A stretch of DNA of 43,017 nt. Source: Myxococcales bacterium (GTDB lineage: Bacteria; Myxococcota_A; Polyangia; Palsa-1104; SHYY01). Position 1 is the stretch's first letter. Every line of letters starts with the position of its first letter. Below, one piece after another: positions 1-43,017 of this stretch. Location: assembly GCA_023248875.1 (NCBI GenBank), contig JAHFDT010000004.1, positions 1 through 43,017 of the forward strand. The letters are read 5' to 3'. A program made the translations under genes and the position numbers. Below the pieces are notes generated by a model. That model did no database searches. It was given only the letters and a program-made list of their open reading frames with translations, and had not been told where the DNA came from.

Positions 1-44
1 AGGCGAAGCAGCTCACCGATGGAAAGAGCGAGGGGGAGAAGTAG
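1..44 (+). CDS. Possible 3' end of an upstream gene (partial)
   Basis: In frame 3 the first bases read AKQLTDGKSEGEK followed by TAG at 42-44, a plausible hydrophilic C-terminus of a gene starting before the window. The last codons coincide with the first copy of the 16-bp tandem repeat. The other two plus frames also stay open into the repeat, so the frame choice rests only on composition. No function can be given. Confidence 0.25.
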   Translation, partial: AKQLTDGKSEGEK

Positions 45-90
45 CGAGGGGGAGAAGTAGTGAGGGGGAGAAGTAGCGAGGGGGAGAAGT
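27..90. repeat. Four tandem copies of a 16-bp repeat
   Basis: Unit AGCGAGGGGGAGAAGT occurs at 27-42, 43-58, 59-74 and 75-90; the third copy has one change (C to T). The unit is not a multiple of three. Each copy followed by AG re-creates GAGAAGTAG, so the array can supply a TAG in every plus frame. It fills the gap between the presumed plus-strand gene end and the minus-strand stop codon at 93-95. Confidence 0.9.
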
Positions 91-92
91 AG

Positions 93-992
93 TTAGAGGC
101 TGCTGGAGGAGAACGTGGCCGTCAACTGGCCGCTGCAGTAGTGGCCCGAGCCGTTGAGCTTGGTGGCAAACAGCGAAATCGTCATGGCCTGACCGCTCGA
201 GGCCGCCAAGGACGCCTGCGCGGCCAGTGGATAGGTCAGGTAGGGATTGTTGCCCATATTAAGATCCTGCAGGTGGAGAACCGCACCAGGATCGGTGTTC
301 TGGGCATCGCTTCCCGTCGAGATGTACAGGCCGATTTCACTGGGATTCGCCGGTGTAAAATTGCAGGTGGCGGTGGCGTTGACGATCACGGTGCCATCCG
401 CGGGCGGCGTGATCGTCAGCGATTTCATCTTCGCCTGGTAGATCCCGTTGATCAGGTTGAAGCTAATCGCGGACTGCCAACTGCCCGCTGTGTAGGAGAC
501 CGACTTGACGGCTGAAGTGGAGCCGCCGCCCTGGACTTTGCCCGTCGCATCGATCACCAGCTTGCCATTGACCGTCACCGACCGGGGCGTGATATCGCCC
601 ACCGCATTTCCCGCGACCACCGCATAGGGCACGCTCACCACGACCTCGCGCGGCGTCATCTCGGAGTCGGCGCCGACCGCCAAACCGATATGGCGCGTTG
701 CGCCGTCCCATAGCGAACTCGACAGCGCGGTTTTCGCCCCGAGCTGCACCGCGAAGTAGCCGTCGTCGAGCACCACATCCTGGGACTCGGTCCAGAGCGC
801 CGTTCCACCGCTGGGATTGGCATAGAGCGCAAAGGTCATCTTCACCGTGCCCGTCGCCGGAGTCCCGTCATTCTTGAGGAGGCGGCCCTGCTGCGTGACT
901 TGGAACGGCACGGGATCGGGTAGCGCGGCCTGCGCCGACGAGAAGGTACAAAGAACAGCAAGAACAGCAAGAACAGCAAGTCTGGTCGTCAT
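93..992 (-). CDS. Secreted hypothetical surface protein
   Basis: This 299-aa protein is probably exported. Residues 1-22 form a signal peptide with a tandem LAVLAVLAVL core and a cut after AQA. Residues ~28-125 carry a pattern I recall from deltaproteobacterial surface proteins: QGRL, then a TFALY strand, a tryptophan-containing LWTE, GYF.VQLG, and EMTPREV...VPYA before the end of the module. The C-terminal ~150 residues look beta-rich, are Ser/Thr/Gly-rich and hold two cysteines. The start is supported by AGAGGGGAT about 6 bases upstream, inside the end of the preceding gene; the intergenic gap is 11 bp, so the two genes form an operon. Function is unknown; a surface or cell-wall-associated beta-sandwich protein is an inference. 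Confidence 0.7.
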   Translation of the reverse strand: MTTRLAVLAVLAVLCTFSSAQAALPDPVPFQVTQQGRLLKNDGTPATGTVKMTFALYANPSGGTALWTESQDVVLDDGYFAVQLGAKTALSSSLWDGATRHIGLAVGADSEMTPREVVVSVPYAVVAGNAVGDITPRSVTVNGKLVIDATGKVQGGGSTSAVKSVSYTAGSWQSAISFNLINGIYQAKMKSLTITPPADGTVIVNATATCNFTPANPSEIGLYISTGSDAQNTDPGAVLHLQDLNMGNNPYLTYPLAAQASLAASSGQAMTISLFATKLNGSGHYCSGQLTATFSSSSL

Positions 993-1003
993 CGAGATCC
1001 CCT

Positions 1004-1342
1004 CTATTTGCCCTGCGTGGCGCCGACGAGTCCGGCTTTGAGTTTCAGGTTGGCGGAGGCAGCATTGCGATTGCCACCGGGCGACTGGCCGACCGACATG
1101 ATGACCTTGTAGTTGGCCGATTTGGCGGTGACGCCGCCGGCCAGCAGGCTGCGCCCCGCGCGGGCTTTGGCGCCAGACATCATCGCCATATCGAGCAGGA
1201 CAGCCATATCGGACGTGGGTGCCACAGCCATGTCGGCAGGCGACTCGAGGGTGGCCATGTCGGCGCCGCCTGGCGTACTGCTCTGCTCGCAGCCCGCTCC
1301 CAAGACCGCAACCAGACCGAACATCATGATGGGAAGCCGCAT
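1004..1342 (-). CDS. Small lipoprotein with DMA-rich linker
   Basis: The track ORF begins at 1390, but ATG 1342 is preferred: GGAGGAGA lies ~5 bases upstream, and MRLPIMMFGLVAVLGAGC is a complete lipoprotein signal with lipobox LGAGC. The 112-aa product then has a low-complexity linker with repeated Asp-Met-Ala and a C-terminal block (YKVIMSVGQSPGGN...LKAGLVGATQG) that looks like a small conserved beta domain. It lies 11 bp upstream of the 93-992 gene in the same orientation, so the pair is likely co-expressed as surface components. Linkers of this kind are common in Myxococcota lipoproteins. Function is unknown. Confidence 0.7.
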   Translation of the reverse strand: MRLPIMMFGLVAVLGAGCEQSSTPGGADMATLESPADMAVAPTSDMAVLLDMAMMSGAKARAGRSLLAGGVTAKSANYKVIMSVGQSPGGNRNAASANLKLKAGLVGATQGK

Positions 1343-1393
1343 CGTCTCCTCCGCGGCGAAACCGTACTGCCTTTCAGGGATCCGCCGCAAGAA

Positions 1394-1756
1394 TTATCTG
1401 TGCGGACGCACGGAGCAAATGCCTTTTTGACACGCTGCAGTGGCGCTGCAGCTCGGGTCGGCCGAGACCATGGCCGCGCAGAAGACCGCCTCTGTACAGT
1501 GCAGTGCCTTCCTATAGGCCGCGGCCCGGGTGCGGGCGATGGCGACCTTGCGACCGCCGGCGTTGCAGCCGCAACAGGTCGCATCGACGAGCAGGCAATC
1601 CTCATCCTGGGAGCAGGGGTCGCCCGCCATGGCCCCATTCAGGGGCCGCGCCAGATCCGGCCGCACCGCCAAATCCTGTGGCATAAAGGTGATCACAATC
1701 GTGGGCTCCTCTTTGCACCCGAACAGCAGGAGACCGAGACCGACCAGCGTTCGCAT
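1394..1756 (-). CDS. Cys-rich lipoprotein
   Basis: Start at ATG 1756, not the track start 1873: AGGAG precedes it and MRTLVGLGLLLFGC is a short lipoprotein signal with lipobox LLFGC. The mature 107-aa protein has the linker DLAVRPDLARP and then a cysteine-dense domain (DPCSQDEDC, CCGC, HC, FC, SC, AC, IC) that suggests a disulfide-stabilised extracytoplasmic fold. It lies 51 bp upstream of the next lipoprotein gene on the same strand. The region to the right holds the divergent zinc-ribbon gene. Specific function not recognised. Confidence 0.7.
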   Translation of the reverse strand: MRTLVGLGLLLFGCKEEPTIVITFMPQDLAVRPDLARPLNGAMAGDPCSQDEDCLLVDATCCGCNAGGRKVAIARTRAAAYRKALHCTEAVFCAAMVSADPSCSATAACQKGICSVRPHR

Positions 1757-1799
1757 GGAAACTCCTATACCAGCTTTCTCCCTGGCCGTCTTTGCGCCC

Positions 1800-1828
1800 T
1801 TGACCCCCAAGCGGAGGCGGCGTATCCT
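1800..1828 (+). promoter_or_regulatory. Sigma-70-type promoter for the zinc-ribbon gene
   Basis: TTGACC (1800-1805), a 17-bp spacer and TATCCT (1823-1828) lie ~43 bases before ATG 1872, leaving a ~35-nt leader with a Shine-Dalgarno site. Seen in sequence only; no transcription data. Confidence 0.6.
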
Positions 1829-1871
1829 AAGAATGAGAACCCTTTGCGTCTTGTCCGCACCGAGGAGAGCC

Positions 1872-2219
1872 ATGGAGTTTCAGGACCGCACTCTGCAATG
1901 CAGCGATTGCCATCAGGATTTCATTTTTACAGCCGGTGAACAGGAGTTCTACGACCGCAAAGGGTTCCGCGAGATCCCCAAGCGATGTAAGCCGTGCCGA
2001 GATGCGCGCAAGACGCGCCGAGACGACGGCGACAGCGGAGGAGGCAGCGGAGGAGGAGGAGGAGGAGGCCGGGCTCCGCGAGGCGGCGGGGGGGGAAACC
2101 GGGAGCTATTCGACGCCACCTGTGCCGCTTGTGGAGCCCCGGCCCGCGTGCCGTTTCGCCCTCAAGAGGGGCGACCGGTCTACTGCCGCGACTGTTACGC
2201 CAACCGATCGACAGGATAA
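1872..2219 (+). CDS. Double zinc-ribbon protein (zf-trcl plus CxxC-x17-CxxC)
   Basis: The real start is ATG 1872 with GAGGAGAG just upstream; the 229-aa track ORF extends into shadow sequence. The 115-aa protein has an N-terminal probable zinc-ribbon (CSDCHQDFIFTAGEQEFY...CKPC, the zf-trcl pattern), a central very Gly-rich linker of ~30 residues, and a C-terminal CxxC-x17-CxxC module (CAACGAPARVPF...GRPVYCRDCY). Such proteins are common in Deltaproteobacteria and Myxococcota. Their role is unsettled; nucleic-acid binding is often presumed. The eight cysteines form two potential Zn(Cys)4 sites. The protein is cytoplasmic, with no signal peptide. It is followed by a convergent gene 8 bp away. 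Confidence 0.85.
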   Translation: MEFQDRTLQCSDCHQDFIFTAGEQEFYDRKGFREIPKRCKPCRDARKTRRDDGDSGGGSGGGGGGGRAPRGGGGGNRELFDATCAACGAPARVPFRPQEGRPVYCRDCYANRSTG

Positions 2220-2227
2220 CGAGAGAA

Positions 2228-2689
2228 CTAACGAACGCGGCGGCGACCGGAGTGCGGGTCCAGCCCGCCTTCGAAGTCGACGTCGATCAGCACGCGGGTC
2301 CCTTCGGCCCGTACATGTAGCTCCGTGGCGGAGGGAAACACCTTGCGACCGGCCACGCGCGCGGCTTCGCGCTCCGCCAACGCTTGAGCGTGGCGCGCAA
2401 TCCTAACATCGGTCGCTACCAGCGCGGCCACTCGACGCGCTGCGGAAGCGTTGCACCGCTCGCGCACCTGCTCGCCGAGCCGCGGCAGCTCCATCGTCAA
2501 CATCGTCGTACCATAGTAGCGCTGACCCGACGTCGACCGTTCGGCCACCTGCCCTTCCGAGAGCACCTCTGCGGTACTGAGCAGGAGCTCGACGGCCGGG
2601 GGGGAGAGGCGTTCGCGAATTTCGCGGTCGAACAGAGCGATGCGCCTAGAGCGCGGGGCAGCTGGGGTGGGTTTGGAGAGAGGGCTCAT
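2228..2689 (-). CDS. Conserved-looking hypothetical protein
   Basis: The 286-aa track ORF is cut back to ATG 2689 (153 aa), which overlaps the stop of the upstream glycosyltransferase gene as ATGA. The protein is basic and mostly helical in appearance, with an Ala/Arg/Glu-rich middle (ARRVAALVATDVRIARHAQALAEREAAR) and a C-terminal beta-like segment (VLIDVDFEGGLDP). No motif, signal peptide or membrane segment is visible and no family is recognised. Besides translational coupling, an internal promoter (TTGCGA-18-TACAAT) ends six bases before its ATG, so it can probably be expressed alone as a leaderless mRNA. Confidence 0.6.
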   Translation of the reverse strand: MSPLSKPTPAAPRSRRIALFDREIRERLSPPAVELLLSTAEVLSEGQVAERSTSGQRYYGTTMLTMELPRLGEQVRERCNASAARRVAALVATDVRIARHAQALAEREAARVAGRKVFPSATELHVRAEGTRVLIDVDFEGGLDPHSGRRRVR

Positions 2690-4434
2690 GGTGCTATTGT
2701 ATCGGAGTTCTTTGGACGATCGCAATGTTCCGCCAGCGCTTCGAGGTCCGGGTCGCGCACCGTGCCCGCCAGTTTTCTCGCGCGGGCGATGGCCTCCTCG
2801 GCGATCGCGCGTCCCAGCCGACAGTCGCGGTGAGCCGCCTGAAAGTCGAACCAATAGAGGGCTCGACGGGTCTGGGGTTCGCCCGTGTCCAGCCGCCGGC
2901 GCTGCTCCACGATCCATTCCACCGATTGGCGCTCCGCCCGACTGCGCACCCCAGTGCTCGGGGGCGCAAAGAGAACCTGGTCGAGCCCTGCACGAGGCAA
3001 TAGATGGGGGAGGAGTTGGGGATCGAGATCGAGGTCGTATTCCAAGAGGACCGGCCGATGCTGCGACAGTTCGGGCAGGTTCGTGCAATCGTGCGGCCCC
3101 AGGTAGGGGGCGAGGTCGGGGTGGCGCAGCACCATCTCATCGCGATAGCCGGGATAGGCAAGAAAATGGCGATGGATGTGGTCCACGTCGGGCCGGCGCC
3201 CCTCGACCGCCTGGAGGTACCAGAGCGAAAAGACGGTCTGGAAATTCGAGCTAAAGAGGGTCGCTTGCAGTGGAGCCGCCTCGAGCATGCCGCCGGCAAA
3301 GCGGTCGGTGTCGGCGAAATCGGTGCGAAAAACGCGCGGCAGCGAAAGGGCTGCTGGGAGCGCGCCGGAAATCAGCACAAAAACGAGCGCCGATGCTCGC
3401 CCGACGGCGGACCTCCCGCAGAGCGCGATCAGCACTGCCACCGCGGCGGCGGCGAGGCAGCTACCGAGTGCCACAGCCACCTCGAGATAGCCGTAGGCGT
3501 CGGGATTGGCCGAATCGAAGCCCACCAGCGCCTCGACTCCCGCATCGGCCAGTGCGGGGAACACGAGGAGCGTACCCAGCCGGCGCGTCGCCGGCACCCG
3601 CAAGAGAAGATAGCCGCCGAGCAGCGCTAGGAGCGCGTTGATCCCCAGCTCAGCAACGAGCGCAAAGCCCAACGGAGCACTCGCTTCGGCGTGAGCGACC
3701 GACTTTTGGAAGGCGCGCGCGCTCACCGTCCAAAAGAAGCGCTCCCAGTTCGTGGGTGCACCCCAATCGACGATCGGATGGCGAACCGCACGCAGCGGCA
3801 GGTAGAGGTAGAGGAGCAGCCCCACCGCGCCCACCGCGCCGGCCCAGGCGAGCGTGCGCGGAGTGCGGCGCGCGCGCCAAAGCGCGACGGGAGCAGCGAC
3901 TGCCGCAAAGGCGAGCGCCAAGAGATGGTGGTTGGCCAGCGCCAATCCCAAGAGGAGCGCAGCCAGGTAGAGATAGCGCGAATCGCGTTCGGCGCGCAGG
4001 AGGCAGACGGCCGCGCTCAAAACCAGCGCGGCGTGTAACGCATACACCTCGGGCCGCACGGCCTGGAGCGCCGCGCCGAAGGAGAGGCCGAAGCCGAGTC
4101 CTGCGCCGAGCCCCAGCAGGGACTCCACCGATGCGTCCCGTCGCCCCCACGCTTCGCCGATTCGCGTTGCCGCCTCTTGGGCCAAAAGCGCGGTCGCTGC
4201 GGCCGCGGTCGCCCCCATCACCGCAGAGGCGAGCCCCACCCGAAAAGCGACCGATCCCACCGGCAGGAGCGCAAAAGCCTTGCCCACCAGCAGTGCCAGA
4301 GGATGACCTGGGGGGTGGGCGACGCCGAGTACAAACGAGGCCACCGCGAACTCGCTCGAATCGAGCCAGTAGGGCGCTGGCGCGAGGCCATACAGGTACA
4401 CCGCGAAACAGAGGATCCACACCAGCGCCGGCAC
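2686..4434 (-). CDS. DUF2723-type membrane glycosyltransferase (GT117-like)
   Basis: This 582-aa polytopic membrane protein has the N-terminal signature of the DUF2723 / protein O-mannosyltransferase-like family: a membrane helix, then YWLDSSEF and LGVAHPPGHPL, in which the acidic residues after the first helix are expected to be catalytic. About ten hydrophobic segments fill residues 1-360. The C-terminal ~200 residues are a soluble, presumably periplasmic domain (DTDRFAGGMLEAAPLQATLFSSN...). Known members are lipid-linked-sugar-dependent transferases. The start is GTG 4434; upstream in frame there is only a TAA within ~40 bases and no better start. The downstream hypothetical gene overlaps by 4 bp. 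Acceptor and sugar are unknown. Confidence 0.8.
   Translation of the reverse strand: MPALVWILCFAVYLYGLAPAPYWLDSSEFAVASFVLGVAHPPGHPLALLVGKAFALLPVGSVAFRVGLASAVMGATAAAATALLAQEAATRIGEAWGRRDASVESLLGLGAGLGFGLSFGAALQAVRPEVYALHAALVLSAAVCLLRAERDSRYLYLAALLLGLALANHHLLALAFAAVAAPVALWRARRTPRTLAWAGAVGAVGLLLYLYLPLRAVRHPIVDWGAPTNWERFFWTVSARAFQKSVAHAEASAPLGFALVAELGINALLALLGGYLLLRVPATRRLGTLLVFPALADAGVEALVGFDSANPDAYGYLEVAVALGSCLAAAAVAVLIALCGRSAVGRASALVFVLISGALPAALSLPRVFRTDFADTDRFAGGMLEAAPLQATLFSSNFQTVFSLWYLQAVEGRRPDVDHIHRHFLAYPGYRDEMVLRHPDLAPYLGPHDCTNLPELSQHRPVLLEYDLDLDPQLLPHLLPRAGLDQVLFAPPSTGVRSRAERQSVEWIVEQRRRLDTGEPQTRRALYWFDFQAAHRDCRLGRAIAEEAIARARKLAGTVRDPDLEALAEHCDRPKNSDTIAP
2696..2725 (-). promoter_or_regulatory. 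Internal leaderless promoter
   Basis: On the minus strand TTGCGA (2720-2725), an 18-bp spacer and TACAAT (2696-2701) end six bases before ATG 2689, so the predicted transcript starts at the A of the start codon. It lies inside the 3' end of the glycosyltransferase gene. Confidence 0.5.
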
Positions 4435-4502
4435 GGGGCGATCCTGGCACGCGCCTGTCCATACAGCAAAGCTTTCGGTTTACCCCAACGCAGCTTCTCG
4501 CT

Positions 4503-4535
4503 ATGCTGCCTCAAGTGAACGCCTCGCTGGATCTA
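4503..4535 (+). pseudogene. Stranded original 5' end of the response-regulator gene
   Basis: ATG 4503 opens MLPQVNASLDL, which then runs into the palindromic element and stops at TGA 4545-4547. Deleting 4536-4724 (189 bp, the insertion plus one TA) joins CTA 4533-4535 to GCG 4725 in the frame of the downstream regulator and gives [22 protein letters not shown], a normal receiver N-terminus. I therefore read these eleven codons as the ancestral start of the gene at 4692. No Shine-Dalgarno is visible at ATG 4503. Confidence 0.6.
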
Positions 4536-4724
4536 GCTGGCTGTTGAAAAAGTCGTTTTTAGGCCCGCACAGCGGGCCCGCGGCGAAGTCGCCGCGTGAG
4601 CAGGGGTGAGGCTCCGGCGGCTTTGCCGACGGAGCGGGGCGGCACGCCCCGTTAGATCGACTAGCAGGCGGCAAACAATTTGGGTGTGAAAATGGCTTCA
4701 TCGGAGTTTTTCAACAGCCTGCTA
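4534..4724. mobile_element. MITE-like palindromic element splitting the regulator 5' end
   Basis: Imperfect terminal inverted repeats GCTGGCTGTTGAAAAAGTCG (left, from 4536) and GCAGGCTGTTGAAAAACTCCG (right, reverse complement, ending 4722) are flanked by TA (4534-4535 and 4723-4724), or equivalently by CTAG on both sides. The interior has several strong hairpins (GCGGCGA-AG-TCGCCGC; GCTCCGgCGGC-TTT-GCCGaCGGAGC; GGGGCG-GCA-CGCCCC) and no ORF of note. TGTTGAAAAA-type ends resemble those of known insertion sequences, but the family cannot be fixed without a database search. Confidence 0.7.
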
Positions 4725-6170
4725 GCGCAGCATCCCGTCCTGGTGGTCGACGACGAATCGGATAACCTCGACGCCTTCCGGTTCAACTTTAAGCGGGTCT
4801 TTCAGTTGCACACCGCCGCCTCGGGCGAGGAGGCACTGGCCGTATTGCGGCAACACGATATCGCCGCGATCGTCACCGACCAGCGTATGCCGAAGATGAG
4901 CGGGCTCGAGTTTCTGAAGGCCGCGCGTGCGCTCCGCCCCGATGCGGTGGGGATCATCTTGACCGCGTTTACCGACGTCGAAGTGCTGATCGACGCGATC
5001 AACCTCGGCCACATCTACCGCTACATCACCAAGCCCTGGGATGCACAGGAGGTGAAGGGAGTGCTGACGCAGGCGATCGAGCGCTTTTCGCTGCGCCGCG
5101 AAAACGGCCGTCTGCGCGAACAGCTCGAGCAGTATGCGGGCTACCTAAACCGCGAGATGCACGGGGAATTCGACTTTGGCCAGATCATCGGTGAGGCGGC
5201 CACGCTCAAAGAGGTGCTGACCAAGGTCGAGCAGGTGGCGCCCACCCATTCGACCGTGCTGTTGCGCGGCGAAACCGGCACCGGCAAGGAGCTGGTGGCA
5301 CATGCCATCCACATCAATTCCCCGCGTGAGGCCAAGCCCTTTGTTCGCGTGAACTGCGCGGCGCTGGCTACCGGCGTGCTCGAAAGCGAGCTGTTTGGCC
5401 ACGAAAAGGGCGCCTTCACCGGCGCGGTGGCGCGACGACCGGGACGCTTTGAACTGGCCGATGGCGGCACCCTGTTTCTCGATGAAGTGGGTGAGCTGCC
5501 GATGGATGTGCAAGTCAAACTCCTGCGCGTTCTGCAAGAGCGCGAGTTCGAGCGCGTGGGCGGCACCGATACGCTCCAAGTGGACGTACGCGTGGTCTCG
5601 GCCACCCATCGCGACCTCGAGGCGCAGATCGTCGATGGCAAGTTCCGCGAAGATCTCTACTATCGCCTCAATGTTTTTCCCATCCTCTTGCCACCGCTAC
5701 GCGATCGCTTGGAGGACCTGCCTCGTCTCGTCGAACACTTTGTGGCGAAATTCAACCGCACCACCGGCAAGACCGTGCGCGGCTTCGATCCTGCGGCGAT
5801 TGGGGCACTGACCTCCTACTCTTGGCCCGGCAACGTCCGTGAACTCGAGAATGTGGTCGAGCGCGCCATCATTGTGGCGCGGGGCGCCGAGGTGGCCGCA
5901 ACCGATCTCGACCTGGGTACCCGCGCGCAACGCGTCCTGCCCACTCCCGCCGCTGGCATCCCCGTCGCCCTGCCCGCAGGCGGTGGTTCCAAGCCGCTCC
6001 AGGCGCGCCTCCAGGAGCAGGAGCGCAACGAGATCGTCGCCGCGATTGAGCGCAATACCGGCAATATCGCCGGGGCGGCGCGCGCGCTCGGAATCAATCG
6101 CTCGACGCTCTACTACCGGTTGCGCAAGCACGGCCTCGACCACCTGCTGCCGACCAAGCCGGGCGAGTAG
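4692..6170 (+). CDS. NtrC-family sigma-54-dependent response regulator
   Basis: This 492-aa enhancer-binding protein has three parts. The receiver (residues ~14-130) has an acidic pair VVDDE, probable phospho-acceptor Asp63 in TDQRMP and Lys in ITKPW. The AAA+ sigma-54 domain (~165-400) has Walker [15 protein letters not shown] near 240 and Walker B GTLFLDE. The Fis-type HTH (~445-485) contains [20 protein letters not shown]. It should activate sigma-54 promoters after phosphorylation by a histidine kinase not in this window. The present start lies within the right end of the palindromic element: residues [11 protein letters not shown] are translated from the element's terminal repeat. ATG 4692 is chosen; GTG 4686 and TTG 4680 are alternatives, and no strong Shine-Dalgarno is seen. 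See the finding on the displaced start. Confidence 0.93.
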
Positions 6171-6172
6171 GG

Positions 6173-6202
6173 TTGCCCTACGCAGGGCTCCTAGCCTACA
6201 AT
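6173..6202 (+). promoter_or_regulatory. Leaderless promoter for the Cys-rich lipoprotein
   Basis: TTGCCC (6173-6178), an 18-bp spacer and TACAAT (6197-6202) end six bases before ATG 6209, placing the expected transcription start on the start codon. There is no Shine-Dalgarno. Confidence 0.5.
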
Positions 6203-6208
6203 AATGAG

Positions 6209-6745
6209 ATGCGTTTCCTAAGCTTGGCAATCTTAGTGGAGGGATGTGCCCCCAACTACCTCATGGACAATCAGGCCAACCCTGAGGCAGGTACTGCTAT
6301 CGATCTACTGATGTCGCTGCCGGACTTCGCCGTCTCGAGCAGCAAAGGCGTCGAATGCGGGAACATGTACTGCCCGATCGGCAAGCTCTGCTGCATGTCA
6401 GGTTCGTTTCAATCCCCCTCCTATTCCTGTGGTGATACCTGTCCGGACGGATCGAGCTCCATGCAGTGCGACGGCCCGGCGCAGTGCAATGGCAATCCCT
6501 GCTGTATGAGCGATTCGATGGGGGGCAACAACAAAACTGTCTGTACCAAGGCGCCGAGCGACTGCCCAGGAAACTTCGAAGGGAATGGCGTGAAAGCACG
6601 CCGCTGCCACACCACCGCCGATTGTACGGCAGGACTCTCGAACACCGAGTTCAACACCTGCTGCACCTTCAAGTACGGCGGCTACCATGTCTGCGCGAAT
6701 TCTTTTTTCGCGATGCAAAGTCACGGCGCCATCAGCTGCCCGTAG
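6209..6745 (+). CDS. Cys-rich lipoprotein
   Basis: The start is ATG 6209 rather than 6173, because MRFLSLAILVEGC makes a short lipoprotein signal with C13 as the lipid-modified residue; the -10 box six bases upstream fits. The 178-aa product has many cysteines, several in repeated patterns (CGNMYCPIGKLCC, CNGNPCC, CHTTADC, FNTCC). This suggests tandem small disulfide-bonded modules of the kind found in Myxococcota outer-surface proteins. Its 3' end overlaps the convergent YfhO-like gene by 14 bp. Function is unknown. Confidence 0.65.
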   Translation: MRFLSLAILVEGCAPNYLMDNQANPEAGTAIDLLMSLPDFAVSSSKGVECGNMYCPIGKLCCMSGSFQSPSYSCGDTCPDGSSSMQCDGPAQCNGNPCCMSDSMGGNNKTVCTKAPSDCPGNFEGNGVKARRCHTTADCTAGLSNTEFNTCCTFKYGGYHVCANSFFAMQSHGAISCP

Positions 6746-8420
6746 AGGTGCGTCGCCACCGGCGGTAAAAAAAACAGCCTAGGAGCAAAGGCAGCGCGAG
6801 CGCGCTGACGGCCGAACCTACCGCAAACGACCGGGGAGCATAGCGTAGGGTCACCGTCTGTCGCCCGGCCGGTAGCTCAACCGCCAGGCGTCCTGCCACT
6901 TGGGTGACTCGGCCCACCTCGCTCTTCCAGTGCTCGTTCCAATTGGAGTTGATGAGCAGCACGGTCGGTCGCTGGAGGTCGAGCGTGATCGTCCGGCGGT
7001 TGGGTGTCCAGTCGGAGCTCACCACCTGGCCGGCCGCAGGATCGAGTAGCCGCTCCTGCGGGACATCGCCCGGGTCGAGCGCTTCCGCGCGCTGCAGCGG
7101 CGCCTCCTCATCGCAGCCGAGCGAGCCGTGGCCCGCCCACAGCACATCGCGCATCGATCGCCAGTTGCCCTCGGTGTGATAGAAGCGCACGGGCGGATCG
7201 GGTGGCTCGCGCACGACGGTGAAGAGTTTGCGCCACTGGACAGCGGTGTAGAGAGTGCCATCCAGCGCCGCGAGTACGCACAGAGCGATCCCCAGACGGG
7301 CGCGCCGCGGCCAGCGCGCCGCGATGACATCCCACCCCATCGCGGCCAGCAGACTCGCTCCCAACACCACCAGCACGAGATGGCGCGATGGCACGCGCAG
7401 ATCCTTGAGCACCGGCAACCTTTGGAGCAGCGACCAGGGCGCCACCGGCGAAAAGTTGCCCATGGTCAACAGTAGGCCGAGCAGTAGGACAAGGCCGATC
7501 TTTCGTGCCGCTCCCCGACGAAACAGGGCCCCCACGGCCGCGGCGACGCAGGGCAGAAGCGCCCAGGGCACGCGAGCGGCATATTCGTGCGACCAGTATT
7601 TTCGCCCGGGCAAGGGGCCGAACTCGCGCCAAGCAATGAGGTCGCCCAGGATCTGCCAAGGCATCGAGCGGTCGAGCGCCCGCATGAAGGGCGGCCTCGG
7701 ATGGTCGTGGATAAACTCCAGCACCGGCAGCATGCGGACCGCAGAAACGGCCAGCGCTACCCCACCCGCACCGGCGAGGAGCGCAAACGGTCGCAGCGAC
7801 CGCCGCTCGATGGCCGCGACCATGGCCCACAAGAGCAAGAGCTCCGCCGCCATCGGTGGGGTAAAGGTCCCACCGTCGAGGACGATCCAAGCCGCCGTCA
7901 GTCCGGTGGGAATGATCCATTCGCTTTCGTCGAGCGCGCGATCGAAGCCCAGTAGAAGATAGGGAAACAGCGCGACGCCAGCGAAGGTGAGGTGCCCTTC
8001 GGAAAAGTGCAGCGCGAGATAGCCCGATAGGCCATAGCCCCAGGCGGCCAGCGTGGCGCCCGTCGCCGAACTACCCAGACGACGTGCGAGACGGAACGTG
8101 CCATCGAGCGCGCAAAAGTGGTAGACGCAAAAGGTGAGCTTGTAGCCGAATGCCGTGCCGAACAGCAGCAGTAGCAAGAAGGTGGGCGAGGCATCGAGCG
8201 ATTGGGGATTGGCGAGGTCGACTTCACCGCCGCAGGAGTAGGGGTTCCACAGCGGTGCCTGGTGGTACCAGACGACGGTACGACGCGAGATTTCGCCCAG
8301 CGCCTCGAAGTAGCGCCAGTCGTAGCGATCGGCGAGCAGCGATACGACCGCCAGCGCGGGGGAGAGCGCGGCCACGGCGAGGGCCGCGAAGAGTAGCGTG
8401 CGCAGCCAGGTACGATTCAT
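6732..8420 (-). CDS. YfhO-like polytopic membrane glycosyltransferase
   Basis: Start ATG 8420 overlaps the stop of the upstream GT2 gene as ATGA; the 639-aa track ORF extends into that gene's shadow. The 562-aa protein has an N-terminal helix, a periplasmic loop with WNPYSCGGEVDLANPQS (close to the NPY-GG-NPQ pattern of the YfhO family, Pfam YfhO), about ten further hydrophobic segments, a soluble C-terminal region (residues ~400-530) and a last transmembrane helix with a basic tail. YfhO-family proteins are GT-C-type enzymes thought to use polyprenyl-phosphate sugars. The co-transcribed GT2 enzyme is the likely maker of that donor, so the pair should modify an envelope glycopolymer or protein. 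Confidence 0.75.
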   Translation of the reverse strand: MNRTWLRTLLFAALAVAALSPALAVVSLLADRYDWRYFEALGEISRRTVVWYHQAPLWNPYSCGGEVDLANPQSLDASPTFLLLLLFGTAFGYKLTFCVYHFCALDGTFRLARRLGSSATGATLAAWGYGLSGYLALHFSEGHLTFAGVALFPYLLLGFDRALDESEWIIPTGLTAAWIVLDGGTFTPPMAAELLLLWAMVAAIERRSLRPFALLAGAGGVALAVSAVRMLPVLEFIHDHPRPPFMRALDRSMPWQILGDLIAWREFGPLPGRKYWSHEYAARVPWALLPCVAAAVGALFRRGAARKIGLVLLLGLLLTMGNFSPVAPWSLLQRLPVLKDLRVPSRHLVLVVLGASLLAAMGWDVIAARWPRRARLGIALCVLAALDGTLYTAVQWRKLFTVVREPPDPPVRFYHTEGNWRSMRDVLWAGHGSLGCDEEAPLQRAEALDPGDVPQERLLDPAAGQVVSSDWTPNRRTITLDLQRPTVLLINSNWNEHWKSEVGRVTQVAGRLAVELPAGRQTVTLRYAPRSFAVGSAVSALALPLLLGCFFYRRWRRTSTGS

Positions 8421-9136
8421 CCGCGGCTCCGACGCATTCGCAATTTTATCAAATCCCAGGCCATCCGCATCGCATCGCGCACCGGCGAAACCTTCGACTG
8501 GTCGACGTGGCGCCAGGCCACTGGTACCTGCGCGATGGCAAAGCGCCCCCGCGCCAGCACTAGGAGCTCGACATCGAAGGCGAAGCGGTCGATGGTCGCT
8601 TCGCGAAACAGAACTTCGACCGCACGGCGCGAAAAGAGTTTGAAGCCGCACTGCGTATCGGGGATGGAGTCGAGTGCACCCAGGCCGCGGACCAAAAGAT
8701 TGAAGCTGCGGCCCATTGCCTCACGCAAGGGATGCTGGCGCACCAGGACTTTGGTGCGATCGAGCGCGCGCGAACCGATCGCGATCGCTGCGCCGCCATC
8801 GAGAGCCTGCTCCAGCTTCTCGAGCTCCTCGAGTGGTGTCGCCAGATCTGCATCCATGAATAGCGCGCGCTGGCCGCGCGAAGCCAACATGCCAGCGCGC
8901 ACGGCCGCGCCCTTGCCACGGTTCGGCTGCAGTCGGATCATCTTGACGCGCGGGTCGGCGATCGCGTGTTCCTCCACGATCTTCCGCGTGCGATCGGTGC
9001 TGCCATCATCGACCACGATGACTTCGCACGCGAGGCCACGCCGATCGAGATAGTTCCGCGTCGCCGTGAGCGCGCCGCCGATCCGCGCCTCTTCATTGTA
9101 AGCGGGGATGACGATCGAAAGCGCGAGCGCATCCAT
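8417..9136 (-). CDS. Polyprenyl/dolichyl-phosphate sugar transferase (GT2)
   Basis: The 239-aa GT-A enzyme carries the standard GT2 signatures: IVIPAYNEEARI at the N-terminus, VVDDGSTD, NRGKGAAVRAG, the metal-binding MDADLATP and DTQCGFKLFSR. This combination is that of dolichyl-phosphate beta-glucosyltransferase (ALG5-like) and bacterial polyprenyl-phosphate glycosyltransferases. It probably transfers a hexose from a nucleotide sugar to undecaprenyl phosphate at the inner membrane face. It lacks transmembrane helices, so a membrane partner is expected, and the ATGA-coupled YfhO-like gene supplies one. Start ATG 9136 is the first in frame; divergent from add. Confidence 0.88.
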   Translation of the reverse strand: MDALALSIVIPAYNEEARIGGALTATRNYLDRRGLACEVIVVDDGSTDRTRKIVEEHAIADPRVKMIRLQPNRGKGAAVRAGMLASRGQRALFMDADLATPLEELEKLEQALDGGAAIAIGSRALDRTKVLVRQHPLREAMGRSFNLLVRGLGALDSIPDTQCGFKLFSRRAVEVLFREATIDRFAFDVELLVLARGRFAIAQVPVAWRHVDQSKVSPVRDAMRMAWDLIKLRMRRSRG

Positions 9137-9161
9137 GGCGGACGGATGCTGTCACAGCCAT

Positions 9162-9185
9162 AAACGCAAACGCAAACGCAAACGC
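9162..9185. repeat. Four tandem AAACGC hexamers
   Basis: AAACGC is repeated exactly four times at 9162-9185 in the 88-bp divergent intergenic region between the GT2 gene and add. It may be a simple slippage repeat or a binding-site array; the sequence alone does not decide. Confidence 0.85.
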
Positions 9186-9190
9186 TGGTC

Positions 9191-9216
9191 TAGCGCATTC
9201 GCTGCTGAGCGCTATA
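9191..9216. promoter_or_regulatory. Inverted repeat TAGCGC-N14-GCGCTA overlapping the add -10
   Basis: TAGCGC at 9191-9196 pairs with GCGCTA at 9211-9216 and overlaps the TATAAT box of the adenosine deaminase gene. It could be an operator. The arms are only 6 bp, so this is weak. Confidence 0.3.
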
Positions 9217-9218
9217 AT
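9213..9218 (+). promoter_or_regulatory. Consensus -10 box, leaderless start for add
   Basis: A perfect TATAAT ends six bases before ATG 9225. No good -35 is seen at 16-18 bases. The spacing matches the other leaderless promoters in this window. Confidence 0.5.
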
Positions 9219-9224
9219 TCATAG

Positions 9225-10334
9225 ATGTCGCTCACGCTCGAATTCATCGAGAAGCTGCCCAAGACCGATCTACACTGCCACCTCGACGGCAGCCTTCGCC
9301 TACCGACCATTCTCAGCCTGGCCGACCAGCAAAAGGTGCGCCTGCCCACCGACGATCCGGCAGCGCTCTATTCCATGATCTATGCTGGCGAAGTCTGCTC
9401 GTCACTCGAAGACTACCTGAAAGCGTTCGACCTCACGCTCACGGTGATGCAGACCGAAGAGGCTCTCTACCGCATCGCCCACGAGCTCACCGAAGACTGT
9501 GCGCGCGAAAACGTCCGCTACGTCGAGGTGCGCTACTCGCCCATGCTGCACACGCGGCGCGGGCTCAAGTTCACGCAGATCGTCGAGGCGGTCATCCAAG
9601 GACTGCGCGCCGGCGAGCGCGACTTTGGCGTCCGCTCGGGGGTCATTCTGTGCGGCATCCGTTCGATCAGTGCCGACTCGTCGCTGCGGATGGCCGAGTT
9701 GTGCGTCGCCTACAAGAACCGCGGCGTGGTCGGCTTCGATCTCGCGGGAGCCGAGTACAACTATCCCGCCAAGGATCACAAGCCAGCCTTTCAGCTCATC
9801 CTCGATAACAACGTCAACTGCACTGCCCACGCAGGCGAAGCCTACGGCCCCGAGTCGATCGCGCAGGCGATCCATTACTGCGGTGCGCACCGCATCGGCC
9901 ATGGCACCCGCCTGCGCCAAAACGGCGATCTTCTCAACTACGTCAACGACCACCGCATCCCCCTCGAAATCTGCCTTTCGTCGAATATCCAGACCCGCGC
10001 CGCGCCCGATTTGGCCTCGCATCCGCTGCCCTTCTTCTTCAATTATGGGCTGCGCGTCACCATCAACACCGACAATCGCCTGGTGACCGACACCACCGTG
10101 TCCAAGGAGCTCCACCTCTGCCACACCACCTACGGGTTTACCCTTGAGGACATCAAGGAGCTGATCATCTCGGGCTGGAAGAGCGCCTTTCTGCCCTATC
10201 GGGAAAAGGCCGACGTGCTGAGGAAAGTAACCCGCGAGCTCGAGCAGTTCGTAGAGCCGGTGGACCCGATCGTGAAACGGCCGGCCGTGGATGTGCCGAA
10301 GCTACCGCTCGCGGCAGCCGCAGAGCGCAGCTAG
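9225..10334 (+). CDS. add: Adenosine deaminase
   Basis: The 369-aa amidohydrolase-superfamily enzyme should hydrolyse adenosine/deoxyadenosine to inosine/deoxyinosine in purine salvage. Visible motifs are the zinc ligands HCH in KTDLHCHLDGSLR, the catalytic HAGE with downstream GHGTRL, and the late metal-ligand region TINTDNRLVTDT, where many relatives have SLNTDDP. Length is typical. The C-terminal ~40 residues (VDPIVKRPAVDVPKL...) are an unstructured extension. Start ATG 9225 sits directly after a TATAAT box, with no Shine-Dalgarno, suggesting a leaderless mRNA. A related amidohydrolase deaminase with another nucleoside substrate cannot be excluded. Confidence 0.92.
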   Translation: MSLTLEFIEKLPKTDLHCHLDGSLRLPTILSLADQQKVRLPTDDPAALYSMIYAGEVCSSLEDYLKAFDLTLTVMQTEEALYRIAHELTEDCARENVRYVEVRYSPMLHTRRGLKFTQIVEAVIQGLRAGERDFGVRSGVILCGIRSISADSSLRMAELCVAYKNRGVVGFDLAGAEYNYPAKDHKPAFQLILDNNVNCTAHAGEAYGPESIAQAIHYCGAHRIGHGTRLRQNGDLLNYVNDHRIPLEICLSSNIQTRAAPDLASHPLPFFFNYGLRVTINTDNRLVTDTTVSKELHLCHTTYGFTLEDIKELIISGWKSAFLPYREKADVLRKVTRELEQFVEPVDPIVKRPAVDVPKLPLAAAAERS

Positions 10335-10365
10335 TGTTAACGTGTTAACGTGTTAACGTGTTAAC
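10334..10365. repeat. Four tandem copies of GTGTTAAC
   Basis: GTGTTAAC occurs four times in perfect tandem, beginning with the last base of the add stop codon. Each unit contains the palindrome GTTAAC, so the array can fold into alternative small hairpins. It occupies almost all of the 39-bp gap before the porin-like gene and so sits in its translation-initiation region. Confidence 0.9.
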
Positions 10366-10373
10366 GTGCCACC

Positions 10374-11483
10374 ATGCGCACGCTGGCGCGCATCCTCTCT
10401 ATTTCCCTCGCAGCAGGCAGCGCGGCCGCGCGTGTGCCCTGCGCCGGCGAAGGGCCACCGATCTACGCCGAACAGGAGGGCTACGGCCTGCCTGAGGCGG
10501 TGGTGCCGACCGCCAGCGCGACGCTCCAACTCACCGGCTATGCCGGCCGCGACACCTCGTTGCGATCAGGAGATCTCACCGCCGGGATGGGCTTCGCACT
10601 CGCGCAGGCGCGCCTCGGCGTATGCGGTGCCCATGACGGTCTGGCCTATCGCCTGATCTATGAGCCGTGGAACCTCATCGAGCGCGCGCGACCCGACGCG
10701 ATGGCCTGGGGACGGCTCTCGGATGCACTGGTCGCCTGGCTGCCCACGGCCCCGGGGGGGGACTGGTCGGCGATTGCGATCGGCGTAGGCAAAGTTCCGT
10801 TTGGCCGCGGCCGAGAACAGCCGAGCGGCGCGCTACCGCTCGCAACGCGACCCTTGGTGATCGAATCCCTGGCACCCGACCGCCGGCTCGGTCTCAGCGG
10901 AGAAGCAGATCTAGGCCTCTTCCGACTGGCGCTCGGCCTCTACGAAGGGGCCCGCCTCCCCAGCATCGATGGACTGGGCGGAGTGCTGGCCGTGGCACAT
11001 GCACAGGTCGAACCGTGGGGACCCGTGGGGCGCCGCTCTACTCCAGAGTATGGCGCCTGGACGGAGCGTCCGCGTTCCACCGTAGGGGCTTCTGCCGCCT
11101 ACCTGTGGCGCGACGGAAAATCCGGCTACGCGCTCGGTGGTGAGCTGGCGTTCGGCTGGAAGCGACTATTTCTCTCGGGTGAGTTTCTCTACGCCGATCT
11201 CTGGCCGCTCGAACGGCCGAGCGAAACCCCCGGCGAGCGAGCTCGGCGGCTCGGCGGCTACCTCGAGGCCTCACTTCGCGTGGTAGGACCCTTTTCGCTG
11301 GCCGTGCGTGGGGAGTACCTCGACGAACAGCGGGGGGACCGTTTTTTCGCGGCGGCAGCGGGTGCCACCTGGCTGCTCATCGGTCCGGCGCTGCAGCTAC
11401 AGGCGATCTACTCGCAGAAGTTCCATCTGGACTCGGCCCGCAACGATGGCGCACTGTTGCTGGCCATCATCGTCGCCCGCTGA
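10374..11483 (+). CDS. Outer-membrane beta-barrel protein, porin O/P-like
   Basis: The 369-aa protein has a likely signal peptide (MRTLARILSISLAAGSAAA) and then alternating hydrophobic/hydrophilic strands ending in a C-terminal LLLAIIVAR strand, as in outer-membrane barrels. Segments such as LQLTGYAGRD, GKVPFGRGREQPS and LGLSGEADLGLFRLALGLYEG resemble phosphate-selective porin O/P family proteins, where a similar GxxxxPFG motif follows the plug region. It probably forms a 14-18-strand pore; solute unknown. ATG 10374 is chosen; no Shine-Dalgarno is visible and the GTGTTAAC array lies immediately upstream. An 11308-start ORF in another frame is a shadow. Confidence 0.65.
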   Translation: MRTLARILSISLAAGSAAARVPCAGEGPPIYAEQEGYGLPEAVVPTASATLQLTGYAGRDTSLRSGDLTAGMGFALAQARLGVCGAHDGLAYRLIYEPWNLIERARPDAMAWGRLSDALVAWLPTAPGGDWSAIAIGVGKVPFGRGREQPSGALPLATRPLVIESLAPDRRLGLSGEADLGLFRLALGLYEGARLPSIDGLGGVLAVAHAQVEPWGPVGRRSTPEYGAWTERPRSTVGASAAYLWRDGKSGYALGGELAFGWKRLFLSGEFLYADLWPLERPSETPGERARRLGGYLEASLRVVGPFSLAVRGEYLDEQRGDRFFAAAAGATWLLIGPALQLQAIYSQKFHLDSARNDGALLLAIIVAR

Positions 11484-11586
11484 CGGCCGTCTCGCCAGGG
11501 CGCTTGCCGCAACCCGTGAGCAGTGTAAAGATAGCCCCCTGAATAAGATCCGCACGCCTGCGTCCAACGGCGTAAAGGAGCATGCG

Positions 11587-12771
11587 ATGAAGCGACTCGG
11601 TTGGCTGAAGCGGCGATCACTTCTCTGGAGACTCTCCTCGCCCGGTGCCGCCGCGCGAAAGCCCTTCGCTCGGCTCCGATCGAGCCGAGCGCTCACCGCT
11701 TGGCTGATCGGCCTGGGCGGCTGCTACGTGGAGACGGTTCCCATCCCGCCGGCTCCGCCTGGGGTGGTGATGGCGCCGCGTCCAGTGTACGGCGCCCCAT
11801 CGTTCGAACTATCGATAGGCCCTGCCCCACCGGTACAGTATCTCGCGCCACCGCCGCCACCACCGCGCTGGGAACCCCGCCCGCCGATCCCCTTCTATGG
11901 CGCGCTCTGGATCGATGGCTACTGGGATTGGCGCGACGATGGCTGGTATTGGATGGAAGGGAGGTGGAGCGCACCGCGTGAGGGGTACGTTTATGCGCCG
12001 CCCTCCTACCAAGTCTTCGGCGGGAGAGTCACCGTGATCCGGCCCCATTGGCGCGTCAGTGGGGCGCCCACGCCCGTCTACGGGGGGGGCGTTCAAATAG
12101 GTCCGCCGCCCCTCGGGTATGGCGGAGGCACAGTCGTCGCCCCGCCACCCCCATGGTATGGCGGAGGCACAGTCGTCGCTCCGCCCCCTCCCGCCTACGG
12201 CGGAGGCACAGTCGTCGCTCCGCCCCCTCCCGCCTACGGCGGAGGAACAGTCGTCGCCCCGCCCCCGCCCGCCTATGGCGGAGGAACAGTCGTCGCTCCG
12301 CCACCGCCCGCCTACGGCGGAGGAACAGTCATCGCCCCGCCTCCTCCCGCCTACGGTGGAGGAACAGTCGTCGCTCCGCCACCGCCCGCCTACGGTGGAC
12401 GGGCGCCGGTCAGCGCGCCACCTCCCGCCTACTACCCCGCTCCCCCGGCTGCGGCACCGGCGCCTCCAACCTATTCTCCAGGAGCTCGTGCAGTGCCACC
12501 GACCTATGTCCCACCGTCGGCCGTGCGCCCGGCGCCTCCTGCCTACGCCCCAACACCATGGGGACCTCCGCCCGCCAACCAGCCCCACCCGACGACCGCC
12601 GCACCGGTCTCCCCACCGCCGCCGGTTGCGGGAGTGCCGCCCTATCGCATGCCCGCTCCCGCACCCATCGCACAACCGATGAGTCCCGGTGCCGGAACGC
12701 CACCACCTCCTGCCATTCCTCGTCGCCCCCCGCCGATCGCTCCCCAAGCCGACCCGCGGCGCGTAAGATAA
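11587..12771 (+). CDS. Pro/Gly-repeat lipoprotein with YxW-type domain
   Basis: The start is ATG 11587 (394 aa), supported by AAAGGAG seven bases upstream; the 487-aa track ORF extends into the porin gene. A long basic N-terminus precedes the hydrophobic segment ALTAWLIGLGGC with a lipobox-like LGGC. Next is an aromatic-rich domain, residues ~95-160 (IDGYWDWRDDGWYWMEGRW and APPSYQVFGG), of the YXWXQ-repeat type found in Myxococcota surface proteins. Seven 13-residue repeats YGGGTVVAPPPPA follow, then a ~120-residue Pro/Ala-rich tail. It is probably an extended, outer-membrane-anchored or periplasmic protein. Most of the C-terminal half should be disordered. Function unknown. Confidence 0.7.
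   Translation: MKRLGWLKRRSLLWRLSSPGAAARKPFARLRSSRALTAWLIGLGGCYVETVPIPPAPPGVVMAPRPVYGAPSFELSIGPAPPVQYLAPPPPPPRWEPRPPIPFYGALWIDGYWDWRDDGWYWMEGRWSAPREGYVYAPPSYQVFGGRVTVIRPHWRVSGAPTPVYGGGVQIGPPPLGYGGGTVVAPPPPWYGGGTVVAPPPPAYGGGTVVAPPPPAYGGGTVVAPPPPAYGGGTVVAPPPPAYGGGTVIAPPPPAYGGGTVVAPPPPAYGGRAPVSAPPPAYYPAPPAAAPAPPTYSPGARAVPPTYVPPSAVRPAPPAYAPTPWGPPPANQPHPTTAAPVSPPPPVAGVPPYRMPAPAPIAQPMSPGAGTPPPPAIPRRPPPIAPQADPRRVR
12118..12390 (+). repeat. Seven 39-bp in-frame coding repeats
   Basis: Seven head-to-tail 39-bp units encode YGGGTVVAPPPP(A/W). Differences are mostly synonymous (GGC/GGA, CCC/CCG/CCT), plus W for A in unit 1 and I for V in unit 6; a degenerate eighth unit follows (YGGRAPVSAPPPA). Synonymous drift argues for an array older than simple recent slippage. 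Confidence 0.9.
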
Positions 12772-12791
12772 CGGGGAGTAACAGAGAGGTT

Positions 12792-12870
12792 TAGGGTCTG
12801 TCCTCAAAGTCCTCCCGTCGTCGGGCTCGTTCTCGCCGCGGCTCGGTCCGGACTTTGAGGACAGACCCTA
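12792..12870. mobile_element. Palindromic element, family A, short copy (75 bp between TA pairs)
   Basis: Body 12794-12868 begins GGGTCTGTCCTCAAAGTCC and ends with its exact inverted complement; TA flanks both sides (12792-12793, 12869-12870). Over its whole length it equals the 23941-24101 copy apart from an 82-bp internal deletion between two CTCG sequences. It lies between convergent genes; the right-hand TA plus the terminal G forms the TAG stop of the FHA-sigma-54 gene. The 19-bp stem would fold strongly in RNA and may also terminate transcription. Confidence 0.85.
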
Positions 12871-14262
12871 GTCGCCGTCGCGGCCGGCAGTCAAATTGTG
12901 GCGCTTGAGCAGCTCCCGCAGGTGGTAACGGGTAAGACCCGCCTCCTCCGCGGAGCGCGTAATGTTGCCCTCGTGCCGCTGCAAAAGCTCGCGGAGGTAG
13001 GCGAGCTCGAACGCGTCGATGACCCGCTGCTTGGCCTCTTTGAACTCGAGACCTGGTACCAGATCCGGCAGTGCTGGCGCGGGCGTGCTCGGGGAGCGCG
13101 AGCTCGTCACGGCACCCCCGCGCCCGAGAGCCAACTCGCTACGACCGAGGAGCGCCGAGTCGGATAGCGAGGCCGCACGTTCGACCACATTGCGCAGCTC
13201 GCGCACATTGCCAGGCCAACGATGCGCCTGCATGGCGTGCATCGCTTCGGGAGAAAAGTCGATCGCGCGGCCGAGTTTTTCCGCGATGACGCGCAGGAAG
13301 TGGCGAGCCAGGGCGGGCACATCCTCAGGCCGCTCACGCAGTGATGGCAACTCGACGTGCACCACCGACAGACGGAAATAGAGATCTTCTCGGAAAGTGC
13401 CAGTATTCACCATTTGGCGAAGATCGCGATGGGTCGCCGCCAGCACACGCCCATCGAACTTGAGCACTTTGTCGCCACCGACGCGCTTGAACTCGCGCTG
13501 CTCGAGCACCCGCAAGAGCTTGGGCTGTAGACCCAGATCGAGCTCGCCGATTTCGTCGAGAAAGATAGTGCCCCCCTCGGTTTGCTCGAACAGGCCACGG
13601 TGCTGTCCGACCGCGCCAGTAAACGAGCCCTTCTCGTGGCCGAACAGCGTCGATTCCACCAGATCCTTCGGCACGGCGCCGCAGTCGAGCACCACGAACG
13701 GCCGACTGCGCCGCGGCGAGCCGTTGTGGATGCCGCGCGCGATCACCTCTTTGCCGGTCCCGGTCTCACCGGTGACCAGCACCGTGAGATCCGACGGCGC
13801 CACCTTTTCGAGCACGGCAAAGATCTCGCGCATCTTCGTGCTCGAACCGATCGCCCGGTCGAAACGGTCACGCTCGGACAGAGCGATCTCGACCATCTCC
13901 GTGGTCGGCAAAAGCTTGATCTCGCTGTGGCCGACGCGAAAGGTTCCGCCCGCGCGTAACACGACATCCTTGATCTGCAGATCGCCGACGAAGCTTCCGT
14001 TGGTCGATTCGAGGTCGCGCAGTCGATAGCCCTCCTCACCGGAAAGCAGCTCGAAATGCGTGCCCGAAACCGACTTATCAGTCAGCACGAGGTCGTTGAT
14101 GATGCTACGGCCGCCGCTGACCACTGGCTTCGTGACCTCGAGCTCCAGCCCGCTGTCCGGCCCGGAGATGACCACCAGCTTGGACTTGCGCAGGTGGCGC
14201 ACAGTGGCGCGGTCGGTGACCGCAGTCGGATCAGACTCATCGCCAATCGGTGGGAGATCCAT
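12868..14262 (-). CDS. FHA-domain sigma-54-dependent activator
   Basis: The 464-aa enhancer-binding protein has a forkhead-associated domain (residues ~28-115; GGRSIINDLVL, SVSGTHFEL, LRDLESTNGSFV) instead of a receiver. The AAA+ sigma-54 domain (~135-370) has Walker [15 protein letters not shown] in place of the common GAFTGA, and Walker B GTIFLDE. A Fis-type HTH (~420-460, NITRSAEEAGLTRYHLRELL) follows. FHA activators are abundant in Myxococcota and are thought to be switched by Ser/Thr phosphoproteins, linking Hanks-type kinases to sigma-54 transcription. Start ATG 14262 has a promoter nine bases upstream. Its TAG stop is made by the palindromic element. Confidence 0.93.
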   Translation of the reverse strand: MDLPPIGDESDPTAVTDRATVRHLRKSKLVVISGPDSGLELEVTKPVVSGGRSIINDLVLTDKSVSGTHFELLSGEEGYRLRDLESTNGSFVGDLQIKDVVLRAGGTFRVGHSEIKLLPTTEMVEIALSERDRFDRAIGSSTKMREIFAVLEKVAPSDLTVLVTGETGTGKEVIARGIHNGSPRRSRPFVVLDCGAVPKDLVESTLFGHEKGSFTGAVGQHRGLFEQTEGGTIFLDEIGELDLGLQPKLLRVLEQREFKRVGGDKVLKFDGRVLAATHRDLRQMVNTGTFREDLYFRLSVVHVELPSLRERPEDVPALARHFLRVIAEKLGRAIDFSPEAMHAMQAHRWPGNVRELRNVVERAASLSDSALLGRSELALGRGGAVTSSRSPSTPAPALPDLVPGLEFKEAKQRVIDAFELAYLRELLQRHEGNITRSAEEAGLTRYHLRELLKRHNLTAGRDGD

Positions 14263-14271
14263 GGGTTAACG

Positions 14272-14300
14272 AGGGTAGCCGTCGCCTGGCGTCTCGTCAA
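14272..14300 (-). promoter_or_regulatory. Promoter with near-zero leader for the FHA activator
   Basis: On the minus strand TTGACG (14295-14300), a 17-bp spacer and TACCCT (14272-14277) end nine bases before ATG 14262, predicting a leader of about 2-3 nt. Confidence 0.55.
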
Positions 14301-14307
14301 CCAAAGT

Positions 14308-15066
14308 TCAATTCAAGTACCGCTTGGAGTCGCGCCCTCCGGGGATGACCTTGTAGCGGCGGCGCAGGCGCCACAGGTGCAGACGATGCCATGCCGTCGC
14401 CAGGTCGAGGCCCCGCCCGGTAGCGATCGTCCAGCCGCACAGGGCACCGACAATCTCTCCTATGGCAAGCACCCAGTCGTGATGCACAAGACCGCTGACC
14501 ACCGAAACGCCGAGCACAAAAAGCGCCAGCGTCCGGCCGCGCATCTCGATCGCGCCAAACAGCCGCAGCGGCACCGGCCCATAGTGGACTCCGAATGCGC
14601 CGATCAGCCCCGCCGCTCCCGCGAGCGCTCCCGAGAAGCCGACCAAGACACCGGGGGAGACCAGTGGTTCACGGGTACCCTCGGGTCCCAGCACCAGCCC
14701 GGCGAGCCCCATCGTCAGCATACCGGCGAGCTGCGCCGCGCCAAACAGGAGCCACATTCTTTGTCGGCCGATCCGCTGCTCGATAGCAGTGCCAAATACC
14801 CAGATCGAAATCAGCGAGCCGACGAGCGCGCTCAAACTAAAATGGAAAAAACCGGCAGTGGCGATCTGCCACGGCTCGCGGCCAATCCCTCGTCGCGGGA
14901 TCAGGGCCAGATGCTGACCAACCCATCCGCGTAACGATTCGGGCATGACCACCAGCGCCAAGAACAGCAGCCCCAAAGTGGCCACCAGCGCCAACGCACC
15001 CGGCGCAGCCCGAGCCCCGATCCACGAGCCCGATCCGCTGCCCCGTTCGAATCGCGAACGCACCAT
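14308..15066 (-). CDS. Rhomboid-like membrane protein, probably catalytically dead
   Basis: A 252-aa protein from ATG 15066; TTG 15102 is an in-frame alternative. It has about six hydrophobic segments and rhomboid landmarks: WQIATAGFFHFSL in the L1/TM2 region, a short helix ending GTAIEQRIG, and GFSGALAGAAG matching the TM4 GxSG serine motif. In the last helix, where active rhomboids have the catalytic His (AH-xxG-xxxG), the sequence reads GEIVGALCG, so Glu replaces His by my alignment. An inactive rhomboid-family chaperone-like role is therefore more likely than intramembrane proteolysis. The C-terminus is a basic cytoplasmic tail. It sits 45 bp upstream of the FHA activator on the same strand. 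Confidence 0.65.
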   Translation of the reverse strand: MVRSRFERGSGSGSWIGARAAPGALALVATLGLLFLALVVMPESLRGWVGQHLALIPRRGIGREPWQIATAGFFHFSLSALVGSLISIWVFGTAIEQRIGRQRMWLLFGAAQLAGMLTMGLAGLVLGPEGTREPLVSPGVLVGFSGALAGAAGLIGAFGVHYGPVPLRLFGAIEMRGRTLALFVLGVSVVSGLVHHDWVLAIGEIVGALCGWTIATGRGLDLATAWHRLHLWRLRRRYKVIPGGRDSKRYLN

Positions 15067-15117
15067 ACACACAAGGGTAACTACGGATGGATGGAGCGGC
15101 AAGACGATCGGCAGGGA

Positions 15118-15609
15118 TTAGGGGCAGCCGCTCAGGATCTGCGTCCCGCCATCGAGACAAACCTTGGGGGCGCGACTACAAGGTGGAAATAGAATTCCGA
15201 TCGCGCCGAAATTGGCGATCTCGCCCCGCCGGATGTCGCGCTGCACTGGCGGCGGCGACTCGCCGATCGGCGTACCACACGCGAGTGCCTGAAGCGACAA
15301 GCGGTACGGCCCCTCGGGAATCGAAAACTCGGTGGTCCACTCACCGCGGTCACAGGGAAAGCGGCAGCTCGGGCAGCTCGGCTCCACCCCGCCGCTCGCC
15401 GGCGTCACGACCAGCTTCATTTCGTGAACGTGAACCCGCGTCGCATGGGGATCGCTCGCTCCCTCATCGATATCACAGCCGCTGGCGAGGACGCCGGTTA
15501 GCTGGTCGACCAGACGCCAGCGCACCACCACCGCGCCCCCATCCCCGGATGAGCAGCCGAGGAGCGTAAGCAGTGGACAGCCGACAGTGAGCAGGATCAG
15601 ACGGCGAAT
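15118..15609 (-). CDS. Lipoprotein with an apparent AUU start
   Basis: The track ORF begins at GTG 15531, but the frame stays open upstream to TAG 15655-15657 and encodes a clear lipoprotein signal: (I)RRLILLTVGCPLLTLLGC followed by SSGDGG. No ATG, GTG or TTG lies in frame between that stop and 15531. ATT 15609 gives a 19-residue signal of normal form. A TTGACA-17-GACAGT promoter ends six bases before it, the same spacing as leaderless starts elsewhere in this window. The product (163 aa) has paired cysteines (SCPSCRFPCDRG) and a GEWTTEFSIPEGPYRL beta segment. Function unknown. If the start is really GTG 15531, the 137-aa product would lack a signal. Confidence 0.5.
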   Translation of the reverse strand: MRRLILLTVGCPLLTLLGCSSGDGGAVVVRWRLVDQLTGVLASGCDIDEGASDPHATRVHVHEMKLVVTPASGGVEPSCPSCRFPCDRGEWTTEFSIPEGPYRLSLQALACGTPIGESPPPVQRDIRRGEIANFGAIGILFPPCSRAPKVCLDGGTQILSGCP

Positions 15610-15615
15610 TGAAAA

Positions 15616-15644
15616 ACTGTCGGCCGCCGGCTTCTGGCTGTCAA
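15616..15644 (-). promoter_or_regulatory. Candidate promoter for the AUU-start lipoprotein
   Basis: A consensus TTGACA (15639-15644), a 17-bp spacer and a poor -10 GACAGT (15616-15621) end six bases before ATT 15609. The weak -10 lowers confidence; the spacing matches the leaderless pattern. Confidence 0.35.
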
Positions 15645-15672
15645 CTCTATTCTATGGTAGTCGTACCTGCGC

Positions 15673-16380
15673 ATGCTCCTCGCAGCGGGATCCTCCGGCG
15701 AAACCCTCGACATTCTGCCGCTCATCATGAACGCCTCGGGGGTCGTGATGGGCGTGCTGTTCCTGCTGATCAGCTTGTCAGTGGTCTCCTGGTTCATCAT
15801 CGGCTACAAGACGCGCTACTTCTGGCTCGCGGGCAAGCAGTCGTCGCGCTTTCTCGATCTGTTTTGGCAGGCCAAGCGGCTGGATGCGGTCTACCAGGAG
15901 TGCTCGCAACTGCGCGAATCGCCCGTCGCTCAGATGTTCAAGGCCGGCTATGTCGAGCTGACTAAGCTCACGCAAAAGCGTGCAGAGGCGGGAGCCGGCG
16001 GCCTCCACGATGGCGACGATCTCGAGAACATCGAGCGCTCCTTGCGCCGTGCCTACACCACCGAGATGACCTATCTCGAGTCGCTGATCCCCTTTCTGGC
16101 GACCACCGGTTCGGCGGCGCCCTTTGTCGGGCTGTTCGGCACAGTGTGGGGCATCATGAATTCGTTTCGCTCCATCGGCGCCAAGGGCGCAGCCAATCTA
16201 TCGACGGTGGCGCCGGGCATCGCGGAGGCCCTCATCGCCACGGCAATCGGCCTGGTAGCGGCCATTCCCGCGGTCATGGCGTACAATTATCTGACCCGCA
16301 GAGTGAAGGTACTCTCGGCGGAAATGGAGTCGTTCTCGAATGATTTTCTTAATCTCGTGAAGCGCCACTTCTTGAGGTAA
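15673..16380 (+). CDS. tolQ: TolQ/ExbB proton-channel protein
   Basis: The 235-aa inner-membrane protein has three transmembrane segments (residues ~15-40, ~135-160, ~180-205). The TM2-TM3 region has the family pattern FLATTGSAAPFVGLFGTVWGIM and then LSTVAPGIAEALIATAIGLVAAIPAVMAYN. With TolR it forms the proton-driven stator that energises TolA/TonB-type proteins across the periplasm. It is the first gene of a tight operon (tolR starts 2 bp after its stop). ATG 15673 is chosen by length; ATG 15727 is possible. No Shine-Dalgarno is evident. It is divergent from the AUU-start lipoprotein. Confidence 0.92.
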   Translation: MLLAAGSSGETLDILPLIMNASGVVMGVLFLLISLSVVSWFIIGYKTRYFWLAGKQSSRFLDLFWQAKRLDAVYQECSQLRESPVAQMFKAGYVELTKLTQKRAEAGAGGLHDGDDLENIERSLRRAYTTEMTYLESLIPFLATTGSAAPFVGLFGTVWGIMNSFRSIGAKGAANLSTVAPGIAEALIATAIGLVAAIPAVMAYNYLTRRVKVLSAEMESFSNDFLNLVKRHFLR

Positions 16381-16382
16381 CG

Positions 16383-16838
16383 ATGGGAATGTCGACCGGG
16401 TCAGGCGGCGGCATGATGGCCGAGATCAACGTCACGCCACTGGTCGACGTGATGCTGGTGCTGCTCATCATCTTCATGGTGGCAGCGCCGATGATCCAGA
16501 CCGGCGTCGATGTCGACCTGCCTCAAGCCAAAGCCCAGACCTTGCCCGACGATGAGGGCAAGCTAATTCTAACCGCGACCCGGGCACAGCAGCTTTTTTT
16601 GGGCAAAACCCTGGTGGCCAGCTGCCCCGGCGAATTGCCCAAGGACGACATAGTCATCTCCAACTGCATCGACCAATTGACCTTGAAGCTGCAGACCAAC
16701 GAAAAGGTGAAGGCCGACCACGAGCTCTATCTCCACGCCGACCAGACGCTCTCCTATGGCTTCGTGGTGAAGGTGATGGCCGCAGCCAAGTCGGGCGGTG
16801 TCGACAAGCTCGGCATGGTGACGGATCCATTGCAATGA
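16383..16838 (+). CDS. tolR: TolR/ExbD biopolymer transport protein
   Basis: The 151-aa protein has one N-terminal transmembrane helix (VMLVLLIIFMVAAPM) preceded by the ExbD/TolR signature INVTPLVD, in which the helix Asp is the proton-carrying residue. The periplasmic domain has the usual VDVDLPQA start. A two-cysteine insertion (CPGELPKDDIVISNC) is unusual among TolR proteins I know and could be a disulfide. It works with TolQ in the stator. Its stop overlaps the next gene as ATGA. Confidence 0.92.
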   Translation: MGMSTGSGGGMMAEINVTPLVDVMLVLLIIFMVAAPMIQTGVDVDLPQAKAQTLPDDEGKLILTATRAQQLFLGKTLVASCPGELPKDDIVISNCIDQLTLKLQTNEKVKADHELYLHADQTLSYGFVVKVMAAAKSGGVDKLGMVTDPLQ

Positions 16839-17563
16839 CACCGGCCCAGAGCACCATGTGGGGCATCGGGTTGACCACCACGGTGGTGCTGCATGGTCTC
16901 ATCATCGGCTTCGTGGTCGTCGGCAGCCGCTTCGGGCGCGGCGCCGCGGAGGCCGCTCAGTTTCGCCAAGTGGTCGATGTCGAAGCGGTGAAGTTCGGCA
17001 AGAAGCGTGACCTCTCCTTCTTGCCGCACAAGCAGGCGGTGGTCGCCAACCACGGTCCTGCGCCCCTGGTGAACCTGACCGACAACGCGCAGGCATTGCC
17101 GCGGCCTCCCGGCCCGGAGCAAAAACCGCCCGAAGTGGTCGACCCGCTCCAGACCAGCCATTCCAAGTTGTTCCAGAATCTCGACGAGCCGGAGCAGCCG
17201 GGCGCAGCCGAAGAGGGCGACCCGAATGGGCTGCGCGGCGGGACCGCGCTGGTGGGCAAGGGGCCGATCTATTACCAGCACTTGAAGGCAGCCGTGCAGA
17301 ACGCCTGGTCGGTTCCGACGACGATTCCGGAAAAAGATCTCCAGCGACTCGCCGCGCAGGCCTGCTTCAAGATCGATGGCGACGGCAAGATGATCAAGGT
17401 GGAAATCAGCCGCCCATCGGGTAACGAGCGTTATGATGCCACGCTAGTGGACGCGCTCGCGGCAGTGAAGGCGACCTGGAACGAGCCCCCCACGCCGGAT
17501 GTCAAAGAGGCCGTGACCACCGATGGCGTGTGCATCAATTTCAAGGGCAGCGAACAGCGATGA
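16835..17563 (+). CDS. TonB/TolA-type energy transducer
   Basis: The 242-aa protein has an N-terminal anchor helix (TTTVVLHGLIIGFVVVGS), a Pro/Lys-rich periplasmic linker (~residues 60-150) and a C-terminal TonB/TolA-like domain (NAWSVPTTIPEKDL...CFKIDGDGKMIKVEISRPSGNERYDATL), where the paired-strand pattern with SGN..YD is typical. By position between tolR and tolB it takes the TolA role. The sequence is closer to a TonB C-terminal domain and much shorter than E. coli TolA. It couples the TolQR proton motor to the outer membrane. It overlaps both neighbours by 4 bp (ATGA). Confidence 0.85.
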   Translation: MTPAQSTMWGIGLTTTVVLHGLIIGFVVVGSRFGRGAAEAAQFRQVVDVEAVKFGKKRDLSFLPHKQAVVANHGPAPLVNLTDNAQALPRPPGPEQKPPEVVDPLQTSHSKLFQNLDEPEQPGAAEEGDPNGLRGGTALVGKGPIYYQHLKAAVQNAWSVPTTIPEKDLQRLAAQACFKIDGDGKMIKVEISRPSGNERYDATLVDALAAVKATWNEPPTPDVKEAVTTDGVCINFKGSEQR

Positions 17564-18855
17564 GAATCTGTGTTTGCATCTGTCTGCTTTGGGGCGCCGC
17601 GGGGGCCGACGAACCGCCGAAAGCGAACCGCGGCCCTGTCGAAATTGAGATCTCCGGCGCCAAACGCGACCTCTACAAGATCGCCGTACCGCGCCTCGTG
17701 GGCGATAGTGCTACCGGCAATCTGGTTGCAGAGGTGGTCTCGTTCGACCTCACGGTATCGGGCTGGTTCAAGGTGCTCGACCCGCGCTCCTTTCTAGCGC
17801 ATCTCGATCAAGAGGGCACCGGAATCGTCGTGCAGGATTGGCGCAACGTGGGCGCCGAAGGCGTTTCCAAGGGGCGCGCCACCGTGCTCGGCGATAGCGT
17901 CGCGCTCGATTTCAAACTCTATGAGCTCGCCCGCGGCGAAAGAGCCGTCCTGGAAAAGGTCTATCAAGGATCCAAATCGCAGGTGCGTTCCTTCGCCCAC
18001 CAGTGGGCCAACGAAGTGGTGCGCCATCTCGCTGGCGAGGAGGGTTTTTTCAACTCGCGCATCGCCTTTGCCTCCGTCACGGGTCCCGGCCGAAAAGATC
18101 TCTTCGTCATGGACTTCGATGGCGCCAATCTGCAGCGCCTCACCAACAATGGTTCCCAGAACATCCTGCCCGCCTGGTCGCCCGATGGCAGCAAGATCGC
18201 GTTTACCTCCTTCATTCGCGGCAATCCTGATCTCTACATGGTCTCGTCCGCCGGCGGTCGACCCAAGCGGATCTCCGATCGTGCCGGTGTCAACATGGGT
18301 GCCGCCTGGTCACCCGATGGCGCGAAGATCGCAGCAACCCTCTCTCAGGATGGCGCGCCGCAGATCTATCTCCTCGGTACCGAGGGTTCGATCGTGAAGA
18401 AGCTGACCGATACCAGCGGGCCCTTCATCAATTCATCGCCCGCCTGGTCGCCCGATGGATCACAACTTGCGTTCGTTTCCAACCGCCACGGCTCGCCGCA
18501 GATCTGGACCCTACCCTCCGGTGGGGGCAACGCCACCAAGCTGACCCGTCTCGGCAACTACAACCAGGAGCCCGCCTGGTGCCCAAGGTGTGCTCAACCG
18601 ACCATCGCCTTTACGGGGCGTGATGAGCAGGCCCATTTCGACTGTTTTCTCATCCGGGTAGGAAGTGGCGAATTGATCCGGCTCACCGAAGCGCAGGGAC
18701 AGAATCAACACCCGAGCTGGGCACCCAACGGCCGCGCGCTGGTCGTGGCCTCGTCGCGCGGCGGCTTGTGGATCACGACGGCCGATGGCAAAACGCAGAA
18801 ACAGATCTACAAAGGATCGGCCGATACACCGACCTGGGGACCGGCGACCAGATAA
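17560..18855 (+). CDS. tolB: Tol-Pal system beta-propeller protein TolB
   Basis: ATG 17560, overlapping the upstream stop as ATGA, begins a signal peptide (MRICVCICLLWGAAGA); the track start 17530 is upstream in the shadow. The 431-aa protein has the TolB N-terminal domain (residues ~25-150) and a beta-propeller of PD40 repeats (~165-425) with repeated AWSPDGSKIAF-type blades. One blade reads AWCPRCAQ where AWSPDG is expected, which introduces a CxxC. TolB is periplasmic and normally binds Pal, but no pal gene follows here. The stop overlaps the next ATG by one base. Confidence 0.92.
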   Translation: MRICVCICLLWGAAGADEPPKANRGPVEIEISGAKRDLYKIAVPRLVGDSATGNLVAEVVSFDLTVSGWFKVLDPRSFLAHLDQEGTGIVVQDWRNVGAEGVSKGRATVLGDSVALDFKLYELARGERAVLEKVYQGSKSQVRSFAHQWANEVVRHLAGEEGFFNSRIAFASVTGPGRKDLFVMDFDGANLQRLTNNGSQNILPAWSPDGSKIAFTSFIRGNPDLYMVSSAGGRPKRISDRAGVNMGAAWSPDGAKIAATLSQDGAPQIYLLGTEGSIVKKLTDTSGPFINSSPAWSPDGSQLAFVSNRHGSPQIWTLPSGGGNATKLTRLGNYNQEPAWCPRCAQPTIAFTGRDEQAHFDCFLIRVGSGELIRLTEAQGQNQHPSWAPNGRALVVASSRGGLWITTADGKTQKQIYKGSADTPTWGPATR

Positions 18856-19763
18856 TGCGCGTGGCAGCGATTGATATTGGGACCAATACTGTCCTGCTTC
18901 TCATCGCCGAGGTGCGCGGCGGTGAACTGATCCCGCTGCGCGAGCAGGCAGAGATCGTACGGCTCGGCGAAGGCGTCGACCAGACGCGTGAGCTCAACGT
19001 GGCCGCGGCCGAGCGCACGCTGGTGGTGCTGCGCCGCTACGGCGAAGAGCTGCGCGCTCATGAGGTCGATCGCGCGGCCGCGGTCGGCACGCAGGCCTTG
19101 CGCGAGGTGAGTCGAGGAGGAGCCTTCATCGCAGCCGCACGCGAAGCGCTCGGGTGCAACGTCGAGGTGATTGCCGGGGACCGGGAGGCGCGATTGTGTT
19201 GGCGCGCCGTGGCCGCAGCCTTTCCTCGACTCGGTCGCGGGCGACGCACGGTACTCGATATCGGTGGGGGATCGACCGAACTGCTCGTTGGAGGCGAACA
19301 GATCGAGCGGCTGGCGAGTGTGCCGATCGGCTCGGTGCGACTGACGGAGCGATTGCTCGAACATGATCCGCCCACCGAGGAGGAGCGCCACGCTCTGCGC
19401 AAGACGATCGATGCGGCACTCGCGACCTTGCCTACACCGGAAGGTCAGCTGATCGCCGTCGCGGGTACGGTCACCACGCTGTGCGCCATTTCGCTCGGCC
19501 TCGCCGACTACGATGGCGCCCGCGTGCACGGTCAACGTCTTGTGCGCACTGAAATCGATCGCATCGTGACGCAGCTCGGCGATCTGTCGCTCGAAGAGCG
19601 CAAGCGGACGCCCGGGCTGGATCCCCGACGGGCCGATGTCATTTACGCGGGCGGTGTGATCCTTAGTCGGGTCATGGCGCGCGGATCTTTCGACGAGGTG
19701 GTGGTCTCCGATCGTGGCATCCGCTGGGGCCTCGCCCACGAATTGGCCCACCTGGCCACCTGA
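18855..19763 (+). CDS. ppx: Ppx/GppA family exopolyphosphatase
   Basis: ATG 18855 overlaps the tolB stop by 1 nt; the track ORF start at 18768 is a shadow extension. The 302-aa protein is the short, two-domain form of the ASKHA phosphatase family, with an N-terminal AIDIGTNTVLLLIAEV phosphate loop, the second loop VLDIGGGSTELLVGG near residue 135, and VAGTVTTLCAI. Family members remove terminal phosphate from polyphosphate and/or convert pppGpp to ppGpp, so the product may affect stringent signalling. Its place as last gene of a tol operon is unusual but the coupling is tight. Which substrate it prefers cannot be told from sequence. Confidence 0.88.
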   Translation: MRVAAIDIGTNTVLLLIAEVRGGELIPLREQAEIVRLGEGVDQTRELNVAAAERTLVVLRRYGEELRAHEVDRAAAVGTQALREVSRGGAFIAAAREALGCNVEVIAGDREARLCWRAVAAAFPRLGRGRRTVLDIGGGSTELLVGGEQIERLASVPIGSVRLTERLLEHDPPTEEERHALRKTIDAALATLPTPEGQLIAVAGTVTTLCAISLGLADYDGARVHGQRLVRTEIDRIVTQLGDLSLEERKRTPGLDPRRADVIYAGGVILSRVMARGSFDEVVVSDRGIRWGLAHELAHLAT

Positions 19764-19800
19764 GTGACCGGCTACCGCATCGGCCAGTGGCCTGTTTTTT
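19754..19800 (+). terminator. Possible terminator of the tol-ppx operon
   Basis: GGCCAC (19754-19759) can pair with GTGGCC (19787-19792), followed by a T6 run (19795-19800); a shorter GGCC-AGT-GGCC hairpin is also possible. The long loop makes this only moderately convincing. Confidence 0.35.
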
Positions 19801-19865
19801 CGCCCTGTTTTACATAATTTCAAGCACTTAAGAATCTGGTCGAATTCTTGCTCGCCGGGTCGTCC

Positions 19866-20780
19866 ATGACTCAACGCTGGTGTTTTGCAGTCCTGTCTCT
19901 CCTCAGCGCTTGCGGTGCCGCACCCACTCCCGTCAGCGGCCCGGGTCAGGATGGTGGGACGGCGCCGGTGCCGTCCCAGGGGGATGCGGCAGCTGCGCCT
20001 CGCTGTGGCGACCGAACCTGCAACGGCACGGAGAACTGCGAAACCTGTCCCGGCGATTGTGGCGCCTGTCCCGCCTGCGGAGCCGCGCCCTCCTGCACGG
20101 ATGCCGTCGGTCTACCCTACCAGCCTGCCCTGCGAGCCGATCTCTGCCAGGGCGCGCACGAGAACAGTTCACTGCCCGACGGCAAGCCACCCTACACCGC
20201 CAACTGCGGACCGGCCAAACTCCGCCTGCGCCTCGCTTCGCTCGAGGCCACCAAGGGCAGCGGCAAAGCCTACTGCATCGTGCACGCTACCGATGGCACC
20301 ACCTCCGCGGTCGCCATTACCCCTAAGACCAAGGACCTGGATGACAAGGAGACCTTCTTTTTCAGCCCCGGCGTGGGGATGTTTTGGGGGAACAAGGAGT
20401 TGCAAAGGACCACCAACAATTTGACCATCACCTACAACTGTTTTCACGTGAAGAGCGATGCCTGGTCGAAAGTGCTCAGTACCCTGGGCGACTCAGCGAA
20501 CAAGAACGGGGGCGTGGCTGGAGACTATGGCTGGGCCTTCGCTGCTGGTGGGGCCAGCGCCGATGTGGCCGCCGCCGCGGTGCAGGCTGCGAGCGGCGAC
20601 GATCTGAAACTGAACGCGCAGCAGGTGATCAGCAAGGCGGATCTGCTCGACCTCACCAACGGCCGCAAATGGACACTGCAACAGGAGGGTGGCACCCACT
20701 GGTACAGCCTCTACCACTGGAACTGGCGGGTCACCGTGGAAGCGTGGGGCTGCGCGGACGCGATCTACGCGCCGAATTAA
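19866..20780 (+). CDS. Lipoprotein with Cys-rich CGD...CPGDCG motif
   Basis: ATG 19866 gives a lipoprotein signal MTQRWCFAVLSLLSAC (lipobox LLSAC); the track ORF begins six codons earlier. The 304-aa protein has a short acidic/Gly linker and then CGDRTCNGTENCETCPGDCGAC, a calcium-loop-like Cys motif common in Myxococcota secreted proteins. A ~200-residue C-terminal domain with aromatic strands follows (THWYSLYHWNWRVTVEAWGC). It is exported and membrane anchored; function unknown. A ~100-bp AT-richer region (19764-19865) precedes it and may hold its promoter, but no clear -35/-10 pair is seen. Its TAA stop is the left edge of a 37-bp palindrome shared with the convergent oxidase gene. Confidence 0.7.
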   Translation: MTQRWCFAVLSLLSACGAAPTPVSGPGQDGGTAPVPSQGDAAAAPRCGDRTCNGTENCETCPGDCGACPACGAAPSCTDAVGLPYQPALRADLCQGAHENSSLPDGKPPYTANCGPAKLRLRLASLEATKGSGKAYCIVHATDGTTSAVAITPKTKDLDDKETFFFSPGVGMFWGNKELQRTTNNLTITYNCFHVKSDAWSKVLSTLGDSANKNGGVAGDYGWAFAAGGASADVAAAAVQAASGDDLKLNAQQVISKADLLDLTNGRKWTLQQEGGTHWYSLYHWNWRVTVEAWGCADAIYAPN

Positions 20781-20814
20781 ACACAATGCCGCTCACTGAG
20801 CGGCATTGCGTTTA
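20778..20814. terminator. 37-bp stop-to-stop palindrome, bidirectional terminator
   Basis: TAAACACAATGCCGCTCA, one base, then TGAGCGGCATTGCGTTTA: 18-bp arms with a single mismatch. The left TAA is the stop of the plus-strand lipoprotein gene and the right TTA is the complement of the TAA stop of the minus-strand oxidase gene. The AAAC/GTTT flanks would give a short U-containing tail in either direction. A shared bidirectional terminator is the simplest reading. Confidence 0.75.
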
Positions 20815-21963
20815 GCCCAGAATCATCTCCTCTTTCACCAGAGTTCCTTCCGCGAAGCGCGTCGGCCGCCAGGGGTCGAAAAAGGCCGGGCGCGCGCTAC
20901 CGGCGAGGAATTCGCCGTAGTACTTCGTTACGACCGGCGCCATCATGAACCCGTGGCCCACGAAGCCGCAGCATAGATAGAACCCGGGCACGCTGGGCGC
21001 TTCGCCGACGATCGGATTGCCATCGGGCGACACGTCGTAGGGGCCAGCCCACTGGCGCAGCACTTTTACCTGACTCAGGCGCGGCATCACCCGCACGAGT
21101 TCGCGCGCTACCTTGGTGAGAAACTGCAATCGCGATCCCATTTTCACGTGGCCATCATCATGATCTTCGACGCTGATGCCCGTGACGATCTCGCCGCGCA
21201 TCGACTGACTAAAGTAGAGGCCGCTCGAAAGGAGGCTCACCATCGGCTTCAAAAAGGGTTTCAGCGGCTCGGTCGATAGGATCTCGTGGCGGTGGGGGCG
21301 GTTGGGCAGTTCGATGCCGACGAGCTTCGCGACCTCGGGGCTCCAGGCGCCTGCGGCATTGACGATCCGCTGAGCGCGCACCTCTCCTCGTGAGGTCTGA
21401 ACGCGAAATCCAGCGCCGGTCGGCACAATCCTTTCCACGCTCGTAAAGGGGCAGATCGCGACCCCGCGCGCCGCCGCCTGGTTGGCGTAGCCCCACAGAA
21501 ACGGCCAGGGAAACACGATGCCATCGCGCGGATTGTGAGCCGCACAGACCAGCTCCGACACCTCCAGCTCCGGCACGATTCGTTTCGCTTCCGCTGGTGA
21601 GATGAGCCGCGTCGGAACACCGCAGCGATTCTGCAGCGCAATGTTTCGCTCCATGCGCGCGCGCTCCGCCTCGGCACGCGCGAGAAAAAGATAGCCACCC
21701 TGGCGCAGCCAGATATTGATCTTGAGCTCGCCTGCAAAGCGCTTGCACAGCTCGATCGACTCCTGCATGAGACGGATGTTGGTCTCGGTCGACCACTGCA
21801 TGCGGACGCCGCCGCCGTTGCGTCCCGAGGCGCCGTAGTTGAGGTAGCTGCGTTCCAGCACCACTACGTCGCGCACACCGTTTTTGGCCAAATGATAGGC
21901 AATGCCCAGCCCCATCACCCCGCCACCGACGATGAGAACATCGGTTTCGCGAGGTAGGCTCAT
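20812..21963 (-). CDS. FAD-dependent amine/glycine oxidase subunit (DAO family)
   Basis: ATG 21963 overlaps the upstream stop as ATGA (383 aa); the 461-aa track ORF is over-extended. It has an N-terminal Rossmann FAD motif DVLIVGGGVMGLGIAYHL and an acidic strand end VVLERSYLNYGASGRNGGGVR, the DAO-family substrate domain, and a C-terminal CCGFVGHGFMMAP FAD-contacting loop. This is the catalytic subunit type of sarcosine oxidase beta, hydrogen cyanide synthase HcnC, opine oxidase OoxB and hydroxyproline dehydrogenase. With the two upstream partners it should oxidise a secondary or alpha amine (glycine, sarcosine, hydroxyproline or opine are all possible) and pass electrons to the iron-sulfur subunits. 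The exact substrate is not deducible. Confidence 0.85.
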   Translation of the reverse strand: MSLPRETDVLIVGGGVMGLGIAYHLAKNGVRDVVVLERSYLNYGASGRNGGGVRMQWSTETNIRLMQESIELCKRFAGELKINIWLRQGGYLFLARAEAERARMERNIALQNRCGVPTRLISPAEAKRIVPELEVSELVCAAHNPRDGIVFPWPFLWGYANQAAARGVAICPFTSVERIVPTGAGFRVQTSRGEVRAQRIVNAAGAWSPEVAKLVGIELPNRPHRHEILSTEPLKPFLKPMVSLLSSGLYFSQSMRGEIVTGISVEDHDDGHVKMGSRLQFLTKVARELVRVMPRLSQVKVLRQWAGPYDVSPDGNPIVGEAPSVPGFYLCCGFVGHGFMMAPVVTKYYGEFLAGSARPAFFDPWRPTRFAEGTLVKEEMILG

Positions 21964-22217
21964 CCCTCTTCGTCGCCGCGCGCCAGAGTGCCGAGTGCCA
22001 CCGCTGCGACGGGCGGGCGTGTGGTAAAGGGGACCGGCACGCAGCCGCGCTCTGCCAGGATGAACCCGCACAGGGCCATGCACTCTTTGCCCTGACAGGG
22101 CCCCGTGCCAAGTCCGGTGTAGCGCTTGACCTCCTCGAGATCGCGAAAGCCGAGGGCGAGCGCATGGCGGACATCGTCGAGCGTCACGTCTTCGCAACGG
22201 CAGACGATGGTTTTCAT
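21960..22217 (-). CDS. Small BFD-like [2Fe-2S] subunit
   Basis: An 85-aa protein from ATG 22217, found inside a longer track ORF. Its core CRCEDVTLDDV...TGLGTGPCQGKEC has the four-cysteine Fer2_BFD pattern (CxC and CxxxxC) that binds one [2Fe-2S] cluster in NirB, Bfd and the HcnB/OoxA-type oxidoreductases. Both ends overlap neighbours as ATGA, so its expression is tightly coupled and probably stoichiometric with the other two subunits. In HcnB-type proteins this domain is usually fused to the C-terminus of the pyridine-nucleotide-type flavoprotein; here it is encoded separately. Confidence 0.85.
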   Translation of the reverse strand: MKTIVCRCEDVTLDDVRHALALGFRDLEEVKRYTGLGTGPCQGKECMALCGFILAERGCVPVPFTTRPPVAAVALGTLARGDEEG

Positions 22218-23491
22218 GCCAGCGACTCGGCCACCGCGCGCCCTACCGAATGGCCATGTGCTCGGGCCGCCTCCACGCCGACGAAGCCGCAGACATCGCC
22301 GCAGGCATAGACCTGGTCTACACGCGTCGCTCCCCTGCCATCGACGAGGCAGGCGAAGCCCCCCCCCTTCGCGCGCAACTCCACCGCGGCGCCGTGCTGA
22401 CGCGCCAATTCCGAAGCGGGCGCCGGTACCGCTGCCACCGCGACTCGATCGCACCTCACGCGGCGCCCGCCTTCCAGATCGAGGCCGCTCACCCAGAGCC
22501 GGCCCCGCGCGCGCAGGACGCGCTCGCTCGCGAGGTGCTCCACGTTCGATCCAGCGCTCGCCAGTGCCTCGGCCAGGGCATGCGCATAGGCCCCGTCTCC
22601 AAGGATCGCTGTACGTCCTGCGAGCTTCACCCGGTAGCGCGTGGCCAGCAGCCCCACCGCGCGCGCCGCCCAGATCCCCGGGCGATCGTTGTTCTCGAAC
22701 AGGGCGTTCACATCGTAGCTGCCCGTCGCATAGATGTAGCGCCGCGCCGTGAGTTTCGTCAGCACACCGCCGTCGTCGATGGCCAAGAGCCCGCCATCGT
22801 CCTCCGGATACCATGCGATCGCTGCCGCATGGCAGCGCAGTTCGACACCCACCGCACGTGCCTCTGCCGCGAGCGCGTCCGCAGCCGCGATGCCAAAACG
22901 AGGATGCGATAGCAGCGATCCTCCGGGTCGATCCTGCTCATCATAGACCACCACCGAGCGCTTCCCGTCTTGAGCACAGGTAAGCGCTGCGGCCAGCCCC
23001 GCGGGTCCGGCGCCGATCACCGCCACATCGACCTTTCGTCGTCGCCCAGAAGGCAGGGCAGCCAGCTCCCCTCCTCTCTCGGGCAGACGCCCGAGACCGC
23101 CGAGCCGATGGACCATCTTGCGCAAAAGCGCGTTGGCCGCTCGCGGCGAGGTGAACATCGTGTGGTGGTCCATCCCGCGCGGAAAAACCGCATCGGCAGC
23201 GCCCAGTAGGTCATGTTCGCCGGCCGGCCAGGAGTTCTGGTGCTCGATCCGCTGCCCTTCGCGCAGCGCGGTTTGGCACGCTTTGACATTCGGTTGGCCG
23301 TCGATGCGCATGAGACAGGCACCACAGTGACCCGCCAGGCAAAATGCGGCGCGCGGACGATGGTATTTCACCGATCGCGATAGCACCCGAACCCCGGCCG
23401 CCCATAGCCCCACCGCGACTGGCTCGCCCGCCACCGCACGCACTGCGCTTCCGTCGAGAAACACGGTGCAGTCGGGCACGCGGTCGCTCAT
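22214..23491 (-). CDS. Fer2_4-flavoprotein fusion subunit of amine oxidoreductase
   Basis: The 425-aa protein starts at ATG 23491. Residues ~5-90 form a Fer2_4 [2Fe-2S] domain (CLAGHCGAC and later C in KACQTAL), followed by a hinge with the conserved-looking FPRGMDHHTMF. Residues ~150-425 are a Pyr_redox_2 flavoprotein domain (VAVIGAGPAGLAAAL, YATGSYD, YACGDVCGFVG). The same domain order occurs in the N-terminal part of heterotetrameric sarcosine oxidase alpha and in HcnA plus HcnB joined together. It should accept electrons from the DAO subunit. It is the first gene of the three-gene operon. A TATAAA lies 8 bases before the ATG, again suggesting a very short leader. Confidence 0.85.
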   Translation of the reverse strand: MSDRVPDCTVFLDGSAVRAVAGEPVAVGLWAAGVRVLSRSVKYHRPRAAFCLAGHCGACLMRIDGQPNVKACQTALREGQRIEHQNSWPAGEHDLLGAADAVFPRGMDHHTMFTSPRAANALLRKMVHRLGGLGRLPERGGELAALPSGRRRKVDVAVIGAGPAGLAAALTCAQDGKRSVVVYDEQDRPGGSLLSHPRFGIAAADALAAEARAVGVELRCHAAAIAWYPEDDGGLLAIDDGGVLTKLTARRYIYATGSYDVNALFENNDRPGIWAARAVGLLATRYRVKLAGRTAILGDGAYAHALAEALASAGSNVEHLASERVLRARGRLWVSGLDLEGGRRVRCDRVAVAAVPAPASELARQHGAAVELRAKGGGFACLVDGRGATRVDQVYACGDVCGFVGVEAARAHGHSVGRAVAESLA

Positions 23492-23538
23492 CGGAGCCGT
23501 TTATATCAAAGAAACGCGCCCAGCGCCCGCCACCGAGC

Positions 23539-23544
23539 TAGGAT
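23539..23544 (+). promoter_or_regulatory. Possible -10 box for the 23551 lipoprotein
   Basis: TAGGAT ends six bases before ATG 23551; those six bases are GGGAGG, which would be too close for a normal Shine-Dalgarno. No good -35 is seen. The spacing matches the leaderless pattern elsewhere in the window. Confidence 0.3.
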
Positions 23545-23550
23545 GGGAGG

Positions 23551-23943
23551 ATGAATCTCTCCCATCGCCTCCTGCCTCTCCTGCTCTTGGCTTGTGGTGC
23601 AACACCCCTGCCTCCGTACGACCTGGGAATGTCGGTGAGCGATCTACCCGGATCGCCCAGCGACGCTTCGGTCGCCGCCCCAGACCTATCGTCGCCCCCG
23701 ATGGATCTCGCTACCAAGCCGGACCTGGTAGGGCTGAAATCGGTCGGCCAGCCCTGCACCAATGACAACCAGTGCCTCCCGGATCTCTCGTGCATCACCC
23801 GCAATAATTTCGTCAATGGGGTGTGCGACAAGTCCAGGACCTGCACGATTCTGTGCATGAAAAGCCAGGAGTGCACCAGCAAGTTTGGTCCCAACTTCCA
23901 CTGCAACCAAGGCTGCGCCTTCAACAACTGCCAGCCGAATTAG
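23551..23943 (+). CDS. Cys-rich lipoprotein ending at a palindromic element
   Basis: The 130-aa protein begins MNLSHRLLPLLLLAC, a lipoprotein signal with lipobox LLLAC. The linker (residues ~20-62) is rich in Asp/Pro/Ser with DLSSPPMDLATKPDL, the same linker style as the lipoproteins near position 1000. The C-terminal domain has eight or more cysteines (GQPCTNDNQC, LSC, GVC, RTC, LCMKSQEC, FHCNQGCAFNNC). The TAG stop is formed by the TA plus first G of the family A palindromic element. Function unknown. Confidence 0.7.
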   Translation: MNLSHRLLPLLLLACGATPLPPYDLGMSVSDLPGSPSDASVAAPDLSSPPMDLATKPDLVGLKSVGQPCTNDNQCLPDLSCITRNNFVNGVCDKSRTCTILCMKSQECTSKFGPNFHCNQGCAFNNCQPN

Positions 23944-24101
23944 GGTCTGTCCTCAAAGTCCTCCCGTCGTCGGGCTCGTTCTCGCCGCGGCTCGCTTTGT
24001 CGCTCCTCGGTTGCCTACCGCCAGTAGGCGCCCTTGTCGCTCCGCGCGATCCGGGCTGCGAACTTCGCCCGACTCGGTCCGGACTTTGAGGACAGACCCT
24101 A
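23941..24101. mobile_element. Palindromic element, family A, long copy (157 bp between TA pairs)
   Basis: Body 23943-24099 has terminal repeats GGGTCTGTCCTCAAAGTCC / GGACTTTGAGGACAGACCC and flanking TA at 23941-23942 and 24100-24101. The interior includes TACCGCCAGTAGGCG-type hairpins and no ORF. It is the long form of the copy at 12792-12870. Both ends make TAG stop codons: the left for the plus-strand lipoprotein, the right (on the minus strand) for the convergent lipoprotein. Confidence 0.88.
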
Positions 24102-24752
24102 GAAATTCTGGTTGTCAAAGCGAAACAGCAGAAAATGCGGTTGCTCGGTCGTCGGACGCACCACCACTGCACCATCGCTGCTCGCACTGTTGCGATGGAT
24201 CTTGTGGCCGCCGTCGGCGCCATAACCGAAAGCAAACACTGAAATCGGCGCATCGAAGGCGAGCTGCGCCAGGATCCTGTCGACCAGGAGGGGCGGCGAG
24301 TAGGGCGTAAACTGATTGGCGTGGAGTTTCAAAGTGGCCACATAGTCGAGGGCTATGTCGGCGGTGTGCCAGCCTTCGCTCCAAGTGCCTCCTGGCAAGG
24401 GCGCGTCGAGCTCGGCCAGGGCGACCTTGGAGTTGAGCGTGAGGGTCGAATCGATGTTGATGAGCAGGCGATAGAAGTTTCCCTTCATCTCCACCTCGAG
24501 GATGAGGTGGTGGCTATTGGGCTGAGCACACTGCTGGTCTTGTGGGCGAACAATCGAGTAGAGCGTCCCATCAAGGCGACCGTAGAGCGCGGTGAGGGCA
24601 TTGCCAAACGAGGAGACACAAGGGTGCGGCGACGCGCGGTCGACGCTGGCATCGAAGCTGCTTGAATCGGCGACCGAATCGATGGGCGAACAGGCGGATG
24701 CCAGCAGGGGCGCGAGAAGCTGAACCGCGGCAGCGCCTAACCCGGAACGGAT
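24099..24752 (-). CDS. Lipoprotein with an apparent AUC start
   Basis: The track ORF begins at GTG 24494, but the frame is open much further upstream and reads (I)RSGLGAAAVQLLAPLLASAC SPIDSVADSSS: a lipoprotein signal and lipobox LASAC. It then continues through CVSSFGNALTALYGRLDGTLYSIV and on to the annotated part. No ATG, GTG or TTG lies in frame at the right place; ATC 24752 would give a 20-residue signal and overlaps the 3' end of pcnB, whose TAG is at 24737-24739, so translational coupling is possible. The product is 217 aa, with beta-rich segments (FYRLLINIDSTLTLNS, FLLFRFDNQNF) and no recognised domain. Its TAG stop comes from the palindromic element. Confidence 0.5.
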   Translation of the reverse strand: MRSGLGAAAVQLLAPLLASACSPIDSVADSSSFDASVDRASPHPCVSSFGNALTALYGRLDGTLYSIVRPQDQQCAQPNSHHLILEVEMKGNFYRLLINIDSTLTLNSKVALAELDAPLPGGTWSEGWHTADIALDYVATLKLHANQFTPYSPPLLVDRILAQLAFDAPISVFAFGYGADGGHKIHRNSASSDGAVVVRPTTEQPHFLLFRFDNQNF

Positions 24753-26062
24753 GCTTCCTCGATGCGCCGCCGACGTTTGCGCCCCCCGCGCCGCCGACGT
24801 CGGCGACGGCGCGGCTCACCATCCGGTGCCCCAGCCCCTTCCGTTTCGTTGCTCGGCACGCCCCCATGCATCGCATCCTGGAGCAGCGTGCGCCAGCGTT
24901 CGAGCTCGTCTTCGATCGCAAGACCGGGCTGAATCACCGGTGACAGCAGCTCAAACACCTCGAGCGCTTCCTTGAAATAGTCGCGCTGAACCAGGGCCAT
25001 CGGCCGACTGCGACGGCGGCGCGACGGCGCGAGGCGCCGCTGTGCAAACAGCATCTGGCGCGTGCGCTCACTGTCACGGCGGGATACACGAATCTGTTCG
25101 AACAGCGGGCGAATCCGTTCGTCGATCAGCAGCCCGATGTCGCGAATTACGTCGCCCGGACGATCCTCCCCCTCTTCGAATAGCTCCAGGCCGACGAACG
25201 GCGCACTGATCAGCGAAAGAAGCACCGCGTTCGATGGGAGGTAGCCACTGCGTACCCGCACATCGAGTCGATCGAGCCCATCCCACCACTGCTTGACCAC
25301 CACCGTGTCGGATCCCTCTCCGACCAACCGCCGATCGAGCTCAGGGACCAGCAGCGCTAGGACTCCGGTTTCGATCATCAGCTCCATCGAACGGCGTGCC
25401 GCCCCGCCGCGCAGGAGACGATAGAGCTCCTCCAGCACCCGTGGCGCCGCACACTTCGGAATCTCGCCCTTATGCGTCAGAATCGCATTCCAGGTCGCTG
25501 GCTCGACGGAGAAACTAAGTCGACCCGCAAATTTGATCGCCCGCAAGATACGCACTGGGTCTTCGCGGAAGCGGATATCGGGATCGCCGATGGTGAGCAC
25601 CGTCCGAGCCACCAGATCCGCCAAGCCCCCCACATAGTCGATCACCTGGTCGGCCTCGAGGTCATAGAACAGGCCATTGATGGTAAAATCGCGACGACGC
25701 GCGTCCTGCTCCGCGGAGCCGAACACGTTATCCCGCCGGATCAGAAGATCCGGCTCGGCACTCTCCTCCCCCGCCTCCAACTCCGACAGAGGATTAGCAC
25801 GGAAGGTGGCAGTTTCGATGATCTTGGGGCCAAAGAAAATGTGGGCCAACCGAAAGCGACGGCCGATGATCCGGCAATTGCGAAACAGATCCTTGATCTC
25901 CTGCGGAGTGGCACTGGTCGCGATATCAAAGTCCTTCGGAGTGCGCTCGAGCAAAAGATCGCGCACGCAGCCACCGACCAAATAGGCTTGGTATTTGTGC
26001 CCCACCAGCCGACGCACGATCTTTTCGGCATCGGCATCGATGAGCTCAGGCGGGATCGGCAT
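24737..26062 (-). CDS. pcnB: Poly(A) polymerase / tRNA nucleotidyltransferase-family protein
   Basis: The protein is 441 aa from ATG 26062; GTG 26080 is an alternative and neither has a clear Shine-Dalgarno. Class II nucleotidyltransferase motifs are clear: YLVGGCVRDLLLERTPKDFDIATSA (GG and D-x-D catalytic acids), RRDFTINGLFYDLE, DYVGGLADL and FREDPVRILRAIKFAGRL. The helical region with FELLSPVIQPGL and a C-terminal Arg-rich tail (RRRRRRRRGGRKRRRR) match PcnB-type poly(A) polymerases rather than CCA-adding enzymes, which lack such a tail. It adds 3' poly(A) to RNA and promotes decay. It is followed by the AUC-start lipoprotein in an overlapping frame. Confidence 0.88.
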   Translation of the reverse strand: MPIPPELIDADAEKIVRRLVGHKYQAYLVGGCVRDLLLERTPKDFDIATSATPQEIKDLFRNCRIIGRRFRLAHIFFGPKIIETATFRANPLSELEAGEESAEPDLLIRRDNVFGSAEQDARRRDFTINGLFYDLEADQVIDYVGGLADLVARTVLTIGDPDIRFREDPVRILRAIKFAGRLSFSVEPATWNAILTHKGEIPKCAAPRVLEELYRLLRGGAARRSMELMIETGVLALLVPELDRRLVGEGSDTVVVKQWWDGLDRLDVRVRSGYLPSNAVLLSLISAPFVGLELFEEGEDRPGDVIRDIGLLIDERIRPLFEQIRVSRRDSERTRQMLFAQRRLAPSRRRRSRPMALVQRDYFKEALEVFELLSPVIQPGLAIEDELERWRTLLQDAMHGGVPSNETEGAGAPDGEPRRRRRRRRGGRKRRRRIEEASVPG

Positions 26063-26118
26063 CTGGCTGTTGGTTAACACACTGGGCGGGGCGCAGCAAA
26101 TGGGTTAGATGTGGGCCC

Positions 26119-26916
26119 ATGCGCGCCATCGAAGATGCGCTCGAACGCACCATCGATGTGCCCGAACGACCGCAGCGAATCGTGTCGCTGGTGCCCTCTG
26201 TGACCGAGCTACTGTTTGACCTGGGCGCTGGCGAGCAGCTGTGCGGTATCTCCAACTACTGCACCGAACCGCGTGGCGTACTGGATGGCCTGCCACGTAT
26301 TGGAGGGCAGAAGAATCCCGAAATCGATGCGATCCTTCGCCTCCAGCCCGATCTCGTCCTCGCGGTCAAAGAGGAGAACCTCGCCCGCGATGTGGCCGCG
26401 CTCGAGGCGCACCGCATCCCCGTTTACGTCGCAGACGTGCGCACCATCGAGGATGCGCTCGCGCTCATCGGTGAGATCGGCGATCTGGTCGACGCACCGC
26501 CGGGCCGACAGGCCGAATTGCGATCCCACGTGGCCGAGGGCGTCGCTGAGGCGCGCCGCATCGCTGCCGTCCCGCCACGCCGACTGTTCGTCCCAGTCTG
26601 GCGCGACCCCTGGATCACGATCTCGGCCGACACCTACATGCACGAGGTACTCCACGTCTGCGGAGGCGTGCCGCTGCGTCTCGGCCGCCCCGAACAGCGC
26701 TATCCCAAAGTGGAGCTCGACGAAGTTCTGGCTGCCCGGCCCGATCTCATCCTGCTTCCTGACGAGCCCTACGCCTTTGGTCCGAGCGACGTGGCAGAAC
26801 TGTCCAACATCGCTCCTACCACCATCGTCGATGGAAAACTACTCGGCTGGTATGGGCGCCGCACGGGAGAAATTGCTCCGCTCTCGCATCTCCTGCGCAA
26901 ACACGCGCTCCGTTGA
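26119..26916 (+). CDS. BtuF-like helical-backbone binding protein without signal peptide
   Basis: The 265-aa protein matches the Peripla_BP_2 / TroA-like fold of vitamin B12 and siderophore binding proteins: RIVSLVPSVTELLFDLGAGEQLCGISNYC, PRIGGQKNPEIDAILRLQPDLVLA, then a long helix and a second lobe (DTYMHEVLHVCGG...YPKVELDEVLAARPDLILLPDEPY). Members normally deliver ligand to an ABC importer, but the N-terminus MRAIEDALERTIDVPERPQ is not a signal peptide, and no ABC permease or ATPase is nearby. A cytoplasmic cobalamin-binding role or a missing exported N-terminus are both possible. It is divergent from pcnB. Confidence 0.78.
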   Translation: MRAIEDALERTIDVPERPQRIVSLVPSVTELLFDLGAGEQLCGISNYCTEPRGVLDGLPRIGGQKNPEIDAILRLQPDLVLAVKEENLARDVAALEAHRIPVYVADVRTIEDALALIGEIGDLVDAPPGRQAELRSHVAEGVAEARRIAAVPPRRLFVPVWRDPWITISADTYMHEVLHVCGGVPLRLGRPEQRYPKVELDEVLAARPDLILLPDEPYAFGPSDVAELSNIAPTTIVDGKLLGWYGRRTGEIAPLSHLLRKHALR

Positions 26917-26947
26917 CGACGTGACGATCTCCGACGACAATTTGGCG

Positions 26948-28405
26948 ATGTCTCAGGCTCCTCGAGGGTACCGCTTCGCCACCGTGGTGTGGGGCACCGA
27001 CTATGTCGATGCGTTCTTGCGTTATTCCTTGCCGAGCCAGCTGGCGCCGAACAACCTGCCGTGCTTTCACGGATTCGATGCGTCCTACCGCATCTACACC
27101 ACCCGTCGCGATGCGGAGGTCATCGCTGCTTCGGCGGCCTACCGCGAGCTGTACAAGTGGATGCCGGTGGAGTTCGAGCTCTGCGAAGATTTAGGAGCCG
27201 ACCAACAGTCCGGAATGAAGTATGGCTACGTGCTACGCAGTCAGACTCACCTCTTTCGCAACCACCGCAGGCAGGATGTCGCGTTCCTATGTCTGTATCC
27301 CGATGCCATTTGGGCGGACGGCTCCCTTTTGACCTTGCTGCGCGCGGCGCAGGAGGGGAAACGGCTTGCCTTGGCTGTTACCCTTCACGCGCGTCGCCAA
27401 ACCCTGTTTCCAGCGCTCGCCGAGCGATGTCCTGAGCAGAATGCAGTTTTTACCATCGCGCCACGGGCGCTGATGCGCCTGGGATTCGCCCACCTGCATC
27501 CGGGGGCGCAGGCAGCTTTGCAAGGGGCAAAATGTGCCTATGACTGGCCGAGCACGGTGCTTTGGCCGCTCGGTGACGATGGCTTGCTACTACGCCCTTT
27601 TCACCTGCAGCCCATCCTGCTTAGGCCTCACGACCAGGACAAGGACTGGATTCCGCGTGAATCGCTCGACTACGACTGTGTGCCGCACCAGAGTTATGCG
27701 CCCGACGAGGTTCTGCTGTGCATCCTCGACTTCGATCCCAACGAGGTCACGGCGAATGCGCCCTTGGCCGAGCCTCAGCGCATTCGTGCGGTCGCCGAAT
27801 GGGCAGTGCGTTACACCACGGCACGTCAGCGGAACTTTTTCCGGCACCGCTTCTATCTGCACGCCGGCGATCGGTCGCCCGCCTGGACCGAGACAGAAAA
27901 CCAGTCGGATCGATTCGTCGATGCCGTGCTTTCGCTGGTGGACGAGCTCGACCCCCTCGACCTTCAGATCGATCGCGGCCATGCCGCCGCCGCTGCCGGG
28001 CGATGGCCAGAGGCCCTGTCGGTCTATTTCGCGGTGGTCTCGCGCGCCCCGAGTTTTGGACGGGTTTATGTCCCTCTCGCGGGCGCCGCCATGGCACTCG
28101 GCAATTTCGCGATCGCCAAAGAGGCGCTCACCGTCGCGCTCGGTTTCCGACCGACCGATCCCGAGCTCCTGTGTGGACTCGGCGCTATTCAGCTGGGGCT
28201 CGGGGACAGGGCCGCGGCAGACGTGGCATTTCGCCGCGCACTCGCAGTGCAACCCGACCATGAGAATGCGCAGCTCGGTCTGGAGGCGCTGACGAACGAG
28301 GGTACTCACAGCTCGGGAGATGAGCAGGCTCTCTTGCAGGCGCTGGCGATCGATCTGGAGAACTTCCGTGTGTGGTTAGCGCTCGCCCAAAAGCGGTTCC
28401 CCTGA
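26948..28405 (+). CDS. Putative glycosyltransferase-like protein with C-terminal TPRs
   Basis: The 729-aa track ORF is trimmed to ATG 26948 (485 aa); GTG 26921 is also possible, and neither has a Shine-Dalgarno. Residues ~1-250 begin RFATVVWGTDYVDAFLRYSLPSQLAPNNLPC...YRIYTTRRDAEVI and include LYPDAIWADGSL, which looks like a GT-A nucleotide-sugar fold (D-x-W-A-D in place of DxD), but I do not recognise a family. Residues ~335-480 contain TPR-like helices (AAAAGRWPEALSVYFAVVSRAPSF, ALGNFAIAKEALTVALGFRPTDPE, GDRAAADVAFRRALAVQPDHENAQLGLE). It lies between the BtuF-like gene and the FrzS-like gene. Confidence 0.5.
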   Translation: MSQAPRGYRFATVVWGTDYVDAFLRYSLPSQLAPNNLPCFHGFDASYRIYTTRRDAEVIAASAAYRELYKWMPVEFELCEDLGADQQSGMKYGYVLRSQTHLFRNHRRQDVAFLCLYPDAIWADGSLLTLLRAAQEGKRLALAVTLHARRQTLFPALAERCPEQNAVFTIAPRALMRLGFAHLHPGAQAALQGAKCAYDWPSTVLWPLGDDGLLLRPFHLQPILLRPHDQDKDWIPRESLDYDCVPHQSYAPDEVLLCILDFDPNEVTANAPLAEPQRIRAVAEWAVRYTTARQRNFFRHRFYLHAGDRSPAWTETENQSDRFVDAVLSLVDELDPLDLQIDRGHAAAAAGRWPEALSVYFAVVSRAPSFGRVYVPLAGAAMALGNFAIAKEALTVALGFRPTDPELLCGLGAIQLGLGDRAAADVAFRRALAVQPDHENAQLGLEALTNEGTHSSGDEQALLQALAIDLENFRVWLALAQKRFP

Positions 28406-28407
28406 GA

Positions 28408-28437
28408 TTGACGCCCATGTGCTGAGAAGTCTACGAT
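28408..28437 (+). promoter_or_regulatory. Promoter with near-zero leader for the FrzS-like gene
   Basis: TTGACG (28408-28413), an 18-bp spacer and TACGAT (28432-28437) end nine bases before ATG 28447, predicting a 2-3-nt leader. The -35 overlaps the upstream stop region. Confidence 0.55.
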
Positions 28438-28446
28438 GGCGCCCTT

Positions 28447-29535
28447 ATGGCTCAGCTGGTCTACCTCGTCGAATCGGACGCCGAACTCGCGGCGCTGGTC
28501 GCGAGCACGCTGCAGCGCCATGAGCTCCGCGTGGTCACGTTTCAGGATGGCAACGAGCTCCTCGTCCAGCAGGAAGCCCCCGCGCTGATCCTCCTGTGCA
28601 TCGATCCCCGACGGATCGGATGGGCGGTCTGTAACCGCATCAAGAAGAGTTCGCTGCGATCGGTACCCATGATCGTCACCTCCGCCGAGGCCAGCGAAAA
28701 GGATTTCCAAGACCACCAAGCCTTGCGAACGCGGGCCGAGGGCTACCTGCGCAAGCCCTTTGGCATGCGCGTTCTCATCGAAATCGTGGGGACGGTACTG
28801 CGGGGCCTGGCTCCGCCCGACGCCGTGACTCCTCTCCCCGCCGCAGCACCGATCGAAGAGCTGTCCTCGGATGATTTGATGTTCGATAGCAGCGAGATTT
28901 CCGTCGAAGTACTTCCCCCTTTGGAGGAGCTGTCGAGCCCTCCCCGGCTAGCGGCAACGCCGATCCCGGCCGAGGCCTCGGGCCTCTTGGACCTGGATGC
29001 CGCGTTCACTGAACACCACGATTCAGCCCCTCTTCCGACGATCCCGGCCCCACCGCCCGAAGTTCCCGCTGCCCCAGAAAAAGCCGTCACGGATGACCGC
29101 CAGCTTCTCGAAATGAGGGATCGCCTGTTCGATCTCTCCGCCGCCAACGACCGCCTCACGGCAGCGGAGCAGCAGCTTACCGCCGAATTGCAACGCAAAG
29201 AGGCCGAGTTCCGCAAGGTGCTCGATGGCCACAGCCACGAGCTGGCGCAGCTCGAACGGGAGCACGAGCGAACGCTGCAGAAGCTAGACGAGCAGTACGA
29301 AGGCGATCTAAATGAGGCGCGCCAGCGAGCGACAGAGCTCGAAGCGAAACTCGCGGAGGCAGAAAACCGAGTGACCGAGCTCGAAGCTAAACTTGCGGAG
29401 GCAGAAAAGCGGGCGACAGCGCTCGAAGCCAAGCTGGCGGAGACGGAGGGGCGGCGCACCGGTGATCGCGAACTACGCACGCGGCTGCGCAAGGCGTTGG
29501 CGATTTCCGCCGCGCTTCTCGACGAAGCCGAGTAG
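28447..29535 (+). CDS. FrzS-like pseudo-receiver / coiled-coil protein
   Basis: The 362-aa protein has an N-terminal receiver fold (residues ~3-120). Aligned to typical receivers, [17 protein letters not shown] puts Cys where the phospho-acceptor Asp should be, and the first acidic pair reads VESD; the Lys in YLRKPF is kept. It is probably a pseudo-receiver. A ~90-residue acidic/Pro linker follows, then a coiled coil (residues ~210-350) with three 14-residue repeats of [10 protein letters not shown]. This architecture and the sequence around [11 protein letters not shown]...[10 protein letters not shown] are FrzS-like; M. xanthus FrzS is a polarly localised motility regulator of type IV pilus-driven movement. 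The hflX gene follows 8 bp later. Confidence 0.72.
29326..29451 (+). repeat. Three 42-bp repeats encoding a coiled coil
   Basis: Three consecutive 42-bp units encode [28 protein letters not shown] and [14 protein letters not shown]: two heptads each. Nucleotide divergence is mostly synonymous. Confidence 0.85.
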
Positions 29536-29543
29536 GTCGCGCG

Positions 29544-31196
29544 GTGAAACCGATCTCCGGCAACACGCAGGGCCTGAAACCGTCGCAACGCAAACAGCTC
29601 GAGCGACTGTTTCGGCGCCGTACCGATCCAATGGAAGTGGTCTCACGCGAGTTGGCCCATGGGATGTGTCAGTGCGCAAGCGAGTTTGGACGACAGATTG
29701 GTGTCCTCATCGACCGTTCCGGTGCAATCACCGATGTCATAGTCGGTAGCGCCCATCAGCTCCTTTTGCCAGAGCTCGGGCGCGAACGCATCGGAGCCGC
29801 CCGCCTGCGTGGGGTTCGACTGGTGCACACACATCTGCGCTCGGAGCCCCTGACACGCGATGACCTCACCGATCTGGCCCGATTGCGGCTCGACTTGGTG
29901 AGTGCCATCGGCATGCGCCCGAATGGAGAACCGAGCACCCTCTCCTCGGCGCATCTCGTGCCGGAGAACCCGACCGGTGCCTTGTGGCGCGAGCTTCCGC
30001 CCGAGCCGATCGCTGCCGCGAAACTCGACTTCCTCGAGCTGATCCAGTCGCTCGAAGAAGAATTCGCCCGTACTCGCTCGGTGCAGCGCACCGACCTGCG
30101 GCGGGATCGTGCCGTCCTCGTACATGTAGCACTCGGTCGCGACGGCCATCCGGAAGCACGCGTGCAGGAGCTGCGCGAGCTAGCGCGCACCGCTGGTCTT
30201 CAGGTGGTCGATGCGGTCGTCCAGCATCGATCGCAGGGTCCCGACCCTCGGTTTCTCGTCGGACGCGGCAAACTGGACGAGATCGTGCTGCGCGCGATGC
30301 AGCGCGATGCCACAGTGCTGGTGTTCGACCCCGAGCTCACACCCACTCAAGCGCGCTCGGTTTCCGATGCGACTGAGCTCAAAGTGATCGACCGGACCAT
30401 GCTCATCTTGGATATTTTCGCTCAGCACGCACGCAGCCGTGATGGCAAACTGCAGACCGAGCTGGCGCAGCTCAAGTACACCCTGCCCCGCCTGGTGGAG
30501 AAGAACACGATGATGTCGCGCCTCACCGGTGGCATCGGCGGACGAGGTCCTGGCGAAACCAAGCTCGAGATCAACCGGCGCCGCGCGCGCGAGCGTATCC
30601 ATCAGCTGGAACAGGAGATTCAAACCCTCGGTCACCGTCGCGCCGAGCGACGCTCCTTGCGCACCTCACGGGATGTTCCGGTCGCCGCGATCGTCGGCTA
30701 CACCAACGCGGGGAAGTCGACGCTTTGGAATGTGCTGACCGGTGGCGAAACCCTGGTCGAAAACAAGTTGTTCGCCACCCTCGATCCCACCTCGCGCCGC
30801 CTCTATCTCGGCTCCTCCGAGGGAGAAGGCCGAGGACCCCAGGAAGTGGTGCTGATCGATACCGTCGGCTTTATCCGTGATCTACCCAAAGATCTCATCA
30901 GTGCCTTTCGGGCTACCCTCGAAGAGCTCGATGAGGCGTCCGTCTTAATCCATGTGGTCGATGGCTCAGACCCAGAACATGACGCTCAGATCGCTGCGGT
31001 CGATCGCATCCTCAGCGACCTCGGACTCGACCAGAAACCTCGCCTTCTGGTGTTCAACAAGGCGGACCGGCTCTCCCCCGAGGAGGTCGAATCGCTCGCC
31101 CGTACGCACCAGGCGCAGGTGCTGTCGGCCCAGGATCGAAACACACTCCGTCCGCTCGTGCGCGCGCTGGCGGCCACATTTGCTAAGCTTTCCTGA
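29544..31196 (+). CDS. hflX: Ribosome-associated GTPase HflX
   Basis: The 550-aa GTPase starts at GTG 29544, 8 bp after the upstream stop. An N-terminal extension of ~190 residues (including a region with HAMC-like [13 protein letters not shown] and LVHTHLR...[15 protein letters not shown]) precedes the standard HflX domain ([33 protein letters not shown]) and the G domain with G1 [10 protein letters not shown]3 DTVGF and G4 NKAD. HflX splits or rescues stalled 70S ribosomes, especially after heat or antibiotic stress. Such long N-terminally extended forms are known in Deltaproteobacteria and Myxococcota. Its TGA abuts the convergent stop codon of the next gene with no base between them. Confidence 0.93.
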
Positions 31197-32066
31197 CTAC
31201 TTCTTGGGCTGGGCCTGCAGGATCACCTTGCCGCCGCGCACGGTCACCTCGAAATCCACGTGGCGGCACTTGTGTTTCTCGAGGAGATCGGGAACCTGTT
31301 TCTTCAGCTTGGCCACCAGCGCTTCGAACTTCACCTCGCTCTCACCCACGCTCTGGCGGGCAGCGCTGTAGCGCTCATGAAGTGTGCGAAGCGCCGCGGA
31401 ACTCATGCCCGGCACCGACGGCATAGGAGGAGGTTGCGGCGGCTCACTCTTGCGTGGTGGCGGCGGTGGCCCCGCGCTCTTCGGTGGCTCGGATGGTGAA
31501 TCCCTCTTCGGCGATCCCGCATTGGTCGGCCGCGGTGCGGGCGGTGGCACGGCACCTTTCTGTGGCACGTGCGGCGGCACCGTAGCCGGGCGCGGCGGAA
31601 GAGGGGTAGCGGATGGCACCCCGGTGGATGGGCGCCCCTCGAAGGAAAAACGACCGCCATCATCGAGGTCGTCGAGAAACCCGGCCAGCGGGTCACGATC
31701 GATCGGGGCCGCCGGAGCCGCGCGTCCCCGTCGAGCCAACTCCTCCGGCAAGGTAACCCCCTTGCGCTGGGCGCGCGCGAGATGGCGATCGTAGGTGCCC
31801 TGCTCGATCTCGCGCAGCGTCTTCGACCAGCGGGTGAGATAGGTGTTCCAGCGCTGGAGCAACGTGTTGTGCCGAAACCGCAGCGCGGTGTTCCGAATCT
31901 GAATCTGCCCCAGTTCGAAAAAGATCCGGACCACCTCTTTGCGCGGCACAGTGGGTTCAGTCTTCTCCATCCCAAGGAAGTACTGCTCATACAGGACCCG
32001 GAGACGATCGATGCGATGCTGAAGATCGTTGAGTGCCGCTTCGACGTTCTCAATGGGCCCGGACAC
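31197..32066 (-). CDS. MXAN_5187-like protein
   Basis: The 289-aa cytoplasmic protein has a helical N-terminal region (residues 1-115, with EKTEPTVPRKEVVRIFFELGQIQIRNTALRFRHNTL), a long Pro-rich disordered middle (~120-215) and a C-terminal module (LHERYSAARQSVGESEV...LLEKHKCRHVDFEVTVRGGKVILQAQPKK). The C-terminal module matches my recollection of the MXAN_5187 C-terminal domain, a myxobacterial family of unknown function. It starts 2 bp after the stop of the TPR gene and is probably co-transcribed with it. No signal peptide or membrane segment. Family assignment is from memory and should be checked. Confidence 0.6.
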   Translation of the reverse strand: MSGPIENVEAALNDLQHRIDRLRVLYEQYFLGMEKTEPTVPRKEVVRIFFELGQIQIRNTALRFRHNTLLQRWNTYLTRWSKTLREIEQGTYDRHLARAQRKGVTLPEELARRGRAAPAAPIDRDPLAGFLDDLDDGGRFSFEGRPSTGVPSATPLPPRPATVPPHVPQKGAVPPPAPRPTNAGSPKRDSPSEPPKSAGPPPPPRKSEPPQPPPMPSVPGMSSAALRTLHERYSAARQSVGESEVKFEALVAKLKKQVPDLLEKHKCRHVDFEVTVRGGKVILQAQPKK

Positions 32067-32068
32067 CT

Positions 32069-34534
32069 CTAATTCCGCACCGGGCGCGGCCCACCGACCG
32101 GTTCGCCGCCCTCCTCTGCGTCGGATCCGGCAGTCACGAGATTCCCGCCCAGCGCCAGAATGCGCTGATCCACATCACGAAAGTGCGGATCGCGTTTGGC
32201 CACCTTCTCATAATAGTAGAGAGCTTCCCGCACATCGGCTAGCTGCTCATAGACCTGGCCCAGCTCGAAATAGAGAGCCAGCCGCTCGCGCTCCTGAATG
32301 CGCTCCGCGTAGAGCCCTCCCTTGAACTGCGCAATCGCGTCGGCCATCAACCCCTTGTTCAGATAGCAAAGGCCGATCATCATGTGGCAAAGAACCTGGC
32401 GTTGCGGATCTTGCATCGCGATGTTGAACTCCGCGATCGCTTCATCGAGGAGCCCCATCTCCTTGTACGCGATGCCCAGATCGTAGTGCGCTTCGAATTG
32501 CGCCACGGCGTTTTCGGAAGACGAGGTTTCGTCGTCTGGAATCACCACCCGCACCGTTGGGGTTCGTGGCATGGGTGCGGTCTCCGGCGGAGCAATTGCG
32601 GGAGCAGCGGGACGTTGACCGAGCCGTGCCAAATCGTCGTTGGGGTCGACCGGGGGAGCTTCCGGCAGCTCGAGCGGCGCACCTCTCGCGTGCTCCAGGG
32701 CAGCGAGCTCGCTGAGCTTCGCCTCGACCAGGGGGTGATTGGGATGGCTCTGCGTCAACTGAACCAGAATCTCTCGCGCGTCGCTCCACAGCTGTTGCTG
32801 AATGAAAAAGTCCGCCTCATCGAGCTCGTCTTCCAGGTTTCCGGCGGGGAGCGCGACGGCATGAGGCAGGGTGGGTGTGTCGATCAGCGGCTCGCTGGCA
32901 GCCGTCGCCAACGGATCGGACTCCTGGGCTGGGGTCGGCTCCGCCACATCCGCAAAGCTCTCCTCGGCGAACGGGTCGACATAGTCGCCGCTCGCCGGGG
33001 CAGCCTGGGCCGTCTCTACGGGCTCCGGCTCCTCGACAATCATGGGGATTGCGGCGATCACAGAGGGCTCCACCTCTTCGACCAGTACCTCTTCATCGAG
33101 ACTGATTACCTCCTCCACCGCAAATTCTTCCACCTCGAGCACATCCACCGCATCGAGCTCGACGACATCCGATGCTGTGGGCACATCGACCACCGTGTGG
33201 AGGGCGACTGGCCCCCCCCGCCCACGCACGCCTGAAGAGGATCCCTCTCGCGATCCCAGCAGCGCCTGTGCTCGCTCATTGCTCGGGTCGAGCTGCAACA
33301 CCTCCTGCGCGTACCCTTCCCGGTCGGGGCCGCGCATCCGCTCCGCCAGCACCAACAGCTCCGCTATGGCCTGCTCCGGTTGGCCAGCGAGTAAATAGAG
33401 CTGCTTGAGCTTCTCCCGTGCTTCGATGTGATTCGGCGCTCGTAACAAAAGTTTCTGGATGTGGTCGATCGCCTTCGGGTAGAGCTGATACTTCGCATAC
33501 ACGTCGACTTCGGAGAGGACGCGCCCGATCTCCTCATCGTTGGTGTCTTCGGTGATCGTCGACTCTTCTTCGGCCGTCTCCAGGAAGGAGGGTCCGACTT
33601 GTGGCACCGCTGGAGGAGAGCTGCCCATGGCATCGACCGGAGAAACCATCTCAGGGGCTGGCGCAGCCACGCCGGCGGGCCGCACATTGTGTGTCCGTGC
33701 CGCTTCCCGTCGTGTCGATGCCACGGCCGACATCTCGTTCGCCATGCGCGTCAGTTCGCCGCGCACGGAAGCGACCTTGGACCCCTCGCCGAGTGCCTCA
33801 AACGCCTGCGCCAAAAGCTCGAGTGCCTCGATGTCGCGTGGTTCTGCTTTGAGCACCGCCTGGAGTCGCACGAGAGCCCGCCGGGGATCGCCGCGCTGAA
33901 TGTAGAGCCGTGCCACCTCGCGCCCCACCGGCCGGTTCTCCGGCACGTGAAACAGCAGCCGCTCGGCCACCTTGAGGTAATCGTCGAAGCGCTCGCGCTG
34001 GTGCAGATCTTCGGCCGCCCGCGAAAACTCATCAGCCGCCTCGCGCACCAGATTCTCTTTGGAGTAGAGCTCGGCCAGCTTGATGCGTGACCCTACGTTC
34101 GTCGGGTCGAGCTCCACGATCTGCTTGAGCGCATCGAGTGCCTCGCGCGACTTGCCTTCGCGATGGTAGTGCGCTGCCACCAACTCAAACTGCTGCATGG
34201 CATCCGATAGCAGGCCGAGCTGTTTGTAGAGCTGGGCGAGGTGCAAATTGATCTCGACCATCCGCGGTTCAAGGCGCGCAATCTGCTTATAGACCGCGAT
34301 GGCCTTGAGGTAGTGGCCCGAACCGCTGTAGGAGCGAGCGACCCGCTGATAGGTCTCGATCGCTTCGCGATGCTTGCCGAGTTTCGCATAGAGGTCACCG
34401 ATCTTCAGCAACAGCCGGACGTCCTCCGGATCTTCGGCAACGGCCCGGAGGTACTCTTTGACCGCCTTCTCGAACTGGCCCTTTTCGACCAGCCGTTGCG
34501 CGGCGGCGATCAACTTGTCTTTATGGCCCGCCAC
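32069..34534 (-). CDS. Large TPR-repeat protein with acidic linker
   Basis: The 821-aa protein starts at GTG 34534, with GGAGG eleven bases upstream. Residues ~1-285 form an array of TPRs (e.g. GQFEKAVKEYLRAVAEDPED, LGKHREAIETYQRVARSY, LYIQRGDPRRALVRLQAVLKAEP). Residues ~340-415 add more (YPKAIDHIQKLLLRAPNHIEAREKL). A ~170-residue very acidic Val/Glu stretch (DAVDVLEVEEFAVEEVISLDEE) follows. Residues ~690-800 hold C-terminal TPRs (YKEMGLLDEAIAEFNIAMQD, GLMADAIAQFKGGL). Such long TPR proteins are scaffolds; a role with motility or envelope complexes is only suggested by the pilQ and FrzS-like neighbours. Confidence 0.8.
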   Translation of the reverse strand: MAGHKDKLIAAAQRLVEKGQFEKAVKEYLRAVAEDPEDVRLLLKIGDLYAKLGKHREAIETYQRVARSYSGSGHYLKAIAVYKQIARLEPRMVEINLHLAQLYKQLGLLSDAMQQFELVAAHYHREGKSREALDALKQIVELDPTNVGSRIKLAELYSKENLVREAADEFSRAAEDLHQRERFDDYLKVAERLLFHVPENRPVGREVARLYIQRGDPRRALVRLQAVLKAEPRDIEALELLAQAFEALGEGSKVASVRGELTRMANEMSAVASTRREAARTHNVRPAGVAAPAPEMVSPVDAMGSSPPAVPQVGPSFLETAEEESTITEDTNDEEIGRVLSEVDVYAKYQLYPKAIDHIQKLLLRAPNHIEAREKLKQLYLLAGQPEQAIAELLVLAERMRGPDREGYAQEVLQLDPSNERAQALLGSREGSSSGVRGRGGPVALHTVVDVPTASDVVELDAVDVLEVEEFAVEEVISLDEEVLVEEVEPSVIAAIPMIVEEPEPVETAQAAPASGDYVDPFAEESFADVAEPTPAQESDPLATAASEPLIDTPTLPHAVALPAGNLEDELDEADFFIQQQLWSDAREILVQLTQSHPNHPLVEAKLSELAALEHARGAPLELPEAPPVDPNDDLARLGQRPAAPAIAPPETAPMPRTPTVRVVIPDDETSSSENAVAQFEAHYDLGIAYKEMGLLDEAIAEFNIAMQDPQRQVLCHMMIGLCYLNKGLMADAIAQFKGGLYAERIQERERLALYFELGQVYEQLADVREALYYYEKVAKRDPHFRDVDQRILALGGNLVTAGSDAEEGGEPVGGPRPVRN

Positions 34535-34572
34535 CGGTCACTAAACCTCCGAAAAACCCTCAGGGAAACACG

Positions 34573-34601
34573 ATTTTATGCCACGTCTCCGAGTCGGTCA
34601 A
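34573..34601 (-). promoter_or_regulatory. Strong promoter for the TPR gene, inside the accC end
   Basis: On the minus strand TTGACC (34596-34601), a 17-bp spacer and TAAAAT (34573-34578) precede a ~32-nt leader with GGAGG. The -35 overlaps the accC stop codon (34598-34600), so the TPR operon can fire independently of the aro-acc genes. Confidence 0.65.
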
Positions 34602-35959
34602 CGGGGCGCTTCTGCAAGGAGACGCTCGACGAAGTGGGTGTCGCACCGGGCGTCGACGAACTCAGGGTGGTCGACCAGGCGACGGTGAAACTCCAGATTG
34701 GTCTTGATGCCCTCCACCACGAATTCCGAAAGCGCCCGCCGAAGCCGCCGCCGCGCCGCCTCCCGGTCCTCCGCATGGACGATCAACTTCGCCAGCAGCG
34801 AGTCGTAGTTGGGGGGCACCACGTAGCCCTCATAGATGTGGGTATCGACGCGCACCCCGAGCCCACCGGGCAGGTTGAGCGCAGTGATTCGACCCGGCGA
34901 TGGCGCGAAGGTCACCGGATCTTCCGCGTTGATTCGGCATTCGATGGCATGGCCGCGCGGGCGGAACCGACCCGGCGTAAAGGCGGCCGAAAGGTGCTCG
35001 CCCGCGGCCAGGCGGATCTGCTCGCGCACCAGATCGAGTCCAGTGACCATCTCGGTCACCGTGTGCTCCACCTGGATCCGGGTATTGACCTCCATGAAAT
35101 AGAAACGCCCCTCATCGTCGAAGAGGAACTCGATCGTTCCCACATTCGTATAGCCCACACGGGCGATCGCCCGCGCGCAAAGGTCGAGCAGTTCGGTGCG
35201 TTGGTCGTCGCTGAGTGCAACCGACGGGGCCTCCTCCACCAGTTTTTGATGACGCCGCTGAATCGAACACTCGCGCTCCCCGAGTGCCGCGACGGCACCA
35301 AAATCGTCGGCGACGACCTGCACTTCGATGTGGCGCGGCGCCTCGATGTAGCGTTCGAGATAAACATCGGCACAGCCAAAGCCGGCCGCCGCCTCGCTGC
35401 GCGCCTTGTGTAGCTCGCCGACCAGCCGCTCCCGCTGCTTCACGATCTTCATCCCTCGCCCGCCACCGCCCGCCGAAGCCTTGATGATCACCGGAAAACC
35501 GATGTACTCCACCGCCTCCAGCGCCTGCTCATCGCTCTCGATGAGGCCGGTACCCGGAAGAATCGGCACGCCCGCATCGACCATGGCCTGCCGCGCCGAG
35601 ATCTTGCCGCCCAGCAACCGCATCAACTCCGGCTTGGGGCCGATGAAATGGAGGCCACAGCGGCGACAAACCTCGGCGAACTCGGCATTCTCGGAAAGAA
35701 AACCGTAGCCTGGGTGGATGGCATCGGCGCCGGTGATTTCGGCGGCAGAAATGATCGCCGGGATGTGGAGATAGGAGTGTTTGGCGGGAGCGGGTCCGAT
35801 GCACACGCTCTCATCGGCAAATTTCACATGCAGAGCATCGGTGTCGACGGAGGAATGGACCGCGACCGACTGGATCCCCAGTTCCCGACAAGCACGGATG
35901 ATGCGCAGCGCGATCTCGCCTCGGTTGGCGATGAGGATCTTCTTGAAAAGCTCGGCCAT
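34598..35959 (-). CDS. accC: Biotin carboxylase subunit of acetyl-CoA carboxylase
   Basis: The 453-aa ATP-grasp enzyme carboxylates biotin on AccB with ATP and bicarbonate in fatty-acid synthesis. Seen motifs: [23 protein letters not shown] at the N-terminus, the ATP-binding glycine-rich loop [29 protein letters not shown], and the catalytic region [22 protein letters not shown] with its Glu and Arg residues. Length is typical. ATG 35959 directly follows the accB stop, with a zero-base gap. It ends the pilQ-aro-acc block on the minus strand; a new promoter for the TPR gene overlaps its stop. Confidence 0.97.
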
Positions 35960-36447
<488 letters not shown>

Positions 36448-36451
<4 letters not shown>

Positions 36452-36894
36452 CGCTTGCCTTCCTTGAGATGGTCCAAGAGCGCGGCCAACGCCAGACGAT
36501 ATCCCTGCCCGCCCAGGCCGCAAATTACGCCGAGACACGCCGCTGCTGACCGCGAGCGTTGTCGCTCCGGTTCCCTGCGAAATAGATTGGTCAAGTGAAC
36601 CTCGATCGCTGGCAGATCGACTGCCGCCAAGGCATCGGCAATCACCAGCGAAGTATGGGTATAGGCGGCCGGGTTGATAATCAGACCGTGTGCCCGACCG
36701 TGCGCCTCCTGGATTCTGTCGACGATTACCCCTTCGTGGTTCGACTGGAAGCAGCGCACTTCGGCGTCGCGCGCCCGCCCATCAGCACAGAGCTGCGCTT
36801 CGATCTCACCGAGTGTCATCGCACCGTAGAGCTCAGGCTGACGCGTGCCGAGCAGATTCAGATTCGGCCCGTTGAGCACCCAAATGACGGGCAT
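36448..36894 (-). CDS. aroQ: Type II 3-dehydroquinate dehydratase
   Basis: The 148-aa enzyme converts 3-dehydroquinate to 3-dehydroshikimate. Type II signatures are complete: [17 protein letters not shown] with the catalytic-loop Arg and Tyr, [16 protein letters not shown], and [17 protein letters not shown] with the catalytic His, then EVHLTN. Length is typical for the dodecameric enzyme. It lies 5 bp after the roadblock gene and overlaps accB by 4 bp. In several related genomes an efp gene sits between aroQ and accB; none is present here. Confidence 0.96.
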
Positions 36895-36899
36895 GGCAA

Positions 36900-37259
36900 T
36901 TAGGCGAGTTCAGACTGTAGCTTGGGAGCGACCATGCGCAGAAGATAGCGACCCTTGCCGAAGTTTCCCCCCGGGCCTAGGGCGAGCGCGAGAAAATAGT
37001 CCTTGCTCAGCACGCGCACCAGGATCTGGAGCTGCTCGGCGCGGATCGCTACCTCCTCCACACCGCCCACTTCGAGCACTTCGGCCGCTTTGCGCACCTG
37101 GGTCAGAATGAAGCTGAACTCCATGCCGATGGTGGTGATATCCATGTCGGTGATCGGTTTGGCGTAGGACTCGACGGCGATGCCATCGAAGCCCATGAGC
37201 AAACCCGCCACGCCCCCCTCGACGCTCTCCACGACCTTCATCAGATTGTCGCGAAACAT
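36900..37259 (-). CDS. Roadblock/LC7-domain protein (MglB-like fold)
   Basis: The 119-aa protein consists of a single roadblock/LC7 domain: MKVVESVEGGVAGLLMGFDGIAVESYAKP, a helix ILTQVRKAAEVLEVGGVEEVAIRA, and paired strands LQILVRVLSKDYFLALALGPGGNFGKGRYLLR. MglB, the GAP of the polarity GTPase MglA in M. xanthus, has this fold, but no mglA is adjacent and paralogues are common, so identity is open. It starts ~49 bp beyond the neighbouring lipoprotein gene, with its own promoter (TTGACT-17-TACAAA) ending eight bases before ATG 37259, and leads aroQ-accB-accC. Confidence 0.85.
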   Translation of the reverse strand: MFRDNLMKVVESVEGGVAGLLMGFDGIAVESYAKPITDMDITTIGMEFSFILTQVRKAAEVLEVGGVEEVAIRAEQLQILVRVLSKDYFLALALGPGGNFGKGRYLLRMVAPKLQSELA

Positions 37260-37267
37260 GCCGGTCT

Positions 37268-37296
37268 TTTGTACTCGCCCCGTCGAGGCAAGTCAA
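37268..37296 (-). promoter_or_regulatory. Promoter for roadblock-aroQ-accB-accC, near-leaderless
   Basis: On the minus strand TTGACT (37291-37296), a 17-bp spacer and TACAAA (37268-37273) end eight bases before ATG 37259, predicting a leader of about 2 nt. No Shine-Dalgarno is visible. Confidence 0.55.
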
Positions 37297-37308
37297 TCTT
37301 CAGTCCGA

Positions 37309-38040
37309 CTACATCGTCGCAACCGGGGCGCTCTTGCCACACTTGATCGCGCTCCCGCTGCGGCAGCAGGTAATGGGCACGTCCTGAGCGATGTTGCAAG
37401 GATGGCCGGAGTTGACGATCGTTCCCTTGGGGAGGTCACAGGCGGGGATGTTTTCGAACTGGTCGGCGCCGATTAGGCATCCTCGGCACAGCTTGAGCGG
37501 GAAGGTTGCGTAGGGCGACGAGACGGTGGTCTTGCCGGAGTCCCCCTGCATCGTACCGGTGATGCGAAAATCGATCAGAATCGGATTGGTGAGGTCGAGC
37601 GCTAGATCGGCCGCCAGAGCGGCCGCCAGCGAACGGGGCAAAAGATTGACCGTGAGGGCCAGGGACATGGTCGTCGAATCGAGCTGGCCGCCCAAGCTGG
37701 TCATGTGGCCGCTCGTCGGAACTTTGGGATCCAGTGCTTTGGGAAGTTGGCGCACCTGAATGTCGGCGCCCGTGACCTGGATCAGATTGCGGTTCGGATC
37801 GCTCGTCGGCTTGAGGGCCGACTTCATCGAAATGTAGCCTTCGTATCCGCTGGCCGCATCCGGCAGCAGACTGAAGAGAAAAAGGTCGAGCAGTCCTTGG
37901 GTCCGCGTCTGCATCCCGCCGACCTGGATCGAGCAGCCTGTGTCATCGTTCATCGGGATCAGGTTCCCGATGATCTCGATCGCCACCGGATTCTCCACCG
38001 CACAGCCGCTCAGCATCAGCAGGAAGATCAATCGCTTCAT
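37309..38040 (-). CDS. Lipoprotein, coupled to aroKB
   Basis: ATG 38040 overlaps the stop of the shikimate fusion gene as ATGA and has AGAGG upstream; the track start 38046 lies two codons earlier. The 243-aa protein begins MKRLIFLLMLSGC with lipobox LSGC. It then has a ~165-residue beta-rich domain (SALTVN-type strands, LAAALAADLALDLTNPILIDFRITGTMQGD) and a C-terminal part with four Cys pairs (LCRGC, ACDLP, HPC, TCCRSG, KCGK). It is an exported, lipid-anchored protein of unknown function. Its tight coupling to a shikimate gene is probably operon packing rather than a shared pathway. Confidence 0.75.
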   Translation of the reverse strand: MKRLIFLLMLSGCAVENPVAIEIIGNLIPMNDDTGCSIQVGGMQTRTQGLLDLFLFSLLPDAASGYEGYISMKSALKPTSDPNRNLIQVTGADIQVRQLPKALDPKVPTSGHMTSLGGQLDSTTMSLALTVNLLPRSLAAALAADLALDLTNPILIDFRITGTMQGDSGKTTVSSPYATFPLKLCRGCLIGADQFENIPACDLPKGTIVNSGHPCNIAQDVPITCCRSGSAIKCGKSAPVATM

Positions 38041-39662
38041 AGGCACCTCTCTTGGCTATGGTAACGCGGGCCCTCGGGCAGGGCCAAATTTTTGGCCAGC
38101 TCTCCCAGCGTCAGAGAAACCATCCGAACCTCACCAGGCCCTCGCAGGGCGATGAAGCGAATCGCTCCATCCCGGCGCTTCTTATCGCTGGCCACGTAGT
38201 CCCAAACCTCCGGGCGAAGCTGGCGGTCCAGCTCCACCGGGAGTCCCAATCGGCCCACCACGGCCCGCAGCCGATCCTCAAATCCCGTGGGGCTGCCGAG
38301 CCGCTCTCCCACGCGCGCCGCAGCGAGCAATCCGAGCGCCACCGCCTCGCCATGCCGCAATTCAGGTGCCGTCCGTTCGAAAGCGTGGCCGAGCGTATGG
38401 CCCAAGTTGAGCAGCCGCCGGCCACCAGTCGGATCGCGCTCCCTCTCGTCCGCTGCGACGATACGGACCTTCGCCTGGACCGCCCGCTCGATCAGCGGTG
38501 CCAGCCCCTCGCCTTCCCGAAGCTGCTCGGCCTCGGCAACCAGTCGTTCCCAGGGCGCTCCACCGACGAGTAGGATCCCCTTGAGCAGCTCGCCAAGCCC
38601 GGAGATCCGGTCGTGTGGTGCCAGGGTGCGGAGCATGGCCGCATCGCAATGAACCCATAGCGGCTGATGAAAGGTTCCCAGCAGGTTTTTTCCCGACGGT
38701 AGATTCACCCCGGTCTTACCGCCGATGGCCGCATCGATCTGCGCCAAGAGCGTGGTGGGAACCGCCACCCAGGCGACACCACGAAACAGCAGCGATGCGA
38801 CCAAGCCCGCCAGATCACACACCGCGCCACCGCCGAGCGCCACGACGATGCCCTCGCGGTCGAGAGAGGTACATAGCGATTCGGCAAGCCGCTCTACTTC
38901 CGCCCAGCGCTTGGCCCACTCCCCCTCGGGCACCAGGGCCACGGTCACGCGAAAGCCGCGCTCTTCTAGCGCTGTGCGGTAGCGTGCCAGATGAAGAGCG
39001 GCAATTCGTTCATCGGTGACGATGGCGACTTGCGCCAGCGGCCGACGAAGTGCCAGTTCGTGCGCAAAGCGCAGCGCGGCACCATCGTGGGGATCGAAGA
39101 GGACTGGGTACCGCGCCTCACCCAGCTCGACCCACGTCGCCCGCGAAGTGAGCCACTCCAAGATCTCGTGCCCCACCGCATCGACCGAACGGCCACGCCG
39201 ATCGAGGACGAAATCGGCCCGGGAGTAACCGGGTGTGCGCTCGGCCAAGAGCCCCCGCCAAAGTGGCCGGTGCAATCGCGCTGGCACCGATGAAAAGAGC
39301 GGCCGGGCGACGCTATCGAAGTCCGCCATCACCTCATCGGGAGAGGCCCGCAACCAAACCACACGGCCGACACGCTGCATCGCAACGATGTTTTCTTCCG
39401 TGGTCGTGCCTCCGCCGGTTGCGATCACCGCATTCGTGCCGACGCGCGCCAGCTCCTCGACCGCTGCCGCTTCACGCTGACGAAAAGCCGCTTCGCCATC
39501 ATCGGCAAACTGCTCGGCGAGCGACCGACCGACACGCTCCTCGATCCTGCGATCGAGATCGCAAAACGGCCAGCTGAGCGCATCGGCCAGCCAGCGCCCG
39601 AGCGTGCTCTTGCCCACCCCCGCCGCTCCTACGAGCCACAGGATTTCCTGGTTAAAATGCAA
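38037..39662 (-). CDS. aroKB: Shikimate kinase-3-dehydroquinate synthase fusion
   Basis: One 541-aa protein joins two enzymes of chorismate synthesis. Residues ~1-165 are shikimate kinase (Walker A LVGAAGVGKST, DLDRRIEERVGRSL, GEAAFRQREA, ATGGGTT). Residues ~175-541 are dehydroquinate synthase (VALGGGAVCDLAGL, VPTTLLAQIDAAIGGKTGVN, GKNLLGTFHQP, LNLGHTLGHAFE). The two catalyse non-adjacent steps. ATG 39737 would overlap aroC by 86 nt and add a non-homologous N-terminus. TTG 39662 puts the Walker A loop at the expected distance and gives an 11-nt overlap, so I prefer it; the start is uncertain. Shikimate kinase/DHQS fusions are known in some bacteria. Confidence 0.9.
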   Translation of the reverse strand: MHFNQEILWLVGAAGVGKSTLGRWLADALSWPFCDLDRRIEERVGRSLAEQFADDGEAAFRQREAAAVEELARVGTNAVIATGGGTTTEENIVAMQRVGRVVWLRASPDEVMADFDSVARPLFSSVPARLHRPLWRGLLAERTPGYSRADFVLDRRGRSVDAVGHEILEWLTSRATWVELGEARYPVLFDPHDGAALRFAHELALRRPLAQVAIVTDERIAALHLARYRTALEERGFRVTVALVPEGEWAKRWAEVERLAESLCTSLDREGIVVALGGGAVCDLAGLVASLLFRGVAWVAVPTTLLAQIDAAIGGKTGVNLPSGKNLLGTFHQPLWVHCDAAMLRTLAPHDRISGLGELLKGILLVGGAPWERLVAEAEQLREGEGLAPLIERAVQAKVRIVAADERERDPTGGRRLLNLGHTLGHAFERTAPELRHGEAVALGLLAAARVGERLGSPTGFEDRLRAVVGRLGLPVELDRQLRPEVWDYVASDKKRRDGAIRFIALRGPGEVRMVSLTLGELAKNLALPEGPRYHSQERCL

Positions 39663-40797
39663 GCGACTCGCGCAGAGGAAGCACACGCGCCTCCAGCTCG
39701 GCCATGGTGGCACCTCCCGTGCGCTCCAGCAGGGCATCGGCCAACACTAGTGCCACCGCGGCTTCCGCGACCACGGCCGCCGCGGGCACTGCACAGCAGT
39801 CGGTCCGCTCCTTGTGCGCCAGCACCGCTTCGCCGCTCACCAAATCGACCGAGGGCAGCGGCCGCCCCAGCGTCGGCAGCGGCTTCATCGCCGCGCGCAC
39901 CACCAGGGGCTCGCCATTCGACAGTCCGCCCTCGATACCACCGGCGCGATTGGTCGGACGCGCGAATCGATCTCCTTGCCGCACGAGGGCATCGTGCACC
40001 TCCGAGCCGCGTGCTGCAGTGGCCGCAAATCCCAGGCCCACCTCGATCCCCTTGACGGCCGGAATCGCCATCAGCGCCTCGGCCAGCCGCGCGTCGAGCC
40101 TCCCCGTCGGGGTCGCATGGCTGCCGAGCCCCGGCACCATGCCCCACGCCACCACCTCGACCACGCCACCGAGACTATCGCCCTGGGCCTGCGCCGTCTC
40201 GATCGCTGGTACCATCTCAGCGCTGGTTGCCCGATCCGCACAGCCCACCTCGCTCGCGAGCACCCGCGCGCGTATTTCGGCCCCATCACCGTGGAGCGGT
40301 GGGGCTCGCACATTCCCGATTTGGACCACATGCCCGAGTAGCTCTATCCCGCAACGCGCGAGCATGAGCTGCACCACCGCTCCTGCCGCCACCTGCACCG
40401 CCGTCCCGCGCGCACTCGCACGCTCGGCAATCTCGCGGGCATCACGCAGTCCAAATTTGATCGCACCGGCGAAATCGACATGGCCCGGCCGGGGCCGAGT
40501 GATCGCCACCGCTTCGGTAGGCGGCGCAAAGGGGTCCATCGAGTCGCGCCAAAAATCGCGGTTGCGCACCAGCAGCGCCAGGGGCGAACCGATCGTTCGG
40601 CCGCCCCGCAACCCTGCCAGAACCTCGACCCGGTCCTCTTCGATCTTCATCCGCCCGCTACGCCCCACACCCCGCTGCCGCCGCTCGAGCGCCCGATCGA
40701 TCGCCTCGCGCGCTACTTCGAGCCCCTGCGGAAGGCCCTCCAGAATGGCCACGAGCGCAGGGCCATGTGACTCACCGGCCGTCGTCAACTTCAACAT
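39652..40797 (-). CDS. aroC: Chorismate synthase
   Basis: The 381-aa FMN-dependent enzyme makes chorismate from EPSP. Seen: N-terminal LTTAGESHGPALVAILEGLP, RRQRGVGRSGRMKIEED, the RPRPGHVDFAGAIKFGLRDAREIAERASAR signature, and GIEGGLSNGEPLVVRAAMKPLPT near the C-terminus. Length is standard. ATG 40797 is clear. Its 5' leader is now the palindromic element: without the insertion, the pilQ stop and aroC ATG would be separated by only 3 nt (TAG CAG ATG). Expression from pilQ read-through must cross a long inverted repeat. Confidence 0.96.
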   Translation of the reverse strand: MLKLTTAGESHGPALVAILEGLPQGLEVAREAIDRALERRQRGVGRSGRMKIEEDRVEVLAGLRGGRTIGSPLALLVRNRDFWRDSMDPFAPPTEAVAITRPRPGHVDFAGAIKFGLRDAREIAERASARGTAVQVAAGAVVQLMLARCGIELLGHVVQIGNVRAPPLHGDGAEIRARVLASEVGCADRATSAEMVPAIETAQAQGDSLGGVVEVVAWGMVPGLGSHATPTGRLDARLAEALMAIPAVKGIEVGLGFAATAARGSEVHDALVRQGDRFARPTNRAGGIEGGLSNGEPLVVRAAMKPLPTLGRPLPSVDLVSGEAVLAHKERTDCCAVPAAAVVAEAAVALVLADALLERTGGATMAELEARVLPLRESLAF

Positions 40798-40801
40798 CTG
40801 C

Positions 40802-41007
40802 TAGACCGCTTTCAGGTCAAATTGAGCGACTGCGGCGATCCCCTCTGCCTCGGCCGCAGACGTCCTCGGACCGGGGGACCCCGATCTCTTCGGCGAGTGC
40901 TTCGTCTCTTCTCCTTGGATTACTGCTAGTAGTCCTGCGTCGTCGCTCCTCGCCTCACCTCGATCTGGTCCGCCTCGTTCGCTCACGTTTAACCTGAAAG
41001 CGGTCTA
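40802..41007. mobile_element. Palindromic element, family B, between pilQ and aroC
   Basis: Body 40804-41005 (202 bp) has terminal repeats GACCGCTTTCAGGTCAAA (left) and GACCGCTTTCAGGTTAAA (right, reverse complement), with TGAGCG continuing both arms, and flanking TA at 40802-40803 and 41006-41007. No ORF of note is inside. The TA plus G on the right makes the TAG stop of pilQ on the minus strand. It shares only short fragments such as GTCGCTCCTCG with family A. Confidence 0.85.
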
Positions 41008-43017
41008 ACGACGAAGCGCGGTCGCTCGATTGACGATCCGCGGCGTGATGAAGATGAGCAGCTCCGTACGGTTGTCCGATTCCGTCTTATTCTTGAACAA
41101 CCAACCCAGAATAGGGATGTCCCCGAGAAACGGGATCTTCCGTTGATTCGCGCTGGTAGTGCGCTGATAAATTCCGCCGATGACCGCGGTATCGCCGTCG
41201 GCTACCAGCATCTCCGTCTTGGCCACCTTGCGGGAAATGCCCGGCGTCCCACCGGTGGTCTGCACCGACTGGTCGGGCTGGTTCTTCGTGACGTTGACGA
41301 CCATCATGATGCTGCCATCGTTGGTCACATGGGGCTTGACAGTCAAACTCAAGTTCGCATCCACGAACGTAGTCTGGGGCCCGAGTGCGCTGACGACCGT
41401 GATCGGTATTGCAGTGCCCGACAGGATCGAGGCTTCGACATTATCCAACGTGGTGATCTTGGGAGCCGATAGAATCCGGATATTGCCCGTGCTCTCCTCG
41501 GCACTCAGACGCAGGTTCAAATTATAGTTCCCGGTGAGCGAACCGAGGTTCAGCCCGACCACGCCTGACCCACCGGGCAGATTCACCACGTAGTTGGGCG
41601 ACCCCGACAGCCCCACAATGTCCGTGGCCGCTCCACCCGCGGCTCCCGCAATTCCAATCGTCGAGGGAAAGCCTATCCCCGTGGGATTTCCGGTGGCTGC
41701 CGAAGCGATTCCACCGCCTCCCCACTGGATGCCTAGCCCCCGCGAAAATTTGCTATCGGCTTCGACGATTCTAGCTTCGATGAGCACCTCGGGCGTCGGC
41801 GTGTCGAGGCTGCGCACCAGCTCTTCGGCATTCTTGATATTGCCCGGCAGGTCGGAGACGATCAGCGTGTTGGTCCGATCGTCGACGGAGATACGCGCCC
41901 AGCCCGATAGGACGTCTTGAACGCGCGGAATGATCTTGGTCGCTTCGGCGTAGGAGACCGGGATGAGGCGCGTGATCGGCGGCTGCAGTTGCACCATGTG
42001 CTCGCGCCGCGAAATCTCCTGCTCGAGCTCCTTCTCTAGCACCCCCTGAGGCGCCACCCGGATCAGATTGCGCTCGCGCACCATGCCGAGCCCTTTGGCG
42101 CGCAGGATCACCTCGAGCGCCTGATCCCACGGTACGTCGCGCATACGGATGGTGACAGCGCCTTTCACATCATCGGTGGTCACGATATTGACCTGTCCGA
42201 CATCGGAAATGAGACGCAGCAGGTTATGGATATCGGCGTCCTTGAAATCGAGGTCCATCCGCCGTCCGGCATACTTCTTCATCGAACCGACGAGCGGTCG
42301 TGACTGCACCATCGAAGAGTCGCCCGCAGGGGGGCCAGGCGCCGTTGGTGGCGGACTCGCCGGCTGCTGTGGCGGCTGGGGTGGGCCCTTGGGCGGCTCG
42401 GCCACCTGCAGCGGCAGTGTGTTCAGCCCAAATCCGGCCACCTTGGCCGGTGGGAAGGAGCCACTCGAGGCCACTGCCTTCGGAAAGCGCCAGACGATCT
42501 TCGTCTCTGGCTTTGCCCCGTGTCGACGGCGAGTCGGCTCCATCTTGAGCTCCGGTTCGGTCGCCGCCGCCAGCTGCGCCACCAGCCGCACCGCGCCTGG
42601 CTGCTCGGGATCGAGGTAGGCCGAGACCGAAGTGACCGGCCCGTGAAAAGCCGTGGTATCGAGCGTGCGCGCCAACTGTTTCGGCAGTACAGCCCCTTTG
42701 AACTGCAACGAAGCGCGTGGCTGCCCCGGTTCCATCGCCAGTTTCGTGATCTCCGGCTGACCGCGCACCAGGATCTCGACCCGAGCCGCGTGGGTGCTGT
42801 CACGAAATTGGACATCCAAGATCTCGACCACCGGCTTCGTGGGTTGCTCGACAAACACCGCCTGAGCCGGTTTCGTGGGGGGGTCCGAAGCCGCCGGCTT
42901 CGGCGCCAAGACGGACGGCTTTACCGACTCCTTCGCTACGCCATGGGCGACCGGCTTCTCGACCGTCGGCTTGGCCACCGCGCTCACTGCCGACTTGACC
43001 AGATCCTTCTGGATCGG
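41005..43017 (-). CDS. pilQ: Type IV pilus secretin PilQ (N-terminus outside window)
   Basis: The frame is open to the window edge (first visible residues PIQKDLVKSA), so the GTG 42987 track start is not the true start; 670 residues are visible. In order: a Pro/Lys-rich region, an AMIN-like domain (~60-145, VVEILDVQFRDSTHAARVEILVRG), a Pro-rich linker, the STN/N0 domain (MDLDFKDADIHNLLRLISDVGQVNIV), an N1 domain (PVSYAEATKIIPRVQDVL...DDRTNTLIVSD) and the secretin barrel domain (VADGDTAVIGGIYQ, IPFLGDIPILGWLF). The dodecameric outer-membrane channel lets the pilus pass. Its TAG stop is created by the palindromic element. pilMNOP are expected upstream of the window. Confidence 0.95.
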   Translation of the reverse strand, partial: PIQKDLVKSAVSAVAKPTVEKPVAHGVAKESVKPSVLAPKPAASDPPTKPAQAVFVEQPTKPVVEILDVQFRDSTHAARVEILVRGQPEITKLAMEPGQPRASLQFKGAVLPKQLARTLDTTAFHGPVTSVSAYLDPEQPGAVRLVAQLAAATEPELKMEPTRRRHGAKPETKIVWRFPKAVASSGSFPPAKVAGFGLNTLPLQVAEPPKGPPQPPQQPASPPPTAPGPPAGDSSMVQSRPLVGSMKKYAGRRMDLDFKDADIHNLLRLISDVGQVNIVTTDDVKGAVTIRMRDVPWDQALEVILRAKGLGMVRERNLIRVAPQGVLEKELEQEISRREHMVQLQPPITRLIPVSYAEATKIIPRVQDVLSGWARISVDDRTNTLIVSDLPGNIKNAEELVRSLDTPTPEVLIEARIVEADSKFSRGLGIQWGGGGIASAATGNPTGIGFPSTIGIAGAAGGAATDIVGLSGSPNYVVNLPGGSGVVGLNLGSLTGNYNLNLRLSAEESTGNIRILSAPKITTLDNVEASILSGTAIPITVVSALGPQTTFVDANLSLTVKPHVTNDGSIMMVVNVTKNQPDQSVQTTGGTPGISRKVAKTEMLVADGDTAVIGGIYQRTTSANQRKIPFLGDIPILGWLFKNKTESDNRTELLIFITPRIVNRATALRR

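Follow-up and report, generated by a model that had tools for sequence, protein, structure and literature searches.

The stop codon of pilQ in this Myxococcales genome carries an insertion which we interpret, at a probability of roughly 88%, as a palindromic, non-autonomous MITE that inserts at TA and has rebuilt the stop as TAG, a habit that its relatives follow throughout the genome. What we observed comprises the copy number, the ends, the target, element-free junctions, the preservation of stop codons and their enrichment, the absence from gene interiors, and the concerted ends. A TA-targeting transposase would move the element in trans, and the element would have entered the TA of a Y-TA-R target which was the pilQ stop codon. 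As both ends begin with G, TA plus G remakes TAG on either strand and pilQ keeps its stop and its protein. This property of the ends may have let the family settle in stop codons throughout a gene-dense genome.

The window (the whole stretch of 43,017 nucleotides that was analysed) has pilQ (secretin, 41005-42987) upstream of aroC (chorismate synthase, 39652-40797), both on the minus strand and both confirmed by Pfam to be the genes named in the preliminary description. The element lies between them at 40802-41007, without strand assignment and with both TA copies included; its 202 bp body, the TA brackets and the inverted ends agree with that description. The left terminal repeat (40802-40821, plus strand, TAGACCGCTTTCAGGTCAAA) and the right one (40988-41007, minus strand, where it reads TAGACCGCTTTCAGGTTAAA) are complementary at 19 of 20 positions, and the first and the last TA represent the target duplication. 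The interior holds an optional palindromic module of 42 bp (TCCCCTCTGCC..GGGGGACC, 40839-40880, plus strand) and a conserved core (40899-40951) in which a hairpin is found between two direct copies of TCGTCKCTYCTC; this central hairpin (GGATTAC..GTAGTCC) occupies 40917-40935 on the plus strand. The core is also on the plus strand and is thus antisense to pilQ-aroC. The pilQ stop codon (TAG, 41005-41007, minus strand) takes its TA from the target and its G from the element. When the body and one TA are removed, the joined flanks read CGT CGT TAG CAG ATG, as had been proposed, so that the empty site would have the same TAG and the end of the PilQ protein is unaltered by the insertion. Among 3659 TA-bounded pairs in the window (spacing 100-400 nt), three match at 17 or more of 20 positions, and each of these resembles the repeat of a mobile element.

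The whole element folds into one long hairpin (z -6.6 and -6.5 for its two strands). Such a strong fold on both strands could also be expected if the spacer were a conserved cis-acting RNA, either a leader or an attenuator of aroC, with no insertion at all, and the central hairpin varies by compensatory changes, with compensation at three pairs. At one pair a T.G wobble is kept in 52 of the 53 unique cores, so that one strand of this hairpin pairs better than the other. However, the orthologous junctions do not share this spacer. The element is absent from the junction in five relatives (G001, G002, G003, G004 and G006), whose pilQ-aroC spacings are 7, 2, 0, 18 and 6 nt, respectively, with start codons read by eye; these junctions come from other genera or families, not from a sister strain. 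The spacing is 39 nt in G014, and the spacer of about 150 nt in G008 has no match to the element. In addition, the same sequence occurs at more than 30 unrelated loci, and a search of Rfam gave no match up to E=1. Because five relatives have only 0-18 nt and no element, we conclude that this is an insertion and not a conserved RNA leader, an alternative that we regard as highly improbable since these junctions already contradict it. The comparison with related junctions, which the preliminary description had suggested, thus bears out its view that the two genes were formerly only a few nt apart.

The source genome is a draft of 4.0 Mb in 304 contigs with a completeness of 88%. It contains 71 matches to the element sequence and about 64 to the terminal 20-mer, compared to a single one for the reversed control pattern, and the search for these ends (termed family B) therefore identifies a multi-copy inserted element. 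At least 33 distinct intact copies have both flanks. The standard copy has 162-163 bp and sizes range from 162 to 228 bp, except for a copy of 359 bp with a nested insert. In this copy (L041, 1501-1859; contig C50 of the source genome, G000, 18429-18787) a small mobile element, flanked by a 9-bp repeat (ACTGCTAGT), splits the family B copy right in its central hairpin. The ends of the family are 20-22 bp long and no transposase gene is found inside the copies. The 42-bp module is missing from the standard copies; it is common to the window copy and several others, and is placed in inverted orientation at the opposite end in subfamily 2. A second optional module has about 22 bp. With short size, multiple copies, terminal inverted repeats, a TA at both ends with element-free junctions in relatives, no gene and a hairpin that spans the whole element, family B is a MITE. 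The copies in the genome have ends of two types, TAGACCGCTTTCAGGTTRAA with its variants and TAGACCGACCTCACGTTAAG. Copies of subfamily 2 are 100% identical while occupying different sites, which points to recent movement. The assembly is broken by these repeats, as five contigs (C15, C28, C48, C194 and C72 of G000) terminate in an element copy or close to one, and more copies may be hidden in this way.

The target of the family is well defined. A pyrimidine precedes TA in 33 of 36 copies and a purine follows it in 33 of 35. While the element itself nearly always starts with G, its neighbours beyond TA may be C or T on the left and G or A on the right, irrespective of that first base, and the duplication thus consists of TA alone. 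With a Y-TA-R target and a G as the first base of the element, both junctions read TAG, which is a stop codon on either strand in the frame where TA opens the codon. For all stop-codon copies of which both flanks are available, joining these flanks gives an empty site whose reading frame ends at the same codon and gains no residue. In one case (L024, contig C103) a single copy provides the stop for two convergent genes. The preliminary description had placed the insertion exactly at the pilQ stop; this position is right, but it is nothing special to pilQ-aroC and is typical of the family, 20 of 33 copies being found in a surviving stop codon, 13 in intergenic regions and none inside genes.

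For comparison, 694 YTAR sites were counted in 433 kb of the genome, of which 389 are inside genes, 220 are intergenic and 85 are in stop codons. Even among the 305 non-disrupting sites, only 28% are in stops, which is significantly below the fraction for the copies (binomial p 8.5e-5, Fisher 2.1e-4). This null depends on the calling of genes, which was done with a home-made gene caller with starts chosen by coding score, applied in the same way to the 433 kb and to the empty sites. In a first pass of gene calling six copies had appeared to be inside genes, but these cases are really due to 5′ over-extension or to convergent overlaps; over-extended calls were removed via the score-chosen starts, and the null was treated identically.

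With gene interiors already excluded, this excess could come from an active preference of the transposase, or of its complex, for sites of translation termination. We consider this rather unlikely, since selection against hits near promoters and 5′ ends would yield the same excess and the Y-TA-R target by itself overlaps TAG and TAA stops. Furthermore, elements of family A in the same genome are not clearly enriched in stop codons (6 of 13, p 0.12). Selection that removes insertions at other sites is the simpler view and probably accounts for the enrichment. Family A elements (TAGGGTCTGTCCTCAAAGTCC ends) are found in the window at 12792-12870 and 23941-24101, and they begin with TAG, too. The former supplies the stop of a sigma-54 activator gene (12868-14262), the latter that of a minus-strand ORF (24099-24494) and, in addition, the stop of a possible ORF (23551-23943). 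The window has yet another inverted repeat between TA dinucleotides (4534-4724, CTAGCTGGCTGTTGAAAAAGTC ends, 18/20), the third of this kind, which is probably from another MITE family. There is also a tandem 39-bp repeat (12064-12453, seven overlapping copies of 156 nt) within ORF 11308-12771.

Of 22 bases, 0.55 differ between the two ends of one family B copy and 4.0 between the ends of different copies. The ends thus evolve in concert, as might be expected from fold-back correction within the palindrome or from strict matching by the transposase. The inner part of the element is kept in G001 and G002, which belong to a sister genus, with about 90% identity (z 23-38 compared to shuffled sequences), and there the same core is found inside completely different ends (TAGGAGCCTGTT..). 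Among 84,980 species, a set in which the source genome itself is not displayed, the exact core pattern occurs in G001 and G002 only. A shared core with the distant class members G252, G253 and G010 had been considered, but the similarity is not significant overall. The 161-bp copy of family A shows a weaker resemblance to family B, in the same register (z 4.3). The preliminary description had spoken of a different family, which is only partly right: in the sister genus the core of family B recurs under other ends, and family A weakly resembles it. We speculate, tentatively, that the core is the true selfish unit, swapping terminal repeats for different transposases while fold-back keeps the ends identical, and that ends beginning with G make it a stop-codon specialist in a protein-silent niche of compact genomes.

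At pilQ-aroC, the mRNA would carry a long spacer with a hairpin in place of the short stop-to-start spacing. Before the insertion, aroC started 3 nt after the pilQ stop, while it now starts 4 nt past a spacer that forms a hairpin of -97 kcal/mol. Because of this replacement, translational coupling is likely to be reduced. The ribosome-binding match at the end of the element is slightly better than before (-3.9 vs -1.5 kcal/mol). In the direction of the operon no intrinsic terminator was found, the single terminator-like hit being on the strand opposite to pilQ-aroC, and no intrinsic promoter was found in the element. An outward TTGACC had been pointed out in the left repeat. It is present, but it is not supported as a promoter: a -10 region would fall inside aroC, where none is found, and the ends of other copies differ and lack TTGACC. 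With the short spacing lost and the hairpin gained, an effect on the expression of pilQ-aroC is plausible, and the coupling of pilus and chorismate genes may have changed, as the preliminary description had proposed.

The element may alternatively have been co-opted as a signal for RNA processing or polarity. The C-rich core (C exceeds G, 72 vs 52, on the core strand) would then act in sense orientation as a Rho-type or RNase signal, and only antisense copies would be tolerated inside operons. Stop-codon copies of subfamily 1 are indeed antisense to the stopped gene in a ratio of 12:1, the ratio is 13:3 for subfamily 1 copies in tandem gene pairs where the downstream gene follows closely, and for ERIC an orientation-dependent effect on mRNA has been published (PMC2229807, PMC3049150). 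However, subfamily 2 has the opposite bias (5 sense, 1 antisense) and the bias is not reproduced in G001 and G002 (5 antisense, 3 sense), so that it does not hold as a rule of the family. As the proposal was also made post hoc, we consider such co-option improbable, though less so than active targeting of stop codons.

The insertion at TA and the preference for CTAG/YTAR, which are known for IS630/Tc1-mariner elements, are found in family B. An autonomous relative would be expected to have ends such as GACCGCTTTCA or GACCGACCTCA. A transposase with family B ends was found neither in the source genome nor in 11 others (searched for PF13358, PF01609 and PF13359), which is not decisive as draft assemblies break at repeats. 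DDE_3 fragments in the source genome have ends that differ from those of family B, and no DDE_3 was found in G001, G002, G010, G252 and G253. Family B probably depends on a transposase that targets TA, and the TA duplication, the Y-TA-R target and the architecture point to the IS630/Tc1-mariner type as the most likely one. An IS630-type element with other ends (AAAGCAGAGTTCATTT) adjoins a subfamily 2 copy (L122, 1-376, contig C167 of G000; also L119). The genomes of G252 and G253 (4-5 Mb; e.g. L101-L111) have about 130-150 matches to the ends (TAGACCGCTTTCAAGTTGAC) of another MITE family, and neither a DDE_3 nor a DDE_Tnp_4 transposase was found in them.

For a transposon that multiplies where free sites are few, this suggests a testable rule: choose TA and begin with G. 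Every hit in a TAG or TAA stop then leaves the protein intact, also where two convergent genes are hit together, and the element can spread through a crowded genome without breaking proteins. An element located exactly at a stop codon is no evidence of gene fusion or of regulation. Concerted ends and a core with swapped ends bear on how MITEs switch the transposase on which they depend. In the literature searched, which was limited in extent, we did not meet a G-first rule of exactly this form together with a measurement of the enrichment, and a review of prokaryotic MITEs from 2024 (PMC10969869) says nothing about stop codons.

The nearest known kinds of elements are ERIC, RUP and BOX. ERIC/IRU from enterobacteria is a palindrome of about 127 bp with TA termini that occurs between co-transcribed genes and forms one long stem-loop (PMC2229807). 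In architecture it resembles family B in all these respects, but its terminal repeats are listed as much shorter (7 bp). RUP from Streptococcus pneumoniae is a small TA-targeting MITE with ends matched to those of the IS630-type element IS630-Spn1 (PMC2229807). For family B, a parent IS that shares its ends was looked for and not found, and the hosts also differ, these being GC-rich relatives of Myxococcales MAGs. According to a title cited in PMC2170065 (Tenzen and Ohtsubo 1991), IS630 duplicates TA and prefers TA within CTAG; it is autonomous while family B is not, and the likeness is in the TA target. The closest precedent for repeats that supply stop codons is the modular BOX element of S. 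pneumoniae. Of its 58 overlaps with genes, 36 lie at the very 3′ end, where the repeat itself encodes the stop and truncation is not evident (PMC3049150). BOX differs from family B in sequence and family, and in family B the stop is rebuilt exactly, from the TA of the target and the first base of the element.
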